64,000 nucleotides of DNA. Origin: an uncultured Bacteroidales bacterium. Its GTDB lineage: Bacteria > Bacteroidota > Bacteroidia > Bacteroidales > F082. Where the stretch lies: assembly GCA_947305795.1 (NCBI GenBank), contig CAMZEK010000003.1:35352-99351 (forward strand), read 5' to 3'. Below the pieces are notes generated by a model. It saw nothing but the letters and a program-made list of their open reading frames with translations, had not been told where the DNA came from and ran no database searches. Position numbers and translations under genes: made by a program. This document shows, piece after piece, positions 1 through 64,000 of this stretch; the stretch's first letter is position 1, and the number at the start of each line of letters is the position of its first letter.

Positions 1-1
1 G

Positions 2-256
2 TATCGCCAACTGCTGCGTGTGGCTGCTCGCGAAGGTTGCAACTACTTCACTTTCAACATACCGAACACCATTTGTAATGACTGCGGCCACATCGACAAG
101 CGTTTCCTGAAAGAGTGCCCCGAGTGCCATAGCCACAACATCGACTACTTGACCCGCATCATCGGCTACTTGAAGCGCGTCAGCAATTTCAGCGAGCCGC
201 GCCAAGAAGAAGCCGCCCGACGTCACTACGGAAAAATGGAGATGGAGAGATGCTAA
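2..256 (+). CDS. nrdD: Anaerobic ribonucleoside-triphosphate reductase, C-terminal fragment (gene starts before window)
   Basis: Frame open from window start; C-terminal zinc-ribbon CNDCGH...CPECHS and YLKRVSNFSEPRQEEAARRHYG; followed by nrdG with overlap. Confidence 0.88.
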   Translation, partial: YRQLLRVAAREGCNYFTFNIPNTICNDCGHIDKRFLKECPECHSHNIDYLTRIIGYLKRVSNFSEPRQEEAARRHYGKMEMERC

Positions 257-771
257 AGTACGCAAATTATGATATTGTCTTTCAGGAAGTTCCTGATGAA
301 GTGACCTTAGCCATCAACATCTCCAACTGCCCCAACCAATGTCCGGGCTGCCACAGCAAGTATTTGTGGGAGAACACGGGAAAAGAGCTGGATGAGAACG
401 AGTTGAACCGCCTTATCATGCAGTATAAGTCGGGCATCACTTGTGTTTGTTTCATGGGCGGCGATAACGAGCCAGCCAAGGTTTCGGCATTGGCCAAACA
501 ACTGAAAAACAACCATAAAGGACTCAAAGCGGCGTGGTATTCCGGCAAAAACGACCTGCCTGAAAACGTTTCTACCGACCATTTCGACTATATCAAGCTG
601 GGCCGTTTTGTGGCTGAGCTTGGCCCCTTGGACAGCGCGACCACCAACCAGCGCATGATGAAGCGCTTGGCCGACGGTCGTGTGAAGGACATTACGGAAT
701 GGTTCAGGAGAAACAAGAAAGTGTCGCCGGAAAAGCTCACAGTTTCACCCTATCAGGATTCTCAGCGATGA
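250..771 (+). CDS. nrdG: Anaerobic ribonucleotide reductase activating protein (radical SAM)
   Basis: NISNCPNQCPGCHSKYLW cysteine motif; overlaps nrdD end. Confidence 0.9.
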   Translation: MLKYANYDIVFQEVPDEVTLAINISNCPNQCPGCHSKYLWENTGKELDENELNRLIMQYKSGITCVCFMGGDNEPAKVSALAKQLKNNHKGLKAAWYSGKNDLPENVSTDHFDYIKLGRFVAELGPLDSATTNQRMMKRLADGRVKDITEWFRRNKKVSPEKLTVSPYQDSQR

Positions 772-1321
772 ATTGGCTCCAGTCGGGGCGGCGGTGTGCC
801 TTGGCTTTCTCGGTGGTGTGTTTCGTGTAGTTCACGTCCTTACCCTTTGAAATCGAATGACATACGGCGGCGGCCACAGCATCAGTGGCATCGAAAAACT
901 CGGGATTTTCTTCCGTTTTTAGGATGAAATGCACCATCTTGGCCACCTGCTCCTTCGAGGCGTTGCCGTTGCCTGTGATGGTCTGCTTGATGGTCTTGGG
1001 AGAATACTCGAAAATGGGGATGTCGCGGTAGAGTGCAGCGGCCATGGCTACCCCTTGGGCACGCCCCAGTTTCAGCATTGATTGCACGTTTTTGCCGAAA
1101 AACGGAGCCTCAATGGCCAATTCGTCAGGATGATAGGTGTTCACAATTTCCAAAACACGCTCGAAGATTTTCTTTAACTTCAGCGCTTGGTTCTCCAGCT
1201 TCTTCAAGTTGATGACCCCCATCGTGATGAGTTCCAATTTCTTGCCTTGCTCACGGATCACACCATAGCCCATTACCATGGTACCCGGGTCAATGCCTAA
1301 TATGATTTTTTCTTGGTCCAT
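737..1321 (-). CDS. ruvC: Crossover junction endodeoxyribonuclease RuvC
   Basis: ILGIDPGTMVMGYGVI N-terminus, AIEAPFFGKNVQSMLKLGRAQGV; RuvC length and fold motifs. Confidence 0.93.
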   Translation of the reverse strand: MDQEKIILGIDPGTMVMGYGVIREQGKKLELITMGVINLKKLENQALKLKKIFERVLEIVNTYHPDELAIEAPFFGKNVQSMLKLGRAQGVAMAAALYRDIPIFEYSPKTIKQTITGNGNASKEQVAKMVHFILKTEENPEFFDATDAVAAAVCHSISKGKDVNYTKHTTEKAKAHRRPDWSQFIAENPDRVKL

Positions 1322-1333
1322 TGTGTTGTTTCT

Positions 1334-1342
1334 GCAAAAGTA
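1334..1342 (-). promoter_or_regulatory. Bacteroidetes -7 promoter element (TACTTTTGC) upstream of ruvC
   Basis: Matches TAnnTTTGC consensus just upstream of ruvC start. Confidence 0.5.
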
Positions 1343-1365
1343 GGGATTTTTTGGAATTAATAGAC

Positions 1366-2820
1366 TTAATCAAACAATTGGCTACCTTTCACTTGGCGTG
1401 GTATTTTCCTCGCATACATATTGTTGAGAAGTCCATTAGGGGTAATGAATGTCGGCAATAACGATTTCTTGGTTTTGGTCACTTTGCGGAAAGTACGCAT
1501 CCGTTGATTAAGATGGCTGTCGTAGCTTTTGGTGATTTCGAACTCATTTTGCGAATACTTCATTTCGCAAATGCTGATACATTTGTCGGAACGATCGATA
1601 AGCAGGTCAATTTGCGCTCCATGTTTCAAGTCTTCGTCAGTTTCATCGACAATCATGTTTTTGGTAGGGCGATAAGTCCAAGAACAAGGTGTGTTTATGG
1701 TACCATCGATGCCCAAGGCTTGAACAATCTGATCCAAATGGTTGAGGCACAATATTTCAAAAGCATACCCACACCAACTCTCATATTGACTGGTAGATTG
1801 CATCTTTTGCCAATACCCCTTCAAGTAGTTTCCTGAATCGTTCATGAAACGGAAATGAAAGAGCGTGAAAGGGTCGATGAGCTGATACAAGCGGTCTTTT
1901 TTGCTCTTTTTGAACGGGATGTAACTCCTGATGAAAGAACATTCCTCCAATTCTTGTAACAGGCGGGTCAAGTTTCCATTGTTGGTTTGATGTGCCTCTT
2001 CTATGATTTCTGTTCTCGTCATGCCTGTGCCCTTCTTTTCCAAAGCGGTCACTACGGCAATGTAGTTTTCCGACTTTTTGAAAAGTGACCTGAAAATCTT
2101 GCGGAATTCATCCACCATTTCCCCTCCACGCGTAAAGCACAACGATTCAATGTTTTGTGTCACGCTTTTGCCTCGCTCAAAGAGTGAAAGATAATACGCC
2201 ACACCTCCCACAGCCATATAGCATTCCATGATTTCTTGGCGTTCGTACATGAATCCTTGAGCCTTGAAATATTTTTCTATTTCGCACAAAGTGAAAGGGG
2301 AAATGAGCATGGTGTGTGTAGCGCGGTTATGCAGTCCGCCACGAGAGTTAATGACTTTGTTGAGCATCCAGGTGGTGGCACTTCCACAAACAATGAGTTT
2401 GATGTCATTTCGATAGGCAGCCCAATCGTTCCAGAAATGCTCCAAGGCACTGACAAACTTCGAACCTCGCGTGTCGAACCAGGGCAATTCATCGAAAAAG
2501 AGAATTTTCGGGCCTTCTTCAGCTTCTTTTTCAATATAGGTAGATAACTGACGAAAGGCCTGTGTCCATGTTTTGGGAAGTTCTGTCAAGGATGTAAAAT
2601 TGTTGAGCGCATCGCTGAAGTTTTCCAATTGTTCTTTGGTGCTTGCGTTCTCTTTGCCTGTCATACGGAAAGTGAATTGGTTTTCAAGCAGTTCTTTAAC
2701 GAGGAAAGTCTTTCCGACGCGCCGTCTTCCATAGATGGCGATAAACTCCGACTTGTTGCTGGCAATGTAATTCTCCAATAGGGTCATTTGTTCTTCGCGG
2801 CCAATGATGTTTTCTTTCAT
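1366..2820 (-). CDS. AAA ATPase (ATPase_2 / DUF234-type P-loop protein)
   Basis: Walker A IYGRRRVGKTFLVKELL, Walker B ILFFDELPW, C-terminal restriction-like domain IDLLIDRSDKCISICEMKYS. Confidence 0.85.
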   Translation of the reverse strand: MKENIIGREEQMTLLENYIASNKSEFIAIYGRRRVGKTFLVKELLENQFTFRMTGKENASTKEQLENFSDALNNFTSLTELPKTWTQAFRQLSTYIEKEAEEGPKILFFDELPWFDTRGSKFVSALEHFWNDWAAYRNDIKLIVCGSATTWMLNKVINSRGGLHNRATHTMLISPFTLCEIEKYFKAQGFMYERQEIMECYMAVGGVAYYLSLFERGKSVTQNIESLCFTRGGEMVDEFRKIFRSLFKKSENYIAVVTALEKKGTGMTRTEIIEEAHQTNNGNLTRLLQELEECSFIRSYIPFKKSKKDRLYQLIDPFTLFHFRFMNDSGNYLKGYWQKMQSTSQYESWCGYAFEILCLNHLDQIVQALGIDGTINTPCSWTYRPTKNMIVDETDEDLKHGAQIDLLIDRSDKCISICEMKYSQNEFEITKSYDSHLNQRMRTFRKVTKTKKSLLPTFITPNGLLNNMYARKIPRQVKGSQLFD

Positions 2821-2834
2821 GGTTAGAAATACAA

Positions 2835-2955
2835 TTTTGGCGCAAAGTTACAAAAAAAATCATAGATTGCGCCAGCTTTGAAGAGATTTTTGGCGTAAAG
2901 TGGTATAAAAAGTATAGATTGCGCTAAGTTTAAGGAGATTTTTGGCGCAATCTTG
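2835..2955. repeat. ~52-53 bp direct repeat, ~2.3 copies, spanning the ATPase promoter
   Basis: ttttggcgcaaagt...catagattgcgcc...gaagaga / ttttggcgtaaagt...tatagattgcgct...aaggaga / ttttggcgcaat. Confidence 0.75.
2842..2850 (-). promoter_or_regulatory. Putative -7 element (TAACTTTGC) of the AAA ATPase gene
   Basis: gcaaagtta on + strand = TAACTTTGC on minus, 22 nt upstream of ATG. Confidence 0.5.
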
Positions 2956-3008
2956 GTGTTTTTGGTGAGATTTAGCCGAGAATGGAATGCAAATCAGCTC
3001 TAACACTT

Positions 3009-4385
3009 TTACCCAAACAACACACTCCCCAGTTCATAAACTGAAGCCACTGGCACAATCTGAATCTTAAACCGCTTCGTATACAATCCTTTGGCATTAT
3101 ACTTTGAGACAAAGATTTTCTCAAAGCCCAACTTGTTGGCCTCGGCGATGCGAGCTTCGATGCGGGTGACGGCGCGGATTTCGCCTGAAAGACCTACCTC
3201 GGCGGCAAAGGCGTAACTCGAAGGGATGGGAATGTCGGCATTCGAGGAGAGCACGGCGGCGATGACGGCCATATCAATGGCGGGGTCATCCACGTGGAGG
3301 CCGCCCGCGATGTTCAGGAACACGTCTTTTATGGAGAGGCGGAAACCTGCGCGTTTTTCAAGCACGGCTAACAGCATGTTCATCCTGCGAATATCAAAGC
3401 CCGTAGCAGAGCGTTGCGGTGTGCCGTAGGCCGCGCTGCTCACCAAAGCCTGTGTTTCAATAAGCATGGGACGTTGTCCCTCCATTGTCGCCGCGATAGC
3501 GATACCACTTACCTCTTCGTCGCGCTGCGAGAGGAGGATTTCGCTGGGGTTGGTCACCTCGCGAAGGCCTGTGGCATTCATCTCGAAGATGCCCAACTCA
3601 GAAGCCGATCCGAAACGGTTCTTGATGGTGCGCAGGATACGGAAACCATAGTGGCGGTCGCCTTCAAACTGCAAGACCGTATCGACGATATGCTCCAAGA
3701 TCTTCGGTCCGGCGATGCTGCCGTCCTTGGTGATGTGGCCGATGAGGAACACCGGTACTTGATACGCCTTGGCGATTTTGTTCATCTCGGCGGCGGTTTC
3801 TCGAATCTGCGAAAGGCTACCTGCCGCCGCATCCACGTAGGGCGATTCGAGCGTCTGGATGGAGTCGATGATGACGATGTCTGGTTGCACATTCTTGAAA
3901 TGCTTCAAGATTTCCTGCGTGTTGGTCTCGGTGAGGATGAGGCAGTCGGTGTTGTGGATGCCGATGCGCTCGGCTCGCATCTTGATTTGGGTTTGGCTTT
4001 CCTCGCCGGAGATGTAAAGCACCTTTCTTCCAGAGAGTTGCAAGGCCGTCTGCAAGAGCAAGGTCGACTTGCCGATGCCAGGCTCACCACCCACAAGAGT
4101 CAAAGAACCGAGCACTAAGCCACCGCCCAACACGCGGTTGAGTTCCTCGTAAGGCAAGATGATACGCTGTTCCTTGGCGTTCCCGATTTCGTTGATGGGC
4201 ACGGGCAGGCCTTTATCCATCTCCAATCCGACGCTTTTCTTCACCGATTTGCTGTCCTTTCCCGTGACGACGGTTTCCTCGACGCAGGTGTTCCACGCGC
4301 CGCAGGCAGGACATTTCCCGAACCATTTCGGCGACTCGTTGTCACATTCCTTGCAGAAAAAGGCGGTTTTCTCTTTCGTTGCCAT
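3009..4385 (-). CDS. radA: DNA repair protein RadA (start adjusted from ORF start 4451)
   Basis: MATKEKTAFFCKECDNESPKWFGKCPACGAWNTC zinc finger, GGEPGIGKSTLLLQ Walker A, KNRFG motif, Lon-like C-terminus. Confidence 0.95.
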   Translation of the reverse strand: MATKEKTAFFCKECDNESPKWFGKCPACGAWNTCVEETVVTGKDSKSVKKSVGLEMDKGLPVPINEIGNAKEQRIILPYEELNRVLGGGLVLGSLTLVGGEPGIGKSTLLLQTALQLSGRKVLYISGEESQTQIKMRAERIGIHNTDCLILTETNTQEILKHFKNVQPDIVIIDSIQTLESPYVDAAAGSLSQIRETAAEMNKIAKAYQVPVFLIGHITKDGSIAGPKILEHIVDTVLQFEGDRHYGFRILRTIKNRFGSASELGIFEMNATGLREVTNPSEILLSQRDEEVSGIAIAATMEGQRPMLIETQALVSSAAYGTPQRSATGFDIRRMNMLLAVLEKRAGFRLSIKDVFLNIAGGLHVDDPAIDMAVIAAVLSSNADIPIPSSYAFAAEVGLSGEIRAVTRIEARIAEANKLGFEKIFVSKYNAKGLYTKRFKIQIVPVASVYELGSVLFG

Positions 4386-4423
4386 AAAATCAATTTTGAA
4401 GGCAAAATTAGGAAATCTTTTCG

Positions 4424-4432
4424 TAATTTTGC
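4424..4432 (+). promoter_or_regulatory. Putative -7 promoter element TAATTTTGC
   Basis: TAnnTTTGC match upstream of TlpA-like gene at 4471. Confidence 0.5.
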
Positions 4433-4470
4433 GGCTCAATTCTGAAAACAACCTAAAAGTCTAATTTACA

Positions 4471-5559
4471 ATGAAAAAACATCTGTTATTCCTATTTGCA
4501 TTGGCACTCGGCCTGACTGCCTGCAACAACAAATCCAACCAATTTAAAGTGAGTCTCAGCCTGAAAAATGGCAACGACCAAACCGTCTACCTGCAAAAGT
4601 ATGTCGATAATGCTCCTGTTACCATCGACTCGGCTGTCATTGCCAACGAAATGGCCATCTTGACCGCTACCAAGGACGACCCGCAGATTCTTTATACTCT
4701 GAAAATCAAGGGTAAACGCGGCTATTTTCCTTTCTTTACCGACAACCAAGACATGACCCTTGTGGGCGACCTCAATAACATGAATGACGCCGTAATCACA
4801 GGATCGGAAACGCAGGAGGAATGGAATGCCTATGAGGAGACACAAAATCAGTTCAACGACCAAATCCGCGAACTTTATGCCGTGATGCAACAGGCTTTTG
4901 CCGATAACGACTCCATCGCAATGGATTCGCTTAACACCGTCGGCACTGCCCTGATGGAACAGCAGGACAATTACCGCGATGAGTACATCAAAAACCATGG
5001 CGATAGCTTCCTTGCCCATTACCTTTTGGACGAATCGAAGCAAGATTACGACCTTGCCTCGTTGAAGGAACTCGTGGCTGGCTTCACTACTGAATCCATC
5101 TACACTAAAGACCTCAATGATTACATCGCCAAGCAAGAACGCCTTGAAGTGGGCCAACCCTTCATCGACTTTACGCTGAAGACCAACAACGACACGGAAG
5201 TCGTCCTTTCCGAAATGATTCCTCAAAACAAGCTCACCTTGGTTGACTTCTGGGCTTCGTGGTGCGGTCCGTGCCGCAAGGAGAATCCTGTCGTAAAGGC
5301 CGCCTATGAGCAGTTCCATGAATTTGGTTTTGATGTCATCGGTGTCAGCGTCGACCAAGACGAGGCCGCTTGGCTGCAAGCCGTGGAAGAAGACCAATTG
5401 CCCTGGACGCAGGTGCGCGATGCCGAAAACAAGGCCAGTGAAGCCTATCTGATTTATTACATTCCGTCCAACTTCCTCTTCGACCAGAATGGCACAATGG
5501 TGGCCAAAGGTTTGAGGGGTGATGACTTGGTGGCGAAACTGAGCGAAATCCTGAAATAA
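4471..5559 (+). CDS. TlpA-family thiol:disulfide lipoprotein with DUF4369 N-terminal domain
   Basis: Lipoprotein signal (LTACNN), DUF4369-like N-terminus, WASWCGPCRKENP thioredoxin active site. Confidence 0.9.
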   Translation: MKKHLLFLFALALGLTACNNKSNQFKVSLSLKNGNDQTVYLQKYVDNAPVTIDSAVIANEMAILTATKDDPQILYTLKIKGKRGYFPFFTDNQDMTLVGDLNNMNDAVITGSETQEEWNAYEETQNQFNDQIRELYAVMQQAFADNDSIAMDSLNTVGTALMEQQDNYRDEYIKNHGDSFLAHYLLDESKQDYDLASLKELVAGFTTESIYTKDLNDYIAKQERLEVGQPFIDFTLKTNNDTEVVLSEMIPQNKLTLVDFWASWCGPCRKENPVVKAAYEQFHEFGFDVIGVSVDQDEAAWLQAVEEDQLPWTQVRDAENKASEAYLIYYIPSNFLFDQNGTMVAKGLRGDDLVAKLSEILK

Positions 5560-5560
5560 T

Positions 5561-5660
5561 GCAGAATTATGAATGCGGAATGTGGAATGCGGAATAGGAG
5601 CGAAGCCCAGCGTCGCTTTGCGCTATTCTGCATTCCGAATTCTGCATTCCGAATTAAAAA
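5561..5660. repeat. Palindromic dispersed-type repeat (gaatgcggaat / attccgaattctgcattccgaatt)
   Basis: gcagaattatgaatgcggaatgtggaatgcggaatag ... ctattctgcattccgaattctgcattccgaatt; arms complementary around gagcgaagcccagcgtcgctttgcg. Confidence 0.7.
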
Positions 5661-5669
5661 CAACACGCT

Positions 5670-6719
5670 ATGAAAACCAAACTTATCCTTTTAACCACAC
5701 TTGTGCTGGGTATTTTTGCCTGCACCTCAAAGCCTGAAACTGAAACCTTTAAGGTTTGTGTGAACCTCGCCAACGCTGATGGGCAGACCATTTATCTGCA
5801 AAAGGATGGTCAAATCCTTGATTCAACGACGATTGCGAATTGGGAAGCCATGTTCAATACTCCCGTTTGCAAGGACAACGAGATGTACGGCCTCATGCTG
5901 AAAGGCTGGCGTCGTCCATTTTCGTTCTTTACTGATAATGTGGACGTTACCCTTGAAGGCGATGCGCAGAATCCGAACCTTATTGTGGTGAAAGGCTCCG
6001 TGTCACAAGACCATCTTAATGCCTTCACGGAGAGCTATAACGCCTTGGAAGAGAAGCTTGAGGCCGACAGTACCATGGCCCAAGCTGACAAGGATGAAAT
6101 CCTGAAGATGCACTGCTTTGACTTCGTTTGGGACAACCCCACCGACCCCGTGGCGCATTATGTGATGTACCGCTACAAGTGGGCTTTCGGTCCCTGTGAG
6201 TTGCGCACGATGATTGACAATATCCATCACGCCGATAGCACGATAACTTCCAAGAATTTGACAATGGCTGAGGAATATGTGGAAAAGCTAGAGCGCGTGC
6301 AAGCTGGTCAGCCTATCATCGACTTCACCCAAAACGACCCCGATGGTAATCCCGTGACACTCAGTCAACTCGCCCAAGGCAAGCTGTTGTTGGTCGATTT
6401 TTGGGCCTCATGGTGCCCCGACTGCCGCAAGGCCAACCCTGGTGTGGTGGCGGCTTATCAGAAATACCATGAGCAAGGCTTTGACGTGCTTGGCGTTTCG
6501 TTCGATACGAACAAGGAGGCTTGGCTTGCCGCCATTGAGAAGGATGGTCTCACCTGGACCCATGTCTCCGACCTGCAAGGCTGGAGCAACGCCGCTGGAG
6601 CCTTGTACGCCATTGCTTTCATCCCGCAAAACGCCCTTATCAAGGACGGCATGATTGTCGCCCGCAACCTTGAAGGGGAGGAGCTGATGGAAGAGATTGA
6701 ACGACAGTTAAATAAGTAG
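5670..6719 (+). CDS. TlpA-family/DUF4369 thioredoxin-like lipoprotein (paralog of 4471..5559)
   Basis: Same architecture; active site WASWCPDCRKANP; lipobox IFACTS. Confidence 0.88.
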   Translation: MKTKLILLTTLVLGIFACTSKPETETFKVCVNLANADGQTIYLQKDGQILDSTTIANWEAMFNTPVCKDNEMYGLMLKGWRRPFSFFTDNVDVTLEGDAQNPNLIVVKGSVSQDHLNAFTESYNALEEKLEADSTMAQADKDEILKMHCFDFVWDNPTDPVAHYVMYRYKWAFGPCELRTMIDNIHHADSTITSKNLTMAEEYVEKLERVQAGQPIIDFTQNDPDGNPVTLSQLAQGKLLLVDFWASWCPDCRKANPGVVAAYQKYHEQGFDVLGVSFDTNKEAWLAAIEKDGLTWTHVSDLQGWSNAAGALYAIAFIPQNALIKDGMIVARNLEGEELMEEIERQLNK

Positions 6720-6734
6720 CCGGATTATTTCGGA

Positions 6735-7259
6735 TTACTTAATCTCGTAAGTGTTCACCGTCCCGATGGGTTCTACCAGAACCATTTTGATTAGCTTGCG
6801 GTCGGATAGGCGGTAGGTCAATTCCACGGAGGAATAGCCGCCTCTCGGCACTTTTCCGTTGACGGTGAGGGTAACTGTGCGGAGTCCTTTGGCTTCTGTT
6901 ACGGAAGTCTCTGCATTGTTTTCTTCCGCGGCTTGTCTCCAATTTCCTGAAAGACAGTTTAATAGTGTGGAACGCTGCAATTGCACCATGGGAACTTTTT
7001 GGGCGTCAATTTCGGCTTTCTTGCCGTCCATGTTCATTTTCACCTGCATACCGTCGACGATAAAAAACTCGCCTTCAGGGTTGGTGTAAGTCATGGAAAG
7101 CTGCTCGTCTCCGTCAAAAACGAGATGTCCGGCCTTGTTGATGGTTTTTCCCGACACCTTCATAAAGCGTGTCTGCGTGAAATCGGTGTCATACTGATGT
7201 TGGGCAAATGCAGTGAGGGAAAGTAGCACTGCAATGATAATCAAGTTAATACGTTTCAT
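6735..7259 (-). CDS. LolA-like outer-membrane lipoprotein carrier family protein
   Basis: Signal peptide; FTQTRFMKVSGKTINKAGHLVFDGDEQLSMTYTNPEGEFFIVDGMQVKM typical of Bacteroidetes LolA-like proteins. Confidence 0.75.
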   Translation of the reverse strand: MKRINLIIIAVLLSLTAFAQHQYDTDFTQTRFMKVSGKTINKAGHLVFDGDEQLSMTYTNPEGEFFIVDGMQVKMNMDGKKAEIDAQKVPMVQLQRSTLLNCLSGNWRQAAEENNAETSVTEAKGLRTVTLTVNGKVPRGGYSSVELTYRLSDRKLIKMVLVEPIGTVNTYEIK

Positions 7260-7498
7260 TTTGGTAGATTGTCTAAATAGGTGACTACATCGTTTACGGT
7301 TTCAAATTTGGCCAAGGCCTGATCGGGGATGACGATGCCGTAATCGTCTTCGAGGCGCATTAAAAGTTGCAGGATATCGACGGAATCGGCACCAAGGTCG
7401 CGTTTGATTTGGGCGTCGAGCGTGACCCGCTCTGGGTCGATGCGCAGCTGACGCGCTAAAGTGGCTTTTACTACTTCGTACATATTGTTCAGATTCAA
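7256..7498 (-). CDS. Acyl carrier protein (dedicated, operon-embedded)
   Basis: 80 aa; DLGADSVDILQLLMRLEDDYGIVIPDQ phosphopantetheine site DSVD; 4-nt overlap with LolA-like gene. Confidence 0.92.
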   Translation of the reverse strand: MNLNNMYEVVKATLARQLRIDPERVTLDAQIKRDLGADSVDILQLLMRLEDDYGIVIPDQALAKFETVNDVVTYLDNLPK

Positions 7499-7524
7499 AG
7501 ATTTAAAATTTAAAATTCAAAGAT

Positions 7525-8544
7525 TTAATATTCGTAATGTTCGTAACGCATGATGATCTCTTCTATTTTTACAGATAACGCGCTGACTTCCATCTTGTAG
7601 GCTTGCTCGATGCATTTCTCCACTGCCGTGGCTTTGCTGGAACCATGGCCTTTCACAACCGTCTTCGAGGTGCCCAACAACACGCTGCCACCGTAGTTTT
7701 GGTAGTTCATGAATTCCTTTTCCTCCATGAACATCCGTTTCATCAGCAGGGCACCCAACTTGTAAATTGGCCTTGAATAGATGTCCTTCTTCAGCTTTTT
7801 CAACAGTTCAAGAGCGGTGCCTTCGGTAGTCTTCACGAGCACGTTGCCCGAAAAACCGTCGCAAACCACCACATCGTAGTTGCCTGAAAGCAAGTCACGG
7901 CTCTCCATGTTGCCCACAAAATGGATTTCGGGAGTCTCACTTAGCAAAAAGTGTGCCTTTTGACGAATCTCGTCGCCTTTTTCTGCTTCTTTTCCGACGT
8001 TGAGCAAGGCAATGCGCGGTTTTTCGATGCCGTAGACTTTTTCCATATAGAGGCTCGACATGATGGCGAACTGCCTCAGGTGCTCAGGCGTGACCTCCAC
8101 GTTAGCGCCACTGTCGCAAATCCCGACGAGGCCGCCATCCATGGTAGGCAGGATAGGGCAGAAGGCTGGCCTAATGACGCCTTTCACGCGGCCGATACGG
8201 GTCAGGGCAGCAGCAACGAGGGCACCAGTGGAGCCAGTGCTCACCATGGCATTGATGTCGTCGCAATCACGCAACATACGGACGGCCTTAATCATCGAGC
8301 TTTCCTTTTTCAGGCGGATGGCGTCGATGGGACGTTCCTCACAGCCGATGACCTCAGGCGCGTGGACGATTTCCAACCTCGAAGTGTCGTAGCTTTTGTT
8401 TTTGAGGTAGTTTCTCAAGGTGCTTTCGTCGCCTGTGAGAATCAGATAAAGATCTGTAAATTTGGCCATTGCAGCCAAGGCTCCATCCACGTTGGCCTCG
8501 GGGCTGTGGTCGCCTCCGAAACAATCTATTAGAATTTTTATCAT
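7525..8544 (-). CDS. plsX: Phosphate acyltransferase PlsX
   Basis: IDCFGGDHSPEANVDGAL, VSTGSTGALVAAAL, VCDGFSGNVLVKTTEG, GTSKTVVKGHGSSKA. Confidence 0.95.
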   Translation of the reverse strand: MIKILIDCFGGDHSPEANVDGALAAMAKFTDLYLILTGDESTLRNYLKNKSYDTSRLEIVHAPEVIGCEERPIDAIRLKKESSMIKAVRMLRDCDDINAMVSTGSTGALVAAALTRIGRVKGVIRPAFCPILPTMDGGLVGICDSGANVEVTPEHLRQFAIMSSLYMEKVYGIEKPRIALLNVGKEAEKGDEIRQKAHFLLSETPEIHFVGNMESRDLLSGNYDVVVCDGFSGNVLVKTTEGTALELLKKLKKDIYSRPIYKLGALLMKRMFMEEKEFMNYQNYGGSVLLGTSKTVVKGHGSSKATAVEKCIEQAYKMEVSALSVKIEEIIMRYEHYEY

Positions 8545-8561
8545 GGTCGATTCTTTTTTGT

Positions 8562-8729
8562 CACAAAACCTGTAAAACCCTCAAAACCTTTTTCTTGGGT
8601 TACGGAAAGCACGCCCCTCATTCCGAACTTGATTCGGAACGGCTGCTTTCCAGCGGCGACACGGTTGTGGAGCCGCTTCTCGTTTTTCATTGGAACAATC
8701 ATCGTTTTGCAAGTTTTGACGGTTTTGTG
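8562..8729. repeat. MITE-like compound palindrome between plsX and acyltransferase gene
   Basis: Imperfect terminal inverted repeats cacaaaacctgtaaaaccctcaaaac / gttttgcaagttttgacggttttgtg (about 20/26 match) enclosing nested hairpins ggaaagc..gctttcc, attccgaacttgattcggaa and agcggc..gccgct. Confidence 0.6.
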
Positions 8730-8737
8730 ATTAAAAT

Positions 8738-9862
8738 CTACATTCCCAACATTTTAGTATAACACCTACGTCGTTTAATTTTCTCTTCGTCAAACCGTTT
8801 CCATTGGTTCTGAATCGCGTAATTCTCTTCCAAATTGGAGTTGGTTTCGGCATAGTCAATCCGTTTGAGCATCTTCATCATTTCGGAGGAAATAATGACG
8901 CTTACGCCTCGATTGAGCCATTCAGGTTCGACACCGATGATGCAAAGGTCGATGACATTGGGCTTTTTCAAGGCTTTGAGCAGCCTTATGAGCGTAAGGG
9001 GTGTCAATCGTCCGCCCGAAGGTCTCACTGCGTCGGCGATGGCGGGGAAAGCCAGTCCGAAGCAAATCATCTTTTCGTTCTCGTCAAGGATGACGGCGGC
9101 ATATTTCACATCGATGACGAGTTTGAAATTGTCGATCATCATCTTTTTCATGCCTTCGGTGAAGGGCACGGTGCCATAAAGCAGTTCGTAGGACTTGTCC
9201 AACAATTCAAAAATGCCGTCGGCGTATTTTTTGATGAAATCATTGGTGTTGCGCGCTGTGCCGATGTGCAGGTTGTAGCGTTTCATCACGAAGGCGGCCA
9301 ACTTGTCGACCTCGTCACTTCCTTCTTTGGGAACGCGGAGGCGACTACCCGTCCAATCGACATCTTTTCGATAACCGTAGTTTTCGATAAAGGTCTGATA
9401 ATAAGGGTAGTTATATGATTCCTCAAAAGTGGCGGGATAGTCAAACCCTTCAATGAGCAGGCCTTCGCGTTCGAGGTCGGAATAGCCCAAAGGCCCTATG
9501 ACCTCATTCATGCCTTTAGTGACGGCCCAGTCTTCCACCGTTTTGAGCAGTTTTTGCGCAGCTTCTTCATCCTCAATGACATCAAAACGGGTGAAACGCA
9601 CTTGTTTTTTGCCTGTCTTCTCATTGGCAGCACGTTGCACGATGCCCGAAATGCGTCCCGCCATCTTGCCGTCTTTGTAGGCATTGAAAAAGACAGACTC
9701 GCACATATCGTTGTAAACGAAATCCTTACGGAAGATTTTCCTCTCGTCCATGTACAAGGGCGGGGTGAAATAAGGGGCCCCTTTGTAGAGTTTCAGCGGA
9801 AAGTCCAGGAATTCTTTCTGTTGCTTCTTTGTTAATACTTCTGTTACCGTTATCACTGACAA
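8738..9862 (-). CDS. GNAT-like acyltransferase, ~374 aa (YghO / bacterial ceramide synthase-like family suspected)
   Basis: FLDFPLKLYKGAPYFTPPLYMDERKIF..., AGRISGIVQRAANEKTGKKQVRFTRFDVIEDEEAAQKLL, VIGPLGYSDLEREGLLIEGFD; paralog of 24833..25948. Confidence 0.65.
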   Translation of the reverse strand: MSVITVTEVLTKKQQKEFLDFPLKLYKGAPYFTPPLYMDERKIFRKDFVYNDMCESVFFNAYKDGKMAGRISGIVQRAANEKTGKKQVRFTRFDVIEDEEAAQKLLKTVEDWAVTKGMNEVIGPLGYSDLEREGLLIEGFDYPATFEESYNYPYYQTFIENYGYRKDVDWTGSRLRVPKEGSDEVDKLAAFVMKRYNLHIGTARNTNDFIKKYADGIFELLDKSYELLYGTVPFTEGMKKMMIDNFKLVIDVKYAAVILDENEKMICFGLAFPAIADAVRPSGGRLTPLTLIRLLKALKKPNVIDLCIIGVEPEWLNRGVSVIISSEMMKMLKRIDYAETNSNLEENYAIQNQWKRFDEEKIKRRRCYTKMLGM

Positions 9863-9896
9863 TAATCTTTAAATCTTTGAATCTTAAATCTTTAAA

Positions 9897-10766
9897 TCAC
9901 CTATGCTTAGCATGGAAGCAGATGCCCAAGCCATTAGGCCCGCAGTGGCTGCCGATAGTGGGATTGACGACGGTGGTGATGACGTTCAGGTCTTGGCCGA
10001 ACTTCTCTTTTAACAATCTTTCCGCTTCGGCGGCGATGTCGGGGCAGTCTGAGTGGCCGATGACCACGCGGTGGGCTTTCACGTCCTCGCCGAGTTCCTC
10101 GACGTATTTTACCAAACGTGCAATGGCTTTGGCTCGACCCGTCTCCTTGCCAATGCTCACCATCTTGCCCTCGTCGTTGAGGTAGATGATGGGACGGATG
10201 CCGATGAAGCCGCCCATCGTAGCTGCCAAGCCGCTCACGCGACCGCTACGACGGAAGAACTTCAGATCGTCGGCGAAGAAGTACATTGGGAATTTCGGCA
10301 CCTCGACTTTGGCCCATTCCACGATTTCCTCAGCGGTCTTGCCATCTTTCAGCAGGTTGGCTACTTCAAGGACAACATTGTAGCACAACGCGCTGATACC
10401 CAATGTGTCAACGGTGTAAAACTTCCTTTCGGGATATTTCGCTTTCAGTTTTTCCACCGCCTGATTCATGATGGTGAAGGTGTTGGAAGTGCCCGATGAG
10501 AAATGCGCATAAAGAATGTCGTTTCCAGCCGCAAATTCAGGCTCAAAATATTGTGTATAAGCTTCTTCGCTCATGGCACTTGTAGTCGGCATGGTGCCAG
10601 CGCGAAGCATGTCATAGAACTTGTGGGAATCAAATTCCTCGAAGTCAACGTAAGGATAAATTACTTGATTATCAATGGTGTACGGCATACTAATCAGTTT
10701 GATGCCATACGCAGCGCACTCCTTGGGAGTGATATCGCAATCGGTGTCGCTAAAAAAGGTCAGCAT
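9897..10766 (-). CDS. fakB: DegV family fatty-acid-binding protein (FakB-like)
   Basis: FFSDTDCDITPKECAAYGIKLISMPY, PTTSAMSEEAY, HFSSGTSNTF, FFADDLKFFRRSGRVSGL, NPTIGSHCGPNGLGI; adjacent to FakA-like gene. Confidence 0.85.
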   Translation of the reverse strand: MLTFFSDTDCDITPKECAAYGIKLISMPYTIDNQVIYPYVDFEEFDSHKFYDMLRAGTMPTTSAMSEEAYTQYFEPEFAAGNDILYAHFSSGTSNTFTIMNQAVEKLKAKYPERKFYTVDTLGISALCYNVVLEVANLLKDGKTAEEIVEWAKVEVPKFPMYFFADDLKFFRRSGRVSGLAATMGGFIGIRPIIYLNDEGKMVSIGKETGRAKAIARLVKYVEELGEDVKAHRVVIGHSDCPDIAAEAERLLKEKFGQDLNVITTVVNPTIGSHCGPNGLGICFHAKHR

Positions 10767-10800
10767 GGTATGTGGTATTTTGTTGTTGGACTATGACCAG

Positions 10801-10876
10801 TGACTATGACTATGACAGCTTTTACGAAAGATATGAAGTTCATCGATTCCGATTATGCTGTCATGGTCATTGTCAC
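10801..10876. repeat. Imperfect inverted repeat in fakA-fakB gap
   Basis: tgactatgactatgacagc (10801) versus gctgtcatggtcattgtca (10857); 17/19 complementary. Confidence 0.6.
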
Positions 10877-10897
10877 AAGTCATTGTCGAAAATTCAT

Positions 10898-12535
10898 TCA
10901 TATACAAACGATTATATAATCATAAACCGGCTGTGCGCCGTTGTTCAACATAATTTCAAGGTTTTTGTATTGGGTTTGCAGGTCGGCGATGAGTTTTTCG
11001 GCCTCATTTTGAGGCACTTGCTCCCCGAAGAAGATGAGCATCACGTCGCGGGAGGCGGCGCCAAGGCGTTCCACCAAGGCTTTGGCGGCGGTTTCGCGGT
11101 CGGGACTGTCGGAAAGGAGTTGCTTGCCGCTGTAACCGACAAAGTCACCCGTGTGGACGCTCACTTGCTCGCCTTCGGCATCGCGGATGGCGGTGGAGAC
11201 CATGCCCGTCACCACAGACTGCATGATTTCCGTAACGCTGGCGATGACTTCGTCAACATTGGGATTGTCGCGGTCGATGGAACCGATGCCGTAGTAGCCT
11301 TCGCCGATGGTGGATGATGGAAGCACGTGAATGTCAGCATTTTTATAAAGTTCAGCAGCTTGGTCGGCGGCCATCTTGATGTTCTTGTTGTTGGGGAAAA
11401 CGAGGATGTGTTGAGCGTTGATTTTCGCAAAGGCATCCAAGAAGTCTTGTGTCGCGGGGTTCATCGTTTGTCCGCCTGCAATCACCTCGTCGACGCCAAA
11501 TTCACGGAAGGCATCGATGAGACCTTCGCCCGAGGCCACCGTTACCACACCGTATTTCTTCGGGGGTGTCTTGAACGAGGCGTTGTTCTGGTTGGTCGAT
11601 TGGTGGTGTTGCAGCGCCATGTTCTCAATCTTGATGGTCAGGAACTCGCCGTATTTCTGCATTTCGTTGAGAATCACGCCAGGCGTGAAGGTATGCACAT
11701 GCACTTTTATGATGGAGCCTTCACGGAAGGCCACTACCGACTCACCCACACGGTTCAAGTAGTCGAAAATCACGTTCTCGTCGAAAGTGTCTAAATTGAC
11801 CTTAGAGCGCATCAGACGGAGCAGGAATTCAGTGCAATAACCAAACTCCAAAGTGCTGTTTTCGGTGAATTTGTCAAGTTCTACGGTGGGTGCTGAAGCT
11901 GTCGTTGGGACAATTTCTTCCTCAGAAATTTGGCCGTTCAAGGCATCGTTCATGCCACGGAAGATACTCAACAAACCCGCACCGCCGCTATCGACCACGC
12001 CAGCGTCTTTCAGCACTTGCAGCAGTTCGGGTGTGTGGTCTAAGGAAACCTGCATGGCCTCCAATAAAGTCTCAAAATAGTGGTTCAAGTCCGAACTTGC
12101 ATCGGCATCCGCTACGCCTTCGCGTAACACGGTGATGATGGTGCCTTCGACGGGAACGGGAACAGATTTATAAGCTTCTTCCACAGCCGATTGCATGGCT
12201 TTGGTAAAGGTTTCTGTGTCCGCTTCGATGACTCCTTGCAAACCTTTGGCAAGCCCGGCGAAAATGCGTGAAAGGATGACACCCGAGTTGCCCCTCGCGC
12301 CAAGCAACATCCCTGACGAGGCCGCCGAAGCCAGTTCAGACAACGTTCCGAGATGATTCTTGAGCGTATCGCAGCCTGCCTTGAGGGTCATCAGCATGTT
12401 GTCGCCAGTGTCGCCATCGGGGATGGGGAAAACATTCAAGTCGTTGATGACCTTTTTGTCTCTGCCCAATTGTACTGCGCCTTGGCGCAACATTGCGGCG
12501 AAAGTTAGGCTATCGAGTTCATTTGTTTTCTGCAT
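10898..12535 (-). CDS. fakA: DAK2-domain fatty acid kinase FakA-like
   Basis: FPIPDGDTGDNMLMTLKAG kinase motif, SSGMLLGARGNSGVILSRIFAGLAKGL, C-terminal EDD-type region; ~545 aa as for FakA. Confidence 0.88.
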   Translation of the reverse strand: MQKTNELDSLTFAAMLRQGAVQLGRDKKVINDLNVFPIPDGDTGDNMLMTLKAGCDTLKNHLGTLSELASAASSGMLLGARGNSGVILSRIFAGLAKGLQGVIEADTETFTKAMQSAVEEAYKSVPVPVEGTIITVLREGVADADASSDLNHYFETLLEAMQVSLDHTPELLQVLKDAGVVDSGGAGLLSIFRGMNDALNGQISEEEIVPTTASAPTVELDKFTENSTLEFGYCTEFLLRLMRSKVNLDTFDENVIFDYLNRVGESVVAFREGSIIKVHVHTFTPGVILNEMQKYGEFLTIKIENMALQHHQSTNQNNASFKTPPKKYGVVTVASGEGLIDAFREFGVDEVIAGGQTMNPATQDFLDAFAKINAQHILVFPNNKNIKMAADQAAELYKNADIHVLPSSTIGEGYYGIGSIDRDNPNVDEVIASVTEIMQSVVTGMVSTAIRDAEGEQVSVHTGDFVGYSGKQLLSDSPDRETAAKALVERLGAASRDVMLIFFGEQVPQNEAEKLIADLQTQYKNLEIMLNNGAQPVYDYIIVCI

Positions 12536-15002
12536 GGGCTTTCTTTTTCAATACACTCCGTCTATAGGCTGGAATCTTCATCAGCTGCCAAAATACAAAC
12601 GGCTGCAGCGAGTATGAAATCATGATGGTTGAGGCCATGCCGATGAGGGTGCTCAGACCAATGGAACGGATGGCTGGATGAACCGCAAACAGCAGCGAAG
12701 TCACCACAATGACAAGGATGATGGCTGAGAAGAAGATGGCTACCTTGTGCCAGGTAAGCACGTCTCTGTTGCCTGTCCGCGCTTGCGAGAGCAGGCCTTC
12801 GGTGATGAAAATGCTGTAATCCACACCCACACCGAAGATGAAGGTCGAAATGATGATGCTGACCAGGTTGAATTCTAGGCCGATGAGAGCCATGTAGCCC
12901 TGAACCATGAACCAGCTGAGTACCATTGGGAGGAAAGAAAGGAGGGCCGTAATGAGATTGCGGAACGAGACCAACAATATCAGCAGCACGAAAAGTGATG
13001 AAATCCAAACGGCAATGTTGAAGTCGTCATGAATGACTTCAACCATACTCTTGCAGTAGTAGAACGGTTCCAAAACAAAGGTCTTTGGGTTGACAACCAA
13101 AGCATCGGTCACAATGTCTTTTTCGTCAAAGCGCATGGCGACATCGGTGAACACCATGTATTGGTTGTCGGCATTGCATTCGATGAAATTGCCAAGTAGA
13201 TTCTCGGGCACCACACCGCTTTTTATCAGCGAAGCAGGCTCATAATCGGCATTCAGCAGTTCCTTAAAATCATAGAACATCATCGGGTCGAGGCCAAAGT
13301 CCAAAGCTCCTTTCTCGATTTGCGAGATGGCAAAAGTCTTCCGTCCCTCAGTCCAGAAGGCGTTCCATGCGGCGATGCGCTGTTCTTGGTCCGTTTGCGT
13401 CACGAAGAGCTTGGGAATGATGTCAGTATAGGCATGTACGACTCCTTGTTTTGCTAGCGTGTCCAAAATGAGCATCAGCGACTTGTCGGCCTCCAAAGCT
13501 TCGTCGATGTCGGTGGAAACCGTAGCGAAATACAAATGGAAGAAGCCGTCGTTGTTCTTTTCGTTGAAAAGAGATTCGGCGGTTACCTCGGATGGCGAGT
13601 TGTAATCAAGATTGCGCAGGTCACTGTCAAACTTCACCTTAGGTGAGAAGATGATGCCCACCACGAGAATAACCACCATCAGCGCGAGGAACCAAGGTTT
13701 CTTGTCGAAAGGCAGATTGTTGAGGCGTGAGATACGTCGGAAGGTCTTGTCATCTGCCTTAGCATTCCGTTTCGGCAGAAAATGAGGCAGGAAGATGAGG
13801 GCAAACATTGTGCTTCCGAACAAGGCAAACGAGGCGAACAGGCCAAAATCACGGAGCAAATCGCTCTCGGTGAAAAGCAGGCTACAAAATGCGCCAATCG
13901 TTGTAATACACCCTAAGAAAACTGGTGTGGACTCATCCGACAACAATTTTTCAGGGTCGCCGACAAAGAAATGGTGGATGAGCACGTGCAGGCAGTAACT
14001 GATGGCAACGCCCAAGATAATCGCACCTAAACCCAATGCCATCAGCGACATGCCGCCTTTAATCCAATAGATGCAGGCCAACGAGAAGAAGGCACCGTAG
14101 ATTATGGGAAGCAAAAGCTCCCAAAGGAACGAGAAGCTTCTGAAACATAACCAAATAAGTATCAATATCAAAATCAACGAAATACCCACCGTCACCACCA
14201 AATCAGAACGGATGCGTCCAGCATTCGACACGCTGCCGATAGGGTCGCCATGGGCATGGACTTTCACATCTGGATGCATCGACTCAAAGTCTTTCTGCGC
14301 ACGAGAAAGCATCTTGGAAAAGTCGGTCGAAGCTCGCGAGTCCAGCGAGCGGAAGGCAGGAGCAAGATAGGCAATGGCCACGGTGCTGTCGGGACAAAAT
14401 AGCTGTCCATCGATGATGTTATAGCTGTTGCTGGCACTCAAAAACACCTCGCCGAGCACCACGCCCCTCAAGTTGAGTGGGTCGTAGGCGATGGCTTGGG
14501 TAAGATCGCCCGTCTCGTCTTCCATCATCTGTTCGTAGTTGACCCACATCTGCTTTTCGATGGCCTTTGGTTCCAAGGCTTTTTCAAAATCGCGATAAGC
14601 CGAAGTGTCAATGAAGGAAGGAATATGCTCTAATACGAAATCCAAAGCATTGATAGCCACCTCGGGTTCCATCTTATATAAAACGTTGGAAATGAAATGG
14701 GTCGATGAGTCTCGCTCAAAAAGAAGGTCGATAAATTCATCCATCTTTTCACTCAACACCTGAGGCGATAGCCTTTCCTCAGCCGAAGTCACTTGGATGT
14801 ATATCTTATCTTTCAATTGTATCGAGGAGAATGCCAACTGACTCTCCACGTTCGATTCGGGCAACAATTTGGTGATATCTTCCTCATAATGCAACCTCAG
14901 GCCAAAAAATAAAAAGACGATTGTGGAAAGCACTAAAATGATGTACATCAAAGTTTTATGGTGCTCAAAGAAACGGTATATCGGCAAAAATACTATGTGC
15001 AT
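12519..15002 (-). CDS. MMPL/RND superfamily lipid exporter
   Basis: 827 aa with two blocks of ~5-6 TM helices (ILILILIWLCFRSFSFLWELLLPIIYG; GVGVDYSIFITEGLL); overlaps fakA by 17 bp. Confidence 0.85.
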   Translation of the reverse strand: MHIVFLPIYRFFEHHKTLMYIILVLSTIVFLFFGLRLHYEEDITKLLPESNVESQLAFSSIQLKDKIYIQVTSAEERLSPQVLSEKMDEFIDLLFERDSSTHFISNVLYKMEPEVAINALDFVLEHIPSFIDTSAYRDFEKALEPKAIEKQMWVNYEQMMEDETGDLTQAIAYDPLNLRGVVLGEVFLSASNSYNIIDGQLFCPDSTVAIAYLAPAFRSLDSRASTDFSKMLSRAQKDFESMHPDVKVHAHGDPIGSVSNAGRIRSDLVVTVGISLILILILIWLCFRSFSFLWELLLPIIYGAFFSLACIYWIKGGMSLMALGLGAIILGVAISYCLHVLIHHFFVGDPEKLLSDESTPVFLGCITTIGAFCSLLFTESDLLRDFGLFASFALFGSTMFALIFLPHFLPKRNAKADDKTFRRISRLNNLPFDKKPWFLALMVVILVVGIIFSPKVKFDSDLRNLDYNSPSEVTAESLFNEKNNDGFFHLYFATVSTDIDEALEADKSLMLILDTLAKQGVVHAYTDIIPKLFVTQTDQEQRIAAWNAFWTEGRKTFAISQIEKGALDFGLDPMMFYDFKELLNADYEPASLIKSGVVPENLLGNFIECNADNQYMVFTDVAMRFDEKDIVTDALVVNPKTFVLEPFYYCKSMVEVIHDDFNIAVWISSLFVLLILLVSFRNLITALLSFLPMVLSWFMVQGYMALIGLEFNLVSIIISTFIFGVGVDYSIFITEGLLSQARTGNRDVLTWHKVAIFFSAIILVIVVTSLLFAVHPAIRSIGLSTLIGMASTIMISYSLQPFVFWQLMKIPAYRRSVLKKKAHAENK

Positions 15003-15062
15003 GCGGTTGCATTTTTAAAAGTTACAAAGGTACTACATTTTTTCCATTTAAAGACCATTTTC

Positions 15063-15103
15063 AAAAAAAACATCCGTGCCGATTCTTCAGCACGGATGTT
15101 TTT
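15063..15103 (-). terminator. Rho-independent terminator downstream of flavodoxin-like gene
   Basis: aaaaaacatccgtgc cgattcttca gcacggatgttttt hairpin with T-tract. Confidence 0.8.
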
Positions 15104-15119
15104 CGTTTAATTGTTGTGT

Positions 15120-15716
15120 TTACAGGCCCTTGACCCACTTTTCCAACGTGTCTTTTGAGGCGCCGTTCAGCAGTTTGCCTTCTTTCCAGTTAAGGTTGGG
15201 ATAGGCTGCTTTCAGGTCGCTACAAGCCTGCTTAATGTCGCTTCCGCCTGAAGTGGCAAAAGGAATGATGGTCTTGCCCGTAAAATCGTAGGCTTCCATG
15301 AAAGTGTTAACGATCGTAGGGGCAGTGTACCACCAAATGGGGAAGCCGACGTATACGACATCATAGTCAGTCATGTTGGACAGTTTACCTGTGATGGCAG
15401 GACGCGAACTCTTGTTGGTCATCTCCAAAGTGGAGCGCGATTTTTTGTCGCGCCAGTTGAGGTCGGCGTCGGTGTAAGGCTGTTCGGGTCTGATTTCGTG
15501 AAGGTCGCCGCCTGATACTTCGGCTAGTTGTCTGGCTACGTTAGCGGTAACGCCAGAGGCTGAAAAATAAGCTACTAAGGTTTTCATTTCTTTTTTCTCC
15601 TGAGGGTTGGCTACTTGTTTGTTGTCTTTGCTATCTATTTTGTTGTTCTGTTGGGCGCAGGCCGGAAGGACGATGGCTATGGTGAGCGCAAAGATAAAAG
15701 TGAGTTTGTGTGTCAT
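15120..15716 (-). CDS. Flavodoxin-like protein with lipoprotein signal peptide
   Basis: VLPACAQQ lipobox; then MKTLVAYFSASGVTANVARQLAEVSGGDLHEIRPEQPYT, YVGFPIWWYTAPTIVNTFME. Internal ATG at 15587 would give a cytosolic form. Confidence 0.85.
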   Translation of the reverse strand: MTHKLTFIFALTIAIVLPACAQQNNKIDSKDNKQVANPQEKKEMKTLVAYFSASGVTANVARQLAEVSGGDLHEIRPEQPYTDADLNWRDKKSRSTLEMTNKSSRPAITGKLSNMTDYDVVYVGFPIWWYTAPTIVNTFMEAYDFTGKTIIPFATSGGSDIKQACSDLKAAYPNLNWKEGKLLNGASKDTLEKWVKGL

Positions 15717-15728
15717 GGTACAATGTAT

Positions 15729-16496
15729 TTAAAAGTCAGATTGCAAAAATACTGATTTTTTTCTCACGGGTTGTGCTATTTCTGAAACGCGTAGAGTGGT
15801 TGCATCTAAGTGCTTCGTATCTGTCTGAAGCAATTGTTTAAGGGCGCGTGGAGCGCGTGTAGACCAATACTCTATATTTCGGATGGAATGAAGGTCAGAG
15901 CCTGCAATGTTGTAGTAATTCTGCTTAAGGAGCCAGCGAGCCTTGTCCCTCGCTTCGGAGCCATAGGCACCTGCCACCGACGAGAGGTTTAACTGAAAAC
16001 GGATATCCTTATTCTTTAGCGCGGTATAGCGTTCCTTGCCCATATATACATAACGTTCGGGGTGGGCTAGCATGGGATAATACCCTTTCTGCTTGATACG
16101 AGACAAAATTGCGTCCATATCCATTGGCGGAGTGAAATATGAAGTTTCCACCAAAAGTTGGTTATGCTCCTCGCCTAATGTCAACAAATCACCTTGTTCC
16201 AACCGCTCTTCAAAAAGAGCATCCATCATATATTCTGCCGCAAGATGTAACTTGATTGGCCCTTGGTATGCTTCACAAAGCTCGGCGAAACGTGCTTGCA
16301 GATTTGCCGTTGTATTGGGGATATCCTCCATGATATGAGGCGTGCACCACACCTCTGCAATGCCAAGCTGAGCATATTGTTCCAGAACTTTCAGCGACAC
16401 CTCCATTTTTTTCACTCCATCGTCCACTCCGGGAAGTATGTGGGAGTGGTGGTCAGTGAAGTTGGTGAGCAGGGAAGATATTTTATGGAAAAACAT
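15729..16496 (-). CDS. CpsB/CapC-family (PHP) tyrosine-protein phosphatase
   Basis: DHHSHILPGVDDGVKKMEVSL, EVWCTPHIMEDIPN, PMLAHPERY, GSDLHS. Confidence 0.9.
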   Translation of the reverse strand: MFFHKISSLLTNFTDHHSHILPGVDDGVKKMEVSLKVLEQYAQLGIAEVWCTPHIMEDIPNTTANLQARFAELCEAYQGPIKLHLAAEYMMDALFEERLEQGDLLTLGEEHNQLLVETSYFTPPMDMDAILSRIKQKGYYPMLAHPERYVYMGKERYTALKNKDIRFQLNLSSVAGAYGSEARDKARWLLKQNYYNIAGSDLHSIRNIEYWSTRAPRALKQLLQTDTKHLDATTLRVSEIAQPVRKKSVFLQSDF

Positions 16497-16517
16497 ACAA
16501 ATTAGAATTCCAAAGAT

Positions 16518-19034
16518 TTAACTCTTTTCTTCTTCCTTGTCATCATCGTGATAATATCCGCCTCTTTGTCCATATCCATAGGCGCTATGGTAACCGTATT
16601 TGCCGCCATATTTGTAACCGTAACGATAACCGTAGCGATAACCGTAACGATAACCATAGCGACCATCATTGCCCATAGTGCCATTGAGAACCAGACACAT
16701 GTTCTTGTATTTGTTTTGCGTGTAAAGGTTCTCAAGCTCGGGTAATAGGCTGCGTTCCAACAGACCAGCGCGTACCACGAAAATAGTACGGTCAACGTAC
16801 TTATTAATAATCTGGGGATCGGCCACGATGTCAATGGGGGGACAGTCGATAAGTACATAGTCATACTCTTTCCCAAAACGGGTAATCAACTCACCAAATC
16901 GCTCAGTTTCAAGCAATTCAGTAGGATTGGGCGGTATGGTACCCACGGGCAGATAATACAATCCTGGGTAATCAGTACTTGGGATAATAAGCTGATTCAA
17001 ATCTTCCTCCTGACGGGCAAGATAGTTGGCAATACCTTTTTTCGGTGAGAAAACGTAAGCCGACAGGGAAGCATGGCGCAAGTCTCCATCAATCACCAGC
17101 ACTTTCTTTTCCTTGATGGCAAGAGCAATAGCCGAGTTGATGGCAATGAACGACTTACCTGATCCTGGGTTGAACGAAGTGAACATAAAGACATTGGAGG
17201 CTTTGTCCTTGCTCATAAACTCCAGATTGGTGCGGAACACACGGAACGCTTCATTGATGACATTACGGCTGCCTTTTTTCACCACCACGTCGCCGGCAAA
17301 GCCTTTTTTAACTTCTTGGTCTTTTTGCTCGGTGCGTTTCTTTTTCGCTTCTTTCTTATGCTTTTTCTGGTCAGATTCGCTGTAAGCCAACGGTATTTCG
17401 CCAATAAAAGGCAATGACAGTTTCTCCAAATCCTTGCGGCCACGTATGGTCGTGTTGAGGCGCTCTTTCAAGTACAGAATAATAGCAGGGATGGCCAAGC
17501 CAATCACTAAAGCTATCAATCTAATCCTGGAAGTGTTGGGTTTGGTAGGCATAAGAGGACCGTTGGGCTCTTCGATAATTCTCGTGTTATAAGCTGTGAA
17601 GGCTTGCGACAACTGGTTCTCCTCACGTTTTTGGAGCAGGAAGAGATAAAGGGACTCTTTCACTTTTTGTTGACGTTCCACCGAAAGCAAATACTTGGCT
17701 TGACTAGGATTGGCGGCAAGGCGTTCGTTGATTTGTCGTTCGGTTCCTTGCAGGCTGGCCAGCTGGTTGCCAAGGGTCACCAATTGGTTGTCAATGCTGG
17801 TGATGATGGCCTGGCGTAAGGACGAAAGGTTTTCATCCATATCAACAACCAACGGGTTTTCTTCACTACTGTTGGCAGCCAAACTGTTGCGGCGGAGCAT
17901 CAAACTGTTGTAAGTGTTGATTTGACTTTCAATGTTGCTGCTGTTGATACCTGAATTTACAGGCAACAATTGGTCGTTTATTGTCTCACTGACCAGCATG
18001 TTCCTAATAAAACGAGTGATGGAAATCTGGTTGGTGATTTCCAGAATACGGTCGGTAGTGGCTGAGTTTTGTGTCAGGTACATCCGGGAGACGGCGTTGA
18101 CGTCGGGCAAAAGGTTTTCGCTCTTGTAGGTGGAGATATCGCTATCCACGTCGCCTAGTTCTTGCTCAATCAGCCTCAAACGGTCATCGATAAAGATGGA
18201 CGTGCTCACCATGATTTGGTTCTTGTCCTGCAGCCATTTGTTGTTGTAAACGGCAATCAACATATTGAGGAAATCGTCGGCTCTTCTTTTGGAGATGTCA
18301 TTGACAGAAAGGGTCATGACATCAGCGTTTTTGGCTGATAATTCGACTTTCAGTTTTGTCGCATATGTCCGAGCAGCTCTTTCAATGCCAGAATGATGCA
18401 CATGGATCTTGTCGTATTCAGCATCGCTTTGATAATAGTCGGTAGGACGGATACACAGCAAACCTATAGGCGTGTTGACCGTATCACCCAAATGGACCAT
18501 CATGTTGTTGTCTGATATTTCCTCGTTGTTGAGGATGAAATCAGAAAGCTGTACACCTTCTTTGGTGATTTTCATATCGAATGATAATGAGGCATTGTCA
18601 AACGCCCCCAAAAGGTCCACGTTTACAGGCAAGGTCTTGTCATAAAGCAAGATGGGATGGAAACGGCCGTCTATAGTGTAGTTCATGTCCAAGTGCAAAA
18701 GTCGGACGGCTTCTTTGATGATATCAAGAGAGTTGATGGTAAGCAGCTCGTTGTTGATTTTCACGCCAGAGCTAAAAAATCCCATGTCTGAAAATTCGCT
18801 CACATCAATGGCCGACCTGCCTTTTTCATCCGACTTCACCAACAACTTGGCTGAGCGGGAATAGACGGGTGTGGTCTTATTCAAATAATATGTCGCTAAA
18901 ACAAGAACCAACACAACGGAAATGACAAACCAATACCAGTGCGAAAGGCAAAGATAAAATATGGCTTTCACATCGATAGTTTGTTCTTCCTGTGGTTTAG
19001 CTTGATTTGTAGGAGTTTTTTGGGGTTCTGCCAT
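16518..19034 (-). CDS. Polysaccharide copolymerase / BY-type tyrosine autokinase (Wzc-like)
   Basis: Wzz N-terminal TM, Walker A FTSFNPGSGKSFIAINSA, VLVIDGDLRHASLS, YDYVLIDCPPIDIVADPQ, Tyr-rich tail. Confidence 0.92.
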   Translation of the reverse strand: MAEPQKTPTNQAKPQEEQTIDVKAIFYLCLSHWYWFVISVVLVLVLATYYLNKTTPVYSRSAKLLVKSDEKGRSAIDVSEFSDMGFFSSGVKINNELLTINSLDIIKEAVRLLHLDMNYTIDGRFHPILLYDKTLPVNVDLLGAFDNASLSFDMKITKEGVQLSDFILNNEEISDNNMMVHLGDTVNTPIGLLCIRPTDYYQSDAEYDKIHVHHSGIERAARTYATKLKVELSAKNADVMTLSVNDISKRRADDFLNMLIAVYNNKWLQDKNQIMVSTSIFIDDRLRLIEQELGDVDSDISTYKSENLLPDVNAVSRMYLTQNSATTDRILEITNQISITRFIRNMLVSETINDQLLPVNSGINSSNIESQINTYNSLMLRRNSLAANSSEENPLVVDMDENLSSLRQAIITSIDNQLVTLGNQLASLQGTERQINERLAANPSQAKYLLSVERQQKVKESLYLFLLQKREENQLSQAFTAYNTRIIEEPNGPLMPTKPNTSRIRLIALVIGLAIPAIILYLKERLNTTIRGRKDLEKLSLPFIGEIPLAYSESDQKKHKKEAKKKRTEQKDQEVKKGFAGDVVVKKGSRNVINEAFRVFRTNLEFMSKDKASNVFMFTSFNPGSGKSFIAINSAIALAIKEKKVLVIDGDLRHASLSAYVFSPKKGIANYLARQEEDLNQLIIPSTDYPGLYYLPVGTIPPNPTELLETERFGELITRFGKEYDYVLIDCPPIDIVADPQIINKYVDRTIFVVRAGLLERSLLPELENLYTQNKYKNMCLVLNGTMGNDGRYGYRYGYRYGYRYGYKYGGKYGYHSAYGYGQRGGYYHDDDKEEEKS
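16591..16663. repeat. 12-bp period codon repeat encoding YGYR units in the autokinase tail
   Basis: taaccgtaacga taaccgtagcga taaccgtaacga taaccatagcga; protein YGYRYGYRYGYRYGYKYGGKYGY. Confidence 0.85.
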
Positions 19035-19101
19035 GACTGTAGGAATAATAATTGTTTATGCAAATATACTAGATGCTATATTTTCAGGCCAATTTTTGTT
19101 T

Positions 19102-19953
19102 TTATTTGGCTCTTGTCATCAATACTGAGATTGTGGTAGCTACGGAAGCGAGCAAAGAGACGACAGAAATCCAGAAGGATGCGGATTGAACTGTATTGGC
19201 ATTGACGGTAGATTCGTTGGCGCGCTTGGCGTTGGGCTCAACGTAAATATAGTCATTTTGATGGATGTAATAAGCAGGAGAATTTTGTACGTTGTCGAAA
19301 GAGCGCATATCAACGGTATAGGCCAAAAGTTTTCCATTGGAATCAGGACGAAGCACCAAAACGTTGTCGCGTTTGCCGTTGATGCTCATATCGCCGGCCA
19401 TCGACAAGGCATCCAAGAGGGTAATATGGTCGCGGGTAATTCTATATGTGCCAGGGACTTTCACTTCGCCCATCACGGAGAACTGAAGGTTGACAAATTC
19501 TACTGTTACCACGGGGTCGTTAACCAAATTACGGTTGGTCAGTTCGTTCTTAATATATGCTGACAATTCGTCGCGTGTCTTCCCTGCGGCTTGCACCAAA
19601 CCCAACACTGGGAAGTCGATAGTGCCATCGGATTTGATAATGTAGCCTGAAGCACCTTGATTTGTGTTAACCAATTGTTCTTGAGTTTGTCCTAATATAC
19701 GAGCCGTGTAAGGAAGGTTGAATAAGGCGGTCAGTTCGGGAACTTTGCTGTTGACGATAATGGAAATTTTGTCTTCGGGACGTAGGCGAATTTCAGGAGT
19801 AGGTTGTTCTTCCGTGCCCATAACAATCTGACGGTCTTGTATGTCCTGGAAATAAGTAATCCTCTTGGAAACATTGCATGATGAAATCAAGAGCATAAGG
19901 GCGATTATGAACAAACCGTTACTAGTTAAAATAACGTTTTTTTTGGTCGGCAT
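19102..19953 (-). CDS. Polysaccharide biosynthesis/export lipoprotein (Wza-like, SLBB)
   Basis: Lipobox LISSCNVSKRITYFQDIQ; LRPEDKISIIVNSKVPELTALFN; SDGTIDFPVLGLVQAAGKT; start adjusted to MPTKK. Confidence 0.9.
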   Translation of the reverse strand: MPTKKNVILTSNGLFIIALMLLISSCNVSKRITYFQDIQDRQIVMGTEEQPTPEIRLRPEDKISIIVNSKVPELTALFNLPYTARILGQTQEQLVNTNQGASGYIIKSDGTIDFPVLGLVQAAGKTRDELSAYIKNELTNRNLVNDPVVTVEFVNLQFSVMGEVKVPGTYRITRDHITLLDALSMAGDMSINGKRDNVLVLRPDSNGKLLAYTVDMRSFDNVQNSPAYYIHQNDYIYVEPNAKRANESTVNANTVQSASFWISVVSLLASVATTISVLMTRAK

Positions 19954-20065
19954 AATCTTGCCCTGACCACTTACACCCTTTATAGTTTGATTTTTTGTTT
20001 TGAATAACATAATTAAATCACATTAGTTCAACAAGTTAAAGCTAGGCTTGAGCCTATTTCGCGAG

Positions 20066-20074
20066 CCAAAGATA
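20066..20074 (-). promoter_or_regulatory. Putative -7 element (TATCTTTGG) upstream of wza-like gene
   Basis: ccaaagata on + strand; near-match to TAnnTTTG. Confidence 0.4.
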
Positions 20075-20198
20075 CGACAAAAATCTCAATTCGCAAGTGT
20101 TTTTTTATGAAAAGTGGAAATGCAAGACCAAAAATGGTCGGAAAGGTCTATAATTACAAGAATCGAACAAAGGTCAAAAGCCAAGAATAAGATGTGCT

Positions 20199-20232
20199 TT
20201 TTGGAAGTGATTGGATAAATTCGTATTTTTGC
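20199..20232 (+). promoter_or_regulatory. Bacteroidetes promoter: TTTTG ... TATTTTTGC
   Basis: -33-like ttttg (20199-20203), 20-nt spacer, -7 TATTTTTGC (20224-20232), upstream of bcp ATG 20259. Confidence 0.65.
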
Positions 20233-20258
20233 ACGCCGTAAACTCAAATCTTATTAAG

Positions 20259-20702
20259 ATGCTGCAAAAAGGAACTAAAGCCCCGTATTTTGAGGGAAAA
20301 GACGAAAATGGTAATCTCGTGAAACTCACTGATTTTGCTGGTAAGAAACTGGTGTTGTATTTCTATCCCAAGGACAGTACGCCAGGCTGCACTGCCGAGG
20401 CCTGCGACCTGCGTGACAACTACGAGCGTTTTATCACCTTGGGTTATAGCATTATCGGCATCAGTCGTGATAGTGCTGCCTCGCATCAACGTTTCATCGC
20501 CAAATACAACTTGCCTTTCCACCTCATCGCCGACACCGATTTGACTATTCTAAAGACTTACGAGGCTTGGGGCGAGAAGAAAATGTATGGCAAGGTGACT
20601 GAAGGCACGCTGCGTATCACCTACGTCATCGACGAGGAAGGCACCATCATCGACGCTATCGGCAAGGTGGACACTAAGAACCATACAGCACAAATCTTAT
20701 AA
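20259..20702 (+). CDS. bcp: Peroxiredoxin, BCP/PrxQ type
   Basis: MLQKGTKAPYFEGKDENGNLVKLTDF, FYPKDSTPGCTAEACDLRDNYE. Confidence 0.93.
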   Translation: MLQKGTKAPYFEGKDENGNLVKLTDFAGKKLVLYFYPKDSTPGCTAEACDLRDNYERFITLGYSIIGISRDSAASHQRFIAKYNLPFHLIADTDLTILKTYEAWGEKKMYGKVTEGTLRITYVIDEEGTIIDAIGKVDTKNHTAQIL

Positions 20703-20752
20703 CTCGAAACTCACTTGGGATTAAGAATAATAATAACTCATCAAATATTACA

Positions 20753-24764
<4,012 letters not shown>

Positions 24765-24783
24765 TTGGGGTAATACGAAAACA

Positions 24784-24822
24784 AAGAATCCCGAACTGCC
24801 ATCGACGGTTCGGGATTCTTTT
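24784..24822. terminator. Bidirectional terminator between convergent genes
   Basis: aagaatcccgaac tgccatcgacg gttcgggattctttt. Confidence 0.85.
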
Positions 24823-24832
24823 CGTAATGGTT

Positions 24833-25948
24833 TCAAATCGTTTTCTTGTAGGCTCGCCGACGCATAAAAGGCACGGTATGGTAGTCGCCGAATAGCGACT
24901 GAACCTTGTAGTTCTCCTCCAACTGCGGGTTGAGGATGACCTTGGAGACGTCACGCCGTATACAATTTTCGTGCAGGTACTTGAACAGTAGCAAAGGCAC
25001 GCCACAGCCCTGATACTTAGGTGCTACGCCTATGATGAGGGCTTCCAAGGTGTCGTTTTTCTTCAGTGCCTTGAGAATGTGGATGAATCCAAAGGGGAAC
25101 AGACGCCCGTTGGCCTTTTTCACCGCTTTAGAGAGCGAGGGCACACAAAACAGGAATCCTACGGGTTTGTCTTCTTTATTGACGACTACGGCCACGAAAT
25201 CCTTGTCCAAAATGGGAACGTAGGTGTCCAAGTAGTTCTTTATCTGCTTGTCGGTCAGAGGTGAGAATCCCATCAGCGGCGCGAAGGCATCGTTATACAT
25301 GTGGAAGATTTCCATGCCATATTGCTTGCTCATCTGTCTCATGCTCTTAGGTTGCACCACATGGACGCCATAGCGTTCCTCGATGAGGTGGGCAAATTCG
25401 TAGGTGGACGGCAGCTTGCCATCCAAAAGGAGTACGCTTTGTGTCCAGTCCACGTCCTTCACATAACCCAACTTTTGCAGCATGGTGTCGTAGTAAGGAT
25501 AGTTGTAAAGGCAAGTGAAGGGGCTGAGGTTTTCATAGCCTTCCACCAATAGCCCTTCTTTGTCCATGTCGGTAAAGCCCCACGGCCCAATGATTTCGGT
25601 GCAGCCGCGTTCCTTGCCCCAAGTGATGACAGTATCCAACAAGGCTTTCAGAACCTCTTCATCTTCAATGAAATCGAGCCAACCGAAGCGCACTTTCTTT
25701 ACGTCCTTATTGGCTTTGTGGTTGATGATGGCAGCCACGCGTCCGACGATTTCGTTGTTTTTGTAGGCAAGAAAACAGTCGGCCTCGCAAAAGTCATAGG
25801 CACCGTTTTTCTTTGGGTTGAAAGTGTCGTATTCGTCGCCTTCCAAGGCGGGCACCCAGTTTTCGCAGTTTTTGTAGAGGTGAAGCGGAAAAGCCACAAA
25901 CTGTTTCATTTGCTTGTGGCTTTCCACTTTGACGATTTGGATTTGCAT
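24833..25948 (-). CDS. GNAT-like acyltransferase, ~371 aa (paralog of 8738..9862)
   Basis: FVAFPLHLYKNCENWVPALEGDEYDTFNPKKN, VGRVAAIINHKANKDVKKVRFGWLDFIEDEEVLKALL, IIGPWGFTDMDKEGLLVEGYE; same blocks as paralog. Confidence 0.65.
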   Translation of the reverse strand: MQIQIVKVESHKQMKQFVAFPLHLYKNCENWVPALEGDEYDTFNPKKNGAYDFCEADCFLAYKNNEIVGRVAAIINHKANKDVKKVRFGWLDFIEDEEVLKALLDTVITWGKERGCTEIIGPWGFTDMDKEGLLVEGYENLSPFTCLYNYPYYDTMLQKLGYVKDVDWTQSVLLLDGKLPSTYEFAHLIEERYGVHVVQPKSMRQMSKQYGMEIFHMYNDAFAPLMGFSPLTDKQIKNYLDTYVPILDKDFVAVVVNKEDKPVGFLFCVPSLSKAVKKANGRLFPFGFIHILKALKKNDTLEALIIGVAPKYQGCGVPLLLFKYLHENCIRRDVSKVILNPQLEENYKVQSLFGDYHTVPFMRRRAYKKTI

Positions 25949-25951
25949 AGG

Positions 25952-26200
25952 CTAATGTGTTGCGTTAGCGTGTGAATCAATATAATCAACCACTTCGCCT
26001 ACCGTCGTGAACTTGGGGTTGCCTTCAAACTTGAACCCAAACTTGTTTTCGATGGCGAGGCTCAGTAGCAGGATTGTCAACGAGTCGAGACCAATGTCGC
26101 GGACGAGTTGCGAATCGTCGTTGATGTTGGAGAAATCGGCTGAAGGTCTGATTTTTGTCAGGATATCTTTTAGTTCCTCATATATGGTTTCTTTTCTCAT
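25952..26200 (-). CDS. Acyl carrier protein (second dedicated ACP)
   Basis: LVRDIGLDSLTILLLSLAIENKFGFKFEG: DSL phosphopantetheine site. Confidence 0.88.
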   Translation of the reverse strand: MRKETIYEELKDILTKIRPSADFSNINDDSQLVRDIGLDSLTILLLSLAIENKFGFKFEGNPKFTTVGEVVDYIDSHANATH

Positions 26201-26207
26201 GACCCAA

Positions 26208-29049
<2,842 letters not shown>

Positions 29050-29051
29050 TC

Positions 29052-29077
29052 AAAAAGCCAGAGCATGGCCCTGGCTT
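29052..29077 (-). terminator. Terminator downstream of secG
   Basis: aaaaagccagagcatggccctggc hairpin; T-tract on minus strand. Confidence 0.65.
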
Positions 29078-29103
29078 CCTTACTGATGTTCAAATGCGCA
29101 TCG

Positions 29104-29448
29104 TTATTCAGCTGGAGTCTCTGCTGGCATTTCAGCGGCAGGAGTTTCTGCTGTAGGAGCACTCGGCATCGTGTTCTCAATTTGTTCGCGCATCTCGGTG
29201 TCGAAAGCGTTGCCCGATTTGACGTTCTTCGGGATGGTAATGCTCGAAATCAGACAGAGCACCACCAACATTCCAGCCAGGGTCCACGTGGCTTTTTCGA
29301 GGAAATCGGTCGTCTGACGAACGCCCATCATCTGGTTGGCACCACCGAAATTGGAGACCAAACCGCCACCTTTTGAGTTCTGAACCAGAACGATCAATCC
29401 TAATAACACACTGACAATCAGGATTAAAATTACTACTAATGTGTACAT
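29104..29448 (-). CDS. secG: Preprotein translocase subunit SecG
   Basis: VLLGLIVLVQNSKGGGLVSNFGGANQMMGVRQTTDFLEKATWTLA. Confidence 0.93.
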   Translation of the reverse strand: MYTLVVILILIVSVLLGLIVLVQNSKGGGLVSNFGGANQMMGVRQTTDFLEKATWTLAGMLVVLCLISSITIPKNVKSGNAFDTEMREQIENTMPSAPTAETPAAEMPAETPAE

Positions 29449-29458
29449 TTCTATTGAT

Positions 29459-30274
29459 TTAAGTTTGACTTTCTTTTATCCGTTCAATTTGGGCTGCAAA
29501 ATAACGACTTTTTTCTGGATATTTCAAGCTTAATTTTTCATAAATTGAAATTGCCTTCTCAAAATAGCCTTGTTTTTCGTAGATTTTGGCCAAAGTCTCG
29601 CTGACGATGTTCTCTTGGTCGATGATGCTGTTTTGCGCCACGGAGATGGGATTATAGAACTCGGCCTTGGGTCGCGAGATGCTGGGATTCTCAAGGATGA
29701 ACTTGTCTATCAACTCTTTGCGTGATAGCTTCTTCGGCTCTGACGGTTCGTTTTCTTTGCGTTGCTTTTCGGCTTCGATTTCTTTCAGACGGTTGGCAAT
29801 AATGGCTTTCAGTTCGTCTAGCGATTTGCGTTTCTCCTCCAATAGGGCCATTTCGGCGGAAAGCTCTTCGTGACTGCCGCTGAGGTCGATCTCAGGAATG
29901 ATGAACACCTTCTCACGGATGACGCCGTTGTCAGTTTCATCCTTGGTTTCAATGGGTTGGATGGAGGAAAAGACATTGTCGGTGGGGACAAACTCATCGG
30001 GCAGGGCAGGGATTTCCGGCTCGCTTTCCAAGCGATGGCGGGCAATGAAAAAGAACAGGCGCAACTTGTCGCGGTTGGGCACGGAGACAGCAGCGCGTTT
30101 CAGTTGGGCATCGTGTTTTGGACTGTCGGCATTTTGGTAGGCGACGGATAGAAGTGCTTGACCGATAGCGAAATAGGGATAACGTTTTACTAATTGTTCC
30201 ACTTCGTCCACAGCCTTGCCTTTCATGCGCTCAGGCATCTTCATGTATCCTATTAATTGCTTGCTGTCCATCAT
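29459..30274 (-). CDS. Conserved Bacteroidetes protein with C-terminal TPR-like segment
   Basis: IYEKQGYFEKAISIYEKLSLKYPEKSRYFAAQIERI; located secG-lptE. Confidence 0.65.
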   Translation of the reverse strand: MMDSKQLIGYMKMPERMKGKAVDEVEQLVKRYPYFAIGQALLSVAYQNADSPKHDAQLKRAAVSVPNRDKLRLFFFIARHRLESEPEIPALPDEFVPTDNVFSSIQPIETKDETDNGVIREKVFIIPEIDLSGSHEELSAEMALLEEKRKSLDELKAIIANRLKEIEAEKQRKENEPSEPKKLSRKELIDKFILENPSISRPKAEFYNPISVAQNSIIDQENIVSETLAKIYEKQGYFEKAISIYEKLSLKYPEKSRYFAAQIERIKESQT

Positions 30275-30275
30275 G

Positions 30276-30785
30276 TTACCAGTTTACCAATGCCTTGTTG
30301 AAAATATCCTCCACTAGTGCCTCGATGATGGTCGCCGTCAGACTCTCCTGTACGGCGTTGAGGTCTTGGTCACTGGGGTAGTCCTCGTAGTGCGAGAAAC
30401 TTTGCTCAAATTCTTTCGTCTCGTCGAAACGATTGCTGAAACGCACTTTCACGGTGATGGTGAGGCGGTTCATGGCGGCGGTTTGCGAGGCGGTGATGGC
30501 CACGGGGGTCGTTTTGTAGTCGGTGATTTCACCTTCAAAGGCCAAGTCGCCCCCTGAGTCGACCAAATCCAATGGGGTTTGGTTCATCATCGCGTCGCGC
30601 AAGGCGGTAGTGAAATCGTTGCTCAGCATTGGGTTGACAAGCTGGGCGTGGTTGGGGAAATAGGACACCGAAACGGTTTTAGCCTCGGCGGGAATCGACG
30701 CGCCGGAAAAGGAATAGATGCCACAACCGTGGCAGACGAAAGCCAAAATCCCACACAAAACCGCTATCTTCGCCTTGATTCTCAT
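30276..30785 (-). CDS. lptE: LptE-family LPS assembly lipoprotein
   Basis: CGIYSFSGASIPAEAKTVSVSYFPNHAQLVNPMLSNDFTTALRDAM. Confidence 0.85.
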   Translation of the reverse strand: MRIKAKIAVLCGILAFVCHGCGIYSFSGASIPAEAKTVSVSYFPNHAQLVNPMLSNDFTTALRDAMMNQTPLDLVDSGGDLAFEGEITDYKTTPVAITASQTAAMNRLTITVKVRFSNRFDETKEFEQSFSHYEDYPSDQDLNAVQESLTATIIEALVEDIFNKALVNW

Positions 30786-32032
30786 AGGTTGATGCCGTAC
30801 TCGTTGATTTTTCTGTACAAGGTACGCTCACTGATGCCCAAGGCTTTTGCCGCGTCTTTGCGCTTGCCGCGATGGGCTTCCAATGCCTTGATAATCATCT
30901 CTTTCTCGTGATGTTCAAGGGAGAGCGTTTCGGGCATACCGGTCGTTGAGCTTGTCGAAACGACACCATAATGTGCTTCTTCCGCTGGAATGAATTCGGT
31001 GAACTCTGGTTCGGTTGCTTCAGGCTCGCTTTGGTTCACACGGGTCACCACAGTGTCGCCGATTTGGGTGACAGGGTTGGCTTGCACGTGGTTCTGTTCC
31101 ATCGGGCGACCGTTGGTCATATTGTTGACCTGGGCACGCAGCTCGGCGATGTCTTTCTTCATGTCGAAAAGCACACGGTAGAGAAGGTCGCGCTCACTGA
31201 CACTGTCCATCGACTCATCGTGTGGCAGCAACACGGGCAATGCACTTTGCACCCTGTTAGGCAAGTATTTAGCCAAAGTTTCCGCCGTAATGTTGCGGTC
31301 GGTCTCCATGATAGAAATCTGCTCGGTAACGTTCTTCAGTTGGCGCACGTTGCCGTCCCAACGGTAACTTTCTAACATTTTCACCGCTTCAGGCGTCAAT
31401 GTGATGGCGGGAATGTGATTGCGCTCGGCGAAGTCGGCGGCAAACTTGCGGAACAACAGCGGAATGTCAGCTTTTCGTTCGCGCAAGGCAGGAATGTGAA
31501 TCGGGATGGTGTTCAGCCTATAATAAAGGTCCTCGCGAAATCGCCCTCTTTCAATGGCCAAAGGCAAGTCGACGTTAGTGGCGGCCACGATTCTGACGTC
31601 AGTTTTCATCAACTTGGAGCCGCCCACGCGGATGAACTCGCCGTTTTCCAACACGCGCAACAAGCGGGCTTGGGTGGAAAGGGGCAACTCGCCAACCTCG
31701 TCCAAGAACAAGGTGCCTTTGTCGGCAATTTCGAAGTAACCCTTACGCTCGTTGACGGCGCCCGTGAAGGAGCCTTTCTCGTGACCAAACAGTTCAGAGT
31801 CAATGGTTCCTTCTGGGATGGCACCACAGTTCACAGCGAAATATTGGCCGTGCTTACGGGTGCTGTTTTGGTGGATAATCTTCGGAAACACGTCCTTGCC
31901 CGTACCGCTTTCGCCCGTGATGAGCACGGTGAGGTCGGTGGCGGCCACTTGCGCCGCAATGCCGATAGCACGATCCAACTCAGGGTCGGTGCCGATGATG
32001 CCGAAGGTCCTTTTTATCGCTTGTACATCCAT
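30782..32032 (-). CDS. Sigma-54-dependent transcriptional activator (AAA+ and Fis HTH, no receiver domain)
   Basis: LITGESGTGKDVFPKIIH, FGHEKGSFTGAVNERKGYFE, WDGNVRQLKNV, C-terminal Fis HTH RGKRKDAAKALGISERTLYRKINEYGI. Confidence 0.95.
   Translation of the reverse strand: MDVQAIKRTFGIIGTDPELDRAIGIAAQVAATDLTVLITGESGTGKDVFPKIIHQNSTRKHGQYFAVNCGAIPEGTIDSELFGHEKGSFTGAVNERKGYFEIADKGTLFLDEVGELPLSTQARLLRVLENGEFIRVGGSKLMKTDVRIVAATNVDLPLAIERGRFREDLYYRLNTIPIHIPALRERKADIPLLFRKFAADFAERNHIPAITLTPEAVKMLESYRWDGNVRQLKNVTEQISIMETDRNITAETLAKYLPNRVQSALPVLLPHDESMDSVSERDLLYRVLFDMKKDIAELRAQVNNMTNGRPMEQNHVQANPVTQIGDTVVTRVNQSEPEATEPEFTEFIPAEEAHYGVVSTSSTTGMPETLSLEHHEKEMIIKALEAHRGKRKDAAKALGISERTLYRKINEYGINL
30941..30967. 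repeat. REP-like palindrome embedded in coding sequence
   Basis: ggtcgttgagcttgtcgaaacgacacc; GTCGTT...AACGAC arms, encodes GVVSTSSTTG linker. Confidence 0.6.
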
Positions 32033-32062
32033 ACTCCTAACTCCTCACTCCTAAACTAGACA

Positions 32063-34531
32063 CTATCTCAATACAGCATTAAGTTGTTGCTCCATAGCAC
32101 TTTGGATCTTGCCCATCGTCTTCTCAATCACCTTGTCGGTGAGGGTGGTGGTGGGCGACATCAGCACGAAGCTCATGGCGTATTGTTTCTTGCCAGCCGG
32201 AATCTTCTCACCTTCGTAGACGTCGAAGAGGCTCATCGATTGCAGGATCTTGTTCTCCGCGCTCATGGCGACTTTTCTTACTTCGTCGAAGGTGACGTTC
32301 TTGTCGAAAATCATGGCAAGGTCGCGGCGCACGGCGGGGAACTTCGACAGCGGCTCGAAGTGCACTTCCTTGGCCTTGGCCAGGCATTGCATCATCACCG
32401 TCCAGTTGAAGGTGGCGTAGTAGACGTCTTTCTTCAGGTCGAAGTGCTTCAAGGTCTTTTTGCTGAGTTTGCCAAGGGTGACAATCTCCTTGCCGTCAGC
32501 ACAATACGTGGTGGCATAGTCGAAATGTGGTAGGTCGGCTTCCTTGGCTTCGAGGGCATTGCAGTCAAACTTGAAGTGATTGAGGATACCCATGACATAT
32601 TCTTTAAGGTCGAAGTAATCGACAGGTTTGGCTTGGTTGCTCCACAATTCGGCTTGTTTGTTGCCAGTAAGGAAGAGGTCGAGACAGGTATGTTCACTAT
32701 AGGGCTTGAGCGGCTTGGTCTCGTCACCGACACCTTTGGCATCGAAGAAGTAGACGTTACCGAACTCGAAGAACTTCATATCACTGACCTTGCGGTTCTG
32801 ATTGAAGGCGATGCTCTCCAATCCGCCCCACATTAAGGTCTGGCGCATCACGTTGAGGTCGCTGCTGAGCGGGTTGAGAATCTTCACGTTCTTCTCTGCG
32901 TCGAAGGCAGGGAAGGCCTCGCTGTAGGCGGCCTTGGTGAGCGAGTTGTTCATGATTTCGTAGAAGCCATTGGCGACAAGCATGTCGCTGATTTTCTGCT
33001 GCATCTTGTCGGCGTCGGGTTTGGCGGCGCGGCTGATGGAGGCGTGAATGCGGCTCGGGATTTCAATGTTGTCATAGCCGTAGATGCGGAGGATTTCCTC
33101 GACCACGTCGGCGGGACGGGTCACATCAACCTTGCTGGTGTGCACGTCGACTACAACGTGTCTATCGTCTTGCTCAACAATTTGGCATTCAAGGCTCTTC
33201 AGTATGTTGACGGCTTGGACAGGGTCGATGACCTTACCAGCCACTTTGTTCAGGTAATCAAATTTCAGGTCCACACGGGCGGGGGCGAAGTCACCGTTTT
33301 TCACATCTTTGATTTCGGAAGAAATCGTTCCGCCAGCCAACTCCTTTATTAATAAAGCGGCGCGTTTCAAGGCGTAGAGGGTGATGTTAGGGTCGGCGCC
33401 ACGCTCGTAGCGGAACGAGGCGTCGGTCTGCAGGCCGTGGAACTTGGAAGTCTTGCGGATGCTGGTGGGGTTGAAATATGCACTTTCAAGGAAGACGTTG
33501 GTGGTCTCCATGGTCACGCCCGACTTCTGTCCGCCGAACACACCGCCGATGCACATAGGCTCTTCGGCGTTGCAAATCATCAGGTTACGGCTGTTGAGTT
33601 TGCGCTCCACGCCGTCGAGGGTGACGAAAGGCGTGCCCTCGGGCATGCATTTCACCACGACCTTCTTGCCCGTGATTTTGTCGGCGTCGAAGGCATGCAT
33701 GGGCTGGCCGACTTCCATCAACACGAAGTTGGTGATGTCAACGATGTTGTTGATGCTGCGGATGCCGACGGCGGCGAGGCGGTTCTTCAGCCAGGCCGGC
33801 GACTCGCCGACTTTCACGCCACTGACGGTCACGCCAGAGTAGCGTGGGCAGGCCTGCGTGTCTTCAACGACCACGTCGATGTTGTTGTCGTGGTTTTCCA
33901 CCTTGAAGTCGTCCACCGAGGGGCGGATGAGGTGATATTTCGTGGTGTTCTCGCGTTGGTTGAGGGCGGCCACAAGGTCGCGGGCCGAGCCGATGTGTGA
34001 GGTGGCATCGCTGCGGTTGGCGGTGAGGCCGATTTCAATCGTATAGTCTTCTTCCACAGGGAAATAGAATGAGGCAGGCTTGCCTACTTCGTAGTCGTCG
34101 GGCAGCACCATAATGCCTTCGTGCGAGGTGCCGAGTTGCAGCTCGTCCTCGGCGCAAATCATGCCTTCCGAGACTTCGCCACGAATCTTACCCTTCTTGA
34201 TAATGATGTGTTCGTCGCCAATCCAAAGCTCTGTGTTGATGGTGGCCACGAGCACCTTCTGACCAGTAGCCACGTTGGGCGCGCCGCATACGATGTGCAG
34301 AGGCTCCTCGCCGCCGACGTCGACGGTGGTGATGTGCAGGTGATCCGAGTTGGGGTGGTCGATGCAGGTGAGCACCTTGCCCACGACGACGCCTTTCAGT
34401 GCGCCTTTCACCGACTCGAAGCGCTCCAGATCTTCCACTTCGAGGCCCGTGGAGGTGAGCACCTCGCTGACTTTCTCAGCCGAATAATCGCAGTTGACGT
34501 ATTGTTTCAACCAGTTATAGGAAATCTTCAT
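32063..34531 (-). CDS. pheT: Phenylalanine-tRNA ligase beta subunit
   Basis: MKISYNWLKQYVNCDYSAEKVSEVLTSTGLEVEDLE; tRNA-binding, B3/B4, B5 and anticodon-binding domains. Confidence 0.97.
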   Translation of the reverse strand: MKISYNWLKQYVNCDYSAEKVSEVLTSTGLEVEDLERFESVKGALKGVVVGKVLTCIDHPNSDHLHITTVDVGGEEPLHIVCGAPNVATGQKVLVATINTELWIGDEHIIIKKGKIRGEVSEGMICAEDELQLGTSHEGIMVLPDDYEVGKPASFYFPVEEDYTIEIGLTANRSDATSHIGSARDLVAALNQRENTTKYHLIRPSVDDFKVENHDNNIDVVVEDTQACPRYSGVTVSGVKVGESPAWLKNRLAAVGIRSINNIVDITNFVLMEVGQPMHAFDADKITGKKVVVKCMPEGTPFVTLDGVERKLNSRNLMICNAEEPMCIGGVFGGQKSGVTMETTNVFLESAYFNPTSIRKTSKFHGLQTDASFRYERGADPNITLYALKRAALLIKELAGGTISSEIKDVKNGDFAPARVDLKFDYLNKVAGKVIDPVQAVNILKSLECQIVEQDDRHVVVDVHTSKVDVTRPADVVEEILRIYGYDNIEIPSRIHASISRAAKPDADKMQQKISDMLVANGFYEIMNNSLTKAAYSEAFPAFDAEKNVKILNPLSSDLNVMRQTLMWGGLESIAFNQNRKVSDMKFFEFGNVYFFDAKGVGDETKPLKPYSEHTCLDLFLTGNKQAELWSNQAKPVDYFDLKEYVMGILNHFKFDCNALEAKEADLPHFDYATTYCADGKEIVTLGKLSKKTLKHFDLKKDVYYATFNWTVMMQCLAKAKEVHFEPLSKFPAVRRDLAMIFDKNVTFDEVRKVAMSAENKILQSMSLFDVYEGEKIPAGKKQYAMSFVLMSPTTTLTDKVIEKTMGKIQSAMEQQLNAVLR

Positions 34532-34612
34532 TTTATTTGTATTTGTTTAATTGTCAATTCATTGTCGCGAACTACAGATGCAGTTCCGCCAAAAACTTGC
34601 TTTTTTGGAACG

Positions 34613-34621
34613 GCAAAAATA
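34613..34621 (-). promoter_or_regulatory. Putative -7 element (TATTTTTGC) upstream of pheT
   Basis: gcaaaaata on + strand. Confidence 0.5.
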
Positions 34622-34731
34622 CAAAAATCTGACAAAATGTCACGAAAAAATCTTCAACAAGTTAGTTATCTGTGTTTTTAGAAAAATTCAAAATTTTCAA
34701 CAAAAAATTATTGCAATTCGATAATTATTTG

Positions 34732-34740
34732 TATTTTTGC
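34732..34740 (+). promoter_or_regulatory. Putative -7 element TATTTTTGC
   Basis: attgcaa ~19 nt upstream as -33-like; upstream of lipoprotein gene 34823. Confidence 0.55.
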
Positions 34741-34822
34741 AGCGTCATGACACACAAAAACGGGCATAATTGCCCGAAAAAAAGAAATAATTAGTTATCA
34801 ACAAATTAAATCGAATTGAAAA

Positions 34823-35824
34823 ATGAGAAAGTTCAAAATCGTAGTGAAAATTTTGGCTCTTGCTGTGGTGATTTTCAACATTATTGCTTGCAACAAGGAA
34901 AAAGTCGAAACTAAAACTTATGGTGAAATGGAAACTGTTTCAAAAGAGGACGACATGAATACCTATCTGAAACAGTTCAAAGAGAAGATGCAATCAGCCA
35001 CGAAAAGCAACGAGGCTCTTTCAATGGAGGAAGCCCGTTGGCATCTTGAAGCCGTGCTGAATTATACCTATGGTGATGCAGGGCGTCAAGTTTCAGATAT
35101 CCAATGCGACACGTTTTATTACACGCTTCACACCGATGGTGAGGAAGTGACCCTTGCACAACTCAACGAAGCTTTCAATGCCTTGTCATTCGAGGTGGAA
35201 AAGGCATACAGTAAGTGCGACTTGCCCGACAAGAGTATTCTCGCCATCCAAACCTCGTTTGAGAGCGAGAGCAAGGACGGGGATATTGTTATAAGGAGTG
35301 TGCTAAGCACAAGGGGTTTTGATCTTTTAACATGGCCTCCGAGATTTGATTCCACGGATTATTGGTATCCAAATTATTATGCCGGAAAATGTGGTGAATA
35401 TGCTGGTCAGTATGCTGGTGAGCGAGGTGCTGAAACAGAACTAACACGCATGTTGAACTCAAGGATTCCGATATATGGTTGTACCAATGGTCATGCTTAT
35501 TTAACGGATTTCACAGAAGTGAAAATTGCTTACTATATGGACATGTATCTTATTGACAATCTAAGCCCATGTGGATACAAGATTTTCATGGAGACCATAC
35601 ACTATGATCATCAACCACATGTCTGCATTTCGCCTGATGATATGAATTATTATCTAGCCAAAGGAATTGAATTAATGGATCATTATTCTCCTGAAGGGAA
35701 AGTGATTGTATCTTGCTATTATGAATGGAACTTTTGGACAAGCCTCATTCCTTATGATACTTTCCACGATGCCTATTTCACATACGCTAAAGTGAATTGT
35801 ATTTGCGATGGGGATGAGTATTAA
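34823..35824 (+). CDS. Putative lipoprotein, duplicated family (copy 1)
   Basis: Lipobox NIIACNKEK; N-terminal ~155 aa near-identical to 37374..38414. Confidence 0.75.
   Translation: MRKFKIVVKILALAVVIFNIIACNKEKVETKTYGEMETVSKEDDMNTYLKQFKEKMQSATKSNEALSMEEARWHLEAVLNYTYGDAGRQVSDIQCDTFYYTLHTDGEEVTLAQLNEAFNALSFEVEKAYSKCDLPDKSILAIQTSFESESKDGDIVIRSVLSTRGFDLLTWPPRFDSTDYWYPNYYAGKCGEYAGQYAGERGAETELTRMLNSRIPIYGCTNGHAYLTDFTEVKIAYYMDMYLIDNLSPCGYKIFMETIHYDHQPHVCISPDDMNYYLAKGIELMDHYSPEGKVIVSCYYEWNFWTSLIPYDTFHDAYFTYAKVNCICDGDEY
34961..35365 (+). repeat. Direct repeat A copy 1 (~405 bp), copy 2 at 37512..37916
   Basis: acctatctgaaacagttcaaagagaagatgcaatc ... gagatttgattccacggattattgg; few mismatches; offset 2551. 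Confidence 0.9.
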
Positions 35825-35833
35825 ACACACCGT

Positions 35834-37315
35834 ATGAAAAAGTTGTTTCTTGCATTGGGATTTCTCGTTTTTGTTGATGCAATTTCTGCTCAAGAAAAAG
35901 GTTTTTTTTCCATTTACAAAGACCCTGAAGGAATATTATGGAGCCCTTATGATGTAATAGAAACCGATTTTGGCGATTATTGGATTTCAGCTGTCAATTA
36001 CAATGGGACGCAAAGCAAATTGTTCAGCATCTCACCAAACGGGGTGATTTCCGATGGAATTGTGGTTGAAGAAGAAGGAATGTATGTTCTTGTCACAGAA
36101 ATAATTTCCCATTTTGATGCAAGTGGCGACCTCCTTGCACTAGCCGTCTGCAGGCAGGTTGCCAATGGGTCGTCCGCACTGATGATTTTGCGTCTTGATT
36201 CAGGCATGAACATTGTTCAACGCCACCTCGTGTCGTTCCCATTTGGAGAACGGCCCATCAAGGACATAAAGTTCATGAAAAAGATAGGCGGACTAATTGC
36301 CTCTGTTACATTTGGGCAGCAGCCTCCGTTCGATATTTTTTTGGCTGAGATTTCCTTCGATGGTGAAATTATCAAGTACATTAGGTGCGACATGGACTCA
36401 TTGATAACTGTCTGTAATCTATTTCCTGTGCACGGCGGAACTAACCAAATCGGAATGTTTGCCTGCACCAGCGAAAACTCCAACGCGATGATGGGCGTGC
36501 TGGTTTTTAACGAAAACTTGGAACTAATTTTCAGAATATATTTTCCCCAATGGGATTGTGGAGAGAATTTCATGTACCTTAACGACCATGGCAATAGTAG
36601 TGTTTTGCCTCTGCCTGATAGTGTTTATGTCTTGTCCTCGCGAATGATGGAATTCTCCACAATGCAGCACGACCAATCTACCATGTTTGCAATAATTGAT
36701 GACGAATTTAATTTGCAGGATTACACTGTTATTGGACATCTGAATGACACGGTTGAATATCCGGCATTTTACAGGTCAGTGGATTATTTCGATCGTTTGG
36801 GCAATCTCTCCATTTATCAATGCACAATGCAAAACATCACCCAAGGTTGGCCGTTGCAGTTCGTCCCCTTGCATCTTGTAGTCACTAAAACAGATGCTGA
36901 TTTGAACATCGAATGGCAGAAATGCTTCCTCACAGACGGCAATGCCTATACGCCTTTCACTATGACGACGACCTCTGACGGCGGATGCCTTATTGTAGGA
37001 GAGGTCTATGATTACAATCACAATTATCGATGGGATCTTTTTGCTCTCAAAATCGATGCTGACGGTACAGTGGGAGTCAAGGAGATTCAAGAGGGGAGCA
37101 TGGCTTCCGTTTATCCTAATCCAGCCAAAGAGACCATAAGAATGGTTGGAGTGAAGGCCAAGGAGACAAAGGTCTACAACGTTTTGGGGCAGCATGTCAT
37201 GTCTTTTGGCGGCAACGAAGCGGACGTGAAGGCTTTAGCTGCTGGTATTTATCTGCTGCGGGTTATTGAGGCAAATGGGAATGTACAGATGTTACGCGCC
37301 GTTGTTACAAAATGA
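35834..37315 (+). CDS. Secreted protein with T9SS type A C-terminal sorting domain (copy 1)
   Basis: Signal peptide; VYPNPAKETIRMVGVKAKETKVYNVLGQHVMSFGG...AAGIYLLRVIEANGNVQMLRAVVTK. Confidence 0.88.
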   Translation: MKKLFLALGFLVFVDAISAQEKGFFSIYKDPEGILWSPYDVIETDFGDYWISAVNYNGTQSKLFSISPNGVISDGIVVEEEGMYVLVTEIISHFDASGDLLALAVCRQVANGSSALMILRLDSGMNIVQRHLVSFPFGERPIKDIKFMKKIGGLIASVTFGQQPPFDIFLAEISFDGEIIKYIRCDMDSLITVCNLFPVHGGTNQIGMFACTSENSNAMMGVLVFNENLELIFRIYFPQWDCGENFMYLNDHGNSSVLPLPDSVYVLSSRMMEFSTMQHDQSTMFAIIDDEFNLQDYTVIGHLNDTVEYPAFYRSVDYFDRLGNLSIYQCTMQNITQGWPLQFVPLHLVVTKTDADLNIEWQKCFLTDGNAYTPFTMTTTSDGGCLIVGEVYDYNHNYRWDLFALKIDADGTVGVKEIQEGSMASVYPNPAKETIRMVGVKAKETKVYNVLGQHVMSFGGNEADVKALAAGIYLLRVIEANGNVQMLRAVVTK

Positions 37316-37452
37316 AAACTATCTACAAATTAAACATTAAAGAATTAAATCAAAAAGGGAAGGAAAACGAACAATGAAAAAAACTAGAATCACATTGGGA
37401 GTTTTGGCTCTAGCAATGGTGGCAGTGACCGTAATCTCCTGCAACAAGGAAA
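37041..37452 (+). repeat. Direct repeat B copy 1 (~412 bp), copy 2 at 39656..40067
   Basis: Covers T9SS CTD, intergenic spacer and the next gene's signal peptide; first ~327 bp appear identical; offset 2615. Confidence 0.9.
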
Positions 37453-38414
37453 ATGCCGAAACAAGGAGTTTTGGTGAGACAGAAACCGTTTCGAGGGAAG
37501 ATGATATGAGCACCTATCTGAAACAGTTCAAAGAGAAGATGCAATCAACCACGAAAAGCAACGAGGCTCTTTCAATGGAGGAAGCCCGTTGGCATCTTGA
37601 AGCCGTGCTGAATTATACCTATGGTGATGCAGGGCGTCAAGTTTCAGATATCCAATGCGACACGTTTTATTACACGCTTCACACCGATGGTGAGGAAGTG
37701 ACCCTTGCACAACTCAACGAAGCTTTCAATGCCTTGTCATTCGAGGTGGAAAAGGCATACAGCAACTGCGACTTGCCCGACAAGAGTATTCTCGCCATCC
37801 AAACCTCGTTTGAGAGCGAGCGCAAGGACGGGGATATTGTTATAAGGAGTGTGCTAAGCACAAGGGGGCTTGATCTTTTAACATGGCCTCCGAGATTTGA
37901 TTCCACGGATTATTGGAATGAGTATTATGATTGGGGGGTTGAAAATGGTGGTGGCAAATGTGGTGCGTTTTCAGGAGAATGTTCAGACAGTGGCGCTCCG
38001 AAAGAATTGACAAACAAGGCCAATCTTCTGATTCCATTCGAGTATTGCGAAGACGGATATAGGACATACTTTACGGATCATTGCTGGTATGAAATAGACA
38101 TTTTCTTTTCTAATTCTTGTTTTTATTATTATCTTATGGACGAAAATAGTCCTTCGGGATTCAAACTATATTATTGCCATACTTCCGACGGATGCATCCC
38201 TCCTGAAGAGATGAACTATTATCTTGATAAGAGCCAAGAAATCATAGAGTATTTGCAACCTAATGGAAAAATACCAATTTGTTGCAAGTATTTTTGGGAT
38301 GAAATAACTGGGTATAGGGGAGAAAATCGATCCAATAGTTTCCGTAATAGTTTCCATACTTTGAAAGTACAATATGCAGAAATACATTGTGAACTTATCG
38401 TGTGTGATCAATAA
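37374..38414 (+). CDS. Putative lipoprotein, duplicated family (copy 2)
   Basis: Lipobox VISCNKEN; shared N-terminal half with 34823..35824, divergent C-terminal half. Confidence 0.75.
   Translation: MKKTRITLGVLALAMVAVTVISCNKENAETRSFGETETVSREDDMSTYLKQFKEKMQSTTKSNEALSMEEARWHLEAVLNYTYGDAGRQVSDIQCDTFYYTLHTDGEEVTLAQLNEAFNALSFEVEKAYSNCDLPDKSILAIQTSFESERKDGDIVIRSVLSTRGLDLLTWPPRFDSTDYWNEYYDWGVENGGGKCGAFSGECSDSGAPKELTNKANLLIPFEYCEDGYRTYFTDHCWYEIDIFFSNSCFYYYLMDENSPSGFKLYYCHTSDGCIPPEEMNYYLDKSQEIIEYLQPNGKIPICCKYFWDEITGYRGENRSNSFRNSFHTLKVQYAEIHCELIVCDQ
37512..37916 (+). repeat. Direct repeat A copy 2
   Basis: See 34961..35365. Confidence 0.9.
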
Positions 38415-39930
38415 GAGCCTGATAAAATGGCTTATGTTCGTTCTCTTTCTCTTGGGAAAGCAATCCATGTTCCCCCAAGAGAAAGGCTTTCTTTCCATTA
38501 TTAGAGATGAGGGAGGAATGTCGATGGAGCCGATTGACGTGGTTGAAACGGCAAGCGGAGGCTACTTGATCATTGCCAATGACTATCATAATACAAAATC
38601 CAAAATTATTCAATTGGATGTCGATGGCTTTGTGGAAACAGAAACCGATATTGTTTTGGCCGATACTCTTTTGCGACTGGCAAATGTGTTCTCTGTTGAG
38701 AGCGATAATCTTCAGGATTCTTGTTTTGTCGTTATTGGCACATGCCGCCCTGTTACTGGGGGAATCCCTGCAATCATTACTTTCGTTGTCGGTGATGATA
38801 TAGGCATCAGGCGACGGAAAGTGGAACCTTTGTTGTTTGCTGAACAAGATCCTATCGCGGTTTCTGTTATGCCCTATCAAGGAGGATTTGTGTCGGGTTT
38901 GTCGTTTCTTGCCTTTGGTATAGAATCTTTCTTGGTACGAATTTCATCAGTGGGAACAATTACCAAATGGCAGAAATGTGACGTGGATTCTTTGGGATTA
39001 TTGTCGAACCTGTTTGCAGTGCACGGTGCTCCCGACAGGATTGGCATGTTTGCCCAAACAAGCATATCATCTGATGCGATGGCGGGGGTCCTTGTGTTTG
39101 ATAGCTCATTTAATCTTGAAAGACGAGCCTATTTTGGACCTTTAGAGTCGCTTTGTGAAAATGGTAACTTGATCTATTCATACCTTTTTCCTAGACAAAG
39201 TATGATGATACCCTTACCATACAACAATTATGTGATTTCCTCCAAACTTAGAGAAAATGAGATAAAGCCCAATGGAGTTTGTGAACAGCAAGACGAATCT
39301 GTGTTATTCGTTAAAACCGATGCCGATTTTAACTTGCAGAACGATGGCGTAATTGTAGAGCATTTCAATGACACGGTTGAAATTCCTGCACCGTTCAGAT
39401 CGATTGTCTCGACAAAAGATGGGTATGTTTTTCAATGCAGCATAGGAAACGTGAATTATCCTTCCGCACAATTCAGGAGGGATTTGCATCTTATTCTTAC
39501 TAAAACCGACGAAGATCTGAATGTGGTATGGAAGAAAAGGTTTTTGAGAGATGGCAACGCTTATTTTGCCTTTTCTATTGCTTCTTCTTCAGATGGAGGA
39601 TGCATTGTGGTCGGAACCATGTTCGATTTCAATGCAGAACAGCGGCTGGATGCCTTTGCTCTCAAAATCGATGCTGACGGTACAGTGGGAGTCAAGGAGA
39701 TTCAAGAGGGGAGCATGGCTTCCGTTTATCCTAATCCAGCCAAAGAGACCATAAGAATGGTTGGAGTGAAGGCCAAGGAGACAAAGGTCTACAACGTTTT
39801 GGGGCAGCATGTCATGTCTTTTGGCGGCAACGAAGCGGACGTGAAGGCTTTAGCTGCTGGTATTTATCTGCTGCGGGTTATTGAGGCAAATGGGAATGTA
39901 CAGATGTTACGCGCCGTTGTTACAAAATGA
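38374..39930 (+). CDS. Secreted protein with T9SS type A C-terminal sorting domain (copy 2)
   Basis: CTD identical to 35834..37315; divergent N-terminal ~400 aa; true start uncertain (ATG 38374 or 38434). Confidence 0.85.
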   Translation: MQKYIVNLSCVINKSLIKWLMFVLFLLGKQSMFPQEKGFLSIIRDEGGMSMEPIDVVETASGGYLIIANDYHNTKSKIIQLDVDGFVETETDIVLADTLLRLANVFSVESDNLQDSCFVVIGTCRPVTGGIPAIITFVVGDDIGIRRRKVEPLLFAEQDPIAVSVMPYQGGFVSGLSFLAFGIESFLVRISSVGTITKWQKCDVDSLGLLSNLFAVHGAPDRIGMFAQTSISSDAMAGVLVFDSSFNLERRAYFGPLESLCENGNLIYSYLFPRQSMMIPLPYNNYVISSKLRENEIKPNGVCEQQDESVLFVKTDADFNLQNDGVIVEHFNDTVEIPAPFRSIVSTKDGYVFQCSIGNVNYPSAQFRRDLHLILTKTDEDLNVVWKKRFLRDGNAYFAFSIASSSDGGCIVVGTMFDFNAEQRLDAFALKIDADGTVGVKEIQEGSMASVYPNPAKETIRMVGVKAKETKVYNVLGQHVMSFGGNEADVKALAAGIYLLRVIEANGNVQMLRAVVTK

Positions 39931-40067
39931 AAACTATCTACAAATTAAACATTAAAGAATTAAATCAAAAAGGGAAGGAAAACAAACAATGAAAAAAACT
40001 AGAATCACATTGGGAGCCTTGGCTCTAGCAATGGTGGCAGCGACCGCAATCGCTTGCAACAAGGAAA
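39656..40067 (+). repeat. Direct repeat B copy 2
   Basis: See 37041..37452. Confidence 0.9.
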
Positions 40068-40567
40068 AGCAACAGGAAACGCCAACTCAACAACAAACAA
40101 CGAATCCCAACGACCTCACTTTAGAAGAGATGAAGGAAGCCCTAAGCTGGGAAGACGGCAAGGCCTTCTTCGAAAACCAACCTATTAAAGACCATACAGC
40201 CGTATGCGAAACGGTCTTGAATGATTGTGGGTTTGCCGAAAGAGAAGCAGAATTGCCTTATGTTATTTCTTGGGTTTTTAAACAGCCCAATGGAATTTGT
40301 AATCACAATATGCCAGGGTCTTGTCTTGTCATTCGTAAGAAAGAGAATTCTTCCATGCAGGCCAACGCGATGGGGTATTTTGAAAACGGCAAATTGGTCA
40401 TAGTTCCCACCACAGAGGAGAATGGCTTTACTGCAGACGGTTATTTAGTGATTGGTGCTCCTATTGAGATACAATATGACTCTATAACCCTGCAAGAAGG
40501 TATCTATACGGCTTATTATGATGAAAATGCAGGAAAATATGTAGCAGTGGCAGTAGATTATTATTGA
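39989..40567 (+). CDS. Putative lipoprotein (signal peptide shared with 37374 gene, unrelated mature region)
   Basis: MKKTRITLGALALAMVAATAIACNKEK leader; mature QQETPTQQQTTNPNDLTLEEMKEAL... Confidence 0.7.
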   Translation: MKKTRITLGALALAMVAATAIACNKEKQQETPTQQQTTNPNDLTLEEMKEALSWEDGKAFFENQPIKDHTAVCETVLNDCGFAEREAELPYVISWVFKQPNGICNHNMPGSCLVIRKKENSSMQANAMGYFENGKLVIVPTTEENGFTADGYLVIGAPIEIQYDSITLQEGIYTAYYDENAGKYVAVAVDYY

Positions 40568-40601
40568 GCAGAGGCCTTTATATGAAAGAAAGAAACTACA
40601 A

Positions 40602-40634
40602 GGATGCCGTGAATTTTTTTTTCGGCATCCTTTG
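40602..40634 (+). terminator. Terminator-like hairpin
   Basis: ggatgccg tgaattttttttt cggcatcc tttg. Confidence 0.6.
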
Positions 40635-40657
40635 TGTGTTTGAAATCATATAATCTG

Positions 40658-40666
40658 TATCTTTGC
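40658..40666 (+). promoter_or_regulatory. -7 element TATCTTTGC
   Basis: Ends 1 nt before ORF ATG 40668, implying a downstream start codon. Confidence 0.5.
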
Positions 40667-40697
40667 AATGAAAAAAGTACATAAGTACATGACAATT

Positions 40698-41168
40698 ATG
40701 AAAGACAAAACTTCAAAAAGTATTCGCATTTGCTGCTACGTTGCTTTGTTCTTCTGCTTCATTTGGGCGGTTTCCTCATCAATCAATCTGATTGCCAACT
40801 TATTTGGCGATGATGCTTCTTCTATTGATTGGACGAAAAACACGGTTTTGAAGGTGGTTATCCTCATTTGTTATTTATCGGGTATAGTTGCGATGATTTG
40901 GCTGTGTATTAAGGCCGTTCTTAATACTTTTAAAGGGCTTCGCGAAAATACAGTGTTTCCGAAAAGCAACGTCAAATTGATGTTTTGGATTGCTTTGGCT
41001 GACTTTGCTTATCTTTTGGGTTTTTGGAATCTTCAAATCCTTTGGGATGATAATCTGACTTTGACATTATCTGATACCATTTTCATCACACCCTTTTTCT
41101 TGCTTTTCTTCGCCTTCATGTACAAGGTGGCCGCCGATGCGGTGGAGGAAAACAACTTAACCATCTGA
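40698..41168 (+). CDS. DUF2975-like membrane protein (start moved from 40668)
   Basis: Four predicted TM helices; followed by YozG-like XRE gene as in DUF2975/YozG pairs. Confidence 0.7.
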   Translation: MKDKTSKSIRICCYVALFFCFIWAVSSSINLIANLFGDDASSIDWTKNTVLKVVILICYLSGIVAMIWLCIKAVLNTFKGLRENTVFPKSNVKLMFWIALADFAYLLGFWNLQILWDDNLTLTLSDTIFITPFFLLFFAFMYKVAADAVEENNLTI

Positions 41169-41171
41169 GCC

Positions 41172-41390
41172 ATGATAGTGATGAATTTAGACGTAATGTT
41201 GGCCAAGCGTAAGATGCGCTCCAACGAATTGGCTGAACGCATCGGCCTCACTCAAGCCAACTTCTCCATCCTCAAGACGGGCAAGGCCAAGGCCATCCGC
41301 CTCAGCACCTTAGACGCCATCTGCCGCGAATTGCAATGCACTCCGGGGGATATTTTGGAGTATCGGGAGGACAAAACTGCTGAGCCATGA
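41172..41390 (+). CDS. XRE/Cro-type helix-turn-helix regulator (YozG-like)
   Basis: MRSNELAERIGLTQANFSILKTGKAKAIRLSTLDAICRELQCTPGDILEY. Confidence 0.9.
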   Translation: MIVMNLDVMLAKRKMRSNELAERIGLTQANFSILKTGKAKAIRLSTLDAICRELQCTPGDILEYREDKTAEP

Positions 41391-42268
41391 AACGGGTTGG
41401 ACTAAAACTGCTGTTTGTACTTCTGCTGATGGCTGAAGGCATGTTGATGCAAGCCCAAGACCACCAATCCATTGTCGTAGAATCGATTGTATTGGATAGC
41501 GTGAGCCATACCCCCTTGTGCTATGTCAATATCGGAATTGCCAATAAAAACATAGGAACCATTTCGGGTGTAGACGGCAAGTTCAGTCTTTCCTTGCCTG
41601 ATTCATTGGCCAATGAGACAGTCACGTTTTCGATGATTGGTTATTCAACCAAACTGTTAAGCGTCAGCGAATTGCAGAATGAGAACAGGAACATTCTTCT
41701 TTCGCCTTCTGTGATTGAGTTGCGCCCTGCGGAAGTCACTGCTAAAAAGCTTAAAGCCAAGAAAATAGGCAAGTCGTCAGGCGTGGGCGTTACGTTTGCT
41801 GTCGGGGTGTTGGAAGCTGGAGGTGAAATTGGGGTCGTGATGAAGATGTCAGGCAAGAAAGAATCGTTTCTGAAAGACTTCAATTTCAAAATCACCGGCA
41901 ACAAACCCGATTCTGCTGTTTTCCGATTGAATTTGTATTATGTTGAAAAAGATGGTTTTACAAACATTCTCAACGACAATATCTATTTCACCTTGCATAA
42001 GGGGACCATTGGAAACATCAGTATCGATTTGACGCCCTATCAGATTGTCGTCGACAGGGATATTTTGGCCAGCATTGAATTTCTTGAAATCTATGCTCCA
42101 GAAGTCGAATTTGATGAAGATGATCCCAACAAGTATTCTTACGGTGACATCGATATTGCTGGAAGTTTTGTCGGTCCGAAATCTTACATGAGACCCACCA
42201 GCCAAGGGGAGTGGGAAAAAGTTCCCATGTCGGTCTCGCCTTGCTTTTGGATGATGATTTTGTATTGA
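41387..42268 (+). CDS. Carboxypeptidase-regulatory-like domain protein
   Basis: ESIVLDSVSHTPLCYVNIGIANKNIGTISGVDGKFSLSLPDSLANETVTFSMIGYST. Confidence 0.8.
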   Translation: MKRVGLKLLFVLLLMAEGMLMQAQDHQSIVVESIVLDSVSHTPLCYVNIGIANKNIGTISGVDGKFSLSLPDSLANETVTFSMIGYSTKLLSVSELQNENRNILLSPSVIELRPAEVTAKKLKAKKIGKSSGVGVTFAVGVLEAGGEIGVVMKMSGKKESFLKDFNFKITGNKPDSAVFRLNLYYVEKDGFTNILNDNIYFTLHKGTIGNISIDLTPYQIVVDRDILASIEFLEIYAPEVEFDEDDPNKYSYGDIDIAGSFVGPKSYMRPTSQGEWEKVPMSVSPCFWMMILY

Positions 42269-42345
42269 CGGAGTGATTTTTCTGGCTTTTTTCGACAAAA
42301 TAGCACTTTCCCGACCGATTTTGCCGTTGGTTCGGAAAAATAAAC

Positions 42346-42354
42346 TATCTTTGC
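42346..42354 (+). promoter_or_regulatory. -7 element TATCTTTGC with upstream tttttg
   Basis: Consensus match 67 nt upstream of pseudokinase gene. Confidence 0.6.
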
Positions 42355-42420
42355 ACCCAAATCGCAAGATTGGCTCCGCCAAAATTGGAGATTTCAACGT
42401 GGTTAAATACATTGTGAAGA

Positions 42421-43707
42421 ATGTCAGAGATTGATTTTTTGAATACAGAGCCAGAGAAGGACAGCCGTTCTCAGGAGAAGCCCGAACATCGCAAGGAAGA
42501 AGAACCTTTCAACAAAAAGGAAGTGATTCATTCCAATGAGTTTGCCGACATCAAGCCGTTTTGCGCCTCGCGCTACGGCAACAGCAGGCTTTTCACCGCC
42601 AAGTATAACGGCAAGAAAGTGGTCATCAAGACCTTGAAGGCTGACCGCGCCAATGATGCCAAATACCGCGCCTCGCTGCGTCAGGAATATGATGTAACCT
42701 CCATGCTCGACAACAAATTTATTCGCAAGGCCATCGACTTTGTGCAAATTGGCGGTCTTGGCGACTGCATCGTTTTTGAGTTTATCGAGGGCAAGTCGCT
42801 GGCCGAGCACGTGCGCGTGGGCACGCTCAGCGAGAAACAAGTGAAGAGCATCCTTACCGATGTCTGCGACGGCTTGTTGTACTTGCATCGCAATCAGGTG
42901 ATTCATTGTAATTTGAAGCCTGAAAACATCATTGTCACAGGTGATTGCCGTGCCAAGATTATTGACATCGGCATTCCCGAAACCGACCCTGATGCCGACC
43001 GCGAACTGCTCATTAAGGAGATGGAGTTTGTGGCACCGGAAATCATTAAGGGTGAGGACATCGACAACCGCGCTGACGTTTATTCCTTAGGGAAAATCAT
43101 GGAGTTCCTTGGTGAACGCAATATTACAAAACAATTTGTTGCTGTGGCCACTCACTCCACCCAGTTTTCTAAGGAACAGCGCTACGACTCCATTTCGGAA
43201 GTGCGTTCGGCCATCACCAAAGGGCATCCAGTGGTGAAAACCATCATTATCGTGCTGATCCTTGCCTTATTGGGCTTTTTGGCCTATATCTACGTGCCCA
43301 AAATCAAGGCTAACGTAGAGCGGGAGAGGGCTGAACGGATGGCTGTTGATTTCGCACGCGAGGTGGACGTTATGCGTAATGAGTTGCCTTCGCTTTGTGA
43401 AAAATACCAACTGAAGTCGCTCAACGAGCCGGTAGCTGTTAATTGGAAAGAAGACAGCCTTCGCTACGTCCAAAGCTTGATGCCATTTTTCGGAGCGGAA
43501 GATTACCAGAACAAAGCCCTGCAAGCCCTTAAGGAGCAGAGAAACGCCATAGAATCAAGCCGTAAGAAAGACTTCAATCGGATTTTGCTTGGCGAGTTCA
43601 AGAACGCTAACGACAGCTTGGCACTCGTGTTGAAAACGCCTTTGGTTGACCCGACCGACGAACAACTGCTCATTGAGGCACAAAAGTGGTACAACCAAAT
43701 GAAATAA
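42421..43707 (+). CDS. Membrane-anchored protein kinase-fold protein, predicted pseudokinase
   Basis: VVIKTLK, QVIHCNLKPENIIV (HRD to HCN), AKIIDIGIPE, FVAPEII, ADVYSLGKIMEFLG; TM VVKTIIIVLILALLGFLAYIY. Confidence 0.85.
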   Translation: MSEIDFLNTEPEKDSRSQEKPEHRKEEEPFNKKEVIHSNEFADIKPFCASRYGNSRLFTAKYNGKKVVIKTLKADRANDAKYRASLRQEYDVTSMLDNKFIRKAIDFVQIGGLGDCIVFEFIEGKSLAEHVRVGTLSEKQVKSILTDVCDGLLYLHRNQVIHCNLKPENIIVTGDCRAKIIDIGIPETDPDADRELLIKEMEFVAPEIIKGEDIDNRADVYSLGKIMEFLGERNITKQFVAVATHSTQFSKEQRYDSISEVRSAITKGHPVVKTIIIVLILALLGFLAYIYVPKIKANVERERAERMAVDFAREVDVMRNELPSLCEKYQLKSLNEPVAVNWKEDSLRYVQSLMPFFGAEDYQNKALQALKEQRNAIESSRKKDFNRILLGEFKNANDSLALVLKTPLVDPTDEQLLIEAQKWYNQMK

Positions 43708-43734
43708 TTCTGCCGAAATGGAGTTATTGTTGAT

Positions 43735-46422
43735 ATGAAAACGACAACGAAAGTGCAAAGGAAATCCTATATCATCACATTGGGCTGCGTGTTGGGTTTG
43801 CTGCTTTTGAGTGGCTGTAACACCAAGAAGAACACCATTACGCGGCGCATGTTCCATAATCTGACCAGCCATTACAACGTTTACTGGAACGGTGAGAAGA
43901 GCCTGAAGGATGGCGACAAGCAGTTGAGAACCAGTGTAAAAGACGACTATTCTCGTGTGCTTAGGGTGCATAACTACGGCACCCAGCAGGATGGTATGAG
44001 CATGAACTCATCCATGGACCGCGCTCTTGAGAAGACTTCCATCTGTGTGCAAAAGCATTCCATGAAGTTTGGCAGTCGTGAGCGCGTGAAGTGGATTGAC
44101 GACGCTTACCTCGTTATGGGCAAAGCGCATTTCTACAAGCACGACTATATTCCCGCGAAGCGTACGTTTGACTTTGTGGCATCCGAGTTCAACTACAACA
44201 GCATCGCTCACGTGGCCAACCTTTGGCTCATCAAGACCTACATTCAGACTGAGGAATATCCCAAGGCGGTGGCCATGATGGAGCAACTCCAAGCCAAGAC
44301 TGCTGGCTTGAACAAACTGCCCAAAGAACTGATGCGCGAGATGGACTACACCTATGCGGATTACTACATTGCTACCAAAGACTATAACAATGCGGCGAAA
44401 TACCTGAAAAACGGCATTTTGGTCAACAAGGATCGCGACACTCGTACCCGGGCGATGTTCATCTTGGGACAGATTTACATGCACCAAGGCGATGCTGAAC
44501 GTGCCACGGCGCAGTTTAAGAAAGTCATCAAGCGTAACCCCATCTATGAAATGGCCTTCGAGTCTCGGATGAATATGGCCAAGATGGGCTCAGCCAACAA
44601 CGCCAAAGAGCTTTATAAAATGCTGAACAAAATGCTCCGCGACCCAAATAATGACGATTACAACGACCGCATTTATTACGCTATGGCGGAGTTGGCTTTG
44701 CGTGAAGGCGAAGAAAACAAGGCCATCAATTACCTGAGGAAGTCGGTGGCTGCCTATAAAGACAACCCGATACAAAGGGCGCAGTCGTCGCTTAAAGTGG
44801 CTTCCATGCTCTTCGAGCGTAGTGAGTATGAGCTTTCGCAAGCCTATTATGACACGGCCGTCACCAGCATGAATCGTGAAGCCGAAGGCTACGACAGCAT
44901 TTTCAACATCTCGCAGACGCTCAACGAGTTGGTGATGTATGCCGCTATTGTCCGCGATCAGGACAGCCTCCTGCGCGTGGCTGCCATGGATTCCATTTCG
45001 CGCAATGCCTTGATTGACAAGATTATCGCTCAGGTTATCCAGCAGGAGAGAGAGGAAGAAGAATTGCGTCAGTATGAGGAGCAGCTGGCTTTGATGGGGG
45101 CTTCGACGGGCAATACCAATGCTGCCGTCAACGACCCGACCAATACGTCGTCATCATCATGGTATTTCTACAACCCCACAGCCCTGAACCGAGGTTTTAC
45201 TGAGTTTACGCGCAAATGGGGCATGAGAAAGTTGGAGGACAACTGGCGCATCAGCGACAAGAAAAGTATTGCCTCGGCATTTTCGGGTGAGGAACCCGAT
45301 GACGACGAGCTCACCGCCGCCAAGGATGCCAAGGCCAAGCAAGACTCCATTAACGCTACATATACCAACCACGATCGAGGCTATTATCTGAAAGACTTGC
45401 CATTGACAGCAGAACAGAAGGCAGAGGCGGACTCGCTCATTGCTGATGCACTCTACAATTTAGGTTTCCTCTATATGGATCGCCTCGACGACCTGCCGCG
45501 TTCCATTGAAAACTATGAGAGCCTTGACACACGTTATCCGGGCAACAAAAAAGAGCTGCCCACATGGTACGCCCTTTATAAGATGTACGGGGAGCAGAAT
45601 AATACCGACAAGTCATTGTATTACAAGGGAAAAATCTTTGACAAATATCCCACTTCCAGCTATGCGGAGTTCATCAACGACCCAGACTATTTCAAGAAAT
45701 TGGATGCCCAAGAGAAGGAGTCGTCTGACTTCTACGCCAAGACTTACGAGGCCTTTGAACAGGGTCAATATTACCGCGTGAAGATGAATGCCGAACGAGC
45801 CATGCAGCTCTATGAGGCCGACACCGCTCTGATGCCGCGTTTCGCCTTCTTGCATGCTGTGGCGCAAGGCCGCCTCATCTCCATTGACACGATGGCGTTT
45901 GCCTTGTATGACCTTGTGCGCGAGTATCCCAATAGCAGTGTCTCTACGTATGCTCGTCAGGTGCTCGACAATATCAACGAAGAATACCATCTCGGTTTGG
46001 TCTTGACCGACATTGGCAAAGACAGCCCCGAGCAGCCCGAAGTGAAGAAAGAGTCACCTTATGTCTACGCTCCCAACACCGAGCATTTTGTGATGATTGT
46101 ATGTGACTCGAAAAAGGTGCGCGTTGATCCGCTGAAGGTGCGCATTTCCGACTTCAACAAGAAGGAACACCGCACAAGAAGCTTTGTCGTCAAGAGCGTC
46201 ATTTGGGATGACGAACGCACTTTGGTGACCATTGGCAACTTTGAAGGCACCAAGAGTGCAGAGGACTACATCACGTCCATGTTCCTGACCGATTATGTCT
46301 TTGGCGGCATCAGCAATGATGATTATAAGATCTGTCCCATTTCAGGCAAGAACTATCCGGTGCTCTACCAGTCGAAAGACTTGGACGAATACCTGCAATT
46401 CATAGAATCCAACAACAAATAA
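43735..46422 (+). CDS. TPR lipoprotein, PorW/SprE-like T9SS component
   Basis: Lipobox LLSGCNTKKNTITRRMFHNLTSHYNVYWNGEKSLKDG; TPRs; ~895 aa. Confidence 0.75.
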   Translation: MKTTTKVQRKSYIITLGCVLGLLLLSGCNTKKNTITRRMFHNLTSHYNVYWNGEKSLKDGDKQLRTSVKDDYSRVLRVHNYGTQQDGMSMNSSMDRALEKTSICVQKHSMKFGSRERVKWIDDAYLVMGKAHFYKHDYIPAKRTFDFVASEFNYNSIAHVANLWLIKTYIQTEEYPKAVAMMEQLQAKTAGLNKLPKELMREMDYTYADYYIATKDYNNAAKYLKNGILVNKDRDTRTRAMFILGQIYMHQGDAERATAQFKKVIKRNPIYEMAFESRMNMAKMGSANNAKELYKMLNKMLRDPNNDDYNDRIYYAMAELALREGEENKAINYLRKSVAAYKDNPIQRAQSSLKVASMLFERSEYELSQAYYDTAVTSMNREAEGYDSIFNISQTLNELVMYAAIVRDQDSLLRVAAMDSISRNALIDKIIAQVIQQEREEEELRQYEEQLALMGASTGNTNAAVNDPTNTSSSSWYFYNPTALNRGFTEFTRKWGMRKLEDNWRISDKKSIASAFSGEEPDDDELTAAKDAKAKQDSINATYTNHDRGYYLKDLPLTAEQKAEADSLIADALYNLGFLYMDRLDDLPRSIENYESLDTRYPGNKKELPTWYALYKMYGEQNNTDKSLYYKGKIFDKYPTSSYAEFINDPDYFKKLDAQEKESSDFYAKTYEAFEQGQYYRVKMNAERAMQLYEADTALMPRFAFLHAVAQGRLISIDTMAFALYDLVREYPNSSVSTYARQVLDNINEEYHLGLVLTDIGKDSPEQPEVKKESPYVYAPNTEHFVMIVCDSKKVRVDPLKVRISDFNKKEHRTRSFVVKSVIWDDERTLVTIGNFEGTKSAEDYITSMFLTDYVFGGISNDDYKICPISGKNYPVLYQSKDLDEYLQFIESNNK

Positions 46423-46425
46423 ACA

Positions 46426-46794
46426 ATGAAAATCATGGAATCACCCGTACGCAACCTCATTGGCGAAGGTACCCTCATCAAAGGCGACATTGAGTCGGGC
46501 GGCGACATCCGCATCGACGGACGGCTCATCGGCTCAGTGAAGTCGAGTGGTAAGGTCATCGTCGGCCAGACGGGCATCGTCGAAGGCGACCTCTCTTGCA
46601 AGCAAGCTGAGATTTCGGGCGCCGTCAAAGGCACCATCAAGGCTGAGGAACTGACCGCCCTGAAGTCCACATCCAAAGTGGAAGTTGACCTCGTCACCAA
46701 GCAGCTCCTCATCGAAGTGGGGGCGATGTTCACCGGCAAGTGTGTCATGGGTCAAACCGCAACAGTGGAAATGCCCAAGCAAAAATTAGGTTGA
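46426..46794 (+). CDS. Bactofilin (polymer-forming cytoskeletal protein)
   Basis: [58 protein letters not shown]. Confidence 0.93.
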
Positions 46795-46796
46795 CG

Positions 46797-47420
46797 ATGA
46801 ACAACGAAAGACTGTCGAGGCTAGTAGGCTACGAAGCCATAGAAAAATATGATGAGGAAAAGCTGGCCAAACTGCAGGAGCATTATGCGGCCATTCTCGA
46901 ACTTTTAGGCGAAGACCCACAGCGAGAAGGCCTTATGAAGACGCCTTATCGTGTGGCCAAGTCGATGCAGTTCTTGACGCATGGCTATGCGGAGGACCCG
47001 ATGGAAATCCTGTTGTCGGCCAAGTTCAAGGAAGATTATCGCCAGATGGTGATTGTCAAAGACATAGAGGTGTTCTCTCTCTGTGAGCATCATTTGATTC
47101 CTTTCATCGGCAAGGCACATGTAGGCTACATCCCCAACGGATACATCACTGGATTGAGTAAGATAGCCCGTGTGGTGGAAGCCTATTCGCGCCGACTTCA
47201 GGTACAGGAACGCTTGACGACCCAAATCAAGAATGCCATCAACGAGGCATTGCACCCCTTGGGTGTGGCGGTCGTTATTGAGGCCAAACATCTTTGCATG
47301 TCGATGCGGGGTGTGCAGAAACAAAGTGCAGTGACCACCACTAGCGACTTCATTGGTGCCTTTGAGCGCGAATCGACCCGTGAGGAGTTCTTCCAACTCA
47401 TCGGCGGCAACTTGCATTGA
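46797..47420 (+). CDS. folE: GTP cyclohydrolase I (start adjusted from 46740)
   Basis: [52 protein letters not shown]. Confidence 0.96.
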
Positions 47421-47458
47421 ACCATGAAATCTTGAAATTTTGAATATTTAAATATTGA

Positions 47459-48346
47459 ATGATGATTAAAGCATACGTTTTCCCTGGACAAGGGGCACAA
47501 TTTGTAGGAATGGGCAAAGACTTGTACGATAAGTCGTCGAAAGCCAAGGATATGTTCAAGAAAGCCAATAACATCCTGAAATTCAAAATCACGGACGTGA
47601 TGTTTGAAGGCTCCGATGAAGACTTGCGTCAGACCAAGGTGACGCAGCCTGCCATTTTCCTACATTCGGTCATTTTGGCCTCATTACTTGAGGACTTTGA
47701 CCCGAGCATGGTGGCTGGCCATTCCTTGGGCGAGTTTTCAGCTTTGGTGGCCAACAAGGTCTTGACCTTTGAGGACGGTTTGCGTTTGGTGAGCAAACGC
47801 GCCAAGGCCATGCAGAAGGCTTGCGAGGCTCAGCCAGGCACGATGGCTGCCGTGGTTGGTGCTGAGGATAGTCTCATTGAGAGTGTTTGCGCATCCATCA
47901 AGGACACGGTGGTTGTGCCTGCCAACTACAACTGCCCAGGCCAGTTGGTCATCTCAGGCTCAGTTGATGGCGTGGCAGCAGCCTCCGAAAAGCTGAAAGA
48001 AGCTGGTGTGAAGCGTGTGGTGCCATTAAGCGTGGGTGGAGCGTTCCATAGTCCGCTGATGGAACCCGCCCGCGTGGAATTGGCCAAGGCTATCAACGAC
48101 ACAAAATTTGCTCAAGGTATCTGTCCTATCTACCAAAACGTTACAGGCCAGTCTGTCAACGACCCTGAAATCATCAAGAAGAACCTCATTGCCCAACTGA
48201 CTTCGCCAGTGCTATGGACCCAAACCATGAGCAACATCCTTGCCAACGGCGTACGAACTATTGTGGAAGTTGGTCCGGGAACGGTACTTCAAGGTCTTTT
48301 CAAAAAGATGGACAGAAGCCTTGATCTTTCCAGCGTAGCGGTCTGA
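47459..48346 (+). CDS. fabD: Malonyl CoA-acyl carrier protein transacylase
   Basis: AYVFPGQGAQFVGMGKDLYD, VAGHSLGEFSALVA, GAFHSPLM. Confidence 0.96.
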   Translation: MMIKAYVFPGQGAQFVGMGKDLYDKSSKAKDMFKKANNILKFKITDVMFEGSDEDLRQTKVTQPAIFLHSVILASLLEDFDPSMVAGHSLGEFSALVANKVLTFEDGLRLVSKRAKAMQKACEAQPGTMAAVVGAEDSLIESVCASIKDTVVVPANYNCPGQLVISGSVDGVAAASEKLKEAGVKRVVPLSVGGAFHSPLMEPARVELAKAINDTKFAQGICPIYQNVTGQSVNDPEIIKKNLIAQLTSPVLWTQTMSNILANGVRTIVEVGPGTVLQGLFKKMDRSLDLSSVAV

Positions 48347-48364
48347 AAGCCTTGAGTTTGACTT

Positions 48365-49966
48365 ATGAACGACCAAAGGACGAGGCCTTTTTTCATTGCC
48401 TTGCTGTTGATGGCGGGCATCCTGATAGGCTTATTAATTAATAAAGGTGAACGTCGTCGCCTGACTGCCATTCCTGTTTCGGAATTCAGCAAATTCGACG
48501 AGGTAATGTGGCGCGTAGGGGAGGACTATGTCGATGAAATCAACGGCAACAAACTGCAAGACAAGGCGATAGTGGCCATGATGGAGGAGCTCGACCCACA
48601 CAGCCAATACATTTCATTGGAAGAGTTCGATGCCATGAATGATCCTCTGCTAGGTAGCTTTGAGGGTATTGGCGTGCAGTTCCGCATTGAGAAAGACACC
48701 ATCGCCATTGTGAGCGTCATCAAGGGTGGGCCGTCCGAGAAGGTGGGCATCCTTGCTGGCGACCGCATCATCTTTATCGATGACACCCTTGCTGCTGGCG
48801 TGAAGCTGAAAAACGAAGATGTGATGCGCAAGTTGAAAGGCCCCAAAGGCACGAAGGTCAAAGTGCAGGTGCTGCGCCGTGGTGTCGAAGGCTTGTTGCC
48901 ATTCACCATCACGCGCGACGTGATTCCCACCTATAGCATCGATATCGCCTATATGCTTGACGAGCAGACGGGTTACTTGAAACTCAGCAAGTTCTCGGCC
49001 ACCACCTACGACGAATTCAAAAAGGCCTTACGCAAGCTCAAGACGGAGGGCATGAAGCAGCTTGTTTTCGACTTGCGTGGCAATACGGGAGGCTATCTGA
49101 AAGCTGCCGTTGAAGTGGCGGATGAGTTTCTGCCCAAGGGCAGCCTTATCGTCTATACCGAAGGACGCAACCGTGCACGCCAGTACCTGAACGCCCGCAA
49201 ACGAGGCATGTTGGAAGACATCCCTGTCGTTGTGCTCATCGACAGCGAATCGGCCAGCGCAAGCGAAATCGTGGCTGGAGCATTGCAGGACAACGACAGA
49301 GGTACTATCATCGGACGGCGTTCATTCGGCAAAGGCTTGGTGCAGGAGCAAATCACACTCAGCGACAACTCCGCCATCCGCCTCACCGTGGCTCGTTATT
49401 ATACGCCCACTGGACGTTGCATCCAGAAGCCTTTCGATGGCGACCGTGACCATTATCTTTTGGAGTCTTATGAGCGTTATGAAAATGGTGAGTTGTTTAG
49501 TGAAGATAGCATACATTTTGCTGATTCACTGAAATATACTACGCCGAAAGGCAAAATCGTCTACGGCGGCGGAGGCATTATGCCCGATGTTTATGTGCCG
49601 CTTGTCGACGACAGCACGGAGTACTATTTCAACCGTATTGTCAACCTTGGGTTGCTCTATCAGTATGCCTTCGAATACACCGATACACATCGCAAGGAAC
49701 TCAGTAAGTATCAGACCGTTGAGGCTTTCGACAAGTCATTTGGTGTGACCGATGCCATGTTTGCTGAGTTGTTGAAACAGGCCGCCGAGAAAGGCATCAA
49801 GGGCAACGAGGAAGAACAGGCTGTGGCCCGTCGTGAGGCTAACATCCTCCTGAAAGCATACATTGCACGCAACCTCTTTGACGATGAAGGTTTCTACCCG
49901 ATATACGCCCCGATGGACGACGTGCTGCAAAAAGCAATGGAAATATTGAATAATTCAAATAAGTAA
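48365..49966 (+). CDS. S41 family C-terminal processing peptidase with PDZ domain
   Basis: GSFEGIGVQFRIEKDTIAIVSVIKGGPSEKVGILAGDRII, DSESASASEIVAGALQDNDRGTIIGRRSFGKGLVQ. Confidence 0.95.
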   Translation: MNDQRTRPFFIALLLMAGILIGLLINKGERRRLTAIPVSEFSKFDEVMWRVGEDYVDEINGNKLQDKAIVAMMEELDPHSQYISLEEFDAMNDPLLGSFEGIGVQFRIEKDTIAIVSVIKGGPSEKVGILAGDRIIFIDDTLAAGVKLKNEDVMRKLKGPKGTKVKVQVLRRGVEGLLPFTITRDVIPTYSIDIAYMLDEQTGYLKLSKFSATTYDEFKKALRKLKTEGMKQLVFDLRGNTGGYLKAAVEVADEFLPKGSLIVYTEGRNRARQYLNARKRGMLEDIPVVVLIDSESASASEIVAGALQDNDRGTIIGRRSFGKGLVQEQITLSDNSAIRLTVARYYTPTGRCIQKPFDGDRDHYLLESYERYENGELFSEDSIHFADSLKYTTPKGKIVYGGGGIMPDVYVPLVDDSTEYYFNRIVNLGLLYQYAFEYTDTHRKELSKYQTVEAFDKSFGVTDAMFAELLKQAAEKGIKGNEEEQAVARREANILLKAYIARNLFDDEGFYPIYAPMDDVLQKAMEILNNSNK

Positions 49967-49980
49967 TAACAATCAAAAAA

Positions 49981-52074
49981 ATGAAGACAAATTATTTACC
50001 AAGAAAAATGGCTTTGAAAGCCGCAGCATTTTTCCTATTAACGACATTTGGCATTATGAGCCAGACCATTGCGGACAATCCCCCTACAGGAGCAATCAAA
50101 GGTAGGTTCACCATCAACAGTGACAACGAGAAAGTGTATTTCTCACAGGGCAACCTGCAATATCAGGCTTCAACCGACACATGGCGTTTCGCGGAAAACC
50201 AATATGATTTCGTGGGGCAAAACAACATGTATATCTCGGCCACTTATGATGGTTGGATTGATTTATTTGCTTGGGGAACAAGTGGTTACAATCATGGCGC
50301 GGTTTGCTATCAGCCTTGGTCGATAAATTCGGGAGGTGGATTCAATGGGTCGGGAAGCATGTATTATTATGCCTACGGCAACAACAGCAATGACCTTAAT
50401 GACGAAACGGGTCAGGCGGATTGGGGCTACAACGCCATTAGTAATGGCGGTAACGAAGAAAACCAATGGCGTACGTTGGCCATGGATGAATGGGAATATG
50501 TCTTCAACATCCGCACCACCCCTTCAGGATTGCGTTATGCCAAGGCCATAGTGAACGACGTGAATGGTGTCATCCTATTGCCTGATGGTTGGGATGCTTC
50601 CATTTTTGCGTTAAACAATTGCAATATGTTTGGGTCGCAATATGCTGACAATGTGATTTCTGCAACGGATTGGAATATGATGGAAGATGCAGGAGCGGTG
50701 TTTTTGCCATCCTCGGGTAGTCGTTTAGGAACGAATGTCAACGGATACAGCGAGATGGATGGCGAAAAAGCCCGTGGCAATTATTGGTCGGCAACGCACG
50801 AAAGCACTGACGGCGCTTATTTCGTCATGGTGAGCAATGCTAGCCTTTCACCTCATTGGCACCAATACCGTTTTGTGGGCCTTTCGGTACGTTTGGTCCA
50901 GTCTGCTCCAAGTGTGAACTACACCTTGCAGACTACTGAATTCACTTCTGGTTGGAATTGGTACTCATCCTACATTGACCAGAACGAGGTTGATGGCTTC
51001 TCCTTGCTGACAGAAGGTCTCGGTGCGAACAGCATTCAAATTAAGGCACAGCAGCAATATGCTAACTATTACGAAGGTATGGGCTGGGTAGGTATGCTTA
51101 CGGATATTAACAATGAATCGACCTACAAAATCAAGAACGCAGCTCCGTGTACGGTCGGCATCATCGGTTTGGAAGCACTCTCAGAACAGCATCCCATCAC
51201 GCTTACCCCAGGATGGAACTGGATTGGCTATCCCTGTTCCGAGCCGATGGCTATCGAAACCGCATTCTCCAATATCACGGTCACTGACGGCGATTTGGTG
51301 AAGGCTCTAAATGGCTATGCCACCTATTACGAAGGTTGGGGCTGGATAGGCAGTTTGCGGACTATCACCCCCGGCATGGGATTGTTGTACAAGTCGTACA
51401 GCAATCAAAACACCACCTTGATTTATCCCGACAACACACGCAGCTCGGGATGGATTGAGAACATCACTCCCGATGACAACCACTGGGTGCCCGACCTTCA
51501 TGCCTATCCCGACAACATGACCGTGACGGCCATCGTGGAGCTTGACGGCATGGAACTCGAAGGCGACAACTACGAAATTGCCGCTTTTGCCGACGGCGAG
51601 TGCCGAGGTAGCGTGCCCATGATGTACGTCGAGCCGCTTGACCGCTACATGGCCCTGCTGACCCTCTCGGGCGAGGAAGCTACTAGCCTCCACTTCGGCC
51701 TTTACAACGCCGAGACGGGCGAGGAATGCTTCAACGCCGACGAAACCCTGAGCTTCGAAGCCGACGCCGTCATCGGCGAGGTGGATGCCCCGTTCGTCAT
51801 CCGTTTCCGCAACACGACGGGCGTGGACGAATGGACCAAGAGTCTGCAGGTCTACCCCAACCCCGTGGAACATGGCCAAACCATCACCCTCGGCCTCTCG
51901 GCTGAGGAGATGGGCGAGGTTCAGGTGGAAATCATCAACGCCTTGGGTGTGGTAGAGACGGTACATGCCACGCCTCTACAGACCATCACCGCCCCGAACG
52001 TGGCAGGTGTCTACACGCTGAAAATCACCGTTGAGGGCAAGGGAACTTGCTTCCGCAAGATGGTGGTGAGATAA
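49981..52074 (+). CDS. FISUMP-like T9SS surface protein with shared C-terminal cassette
   Basis: FSQGNLQYQASTDTWRFAENQYDFVG; GWNWYSSYIDQNEVDG..., GWNWIGYPCSEP; T9SS CTD VYPNPVEHGQTITL. Confidence 0.85.
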   Translation: MKTNYLPRKMALKAAAFFLLTTFGIMSQTIADNPPTGAIKGRFTINSDNEKVYFSQGNLQYQASTDTWRFAENQYDFVGQNNMYISATYDGWIDLFAWGTSGYNHGAVCYQPWSINSGGGFNGSGSMYYYAYGNNSNDLNDETGQADWGYNAISNGGNEENQWRTLAMDEWEYVFNIRTTPSGLRYAKAIVNDVNGVILLPDGWDASIFALNNCNMFGSQYADNVISATDWNMMEDAGAVFLPSSGSRLGTNVNGYSEMDGEKARGNYWSATHESTDGAYFVMVSNASLSPHWHQYRFVGLSVRLVQSAPSVNYTLQTTEFTSGWNWYSSYIDQNEVDGFSLLTEGLGANSIQIKAQQQYANYYEGMGWVGMLTDINNESTYKIKNAAPCTVGIIGLEALSEQHPITLTPGWNWIGYPCSEPMAIETAFSNITVTDGDLVKALNGYATYYEGWGWIGSLRTITPGMGLLYKSYSNQNTTLIYPDNTRSSGWIENITPDDNHWVPDLHAYPDNMTVTAIVELDGMELEGDNYEIAAFADGECRGSVPMMYVEPLDRYMALLTLSGEEATSLHFGLYNAETGEECFNADETLSFEADAVIGEVDAPFVIRFRNTTGVDEWTKSLQVYPNPVEHGQTITLGLSAEEMGEVQVEIINALGVVETVHATPLQTITAPNVAGVYTLKITVEGKGTCFRKMVVR

Positions 52075-52105
52075 TCGGACACACACGTGTTTTTAATATT
52101 CCACG

Positions 52106-52137
52106 AACGGTCGCCTCAGTCCTGAGGCGGCCGTTTT
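52106..52137 (+). terminator. Rho-independent terminator
   Basis: aacggtcgcctcag tc ctgaggcggccgtttt. Confidence 0.8.
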
Positions 52138-52180
52138 CGGCAAATGTTTCTTTTTTTTCTTGCACAATTCACTTTTTCGC

Positions 52181-52189
52181 TAACTTTGC
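52181..52189 (+). promoter_or_regulatory. -7 element TAACTTTGC
   Basis: ttcttgcac -33-like ~19 nt upstream; 68 nt upstream of ATG 52257. Confidence 0.6.
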
Positions 52190-52256
52190 CTTGCATTAAC
52201 TAATCAATTTGATTGGTCTAGAAAATAAAAGTGTAATTAATCAAAGCTTCAAGAAT

Positions 52257-55200
52257 ATGCAAAGAAAAGATTTACAACTAAGAAGGGCTTTGCGTACTGC
52301 CCTAATTGTCCTGCTGCTGAGTGTGGTGGGGATGCCGAAAGTGTATGCCACTTATGACTTTTCGGCAGTTTGCCCTACTGGCCAAACATTGTATTACACT
52401 ATTACGGATACTATTAACCATTATGTTGCCATATCATGCCCAGGACCTGAGACTTACAATGATTGCTGGTCAGGGTTTACCAAACCTGCTGGTGATATTA
52501 CTCTTCCTGAAAGCGTTGAATATGAAGGCGTTAATTATTTAGTTACTGCAATTGGCGACTTAGCTTTCAGTCGATGCACCGGCCTTACTGGCGACTTAAA
52601 CATTCCGAATTCCATAATCACTATCGGGATGTATGCTTTCTGTTATGACGGCTTCACTGGAAGCCTGACTATAGGAAACTCTGTGACCACAATTGGGAAC
52701 TACGCTTTTTGGGGTTGCAGCGGTTTCACTGGTAGCTTGACCCTCCCGAACTCCGTGACGACGATTGGAACGAGTGCTTTTGATTCTTGCACTGGCTTCA
52801 CAGGTAGTTTGACTATCTCAGACTCTGTGATTAGTATTGAAAACTATGCTTTCTATTGGAGTGGTTTTACTTCCCTTATTAGCCTTGCTGAAACACCTCC
52901 CACGTTGGGTCATCATGTTTTTTTTAATACTCAGCTTGTCTTTGTTCCATGTGGCTTTGAAGAGGCGTATGCAAGTGTGCAATGGGGGGGATTCAGCAAT
53001 TTCATCGGGATGTGTAGCGTCACAATCACAGCGATAGCCGACCCAGAGGAAGGCGGTACGGTGACAGGCGGCGGCACATATTTAAAAGGACAAACTTGCA
53101 CTTTGACAGCTACGCCAGACGAAGGTTATGCTTTTCTTTATTGGTTGGACGAGGCAAACGTGGTCGTCTCACTGGATGCAGACTATACTTTCACCGTGAC
53201 GGAAAGCAGAACGCTTACGGCAAAATTCGCGGAGGAAAACTCGTTCTGTTACATCACATTTGATGGCAGTGGTTGGGGCAGTAGTTATTTGGTAGTGAGT
53301 TTTGAGGACGGCTCTTTCTTACAGCTAAGCGGGGCTACAACCCTCCCGATTTTTGACGGCAGCCATGTCACCTTGGACTGGAATGAGAATCCGCCGAGTT
53401 CTTTCACCGTGAGCTATTCAAACGGCAATATCATTTATCATGGCGAGAACTTGAATAGTGGTTTTTCGTATGAGTTGGACATAGATTGTGAGGAGATGCC
53501 TGCTACAATGGTTAATGTCACGGCTACGCTCAATCCTGATGAGGGTGGCGTTGTGTCTGGCGAAGGAGAGTATGAGTACTTTACCACCTGCACTTTGTCG
53601 GCTACGCCAAACGAAGGCTTTTTGTTCCTCAATTGGAGCCGAAATGGTGAGTTGGTCAGCTGCAACGGTACATACAGTTTTACCGTAACGGGAGAAATGG
53701 ACTTTGATGCGATATTCATGCCTATTGAAGGTGTATTCATCGGTGAAGGCGAGGAGACCAACGCGTATTTGCCGAGCTCGTGTGAGGGATATGCGCTATC
53801 ACAGGAAATATACACTGCCGAGGAAATTGGGACAGCAGGATACATCAACAGTGTTGCTTTCTATAATGGAGGAGGGCAACAGACACGCACCTATGATATG
53901 TATATGGTGCATACTAACAAGACGGTCTTCTCGGACAATCATGACTGGATTGCGGTCACCGAAAACGACCGCGTGTTCAGTGGCAGTGTGACCTTTGTCC
54001 CAGGCTATTGGACTACTATAGTACTTGACACGCAGTTTGCTTACGATGGCGTTTCCAACCTCGCCATCATCCTTGATGAGAATTCTGGATTTGCTCCATA
54101 CGAGCCTTACATAGCCTGTCGAGTGTTTGCCACCGAAGATAATCAGGCCATATATGTCAGTTCTGACTGTTGGGGTACCAATTTCGACCCAACGACACCC
54201 TCAAATTATAACGGCACCCTCGTGAATGAGAAGAACCAGATTTACCTTGATATACATCCCTGCGCTAGGCCTACCGGCTTGGTTTGCACTGGCACCACCA
54301 GTTCCACCGCCAACCTCAGCTGGATTGAGAACGGCACTGCAACCGACTGGGTGGTTCAATACAGCACGGCTGAAGACTTTACGGATGCCATTTCGATAAA
54401 TGTGTCTGCAACACCTTTTGTGGAACTTACTGGCCTAATGGCAGAAACCTACTACTATGCCCACGTAAAAGCCCTCGCCGGCGGTGAAGAAGGCGATTGG
54501 AGCAGTACGATTATCTTTAGACCTACCGACAAAGTCGTTATCGGATCAGGCAATGTTACCAGCCAAAGCATTCCCACACACTTTTATTACAGGTATTCGC
54601 TGTCACAGCAGATTTACACGCCAGAAGAAATAGGTACGGAAGGACTTATCGCAGGCATTGACTTCTACAACATTGATCAAGGGAAAACCCGAAATATTGA
54701 CCTCTATATGGTCAACACAGACAAGACATCCTTTGAGAGCGACAACGATTGGATTACCGTCACGGAAGAAGACCTCGTTTTTAGCGGTGAAGTGACCTTC
54801 ACCGTTGACGATTGGACTACTATCGAATTCACCACCCCATTCGCTTATGATGGAACAAGTAACCTCGCAGTCATTGTAGATGACAACTTTGGGTACTATT
54901 ATTTTAACGGTATGAGCTTTCGCGTGTATGATGCCCCAAGCATGGCTATCTGCGCTCATGGTGACGGTACCAATTACAATCCGTATGAGCCTGCAAACTA
55001 CACAGGTGCCATCCTGAACGTGAAGAACCAAATCCGTCTTGATATCGCTAATAGCAATCTTGGTGTTTATACGGTTAGCGTTGCATCCGACCACGAAGGG
55101 TATGGCTCCGTCAGTGGTGGCGGCAACTATATTGAAGGCCGCTATTGCACCATTAGCGCGACACCTAATTATGGTTACGGATTCCTCAACTGGACCGATA

Positions 55201-58200
55201 CCATCGGAAACATTATCTCAGTAGAGCCTACATACACTTTCGCTGTAGAGGAGAGAGCTTCTTTCGTTGCTCATTTTGTGGAAGGTGCTATCGATCTTTA
55301 TGTTTCTCGAACTGGTTGGGCCTTGTGGAAGGGTTTTGGCAATGATGGACCAGCACTTGAGGGAGTTGCCACTGTTATTCTGACGGCAGGTGATGTTTGG
55401 GGTGATGGCACAGGATATCAAATGCTAATGGATGCCGATGCCAACACCTACGGTACGATAATTCCCAATGTCGGTCCGTTGAGCACCCATTGCTCTGGCA
55501 ACGAAAACATCTATTCCCAATTCGAATACAAGATTCCTTCCAATGCCGATGGCATTTGCACTACGGAAAACATCGTCTTTAACAATAGTGTTTCGATAGA
55601 CATTCTCCCTGGCACCTACGACTGGTGCCTCACCAACCCGGTTCCTAACGACCGTATCTGGATTGTCGGAAATTATGGTTCTTTTTCACCACGTTTCGAC
55701 AACTTTGAATTTGAAGCAGGTAGCACTTATGAGTTTGTTATAAGCATGTTCGATGGCCATGATGGAGTCGATCTGTTTGTTAACGGCGAAGCCAGAAGCC
55801 TTAGAGAGAACATTGGAATTACCAGTGAAGGCTGTAGGTCAATGGCCAATGTTCCCATAGGCTCCTATAGTGACAGGGTATTGCCCGTCACCGAAAAAAA
55901 CGTTCGCAACAATCTGGATATTGTACTGACTTTGACCGACAGGACTGGCGACACACTGTATATGGGTACGACGGAGAACAACTATATGCAACTGCCCACT
56001 GAGGGCCTCCAAGAAGATGAAATATACATTCTCAGCATAGCCCAGGTTTACCCCTCAGGCCTGACAAATGAAATGGCCTCATGCAGATGGACATACCAGT
56101 CTTGCAATAACTTTGAAGGTGTAAGTAACCTCTGTGGCATCATCAATGACGATGGCGTAACTCTCAGTTGGGTATATCCTGAAGTGGATGGCACGAGAGT
56201 CTATGATGAATGGGCTTTTGAACAAGGTTTTGTGACTCACCCGGGCGCAATGGCCAACGGCGCTGACGCTTCATGGAAAACGGGCAGTCAAAAAGGTTTT
56301 GGAGCTGGGGGTGTAGTAGCTGACGACTTCACCTGCGAAGTGCTTACGACCATTAACGAAATTGAAGTGTATGCTTACCAAGCTGGTAGCAGTACCACTT
56401 CGGCCATTACGGGTCTTTACGTCCAAATTTATAATGGCAATCCGATAAACGACGGTGTGGTGGTTTGGGGCGACTTGGAAACCAACCTTATGACATCCAC
56501 ATCTTTCACAAATTGCTATCGAGGCAGCTATGGAAATACCACAGACACAAGCCGCCCGATTATGAGCGTCACAGCCTCTGGCCTTGACATTACCCTTGAG
56601 CCTGGCACCTATTTTTTAGTTTACAGAATCAGCCGTCTATCCGGTACCTCACAACCATTTTTTGTTCCGTATTGTTTGCCTGAAATAGGCAATACTGGTG
56701 ACGGACTGGTCTTGAATCAAGGAACTTGGGAATATATTATTGATATCGGTACTCACACACCTTGGGGATTTGCTTTCCGCCTTTTGGGAGAAATCAGCGT
56801 TGTTCCTAGTCCTGTCAATGGTTTTGTAACTGCATCCATTTTCCGTGACGGTGAATGGATTGGATTCACTGCATATGACAGCTTCACCGACCCAGATGGC
56901 ACAGAAGACAGCGAGTATGAAATCCGCGTGGTGTATGGCGGTAACAAGCAATGCCCCTACGACAATGCTTTCTTCACCACGAGTTGCCCGCAGACTATGA
57001 CCTTTCACAACGTTATCGCTACAGCCAGCCCAACCGAAGGCGGCACGGTCGCTGGCGGCGGCACCTACAACCACGGCGCAAGCTGCACTTTGACGGCCAC
57101 GGCCAACGAGGGCTACACTTTTGTTAACTGGACCGAAAACGGGCAGCAGGTTTCAGCAGACGCTGCATATTCCTTTATTGTCAGTGGAGACAGGAATTTG
57201 GTGGCGAATTTCACTGATAGCCCGGTCTATCTGACCATTTCGGCCGCTGCCAATCCCATAGAAGGCGGAATGACATCAGGAGACGGTATCTTCTTGCAAG
57301 GCCGTAGCTGCACCTTGACCGCCACGCCTAACGAAGGCTACACCTTTATTAATTGGACGAAAGACGGAGAGGAAGTCTCCACCGAGGCCGAATATAGCTT
57401 CACCGTCTTGGAAGACGCTGCTTTTGTGGCCAATTTTGAGGAGCAAACCGACATCACCCAAACGTCAAACTTCACCTCCGGCTGGAACTGGTACTCCACC
57501 TACATTGAGCAAGGCGGCATCGACGGCCTCGCCCAACTGGAGGAAAGCCTCGGAGCAAACGGCATCCAGATCAAGTCGCAGCAGCAGTACACGAACTATT
57601 ACGAAGGCATGGGCTGGATGGGTATGCTCTTGGCCATCGACAACGAGTCGACGTACAAGATCAAGACCAATGCAGTATGCACGGTGGACATGGTCGGTTT
57701 GGAGACGACTTCAGGGCAGCATCCCATTACGGTTGGTCCAGGCTGGAACTGGATCGGCTATCCCCTCAGCATCCCCATGAGCGTCACGATGGCGTTCTCG
57801 AACATCAATCCCACCAACGGCGACCAGCTGAAGGCCCAGAACGGATACGCCAACTACTACGATGGCATCGGCTGGATGGGCACCTTGTCAACTATCGAAC
57901 CCGGCACGGGACTGCTCTACAAGTCGAACAACAGCCAAAATATCACGCTCGTGTATCCCGACCCGGAAGGGGCGAAGGGTGCGGAACTCGCGGAGAACGT
58001 CACCTCGGACAACAACCACTGGGTACCCGACCTGCACGCCTATCCCGACAACATGACCGTCACCGCCGTGGTGGAGCTCGACGACGAGGAACTCCAAAGC
58101 GACAGCTACGAGCTGGCCGCCTTCGCCAACGGCGAGTGCCGTGGCAGCGTGAGGCTGATGTACATTGAGTCACTGGACCGCTACATCGCCTTCTTGACCA

Positions 58201-58616
58201 TCGCGGGCGAGGACGTCACCACGCTCAGCTTCAGCCTCTACAATGCAGCAACAGGCGAGGAGATCCATGGTGCTCAAGAGACGCTGAACTTCAGCGACAA
58301 CGCCGTTGTCGGCTCCGCCAACGAGCCTTACGTCATCCGCTTCCGCAGTTTGGCAGGCATGGATGAGCTCGGCAAACAAGTCCATGTCTTCCCGAACCCG
58401 GTGTCAAGAGGAGCCAATGTAAGCCTTGGCATGACAGAAGACATCAACGGCGAGGTGCAGGTGGACATCGTCAATGCTTTTGGTGCGGTGATTTCTGTTG
58501 AAACTTCGATGAAGCTGCCCGCTACTATCAATGCTCCCGAGGTTTCAGGTGTTTACACGTTGAGAATTACCGTGGAAGGGAAGGGGACGTGTTATAGGAA
58601 ACTGGTGGTGAGATAA
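52257..58616 (+). CDS. Giant multidomain T9SS surface protein (BspA-like LRRs, InlB_B-type repeats, FN3, shared C-terminal cassette)
   Basis: TIGNYAFWGCSGFTGSLTLPNSVTTIG LRRs; five GGTVxGGGTYxxGxxCTLTATPNEGYxFxNW repeats; CTD VFPNPVSRGANVSLG...YTLRITVEGKGTCYRKLVVR. Confidence 0.9.
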   Translation: MQRKDLQLRRALRTALIVLLLSVVGMPKVYATYDFSAVCPTGQTLYYTITDTINHYVAISCPGPETYNDCWSGFTKPAGDITLPESVEYEGVNYLVTAIGDLAFSRCTGLTGDLNIPNSIITIGMYAFCYDGFTGSLTIGNSVTTIGNYAFWGCSGFTGSLTLPNSVTTIGTSAFDSCTGFTGSLTISDSVISIENYAFYWSGFTSLISLAETPPTLGHHVFFNTQLVFVPCGFEEAYASVQWGGFSNFIGMCSVTITAIADPEEGGTVTGGGTYLKGQTCTLTATPDEGYAFLYWLDEANVVVSLDADYTFTVTESRTLTAKFAEENSFCYITFDGSGWGSSYLVVSFEDGSFLQLSGATTLPIFDGSHVTLDWNENPPSSFTVSYSNGNIIYHGENLNSGFSYELDIDCEEMPATMVNVTATLNPDEGGVVSGEGEYEYFTTCTLSATPNEGFLFLNWSRNGELVSCNGTYSFTVTGEMDFDAIFMPIEGVFIGEGEETNAYLPSSCEGYALSQEIYTAEEIGTAGYINSVAFYNGGGQQTRTYDMYMVHTNKTVFSDNHDWIAVTENDRVFSGSVTFVPGYWTTIVLDTQFAYDGVSNLAIILDENSGFAPYEPYIACRVFATEDNQAIYVSSDCWGTNFDPTTPSNYNGTLVNEKNQIYLDIHPCARPTGLVCTGTTSSTANLSWIENGTATDWVVQYSTAEDFTDAISINVSATPFVELTGLMAETYYYAHVKALAGGEEGDWSSTIIFRPTDKVVIGSGNVTSQSIPTHFYYRYSLSQQIYTPEEIGTEGLIAGIDFYNIDQGKTRNIDLYMVNTDKTSFESDNDWITVTEEDLVFSGEVTFTVDDWTTIEFTTPFAYDGTSNLAVIVDDNFGYYYFNGMSFRVYDAPSMAICAHGDGTNYNPYEPANYTGAILNVKNQIRLDIANSNLGVYTVSVASDHEGYGSVSGGGNYIEGRYCTISATPNYGYGFLNWTDTIGNIISVEPTYTFAVEERASFVAHFVEGAIDLYVSRTGWALWKGFGNDGPALEGVATVILTAGDVWGDGTGYQMLMDADANTYGTIIPNVGPLSTHCSGNENIYSQFEYKIPSNADGICTTENIVFNNSVSIDILPGTYDWCLTNPVPNDRIWIVGNYGSFSPRFDNFEFEAGSTYEFVISMFDGHDGVDLFVNGEARSLRENIGITSEGCRSMANVPIGSYSDRVLPVTEKNVRNNLDIVLTLTDRTGDTLYMGTTENNYMQLPTEGLQEDEIYILSIAQVYPSGLTNEMASCRWTYQSCNNFEGVSNLCGIINDDGVTLSWVYPEVDGTRVYDEWAFEQGFVTHPGAMANGADASWKTGSQKGFGAGGVVADDFTCEVLTTINEIEVYAYQAGSSTTSAITGLYVQIYNGNPINDGVVVWGDLETNLMTSTSFTNCYRGSYGNTTDTSRPIMSVTASGLDITLEPGTYFLVYRISRLSGTSQPFFVPYCLPEIGNTGDGLVLNQGTWEYIIDIGTHTPWGFAFRLLGEISVVPSPVNGFVTASIFRDGEWIGFTAYDSFTDPDGTEDSEYEIRVVYGGNKQCPYDNAFFTTSCPQTMTFHNVIATASPTEGGTVAGGGTYNHGASCTLTATANEGYTFVNWTENGQQVSADAAYSFIVSGDRNLVANFTDSPVYLTISAAANPIEGGMTSGDGIFLQGRSCTLTATPNEGYTFINWTKDGEEVSTEAEYSFTVLEDAAFVANFEEQTDITQTSNFTSGWNWYSTYIEQGGIDGLAQLEESLGANGIQIKSQQQYTNYYEGMGWMGMLLAIDNESTYKIKTNAVCTVDMVGLETTSGQHPITVGPGWNWIGYPLSIPMSVTMAFSNINPTNGDQLKAQNGYANYYDGIGWMGTLSTIEPGTGLLYKSNNSQNITLVYPDPEGAKGAELAENVTSDNNHWVPDLHAYPDNMTVTAVVELDDEELQSDSYELAAFANGECRGSVRLMYIESLDRYIAFLTIAGEDVTTLSFSLYNAATGEEIHGAQETLNFSDNAVVGSANEPYVIRFRSLAGMDELGKQVHVFPNPVSRGANVSLGMTEDINGEVQVDIVNAFGAVISVETSMKLPATINAPEVSGVYTLRITVEGKGTCYRKLVVR

Positions 58617-58644
58617 ACGGAAACCACATTTTTTAATATGCTAT

Positions 58645-58677
58645 GAGCGGTCGCTTCTTTTTTTGGAGTGGCCGCTT
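58645..58677 (+). terminator. Rho-independent terminator-like hairpin
   Basis: gagcggtcgcttc tttttttg gagtggccgctttg. Confidence 0.65.
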
Positions 58678-58793
58678 TGGGTTTCTTAAAAGCAAGTTCC
58701 TCGTACAGAATAAAGACTTCCCCATGCACCAAGCGCAACAACGAAAAACGGCAAATTTGTTTCCCCAACCCTCTTGACAAAGAGAAAAATTCC

Positions 58794-58802
58794 TATCTTT
58801 GC
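58794..58802 (+). promoter_or_regulatory. -7 element TATCTTTGC
   Basis: cttgac -33-like ~18 nt upstream; 42 nt upstream of ATG 58845. Confidence 0.6.
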
Positions 58803-58844
58803 CCCGAAAACTAATCATTAATAATCAATAATTTTTTAAACATC

Positions 58845-61800
58845 ATGAAAATGTTACTAAAATTTAAGAACAGAAAGGATCCCTGTAAGGTCTTCTTGTT
58901 CGTCCTGCTGCTGGGTGTTGCGGGAATGACAAACGGGTATGCCCAAGGAAATGTTTCGGTAGGCAATTTTGCTATGCATCTGGATGGCGACACACATCTG
59001 GCAATAGTGATAAGCTGTGATGTCAATTTCAGTTGTTCCGGTTCGCTTACCATTCCTTCTACGGTCTACTATGAGAATGATGGCCACATGGATTCATATA
59101 CCGTGGTCGGAATTGCCAACTATGCTTTCGATGGTTGCACCAACTTCACGAGCCTTTCCCTTCCGGGCACCCTTCTTTCAATTGGAACTGGTGCCTTTGC
59201 GGGGTGTACCGGATTCATGGGTGAGCTTGTGATACCCAACTCCGTGACCACGATTGGAAGCGGTGCTTTCAACAATTGCACCGGTTTCACGGGCACCTTG
59301 ACTGTTCCGCCCTTGGTGACCACGATTCAAAGTAATGCTTTCGGTGGTTGTACTGGCTTCAGCAATCTGGTGCTGCCCGAGAACTTAACCACCATTGAGT
59401 CGGATGCTTTCCAAAATTGCACTGGCTTCACGGGCATTCTCAACATCCCGAACACTGTGACCACAATTGGAGCTCATGCCTTTGAGAATTGTACTGGCTT
59501 CACAGGCACGCTCAATCTCCCGACTGACTTGACTACCCTTGGGGATTTAGCTTTCCAAGGGTGCAGCGGCATCAGCAGTGTTGTGGTACCTGCTTCCCTG
59601 ACTTCGATGGGAATCCACGTGTTCAGGTATTGTGACGGCCTCACAGCGGTGTATTACAATGCCGTGAATTGTGCCAATTGCAATGGCTATTATCCGCCAT
59701 TCAGGGACCTTACCGCTGCGCTTTTCATTGGTGAAGGGGTGGAAAGGATCCCCAATTACATGTTCTCAATTGCTGATTTCACGGGCAACTTAGTACTTCC
59801 CAGCACTTTGATGTCAATAGGCAATCACGCTTTCGATTATTGTGATGGCTTCACAGGCAACCTGATTATTCCTAACTCCGTAACCGAGATTGGACAACAA
59901 GCTTTTGATGGTTGCACGGGTTTCAATGGTACTTTAACCTTTGGCAATGCCTTGACTACGATTGGGGATAGAGCTTTTCAAGGATGTACTGGCTTCACGG
60001 GCGACCTGATTATGGGCAGTTCCGTGACTACAATTGAACAGCAAGCTTTCTATGGTTGCACCGGTTTCTCGGGCAACCTGACCATTGGTAATTCGGTGAC
60101 CACGATTGGGTACAATGCTTTCTATGGTTGCACGGGCTTCACGGGCATCTTGACCGTAGGGACCGCTGTGACTTCAATAGGCTCAGGTGCTTTCAATCCT
60201 GCTTCCAATGCCATTAACTTCTCGGAGGTGCATTATAATGCCGTAAATTGCGGGGATTGTAGTGGATCACCATTCAATAGATGTAGCGGAACACTAATTA
60301 TTGACGAAAACGTGGAGCGGATACCTGCTAAAATGTTTTCTGGAGCCTGCCTCACAGGTGAATTGGTGATTCCCGATGCTGTAACCACAATTGGGAATAA
60401 TGCTTTTTCTAATTGTAGTAGCTTCACGGGAAACCTGGTCATTCCCAATGCTGTAACTACGATTGGGAATAATGCTTTCAGCGGTTGTACTGGCTTCACG
60501 GGAACCTTGACTTTAGGCAGTTCCGTAACCACCATAGGTAATAGTGCTTTCTCAGGTTGCAATGGTTTTACAGGTAATTTGACTATCCCGAATTCTGTAA
60601 CCACGATTGGAAACAGTGCTTTCAAAAATTGTAAGTATTTCACGGGTAACCTTATCATACCAAATTCCGTGACCATGATAGGTAGTGAGGCTTTCTATGG
60701 TTGCACTCGTTTCTCGGGTGACCTCATCATTCCTAATTCCGTGACCACATTAGGAAGCGGGGCTTTCTATCAATGCCAAGGCTTCAATGGTAACCTGACC
60801 CTATCCGATGCTTTGACCACCATTGAAAACTACACTTTCTATAGTTGCACAGGTTTCGCGGGTCGCCTGACCATAGGCGGTGCCGTTGAAACGATTGGAA
60901 TTTCGGCTTTCTACAATTGCTGGCGTTTCGCCTCAATAGATATTCTTCCCATAACACCGCCAACGCTAGTGTCTAATCCTTTTTATTATGCCACTACGCT
61001 CTATACCGTTCCTGCTCGCATTCCGTGCGGTACTTTGGGAGCCTATCAAGCGGCTGATGGCTGGAGCAATTTCACAAACTATCAGGAGGTTTGCGACACG
61101 TTTGAAGTCACCGTGGAGGTGGTGGGTGGTGGCACGGTGAGCGGAGCTGGAACCTACAATTTTGGCCAAACCTGCACCTTAGTTCCCACGCCCAATCCAG
61201 GCTATGTTTTTGACCATTGGGTACATTCCACCGGTGAGTTGATTCCTGACAATCCTTACGTCTTTGCAGTAACGGCAAATGTCAATGTAGAAGCCTTCTT
61301 TGTTCCAGGCAGCGTTAGCCATGAATACGTTGACCTCGGCCTTCCGAGCGGCACCTTGTGGGCCACTTGCAATGTGGGTGCTGCCACACCCGAAAGTTAT
61401 GGCGACTATTTCGCGTGGGGTGAGACCACGCCGAAGAACACCTACAATGGGAGTACCTACCAATACTATGCCGGCAGCAACCTGACTAAATACACTGGAA
61501 GTGATGGCTTGACCACCTTGCTGCCTGAGGACGATGCAGCCACGGCCAACTGGGGCAGTGACTGGCGCATGCCCACCGAGGAGGAATGGAATGAACTTCT
61601 CAACAACACAACCTGCACTTGGACAACCCAGAACGACGTGAACGGAAGGCTCTTCACCGCAAGCAACGGCAACAGTCTCTTTCTGCCCGCTGCTGGCTAC
61701 CGCCTCAATAGCAACCTCTACACTGCAGGCGGCTACGGGTACTACTGGTCAAGTTCGCTCCTCATGGACAACCCGGATTACGCAAGGGCACTCTACTTTG

Positions 61801-63050
61801 ATCCGGACAATTACTACATGGACATCAGTGGTCGCGACCGTGGGCTATCCGTCAGGGCAGTGCGTGCTTCGTCTGTGCCAGGCGAAACCACACAAACCAT
61901 CAACCTTTCCCAAGGTTGGAACTGGTACTCGACCTACATCGAGCAAGGCGGCATCGACGGCCTCGCCCAACTTGAGGGAAGCCTCGGCGCGAACGGCATC
62001 CAGATCAAGTCGCAGGAACAGTACCTGAACTATTACGAAGGCATGGGCTGGATGGGAACGCTGTCGGGCATCAATAACGAGTCTTCATACAAGATCAAGG
62101 CCAACGCCCCCTGTGTGTTGGAGATGGCCGGCACGGAGACAACCTCGGCGGCGCATCCTATCACCGTAGGTCCGGGCTGGAACTGGATTGGCTACCCCGT
62201 TAACGCGTCGATGAGCGTCACTACGGCCATGTCGGGCATCATGCCAGCCAATGGCGACCAGCTGAAGGCCCAGAACGGCTATGCCAACTACTACGATGGC
62301 ATCGGCTGGATGGGCACGCTAACAACTATCGAACCCGGCACGGGACTGCTGTACAAGTCGAACAACAGCCAGACCCTCACGCTCGTGTATCCCGACCCAG
62401 AAGGGGCGAAGGGTGCGGAACTCGCTGAGAACGTCACCGCCGCCGACAACCACTGGGTACTCGACATGCACGCCTATCCCGACAACATGACCGTCACCGC
62501 CGTGGTGGAACTCGACGATGTTGAACTGACCAGCGACAGTTACGAGCTGGCCGCCTTCGCCAACGGCGAGTGCCGTGGCAGCGTCAGACTAATGTACATC
62601 GAACCCATCGACCGCCACATCGCCTTCCTGACCATCGCGGGCGAAGAAGTCACCACGCTCAGTTTCAGCCTATACGACGTAGCCACAGGCGAGGAAATCC
62701 ATGGTGCGGATGAGCAGATCAACTTCAGCAACAACGCCACTTTGGGCGACCTTATGGAGCCTTACGTCATCCATTTCCGCAGTCTGGCAGGCATGGATGA
62801 GTTCGGCAGACAAGTCCATGTCTTCCCGAACCCGGTGTCGAGAGGAGCCAATGTGAGCCTAGGCATGACAGAAGACACCAGCGGCGAGGTACAAGTAGAA
62901 ATTATCAATGCCCTTGGCGCGGTGCTTTCGGTTGAGACTTCTACGAAGCTACCGTCTAGCATCAAGGCTCCCGAGGTTTCAGGTGTTTACACGCTGAGAA
63001 TTACCGTCAAGGGCAAGGGAACTTGCTATAGGAAACTGGTGGTGAGATAA
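58845..63050 (+). CDS. BspA-like LRR surface protein with InlB_B-like repeat, FISUMP domain, shared cassette and T9SS CTD
   Basis: ~20+ LRR_5 units; EYVDLGLPSGTLWATCNVGA FISUMP; GWNWYSTYIEQGGIDGLAQ cassette; LVVR C-terminus. Confidence 0.92.
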   Translation: MKMLLKFKNRKDPCKVFLFVLLLGVAGMTNGYAQGNVSVGNFAMHLDGDTHLAIVISCDVNFSCSGSLTIPSTVYYENDGHMDSYTVVGIANYAFDGCTNFTSLSLPGTLLSIGTGAFAGCTGFMGELVIPNSVTTIGSGAFNNCTGFTGTLTVPPLVTTIQSNAFGGCTGFSNLVLPENLTTIESDAFQNCTGFTGILNIPNTVTTIGAHAFENCTGFTGTLNLPTDLTTLGDLAFQGCSGISSVVVPASLTSMGIHVFRYCDGLTAVYYNAVNCANCNGYYPPFRDLTAALFIGEGVERIPNYMFSIADFTGNLVLPSTLMSIGNHAFDYCDGFTGNLIIPNSVTEIGQQAFDGCTGFNGTLTFGNALTTIGDRAFQGCTGFTGDLIMGSSVTTIEQQAFYGCTGFSGNLTIGNSVTTIGYNAFYGCTGFTGILTVGTAVTSIGSGAFNPASNAINFSEVHYNAVNCGDCSGSPFNRCSGTLIIDENVERIPAKMFSGACLTGELVIPDAVTTIGNNAFSNCSSFTGNLVIPNAVTTIGNNAFSGCTGFTGTLTLGSSVTTIGNSAFSGCNGFTGNLTIPNSVTTIGNSAFKNCKYFTGNLIIPNSVTMIGSEAFYGCTRFSGDLIIPNSVTTLGSGAFYQCQGFNGNLTLSDALTTIENYTFYSCTGFAGRLTIGGAVETIGISAFYNCWRFASIDILPITPPTLVSNPFYYATTLYTVPARIPCGTLGAYQAADGWSNFTNYQEVCDTFEVTVEVVGGGTVSGAGTYNFGQTCTLVPTPNPGYVFDHWVHSTGELIPDNPYVFAVTANVNVEAFFVPGSVSHEYVDLGLPSGTLWATCNVGAATPESYGDYFAWGETTPKNTYNGSTYQYYAGSNLTKYTGSDGLTTLLPEDDAATANWGSDWRMPTEEEWNELLNNTTCTWTTQNDVNGRLFTASNGNSLFLPAAGYRLNSNLYTAGGYGYYWSSSLLMDNPDYARALYFDPDNYYMDISGRDRGLSVRAVRASSVPGETTQTINLSQGWNWYSTYIEQGGIDGLAQLEGSLGANGIQIKSQEQYLNYYEGMGWMGTLSGINNESSYKIKANAPCVLEMAGTETTSAAHPITVGPGWNWIGYPVNASMSVTTAMSGIMPANGDQLKAQNGYANYYDGIGWMGTLTTIEPGTGLLYKSNNSQTLTLVYPDPEGAKGAELAENVTAADNHWVLDMHAYPDNMTVTAVVELDDVELTSDSYELAAFANGECRGSVRLMYIEPIDRHIAFLTIAGEEVTTLSFSLYDVATGEEIHGADEQINFSNNATLGDLMEPYVIHFRSLAGMDEFGRQVHVFPNPVSRGANVSLGMTEDTSGEVQVEIINALGAVLSVETSTKLPSSIKAPEVSGVYTLRITVKGKGTCYRKLVVR
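59101..60935 (+). repeat. BspA-type LRR tandem array, mostly 72-bp (24-aa) units, in three blocks
   Basis: Recurrent TGNLxIPNSVTTIGxxAFxGCTGF; spacing of cttcacggg 72 bp (60422 to 60494). Confidence 0.9.
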
Positions 63051-63073
63051 TAATCTATGATGATGTATTCAAG

Positions 63074-63107
63074 GCGGCCAACAAGTCAAAATGTTGGCCG
63101 CTTTTTT
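63074..63107 (+). terminator. Rho-independent terminator
   Basis: gcggccaaca agtcaaaa tgttggccgc tttttt. Confidence 0.9.
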
Positions 63108-63160
63108 GCAAGATGTTGAAAAAACATGGGCAGGGTGCGCACCATTCAAAATTAATTCCG

Positions 63161-63169
63161 TATTTTTGC
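63161..63169 (+). promoter_or_regulatory. -7 element TATTTTTGC
   Basis: Consensus match just upstream of ATG 63188. Confidence 0.55.
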
Positions 63170-63187
63170 AGCCCGAATTTTGGGAGA

Positions 63188-63712
63188 ATGAACAAGAACA
63201 GCGAGTTTCGGATACCAGTCAGTGGCCTTGCTTTAGGTAGCCATTCCTATTGCTTCGAAATCGATGACGATTTCTTTGTAGGAAAGGATTACTCTGAAAT
63301 TCAGCAAGGTAAGGTAACCGTAAACCTCAATGTTGATCGAGCGGAAACGATGATGACGCTCCATTTTTCCCTTGACGGTGAGGTGCGCGTGCCTTGCGAT
63401 CGTTGCGCTGAAGAATTCAACTTGCCCATTACTGACGAGCAGGAGTTTATCCTCAAATTGGGCACTGAGAATACTGAGGAAGCCGATGACGTAGCCGTCG
63501 TGGAAGCCGACACGCACGATTTTGATGTCAGTTCATTGATTTACGAATACATCATCCTCGCCGTGCCGATATATCGCGTCCACCCCGAAGGGCAATGCAA
63601 CCCCGAGGTCATAGCTAGGCTGACGGCAATTCCCGAGGTAACGGAAGACGATGCGATAGACCCGCGTTGGGCCGCTTTGAAAGATCTTAAATTTGAAGAT
63701 GTAAATAATTGA
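63188..63712 (+). CDS. DUF177/YceD family protein (start adjusted from 63113)
   Basis: VRVPCDRCAEEFNLPI; VSSLIYEYIILAVPIYRVHPEGQCNPEV; followed by rpmF. Confidence 0.88.
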   Translation: MNKNSEFRIPVSGLALGSHSYCFEIDDDFFVGKDYSEIQQGKVTVNLNVDRAETMMTLHFSLDGEVRVPCDRCAEEFNLPITDEQEFILKLGTENTEEADDVAVVEADTHDFDVSSLIYEYIILAVPIYRVHPEGQCNPEVIARLTAIPEVTEDDAIDPRWAALKDLKFEDVNN

Positions 63713-63737
63713 TAATTAACAGTTTAAATAAAAGAAA

Positions 63738-63923
63738 ATGGCACATCCTAAAAGAAGACAGTCTCATACCAGAGGCGCGAAGAGAAGAACACATTACAAG
63801 GCAGAAACCCCTAACGTGACCATCGATCCCACCACCGGCACCATGCATGTGATGCACCGTGCTTACTACGTGGACGGCGACCTGTACTACAGAGGTCAGC
63901 TGGTCATGGCCGCCAAGCAGTGA
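63738..63923 (+). CDS. rpmF: 50S ribosomal protein bL32
   Basis: MAHPKRRQSHTRGAKRRTHYKAETPNVTIDPTTGTMHVMHRAYYVDGDLYYRGQ. Confidence 0.95.
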   Translation: MAHPKRRQSHTRGAKRRTHYKAETPNVTIDPTTGTMHVMHRAYYVDGDLYYRGQLVMAAKQ

Positions 63924-64000
63924 TTGCTGGCGCGTGATCACGGCTCCAACGTGGACGGGAAAGGGCGTTTTGTACCCTTGATGGGATAAAAAATTGGAAA

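Follow-up and report, generated by a model that had tools for sequence, protein, structure and literature searches.

A fatty acid kinase, PlsX and ACP gene block with a ceramide-synthase-family N-acyltransferase: a candidate lipid-amine acylation module in a rumen Bacteroidales bacterium

The window analysed here, a stretch of 64,000 nucleotides from a rumen Bacteroidales bacterium, carries a run of seven minus-strand genes at 6735-15002, encoding in order MMPL, FakA, FakB, a GNAT-like protein, PlsX, ACP and LolA. The run combines two modules that differ in origin. MMPL and LolA form an older pair, and the five genes between them (FakA-FakB-GNAT-PlsX-ACP) are a block that, as judged from sequence, moves horizontally and is found in Bacteroidales, Clostridia and one Treponema MAG. 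The favoured reading, held with slightly better than even confidence, is a lipid-amine acylation module. FakAB-PlsX would load an exogenous fatty acid on a dedicated ACP and the GNAT would N-acylate an amine, with sphinganine or 3-ketosphinganine as the likeliest acceptor. The first-pass annotation had not recognised the gene set as a described one, and no published description was found in a literature search.

The gene order first proposed is borne out by the open reading frames, as are the overlaps of 17 bp between MMPL and fakA (12519-12535) and of 4 bp between ACP and lolA (7256-7259). The run is set apart by an intrinsic terminator on the minus strand, following the upstream flavodoxin gene. 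This terminator had been placed at 15063-15103 and is real, with a hairpin and U tract at about 15065..15104 (-26.8 kcal/mol, z = -7.05). A search of the window against Rfam returned no RNA families. The profile assignments hold for MMPL, FakA, DegV (FakB), PlsX, ACP and LolA; the GNAT-like protein has no match in Pfam or NCBIfam.

The fatty acid kinase FakA (545 aa, 10898..12535) contains the Dak2, FakA-like_M and FakA-like_C domains (PF02734, PF21645 and PF13684), all above cut-off. It scores 512.5 bits with the broad YloV model TIGR03599 (cut-off 396.1) and 409 bits with the narrower NCBIfam equivalog FakA_VfrB, which asks for 975. Structure 7w7h_A is matched over the full length (358 bits). 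The catalytic residues of FakA are Asn32, Asp38, Asp40, Thr41, Asn82, Asp185, Cys240, His282 and His284 (PMC9136124), and the alignment with FakA structures shows equivalents of all of them. They lie in the motifs LNVFPIPDGDT, GARGNSGV, VVDSGG, GYCTE and VHVHT, so that a loss of kinase residues, which would have spoken against the annotation, is not seen. The neighbouring FakB (289 aa, 9897..10766) is a predicted fatty-acid-binding protein of the DegV family (PF02645, 187 bits; TIGR00762, 202 bits). It matches the FakB1 structures 6dke and 6alw, with which its TTS, SSG, GR and GSHCGP motifs align; its score with the FakB1 equivalog is 88 bits, below the cut-off of 350.

PlsX (acyl-ACP:phosphate acyltransferase, 339 aa, 7525..8544) scores 338.7 bits with TIGR00182 (cut-off 243.4) and matches solved PlsX structures over the full length (6a1k, 1vi1). 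The dedicated ACP (PF00550, 57 bits; NF002148, 78 bits, cut-off 71) carries its phosphopantetheine serine in DLGADSVDIL. It had been annotated at 7256..7498; its identity stands, but its start most likely lies at ATG 7483 rather than TTG 7498, giving a predicted protein of 75 aa (7256..7483), as in many orthologues.

The GNAT-like gene (8738..9862) can start only at TTG 9862 or GTG 9856. Its product is 28% identical to E. coli YghO over the full length (126 bits, E = 3e-37). The AF2 model (pLDDT 90.8) shows a tandem-GNAT fold, with tandem GNATs as the best PDB matches. Across a 14-member family alignment that includes YghO, 18 columns are invariant, and the protein retains the family-invariant residues. 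In the tree it falls in a clade, subfamily A, with a support of 100 and a long stem. YghO is listed alongside Caulobacter CC_1154, a bacterial ceramide synthase required for ceramide (PMC9386255; PMC11324152). The family placement rests on the comparison with YghO, CC_1154 being linked through this literature listing. The activity of YghO itself is assigned by homology.

On this homology, fold and tree the protein is filed as a tandem-GNAT N-acyltransferase of the YghO/ceramide synthase (CerS) family, and not as a ceramide synthase; an unrelated function is not what structure and homology indicate. Transfer to an amine or alcohol had been proposed. The homology to ceramide synthases supports the amine, and the family membership narrows the acceptor to probably a sphingoid base or another lipid amine.

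Among the candidate acceptors a sphingoid base has the most in its favour: besides an SPT, the genome has a gene resembling those for ketosphinganine reductase, and genomes that carry the block tend to possess SPT. The SPT of the genome scores 658.5 bits with NF047600 (cut-off 640) and adjoins an SDR whose best model is a 3-ketosphinganine reductase. Within the genus of the window, SPT is found in 11/12 carriers vs 6/18 non-carriers (p = 0.002), and in the clostridial order in 24/35 vs 52/262 (p = 1e-8), both without correction for kinship. An SPT-type gene is absent from block carrier G034, a 100% complete genome, from the Treponema carrier and from about a third of the clostridial carriers. 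Paralogues of the family adjoin SPT at L034, L037, L042, L049, L050 and other loci, and at L039 one adjoins CerR and SPT. The genes of subfamily A are not SPT-adjacent; together with the long stem of the clade, this means that the substrate of the GNAT may differ.

The order FakA-FakB-GNAT-PlsX-ACP is found in about 11 genomes of the genus, and the identical order recurs across Bacteroidales, Clostridia and one Treponema MAG. Loci were gathered by their GNAT, which biases counts of FakB-GNAT retention; alignment A2 served as query for the contig scan, the full CerS-family alignment being too diverse. All five core genes are near full length at 57 loci. The five proteins diverge in parallel: their pairwise distances show correlations of 0.75-0.92, a level that none of 500 permutations reached. 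A chance neighbourhood can be rejected on these two results; the order is conserved far beyond chance and across phyla. ACP or PlsX is missing from some clostridial copies (L280, L289, L297, L324), where the hosts may supply it. A binning artefact was judged unlikely for the clostridial copies: their GC matches the flanks, contigs reach 179 kb, the neighbours look clostridial and the assemblies are many and independent. For the Treponema copy, known from a single MAG, this judgement is less firm.

PlsX occurs once in each of 11/11 block carriers of the genus and in 0/10 non-carriers. The block PlsX is about 66% identical to clostridial block PlsX and 31-40% identical to the PlsX of its own order; therefore the block has moved horizontally. 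Relocation of a housekeeping PlsX into the operon was rejected on the same identities and on the sister species that have no PlsX at all.

The flanking pair has a different history. The MMPL/RND lipid transporter (827 aa, 12519..15002) scores 48.6 bits with PF03176. Its best NCBIfam model is HpnN, at scores below the hopanoid transporter equivalogs (TIGR03480, 117 vs 751.85 bits; NF052374, 46.8 vs 1100). The LolA-like periplasmic carrier (174 aa, 6735..7259) has a signal-peptide-like N-terminus, 28.5 bits with PF03548 (cut-off 23.6) and 61.7 bits with LolA2_flexi (cut-off 125). In the relatives G033 and G007 (loci L234 and L195), MMPL and LolA are directly adjacent and the five-gene block is absent; outside Bacteroidales the block occurs without MMPL and LolA. 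The seven genes had been read as one run, which is right for the gene order but not for a single unit. In Bacteroidales the pair encloses the block and may carry the acylated product to the outer membrane.

A related arrangement, module B, is present in the same window, also on the minus strand. It contains a second YghO/CerS-family N-acyltransferase (GNAT2, 24833..25948; 27% identity to YghO, 137 bits; clade B, support 99), which matches PF00583 with 32.7 bits in two stretches. Next to it lie a dedicated ACP (82 aa, 25952..26200) with the DIGLDSLTILLLSLAIENKFG motif, in a position common to many relatives, and an AMP-forming acyl ligase (26208..27734; PF00501, 187 bits). The ligase, a candidate acyl-ACP synthetase, is FadD-like and falls outside the E. 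coli subfamily of fatty acyl-AMP ligases. Such a ligase adjoins ACP and GNAT2 in L023, L024, L048, L051, L174, L183 and others.

In the proposed mechanism, FakB would present an exogenous (or recycled) fatty acid, which FakA would phosphorylate. PlsX would then use the acyl-phosphate to charge the dedicated ACP, and from this presumed donor the GNAT would pass the acyl group to the amine, the likeliest being sphinganine or 3-ketosphinganine. The product would be an N-acylated, dihydroceramide-type lipid. Comparative evidence gives good support to the predicted route, which leads from exogenous fatty acid via acyl-phosphate and acyl-ACP to an amine. Its steps as far as the dedicated acyl-ACP, already suggested at first pass, agree with the retained FakA residues, the PlsX model score and the joint travel of the genes.

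The same acyl-ACP route could end at another amine (an amino acid, biogenic amine or aminolipid) and yield N-acyl amino acids or fatty acid amides. This is rather unlikely, although the carriers without an SPT-type gene and the long stem parting clade A from the SPT-adjacent paralogues point towards it. The nearest folds are moreover tandem GNATs with very different acceptors, including a histidine acetyltransferase whose structure was solved with N-myristoyl-histidine, and gut Clostridia have a different pathway to fatty acid amides (PMC13142362). Against it stand the SPT association in two unrelated groups and the fact that ceramide synthases are the only assigned relatives. It is improbable that the block supplies scavenged exogenous fatty acids to the glycerophospholipids of the membrane, the GNAT being incidental. 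FakAB-PlsX-ACP is the standard Firmicutes scavenging route, and in G038 a PlsC-like acyltransferase occupies the GNAT position between FakB and PlsX. However, PlsY, the user of acyl-phosphate, was detected in 0/9 carriers tested and sister species live without PlsX; as PlsX accompanies only the block in the genus, phospholipid synthesis in carriers is unlikely to be supplied by acyl-phosphate. L324 and L301, without PlsX or ACP, also retain FakB and GNAT, a retention subject to the GNAT-based collection of loci.

That retention, seen without PlsX in L297, L324 and L301, would fit a GNAT that takes acyl-phosphate directly, PlsX and ACP merely balancing the pool with fatty acid synthesis. Such a direct transfer is very improbable: all Bacteroidales copies with enough adjoining sequence to show them keep PlsX and ACP (31/31 and 30/30; 22/22 and 22/22), and the related modules pair the GNAT with ACP and AMP ligase, with no kinase.

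Acylation of a lipid amine from the loaded ACP can be extended to a broader claim, which is put forward tentatively and at somewhat less than even confidence. The block would be a mobile operon by which gut Bacteroidales, Clostridia and a spirochaete turn fatty acids from the environment into ceramides or similar N-acyl lipids via acyl-phosphate, with PlsX working towards ACP; sphingolipid assembly of this form would be new. If true, a ceramide-synthase-family enzyme draws its acyl supply from a re-used Firmicutes fatty acid kinase pathway, which has spread among rumen and gut phyla, and PlsX gains a role without PlsY. The block would offer a candidate path by which dietary fatty acids end up in N-acyl lipids of bacteria, whose sphingolipids have effects on mammalian hosts. 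Gut Clostridia with SPT and the block would be unrecognised sphingolipid makers and become directly testable as producers.

Several known systems share parts of this design. Flexirubin/aryl polyene and HpnN-type export modules have MMPL and LolA-like proteins in common with the run (best models HpnN and LolA2_flexi), but the proteins of the window fall under the curated cut-offs. By Pfam and NCBIfam profiles, none of the seven genes encodes a ketosynthase domain, in agreement with the earlier argument against an aryl polyene or flexirubin cluster. Gut clostridial fatty acid amide clusters are reportedly of the type OaaA/OaaACP/OaaC (Chang et al. 2021). Like the block, they place an exogenous fatty acid on a dedicated ACP and then form an amide with a small amine. 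They do so with an adenylation enzyme, an ACP and an NRPS condensation domain, and a fatty acid kinase or PlsX is unmentioned (PMC13142362); the same profiles find no stand-alone condensation domain in the run, and identity with these clusters was rejected.

In the Enterococcus faecalis model, FakAB and PlsX load exogenous oleate on AcpB, encoded next to plsX (PMC6509188). Both the path from fatty acid to acyl-phosphate to acyl-ACP and the ACP adjoining plsX are thus shared with the block. The E. faecalis pathway serves phospholipid synthesis and FabT regulation and, unlike the block, has no CerS-family enzyme. The rhodobacterial sphingolipid operon (aasR-acpR-spt-cerR-cerS/yghO; Caulobacter CC_1154 and CC_1162-1165; E. 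coli BL21) likewise combines a dedicated ACP, its own loader and a YghO/CerS-family enzyme, genes seen directly in E. coli BL21. It includes spt and cerR, whereas the window's genome has SPT and the reductase elsewhere and its clade A enzyme is distinct. The rhodobacterial ACP is loaded by an acyl-ACP synthetase; in 6735-15002 no AasR-type acyl-ACP synthetase lies beside the ACP, and FakA, FakB and PlsX are found instead. FakAB and PlsX would therein stand in for AasR, the loader of AcpR in the proteobacterial sphingolipid operons.

The run comprises seven open reading frames on the minus strand (15002 to 6735, from an ORF reading of the window), encoding in 5' to 3' order an MMPL transporter, FakA, FakB (DegV), a 374-aa GNAT-like protein (8738..9862), PlsX, an ACP and a LolA-like protein. 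The gene overlaps in the first-pass annotation proved exact, and the terminator that it placed upstream consists of a strong hairpin plus a U tract (-26.8 kcal/mol, z -7.05). For the ACP, the ATG at 7483 is the better start; the protein is then 75 aa long, like many orthologues. On the plus strand, two thioredoxin/DUF4369 paralogues lie side by side (4471-6719), the second converging on the lolA end across a gap of 15 bp.

FakA aligns end to end with the full-length FakA structure 7w7h_A (358 bits) and contains all motifs with the Mg, nucleotide and Cys-His-His residues that matter in S. aureus (PMC9136124); the kinase residues whose lack would have counted against the annotation's reading are present. 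FakB is alignable with FakB1 structures, PlsX scores above its curated equivalog cut-off (338.7 vs 243.4 bits), and the phosphopantetheine serine of the ACP is present (motif DLGADSVDIL). In an order-wide FakA search (L096-L110), most FakA-like proteins of Bacteroidales joined the N-terminal half of FakA to a FakB/DegV domain in a single protein of ~600 aa, predicted to be a natural one-chain fatty acid kinase.

For the GNAT-like protein, no credible match was found in Pfam, NCBIfam and PDB sequence searches. It is a full-length homologue of E. coli YghO (28% identity, 126 bits, E=3e-37), the counterpart of the Caulobacter N-acyltransferase CC_1154 (PMC9386255) that is needed for dihydroceramide formation (PMC9386255, PMC11324152, PMC11087976). 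In E. coli BL21, yghO adjoins genes for a fatty acyl-AMP ligase, a reductase, an ACP and serine palmitoyltransferase (SPT). Paralogues of the GNAT-like protein likewise directly adjoin SPT in the window's order, at one locus (L039) together with a CerR homologue, and its AlphaFold model (pLDDT 90.8, pTM 0.88) matches tandem GNAT structures. From the YghO homology, these paralogues and the model, the protein is assigned as a putative N-acyltransferase of the YghO/ceramide synthase (CerS) family; the label "GNAT-like" was correct as to the fold and is narrowed by the YghO alignment. In the tree, it forms its own clade A (support 100), apart from the SPT-adjacent members and from GNAT2, the second CerS-family copy of the window (24833-25948; clade B, support 99). 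GNAT2 lies in its own ACP/AMP-ligase module (24833-27734), which is found in many relatives and kept across the genus. This module sometimes adjoins SPT (L210, L180), and at L023, L024 and L209 it converges directly on the block FakA-FakB-GNAT-PlsX-ACP from the LolA side.

A scan of named genomes returned 80 loci. The five genes occur in the same order in window-like and other Bacteroidales; outside the Bacteroidales, the carriers are a single Treponema MAG and many Clostridia/Lachnospiraceae/Ruminococcus MAGs. The five core genes are therefore conserved as a neighborhood, but neither MMPL nor LolA adjoins them in any of the clostridial or Treponema loci. In the other Bacteroidales, MMPL precedes the block, and LolA is on the opposite strand in three loci and was not found elsewhere. 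About eleven relatives share with the window the position of the block between MMPL and LolA (with additional unrelated genes between MMPL and FakA in G021 and G031). All seven genes are thus present in the order annotated, yet the run is two modules rather than one unit, as MMPL and LolA adjoin without the block, with nothing between them, in two genomes, G033 (L234; 99% complete, without PlsX) and G007 (L195).

Block PlsX shares a mean identity of 66% between Clostridia and Bacteroidales carriers but 31-40% with housekeeping PlsX from the same order as the window, so the block was moved by horizontal transfer; the tree suggests the direction Clostridia to Bacteroidales. Pairwise distances among the five block proteins correlate at 0.75-0.92. 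In G038, a distant relative from another family of the order, a PlsC-like acyltransferase stands between FakA-FakB and PlsX-ACP, and the acyltransferase slot is therefore exchangeable. This protein (L093:744-2120) has a zinc-ribbon-like stretch. Reduced clostridial versions keep FakB-GNAT and miss PlsX and/or ACP (L297, L324, L301). Five clostridial carriers have a TetR-looking gene just upstream of or near the block (L280, L289, L296, L305, L310); the one tested matched no curated model. In the other Bacteroidales lineage (L314, L322, L303; 12.4-20 kb), the block adjoins genes that by eye resemble a polyene/lipid cluster (second MMPL, AMP-ligase-like, PlsC-like, FabZ-like and glycosyltransferase-like).

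The acyl-phosphate is unlikely to feed phospholipid synthesis. PlsY was detected in none of the nine carriers searched (the same search was positive in control genomes), so PlsX would be the only known consumer of acyl-phosphate there, an indication that FakAB-PlsX yields acyl-ACP. In the genus, PlsX is present as one copy in each of 11/11 carriers and in 0/10 non-carriers, several of them 97-100% complete. One genus member (G009) has a PlsY match and no PlsX match. In the E. faecalis AcpB model, FakAB and PlsX charge an auxiliary ACP, whose gene neighbours plsX, with exogenous oleate (PMC6509188). By this precedent, and judging from the conserved residues, FakB would bind a fatty acid, FakA phosphorylate it, and PlsX pass the acyl group to the dedicated ACP. 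The CerS-family enzyme would, by homology, N-acylate an amine, and in Bacteroidales MMPL and LolA, to judge by position and family, may carry the product outward.

The best single candidate for the acceptor is a sphingoid base. The window's genome encodes an SPT above the curated cut-off (658.5 vs 640), beside an SDR that scores highest with the model for 3-ketosphinganine reductase, though under its cut-off (324 vs 400 bits); a Bacteroides SDR with this activity has been described (PMC9278070). SPT accompanies the block both in the genus (11/12 carriers vs 6/18 non-carriers, p=0.002) and in a clostridial order (24/35 vs 52/262, p=1e-8; carriers defined by GNAT identity of at least 47% rather than by neighborhood inspection), in tests that ignore kinship. 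The SPT-SDR pair is also present in several SPT-bearing clostridial carriers (L329, L331, L333). No SPT-type gene was found, however, in G034, in the Treponema MAG that carries the block or in roughly one third of the clostridial carriers, and the sphingoid base is accordingly a candidate, not a demonstrated acceptor. Clostridial-order SPT genes occur in about a quarter of the sampled genomes, are 47-50% identical to that of the window's genome, and several adjoin a 3-ketosphinganine-reductase-like SDR. Several of these clostridial SPT matches have a TAA or TAG stop in frame (e.g. G554, G428, G534, G541, G609, G649, G373, G448, G516) and may be pseudogenes, assembly errors or alignment ends.

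The literature searched, which covered few subscription papers, yielded no description of FakAB-PlsX-ACP and CerS united in a single transferable operon; to that extent, the annotation's view that this is not a described gene set holds. Both halves are already known: FakAB-PlsX-ACP from Firmicutes, and the combination of a dedicated ACP with a CerS from proteobacterial sphingolipid operons.
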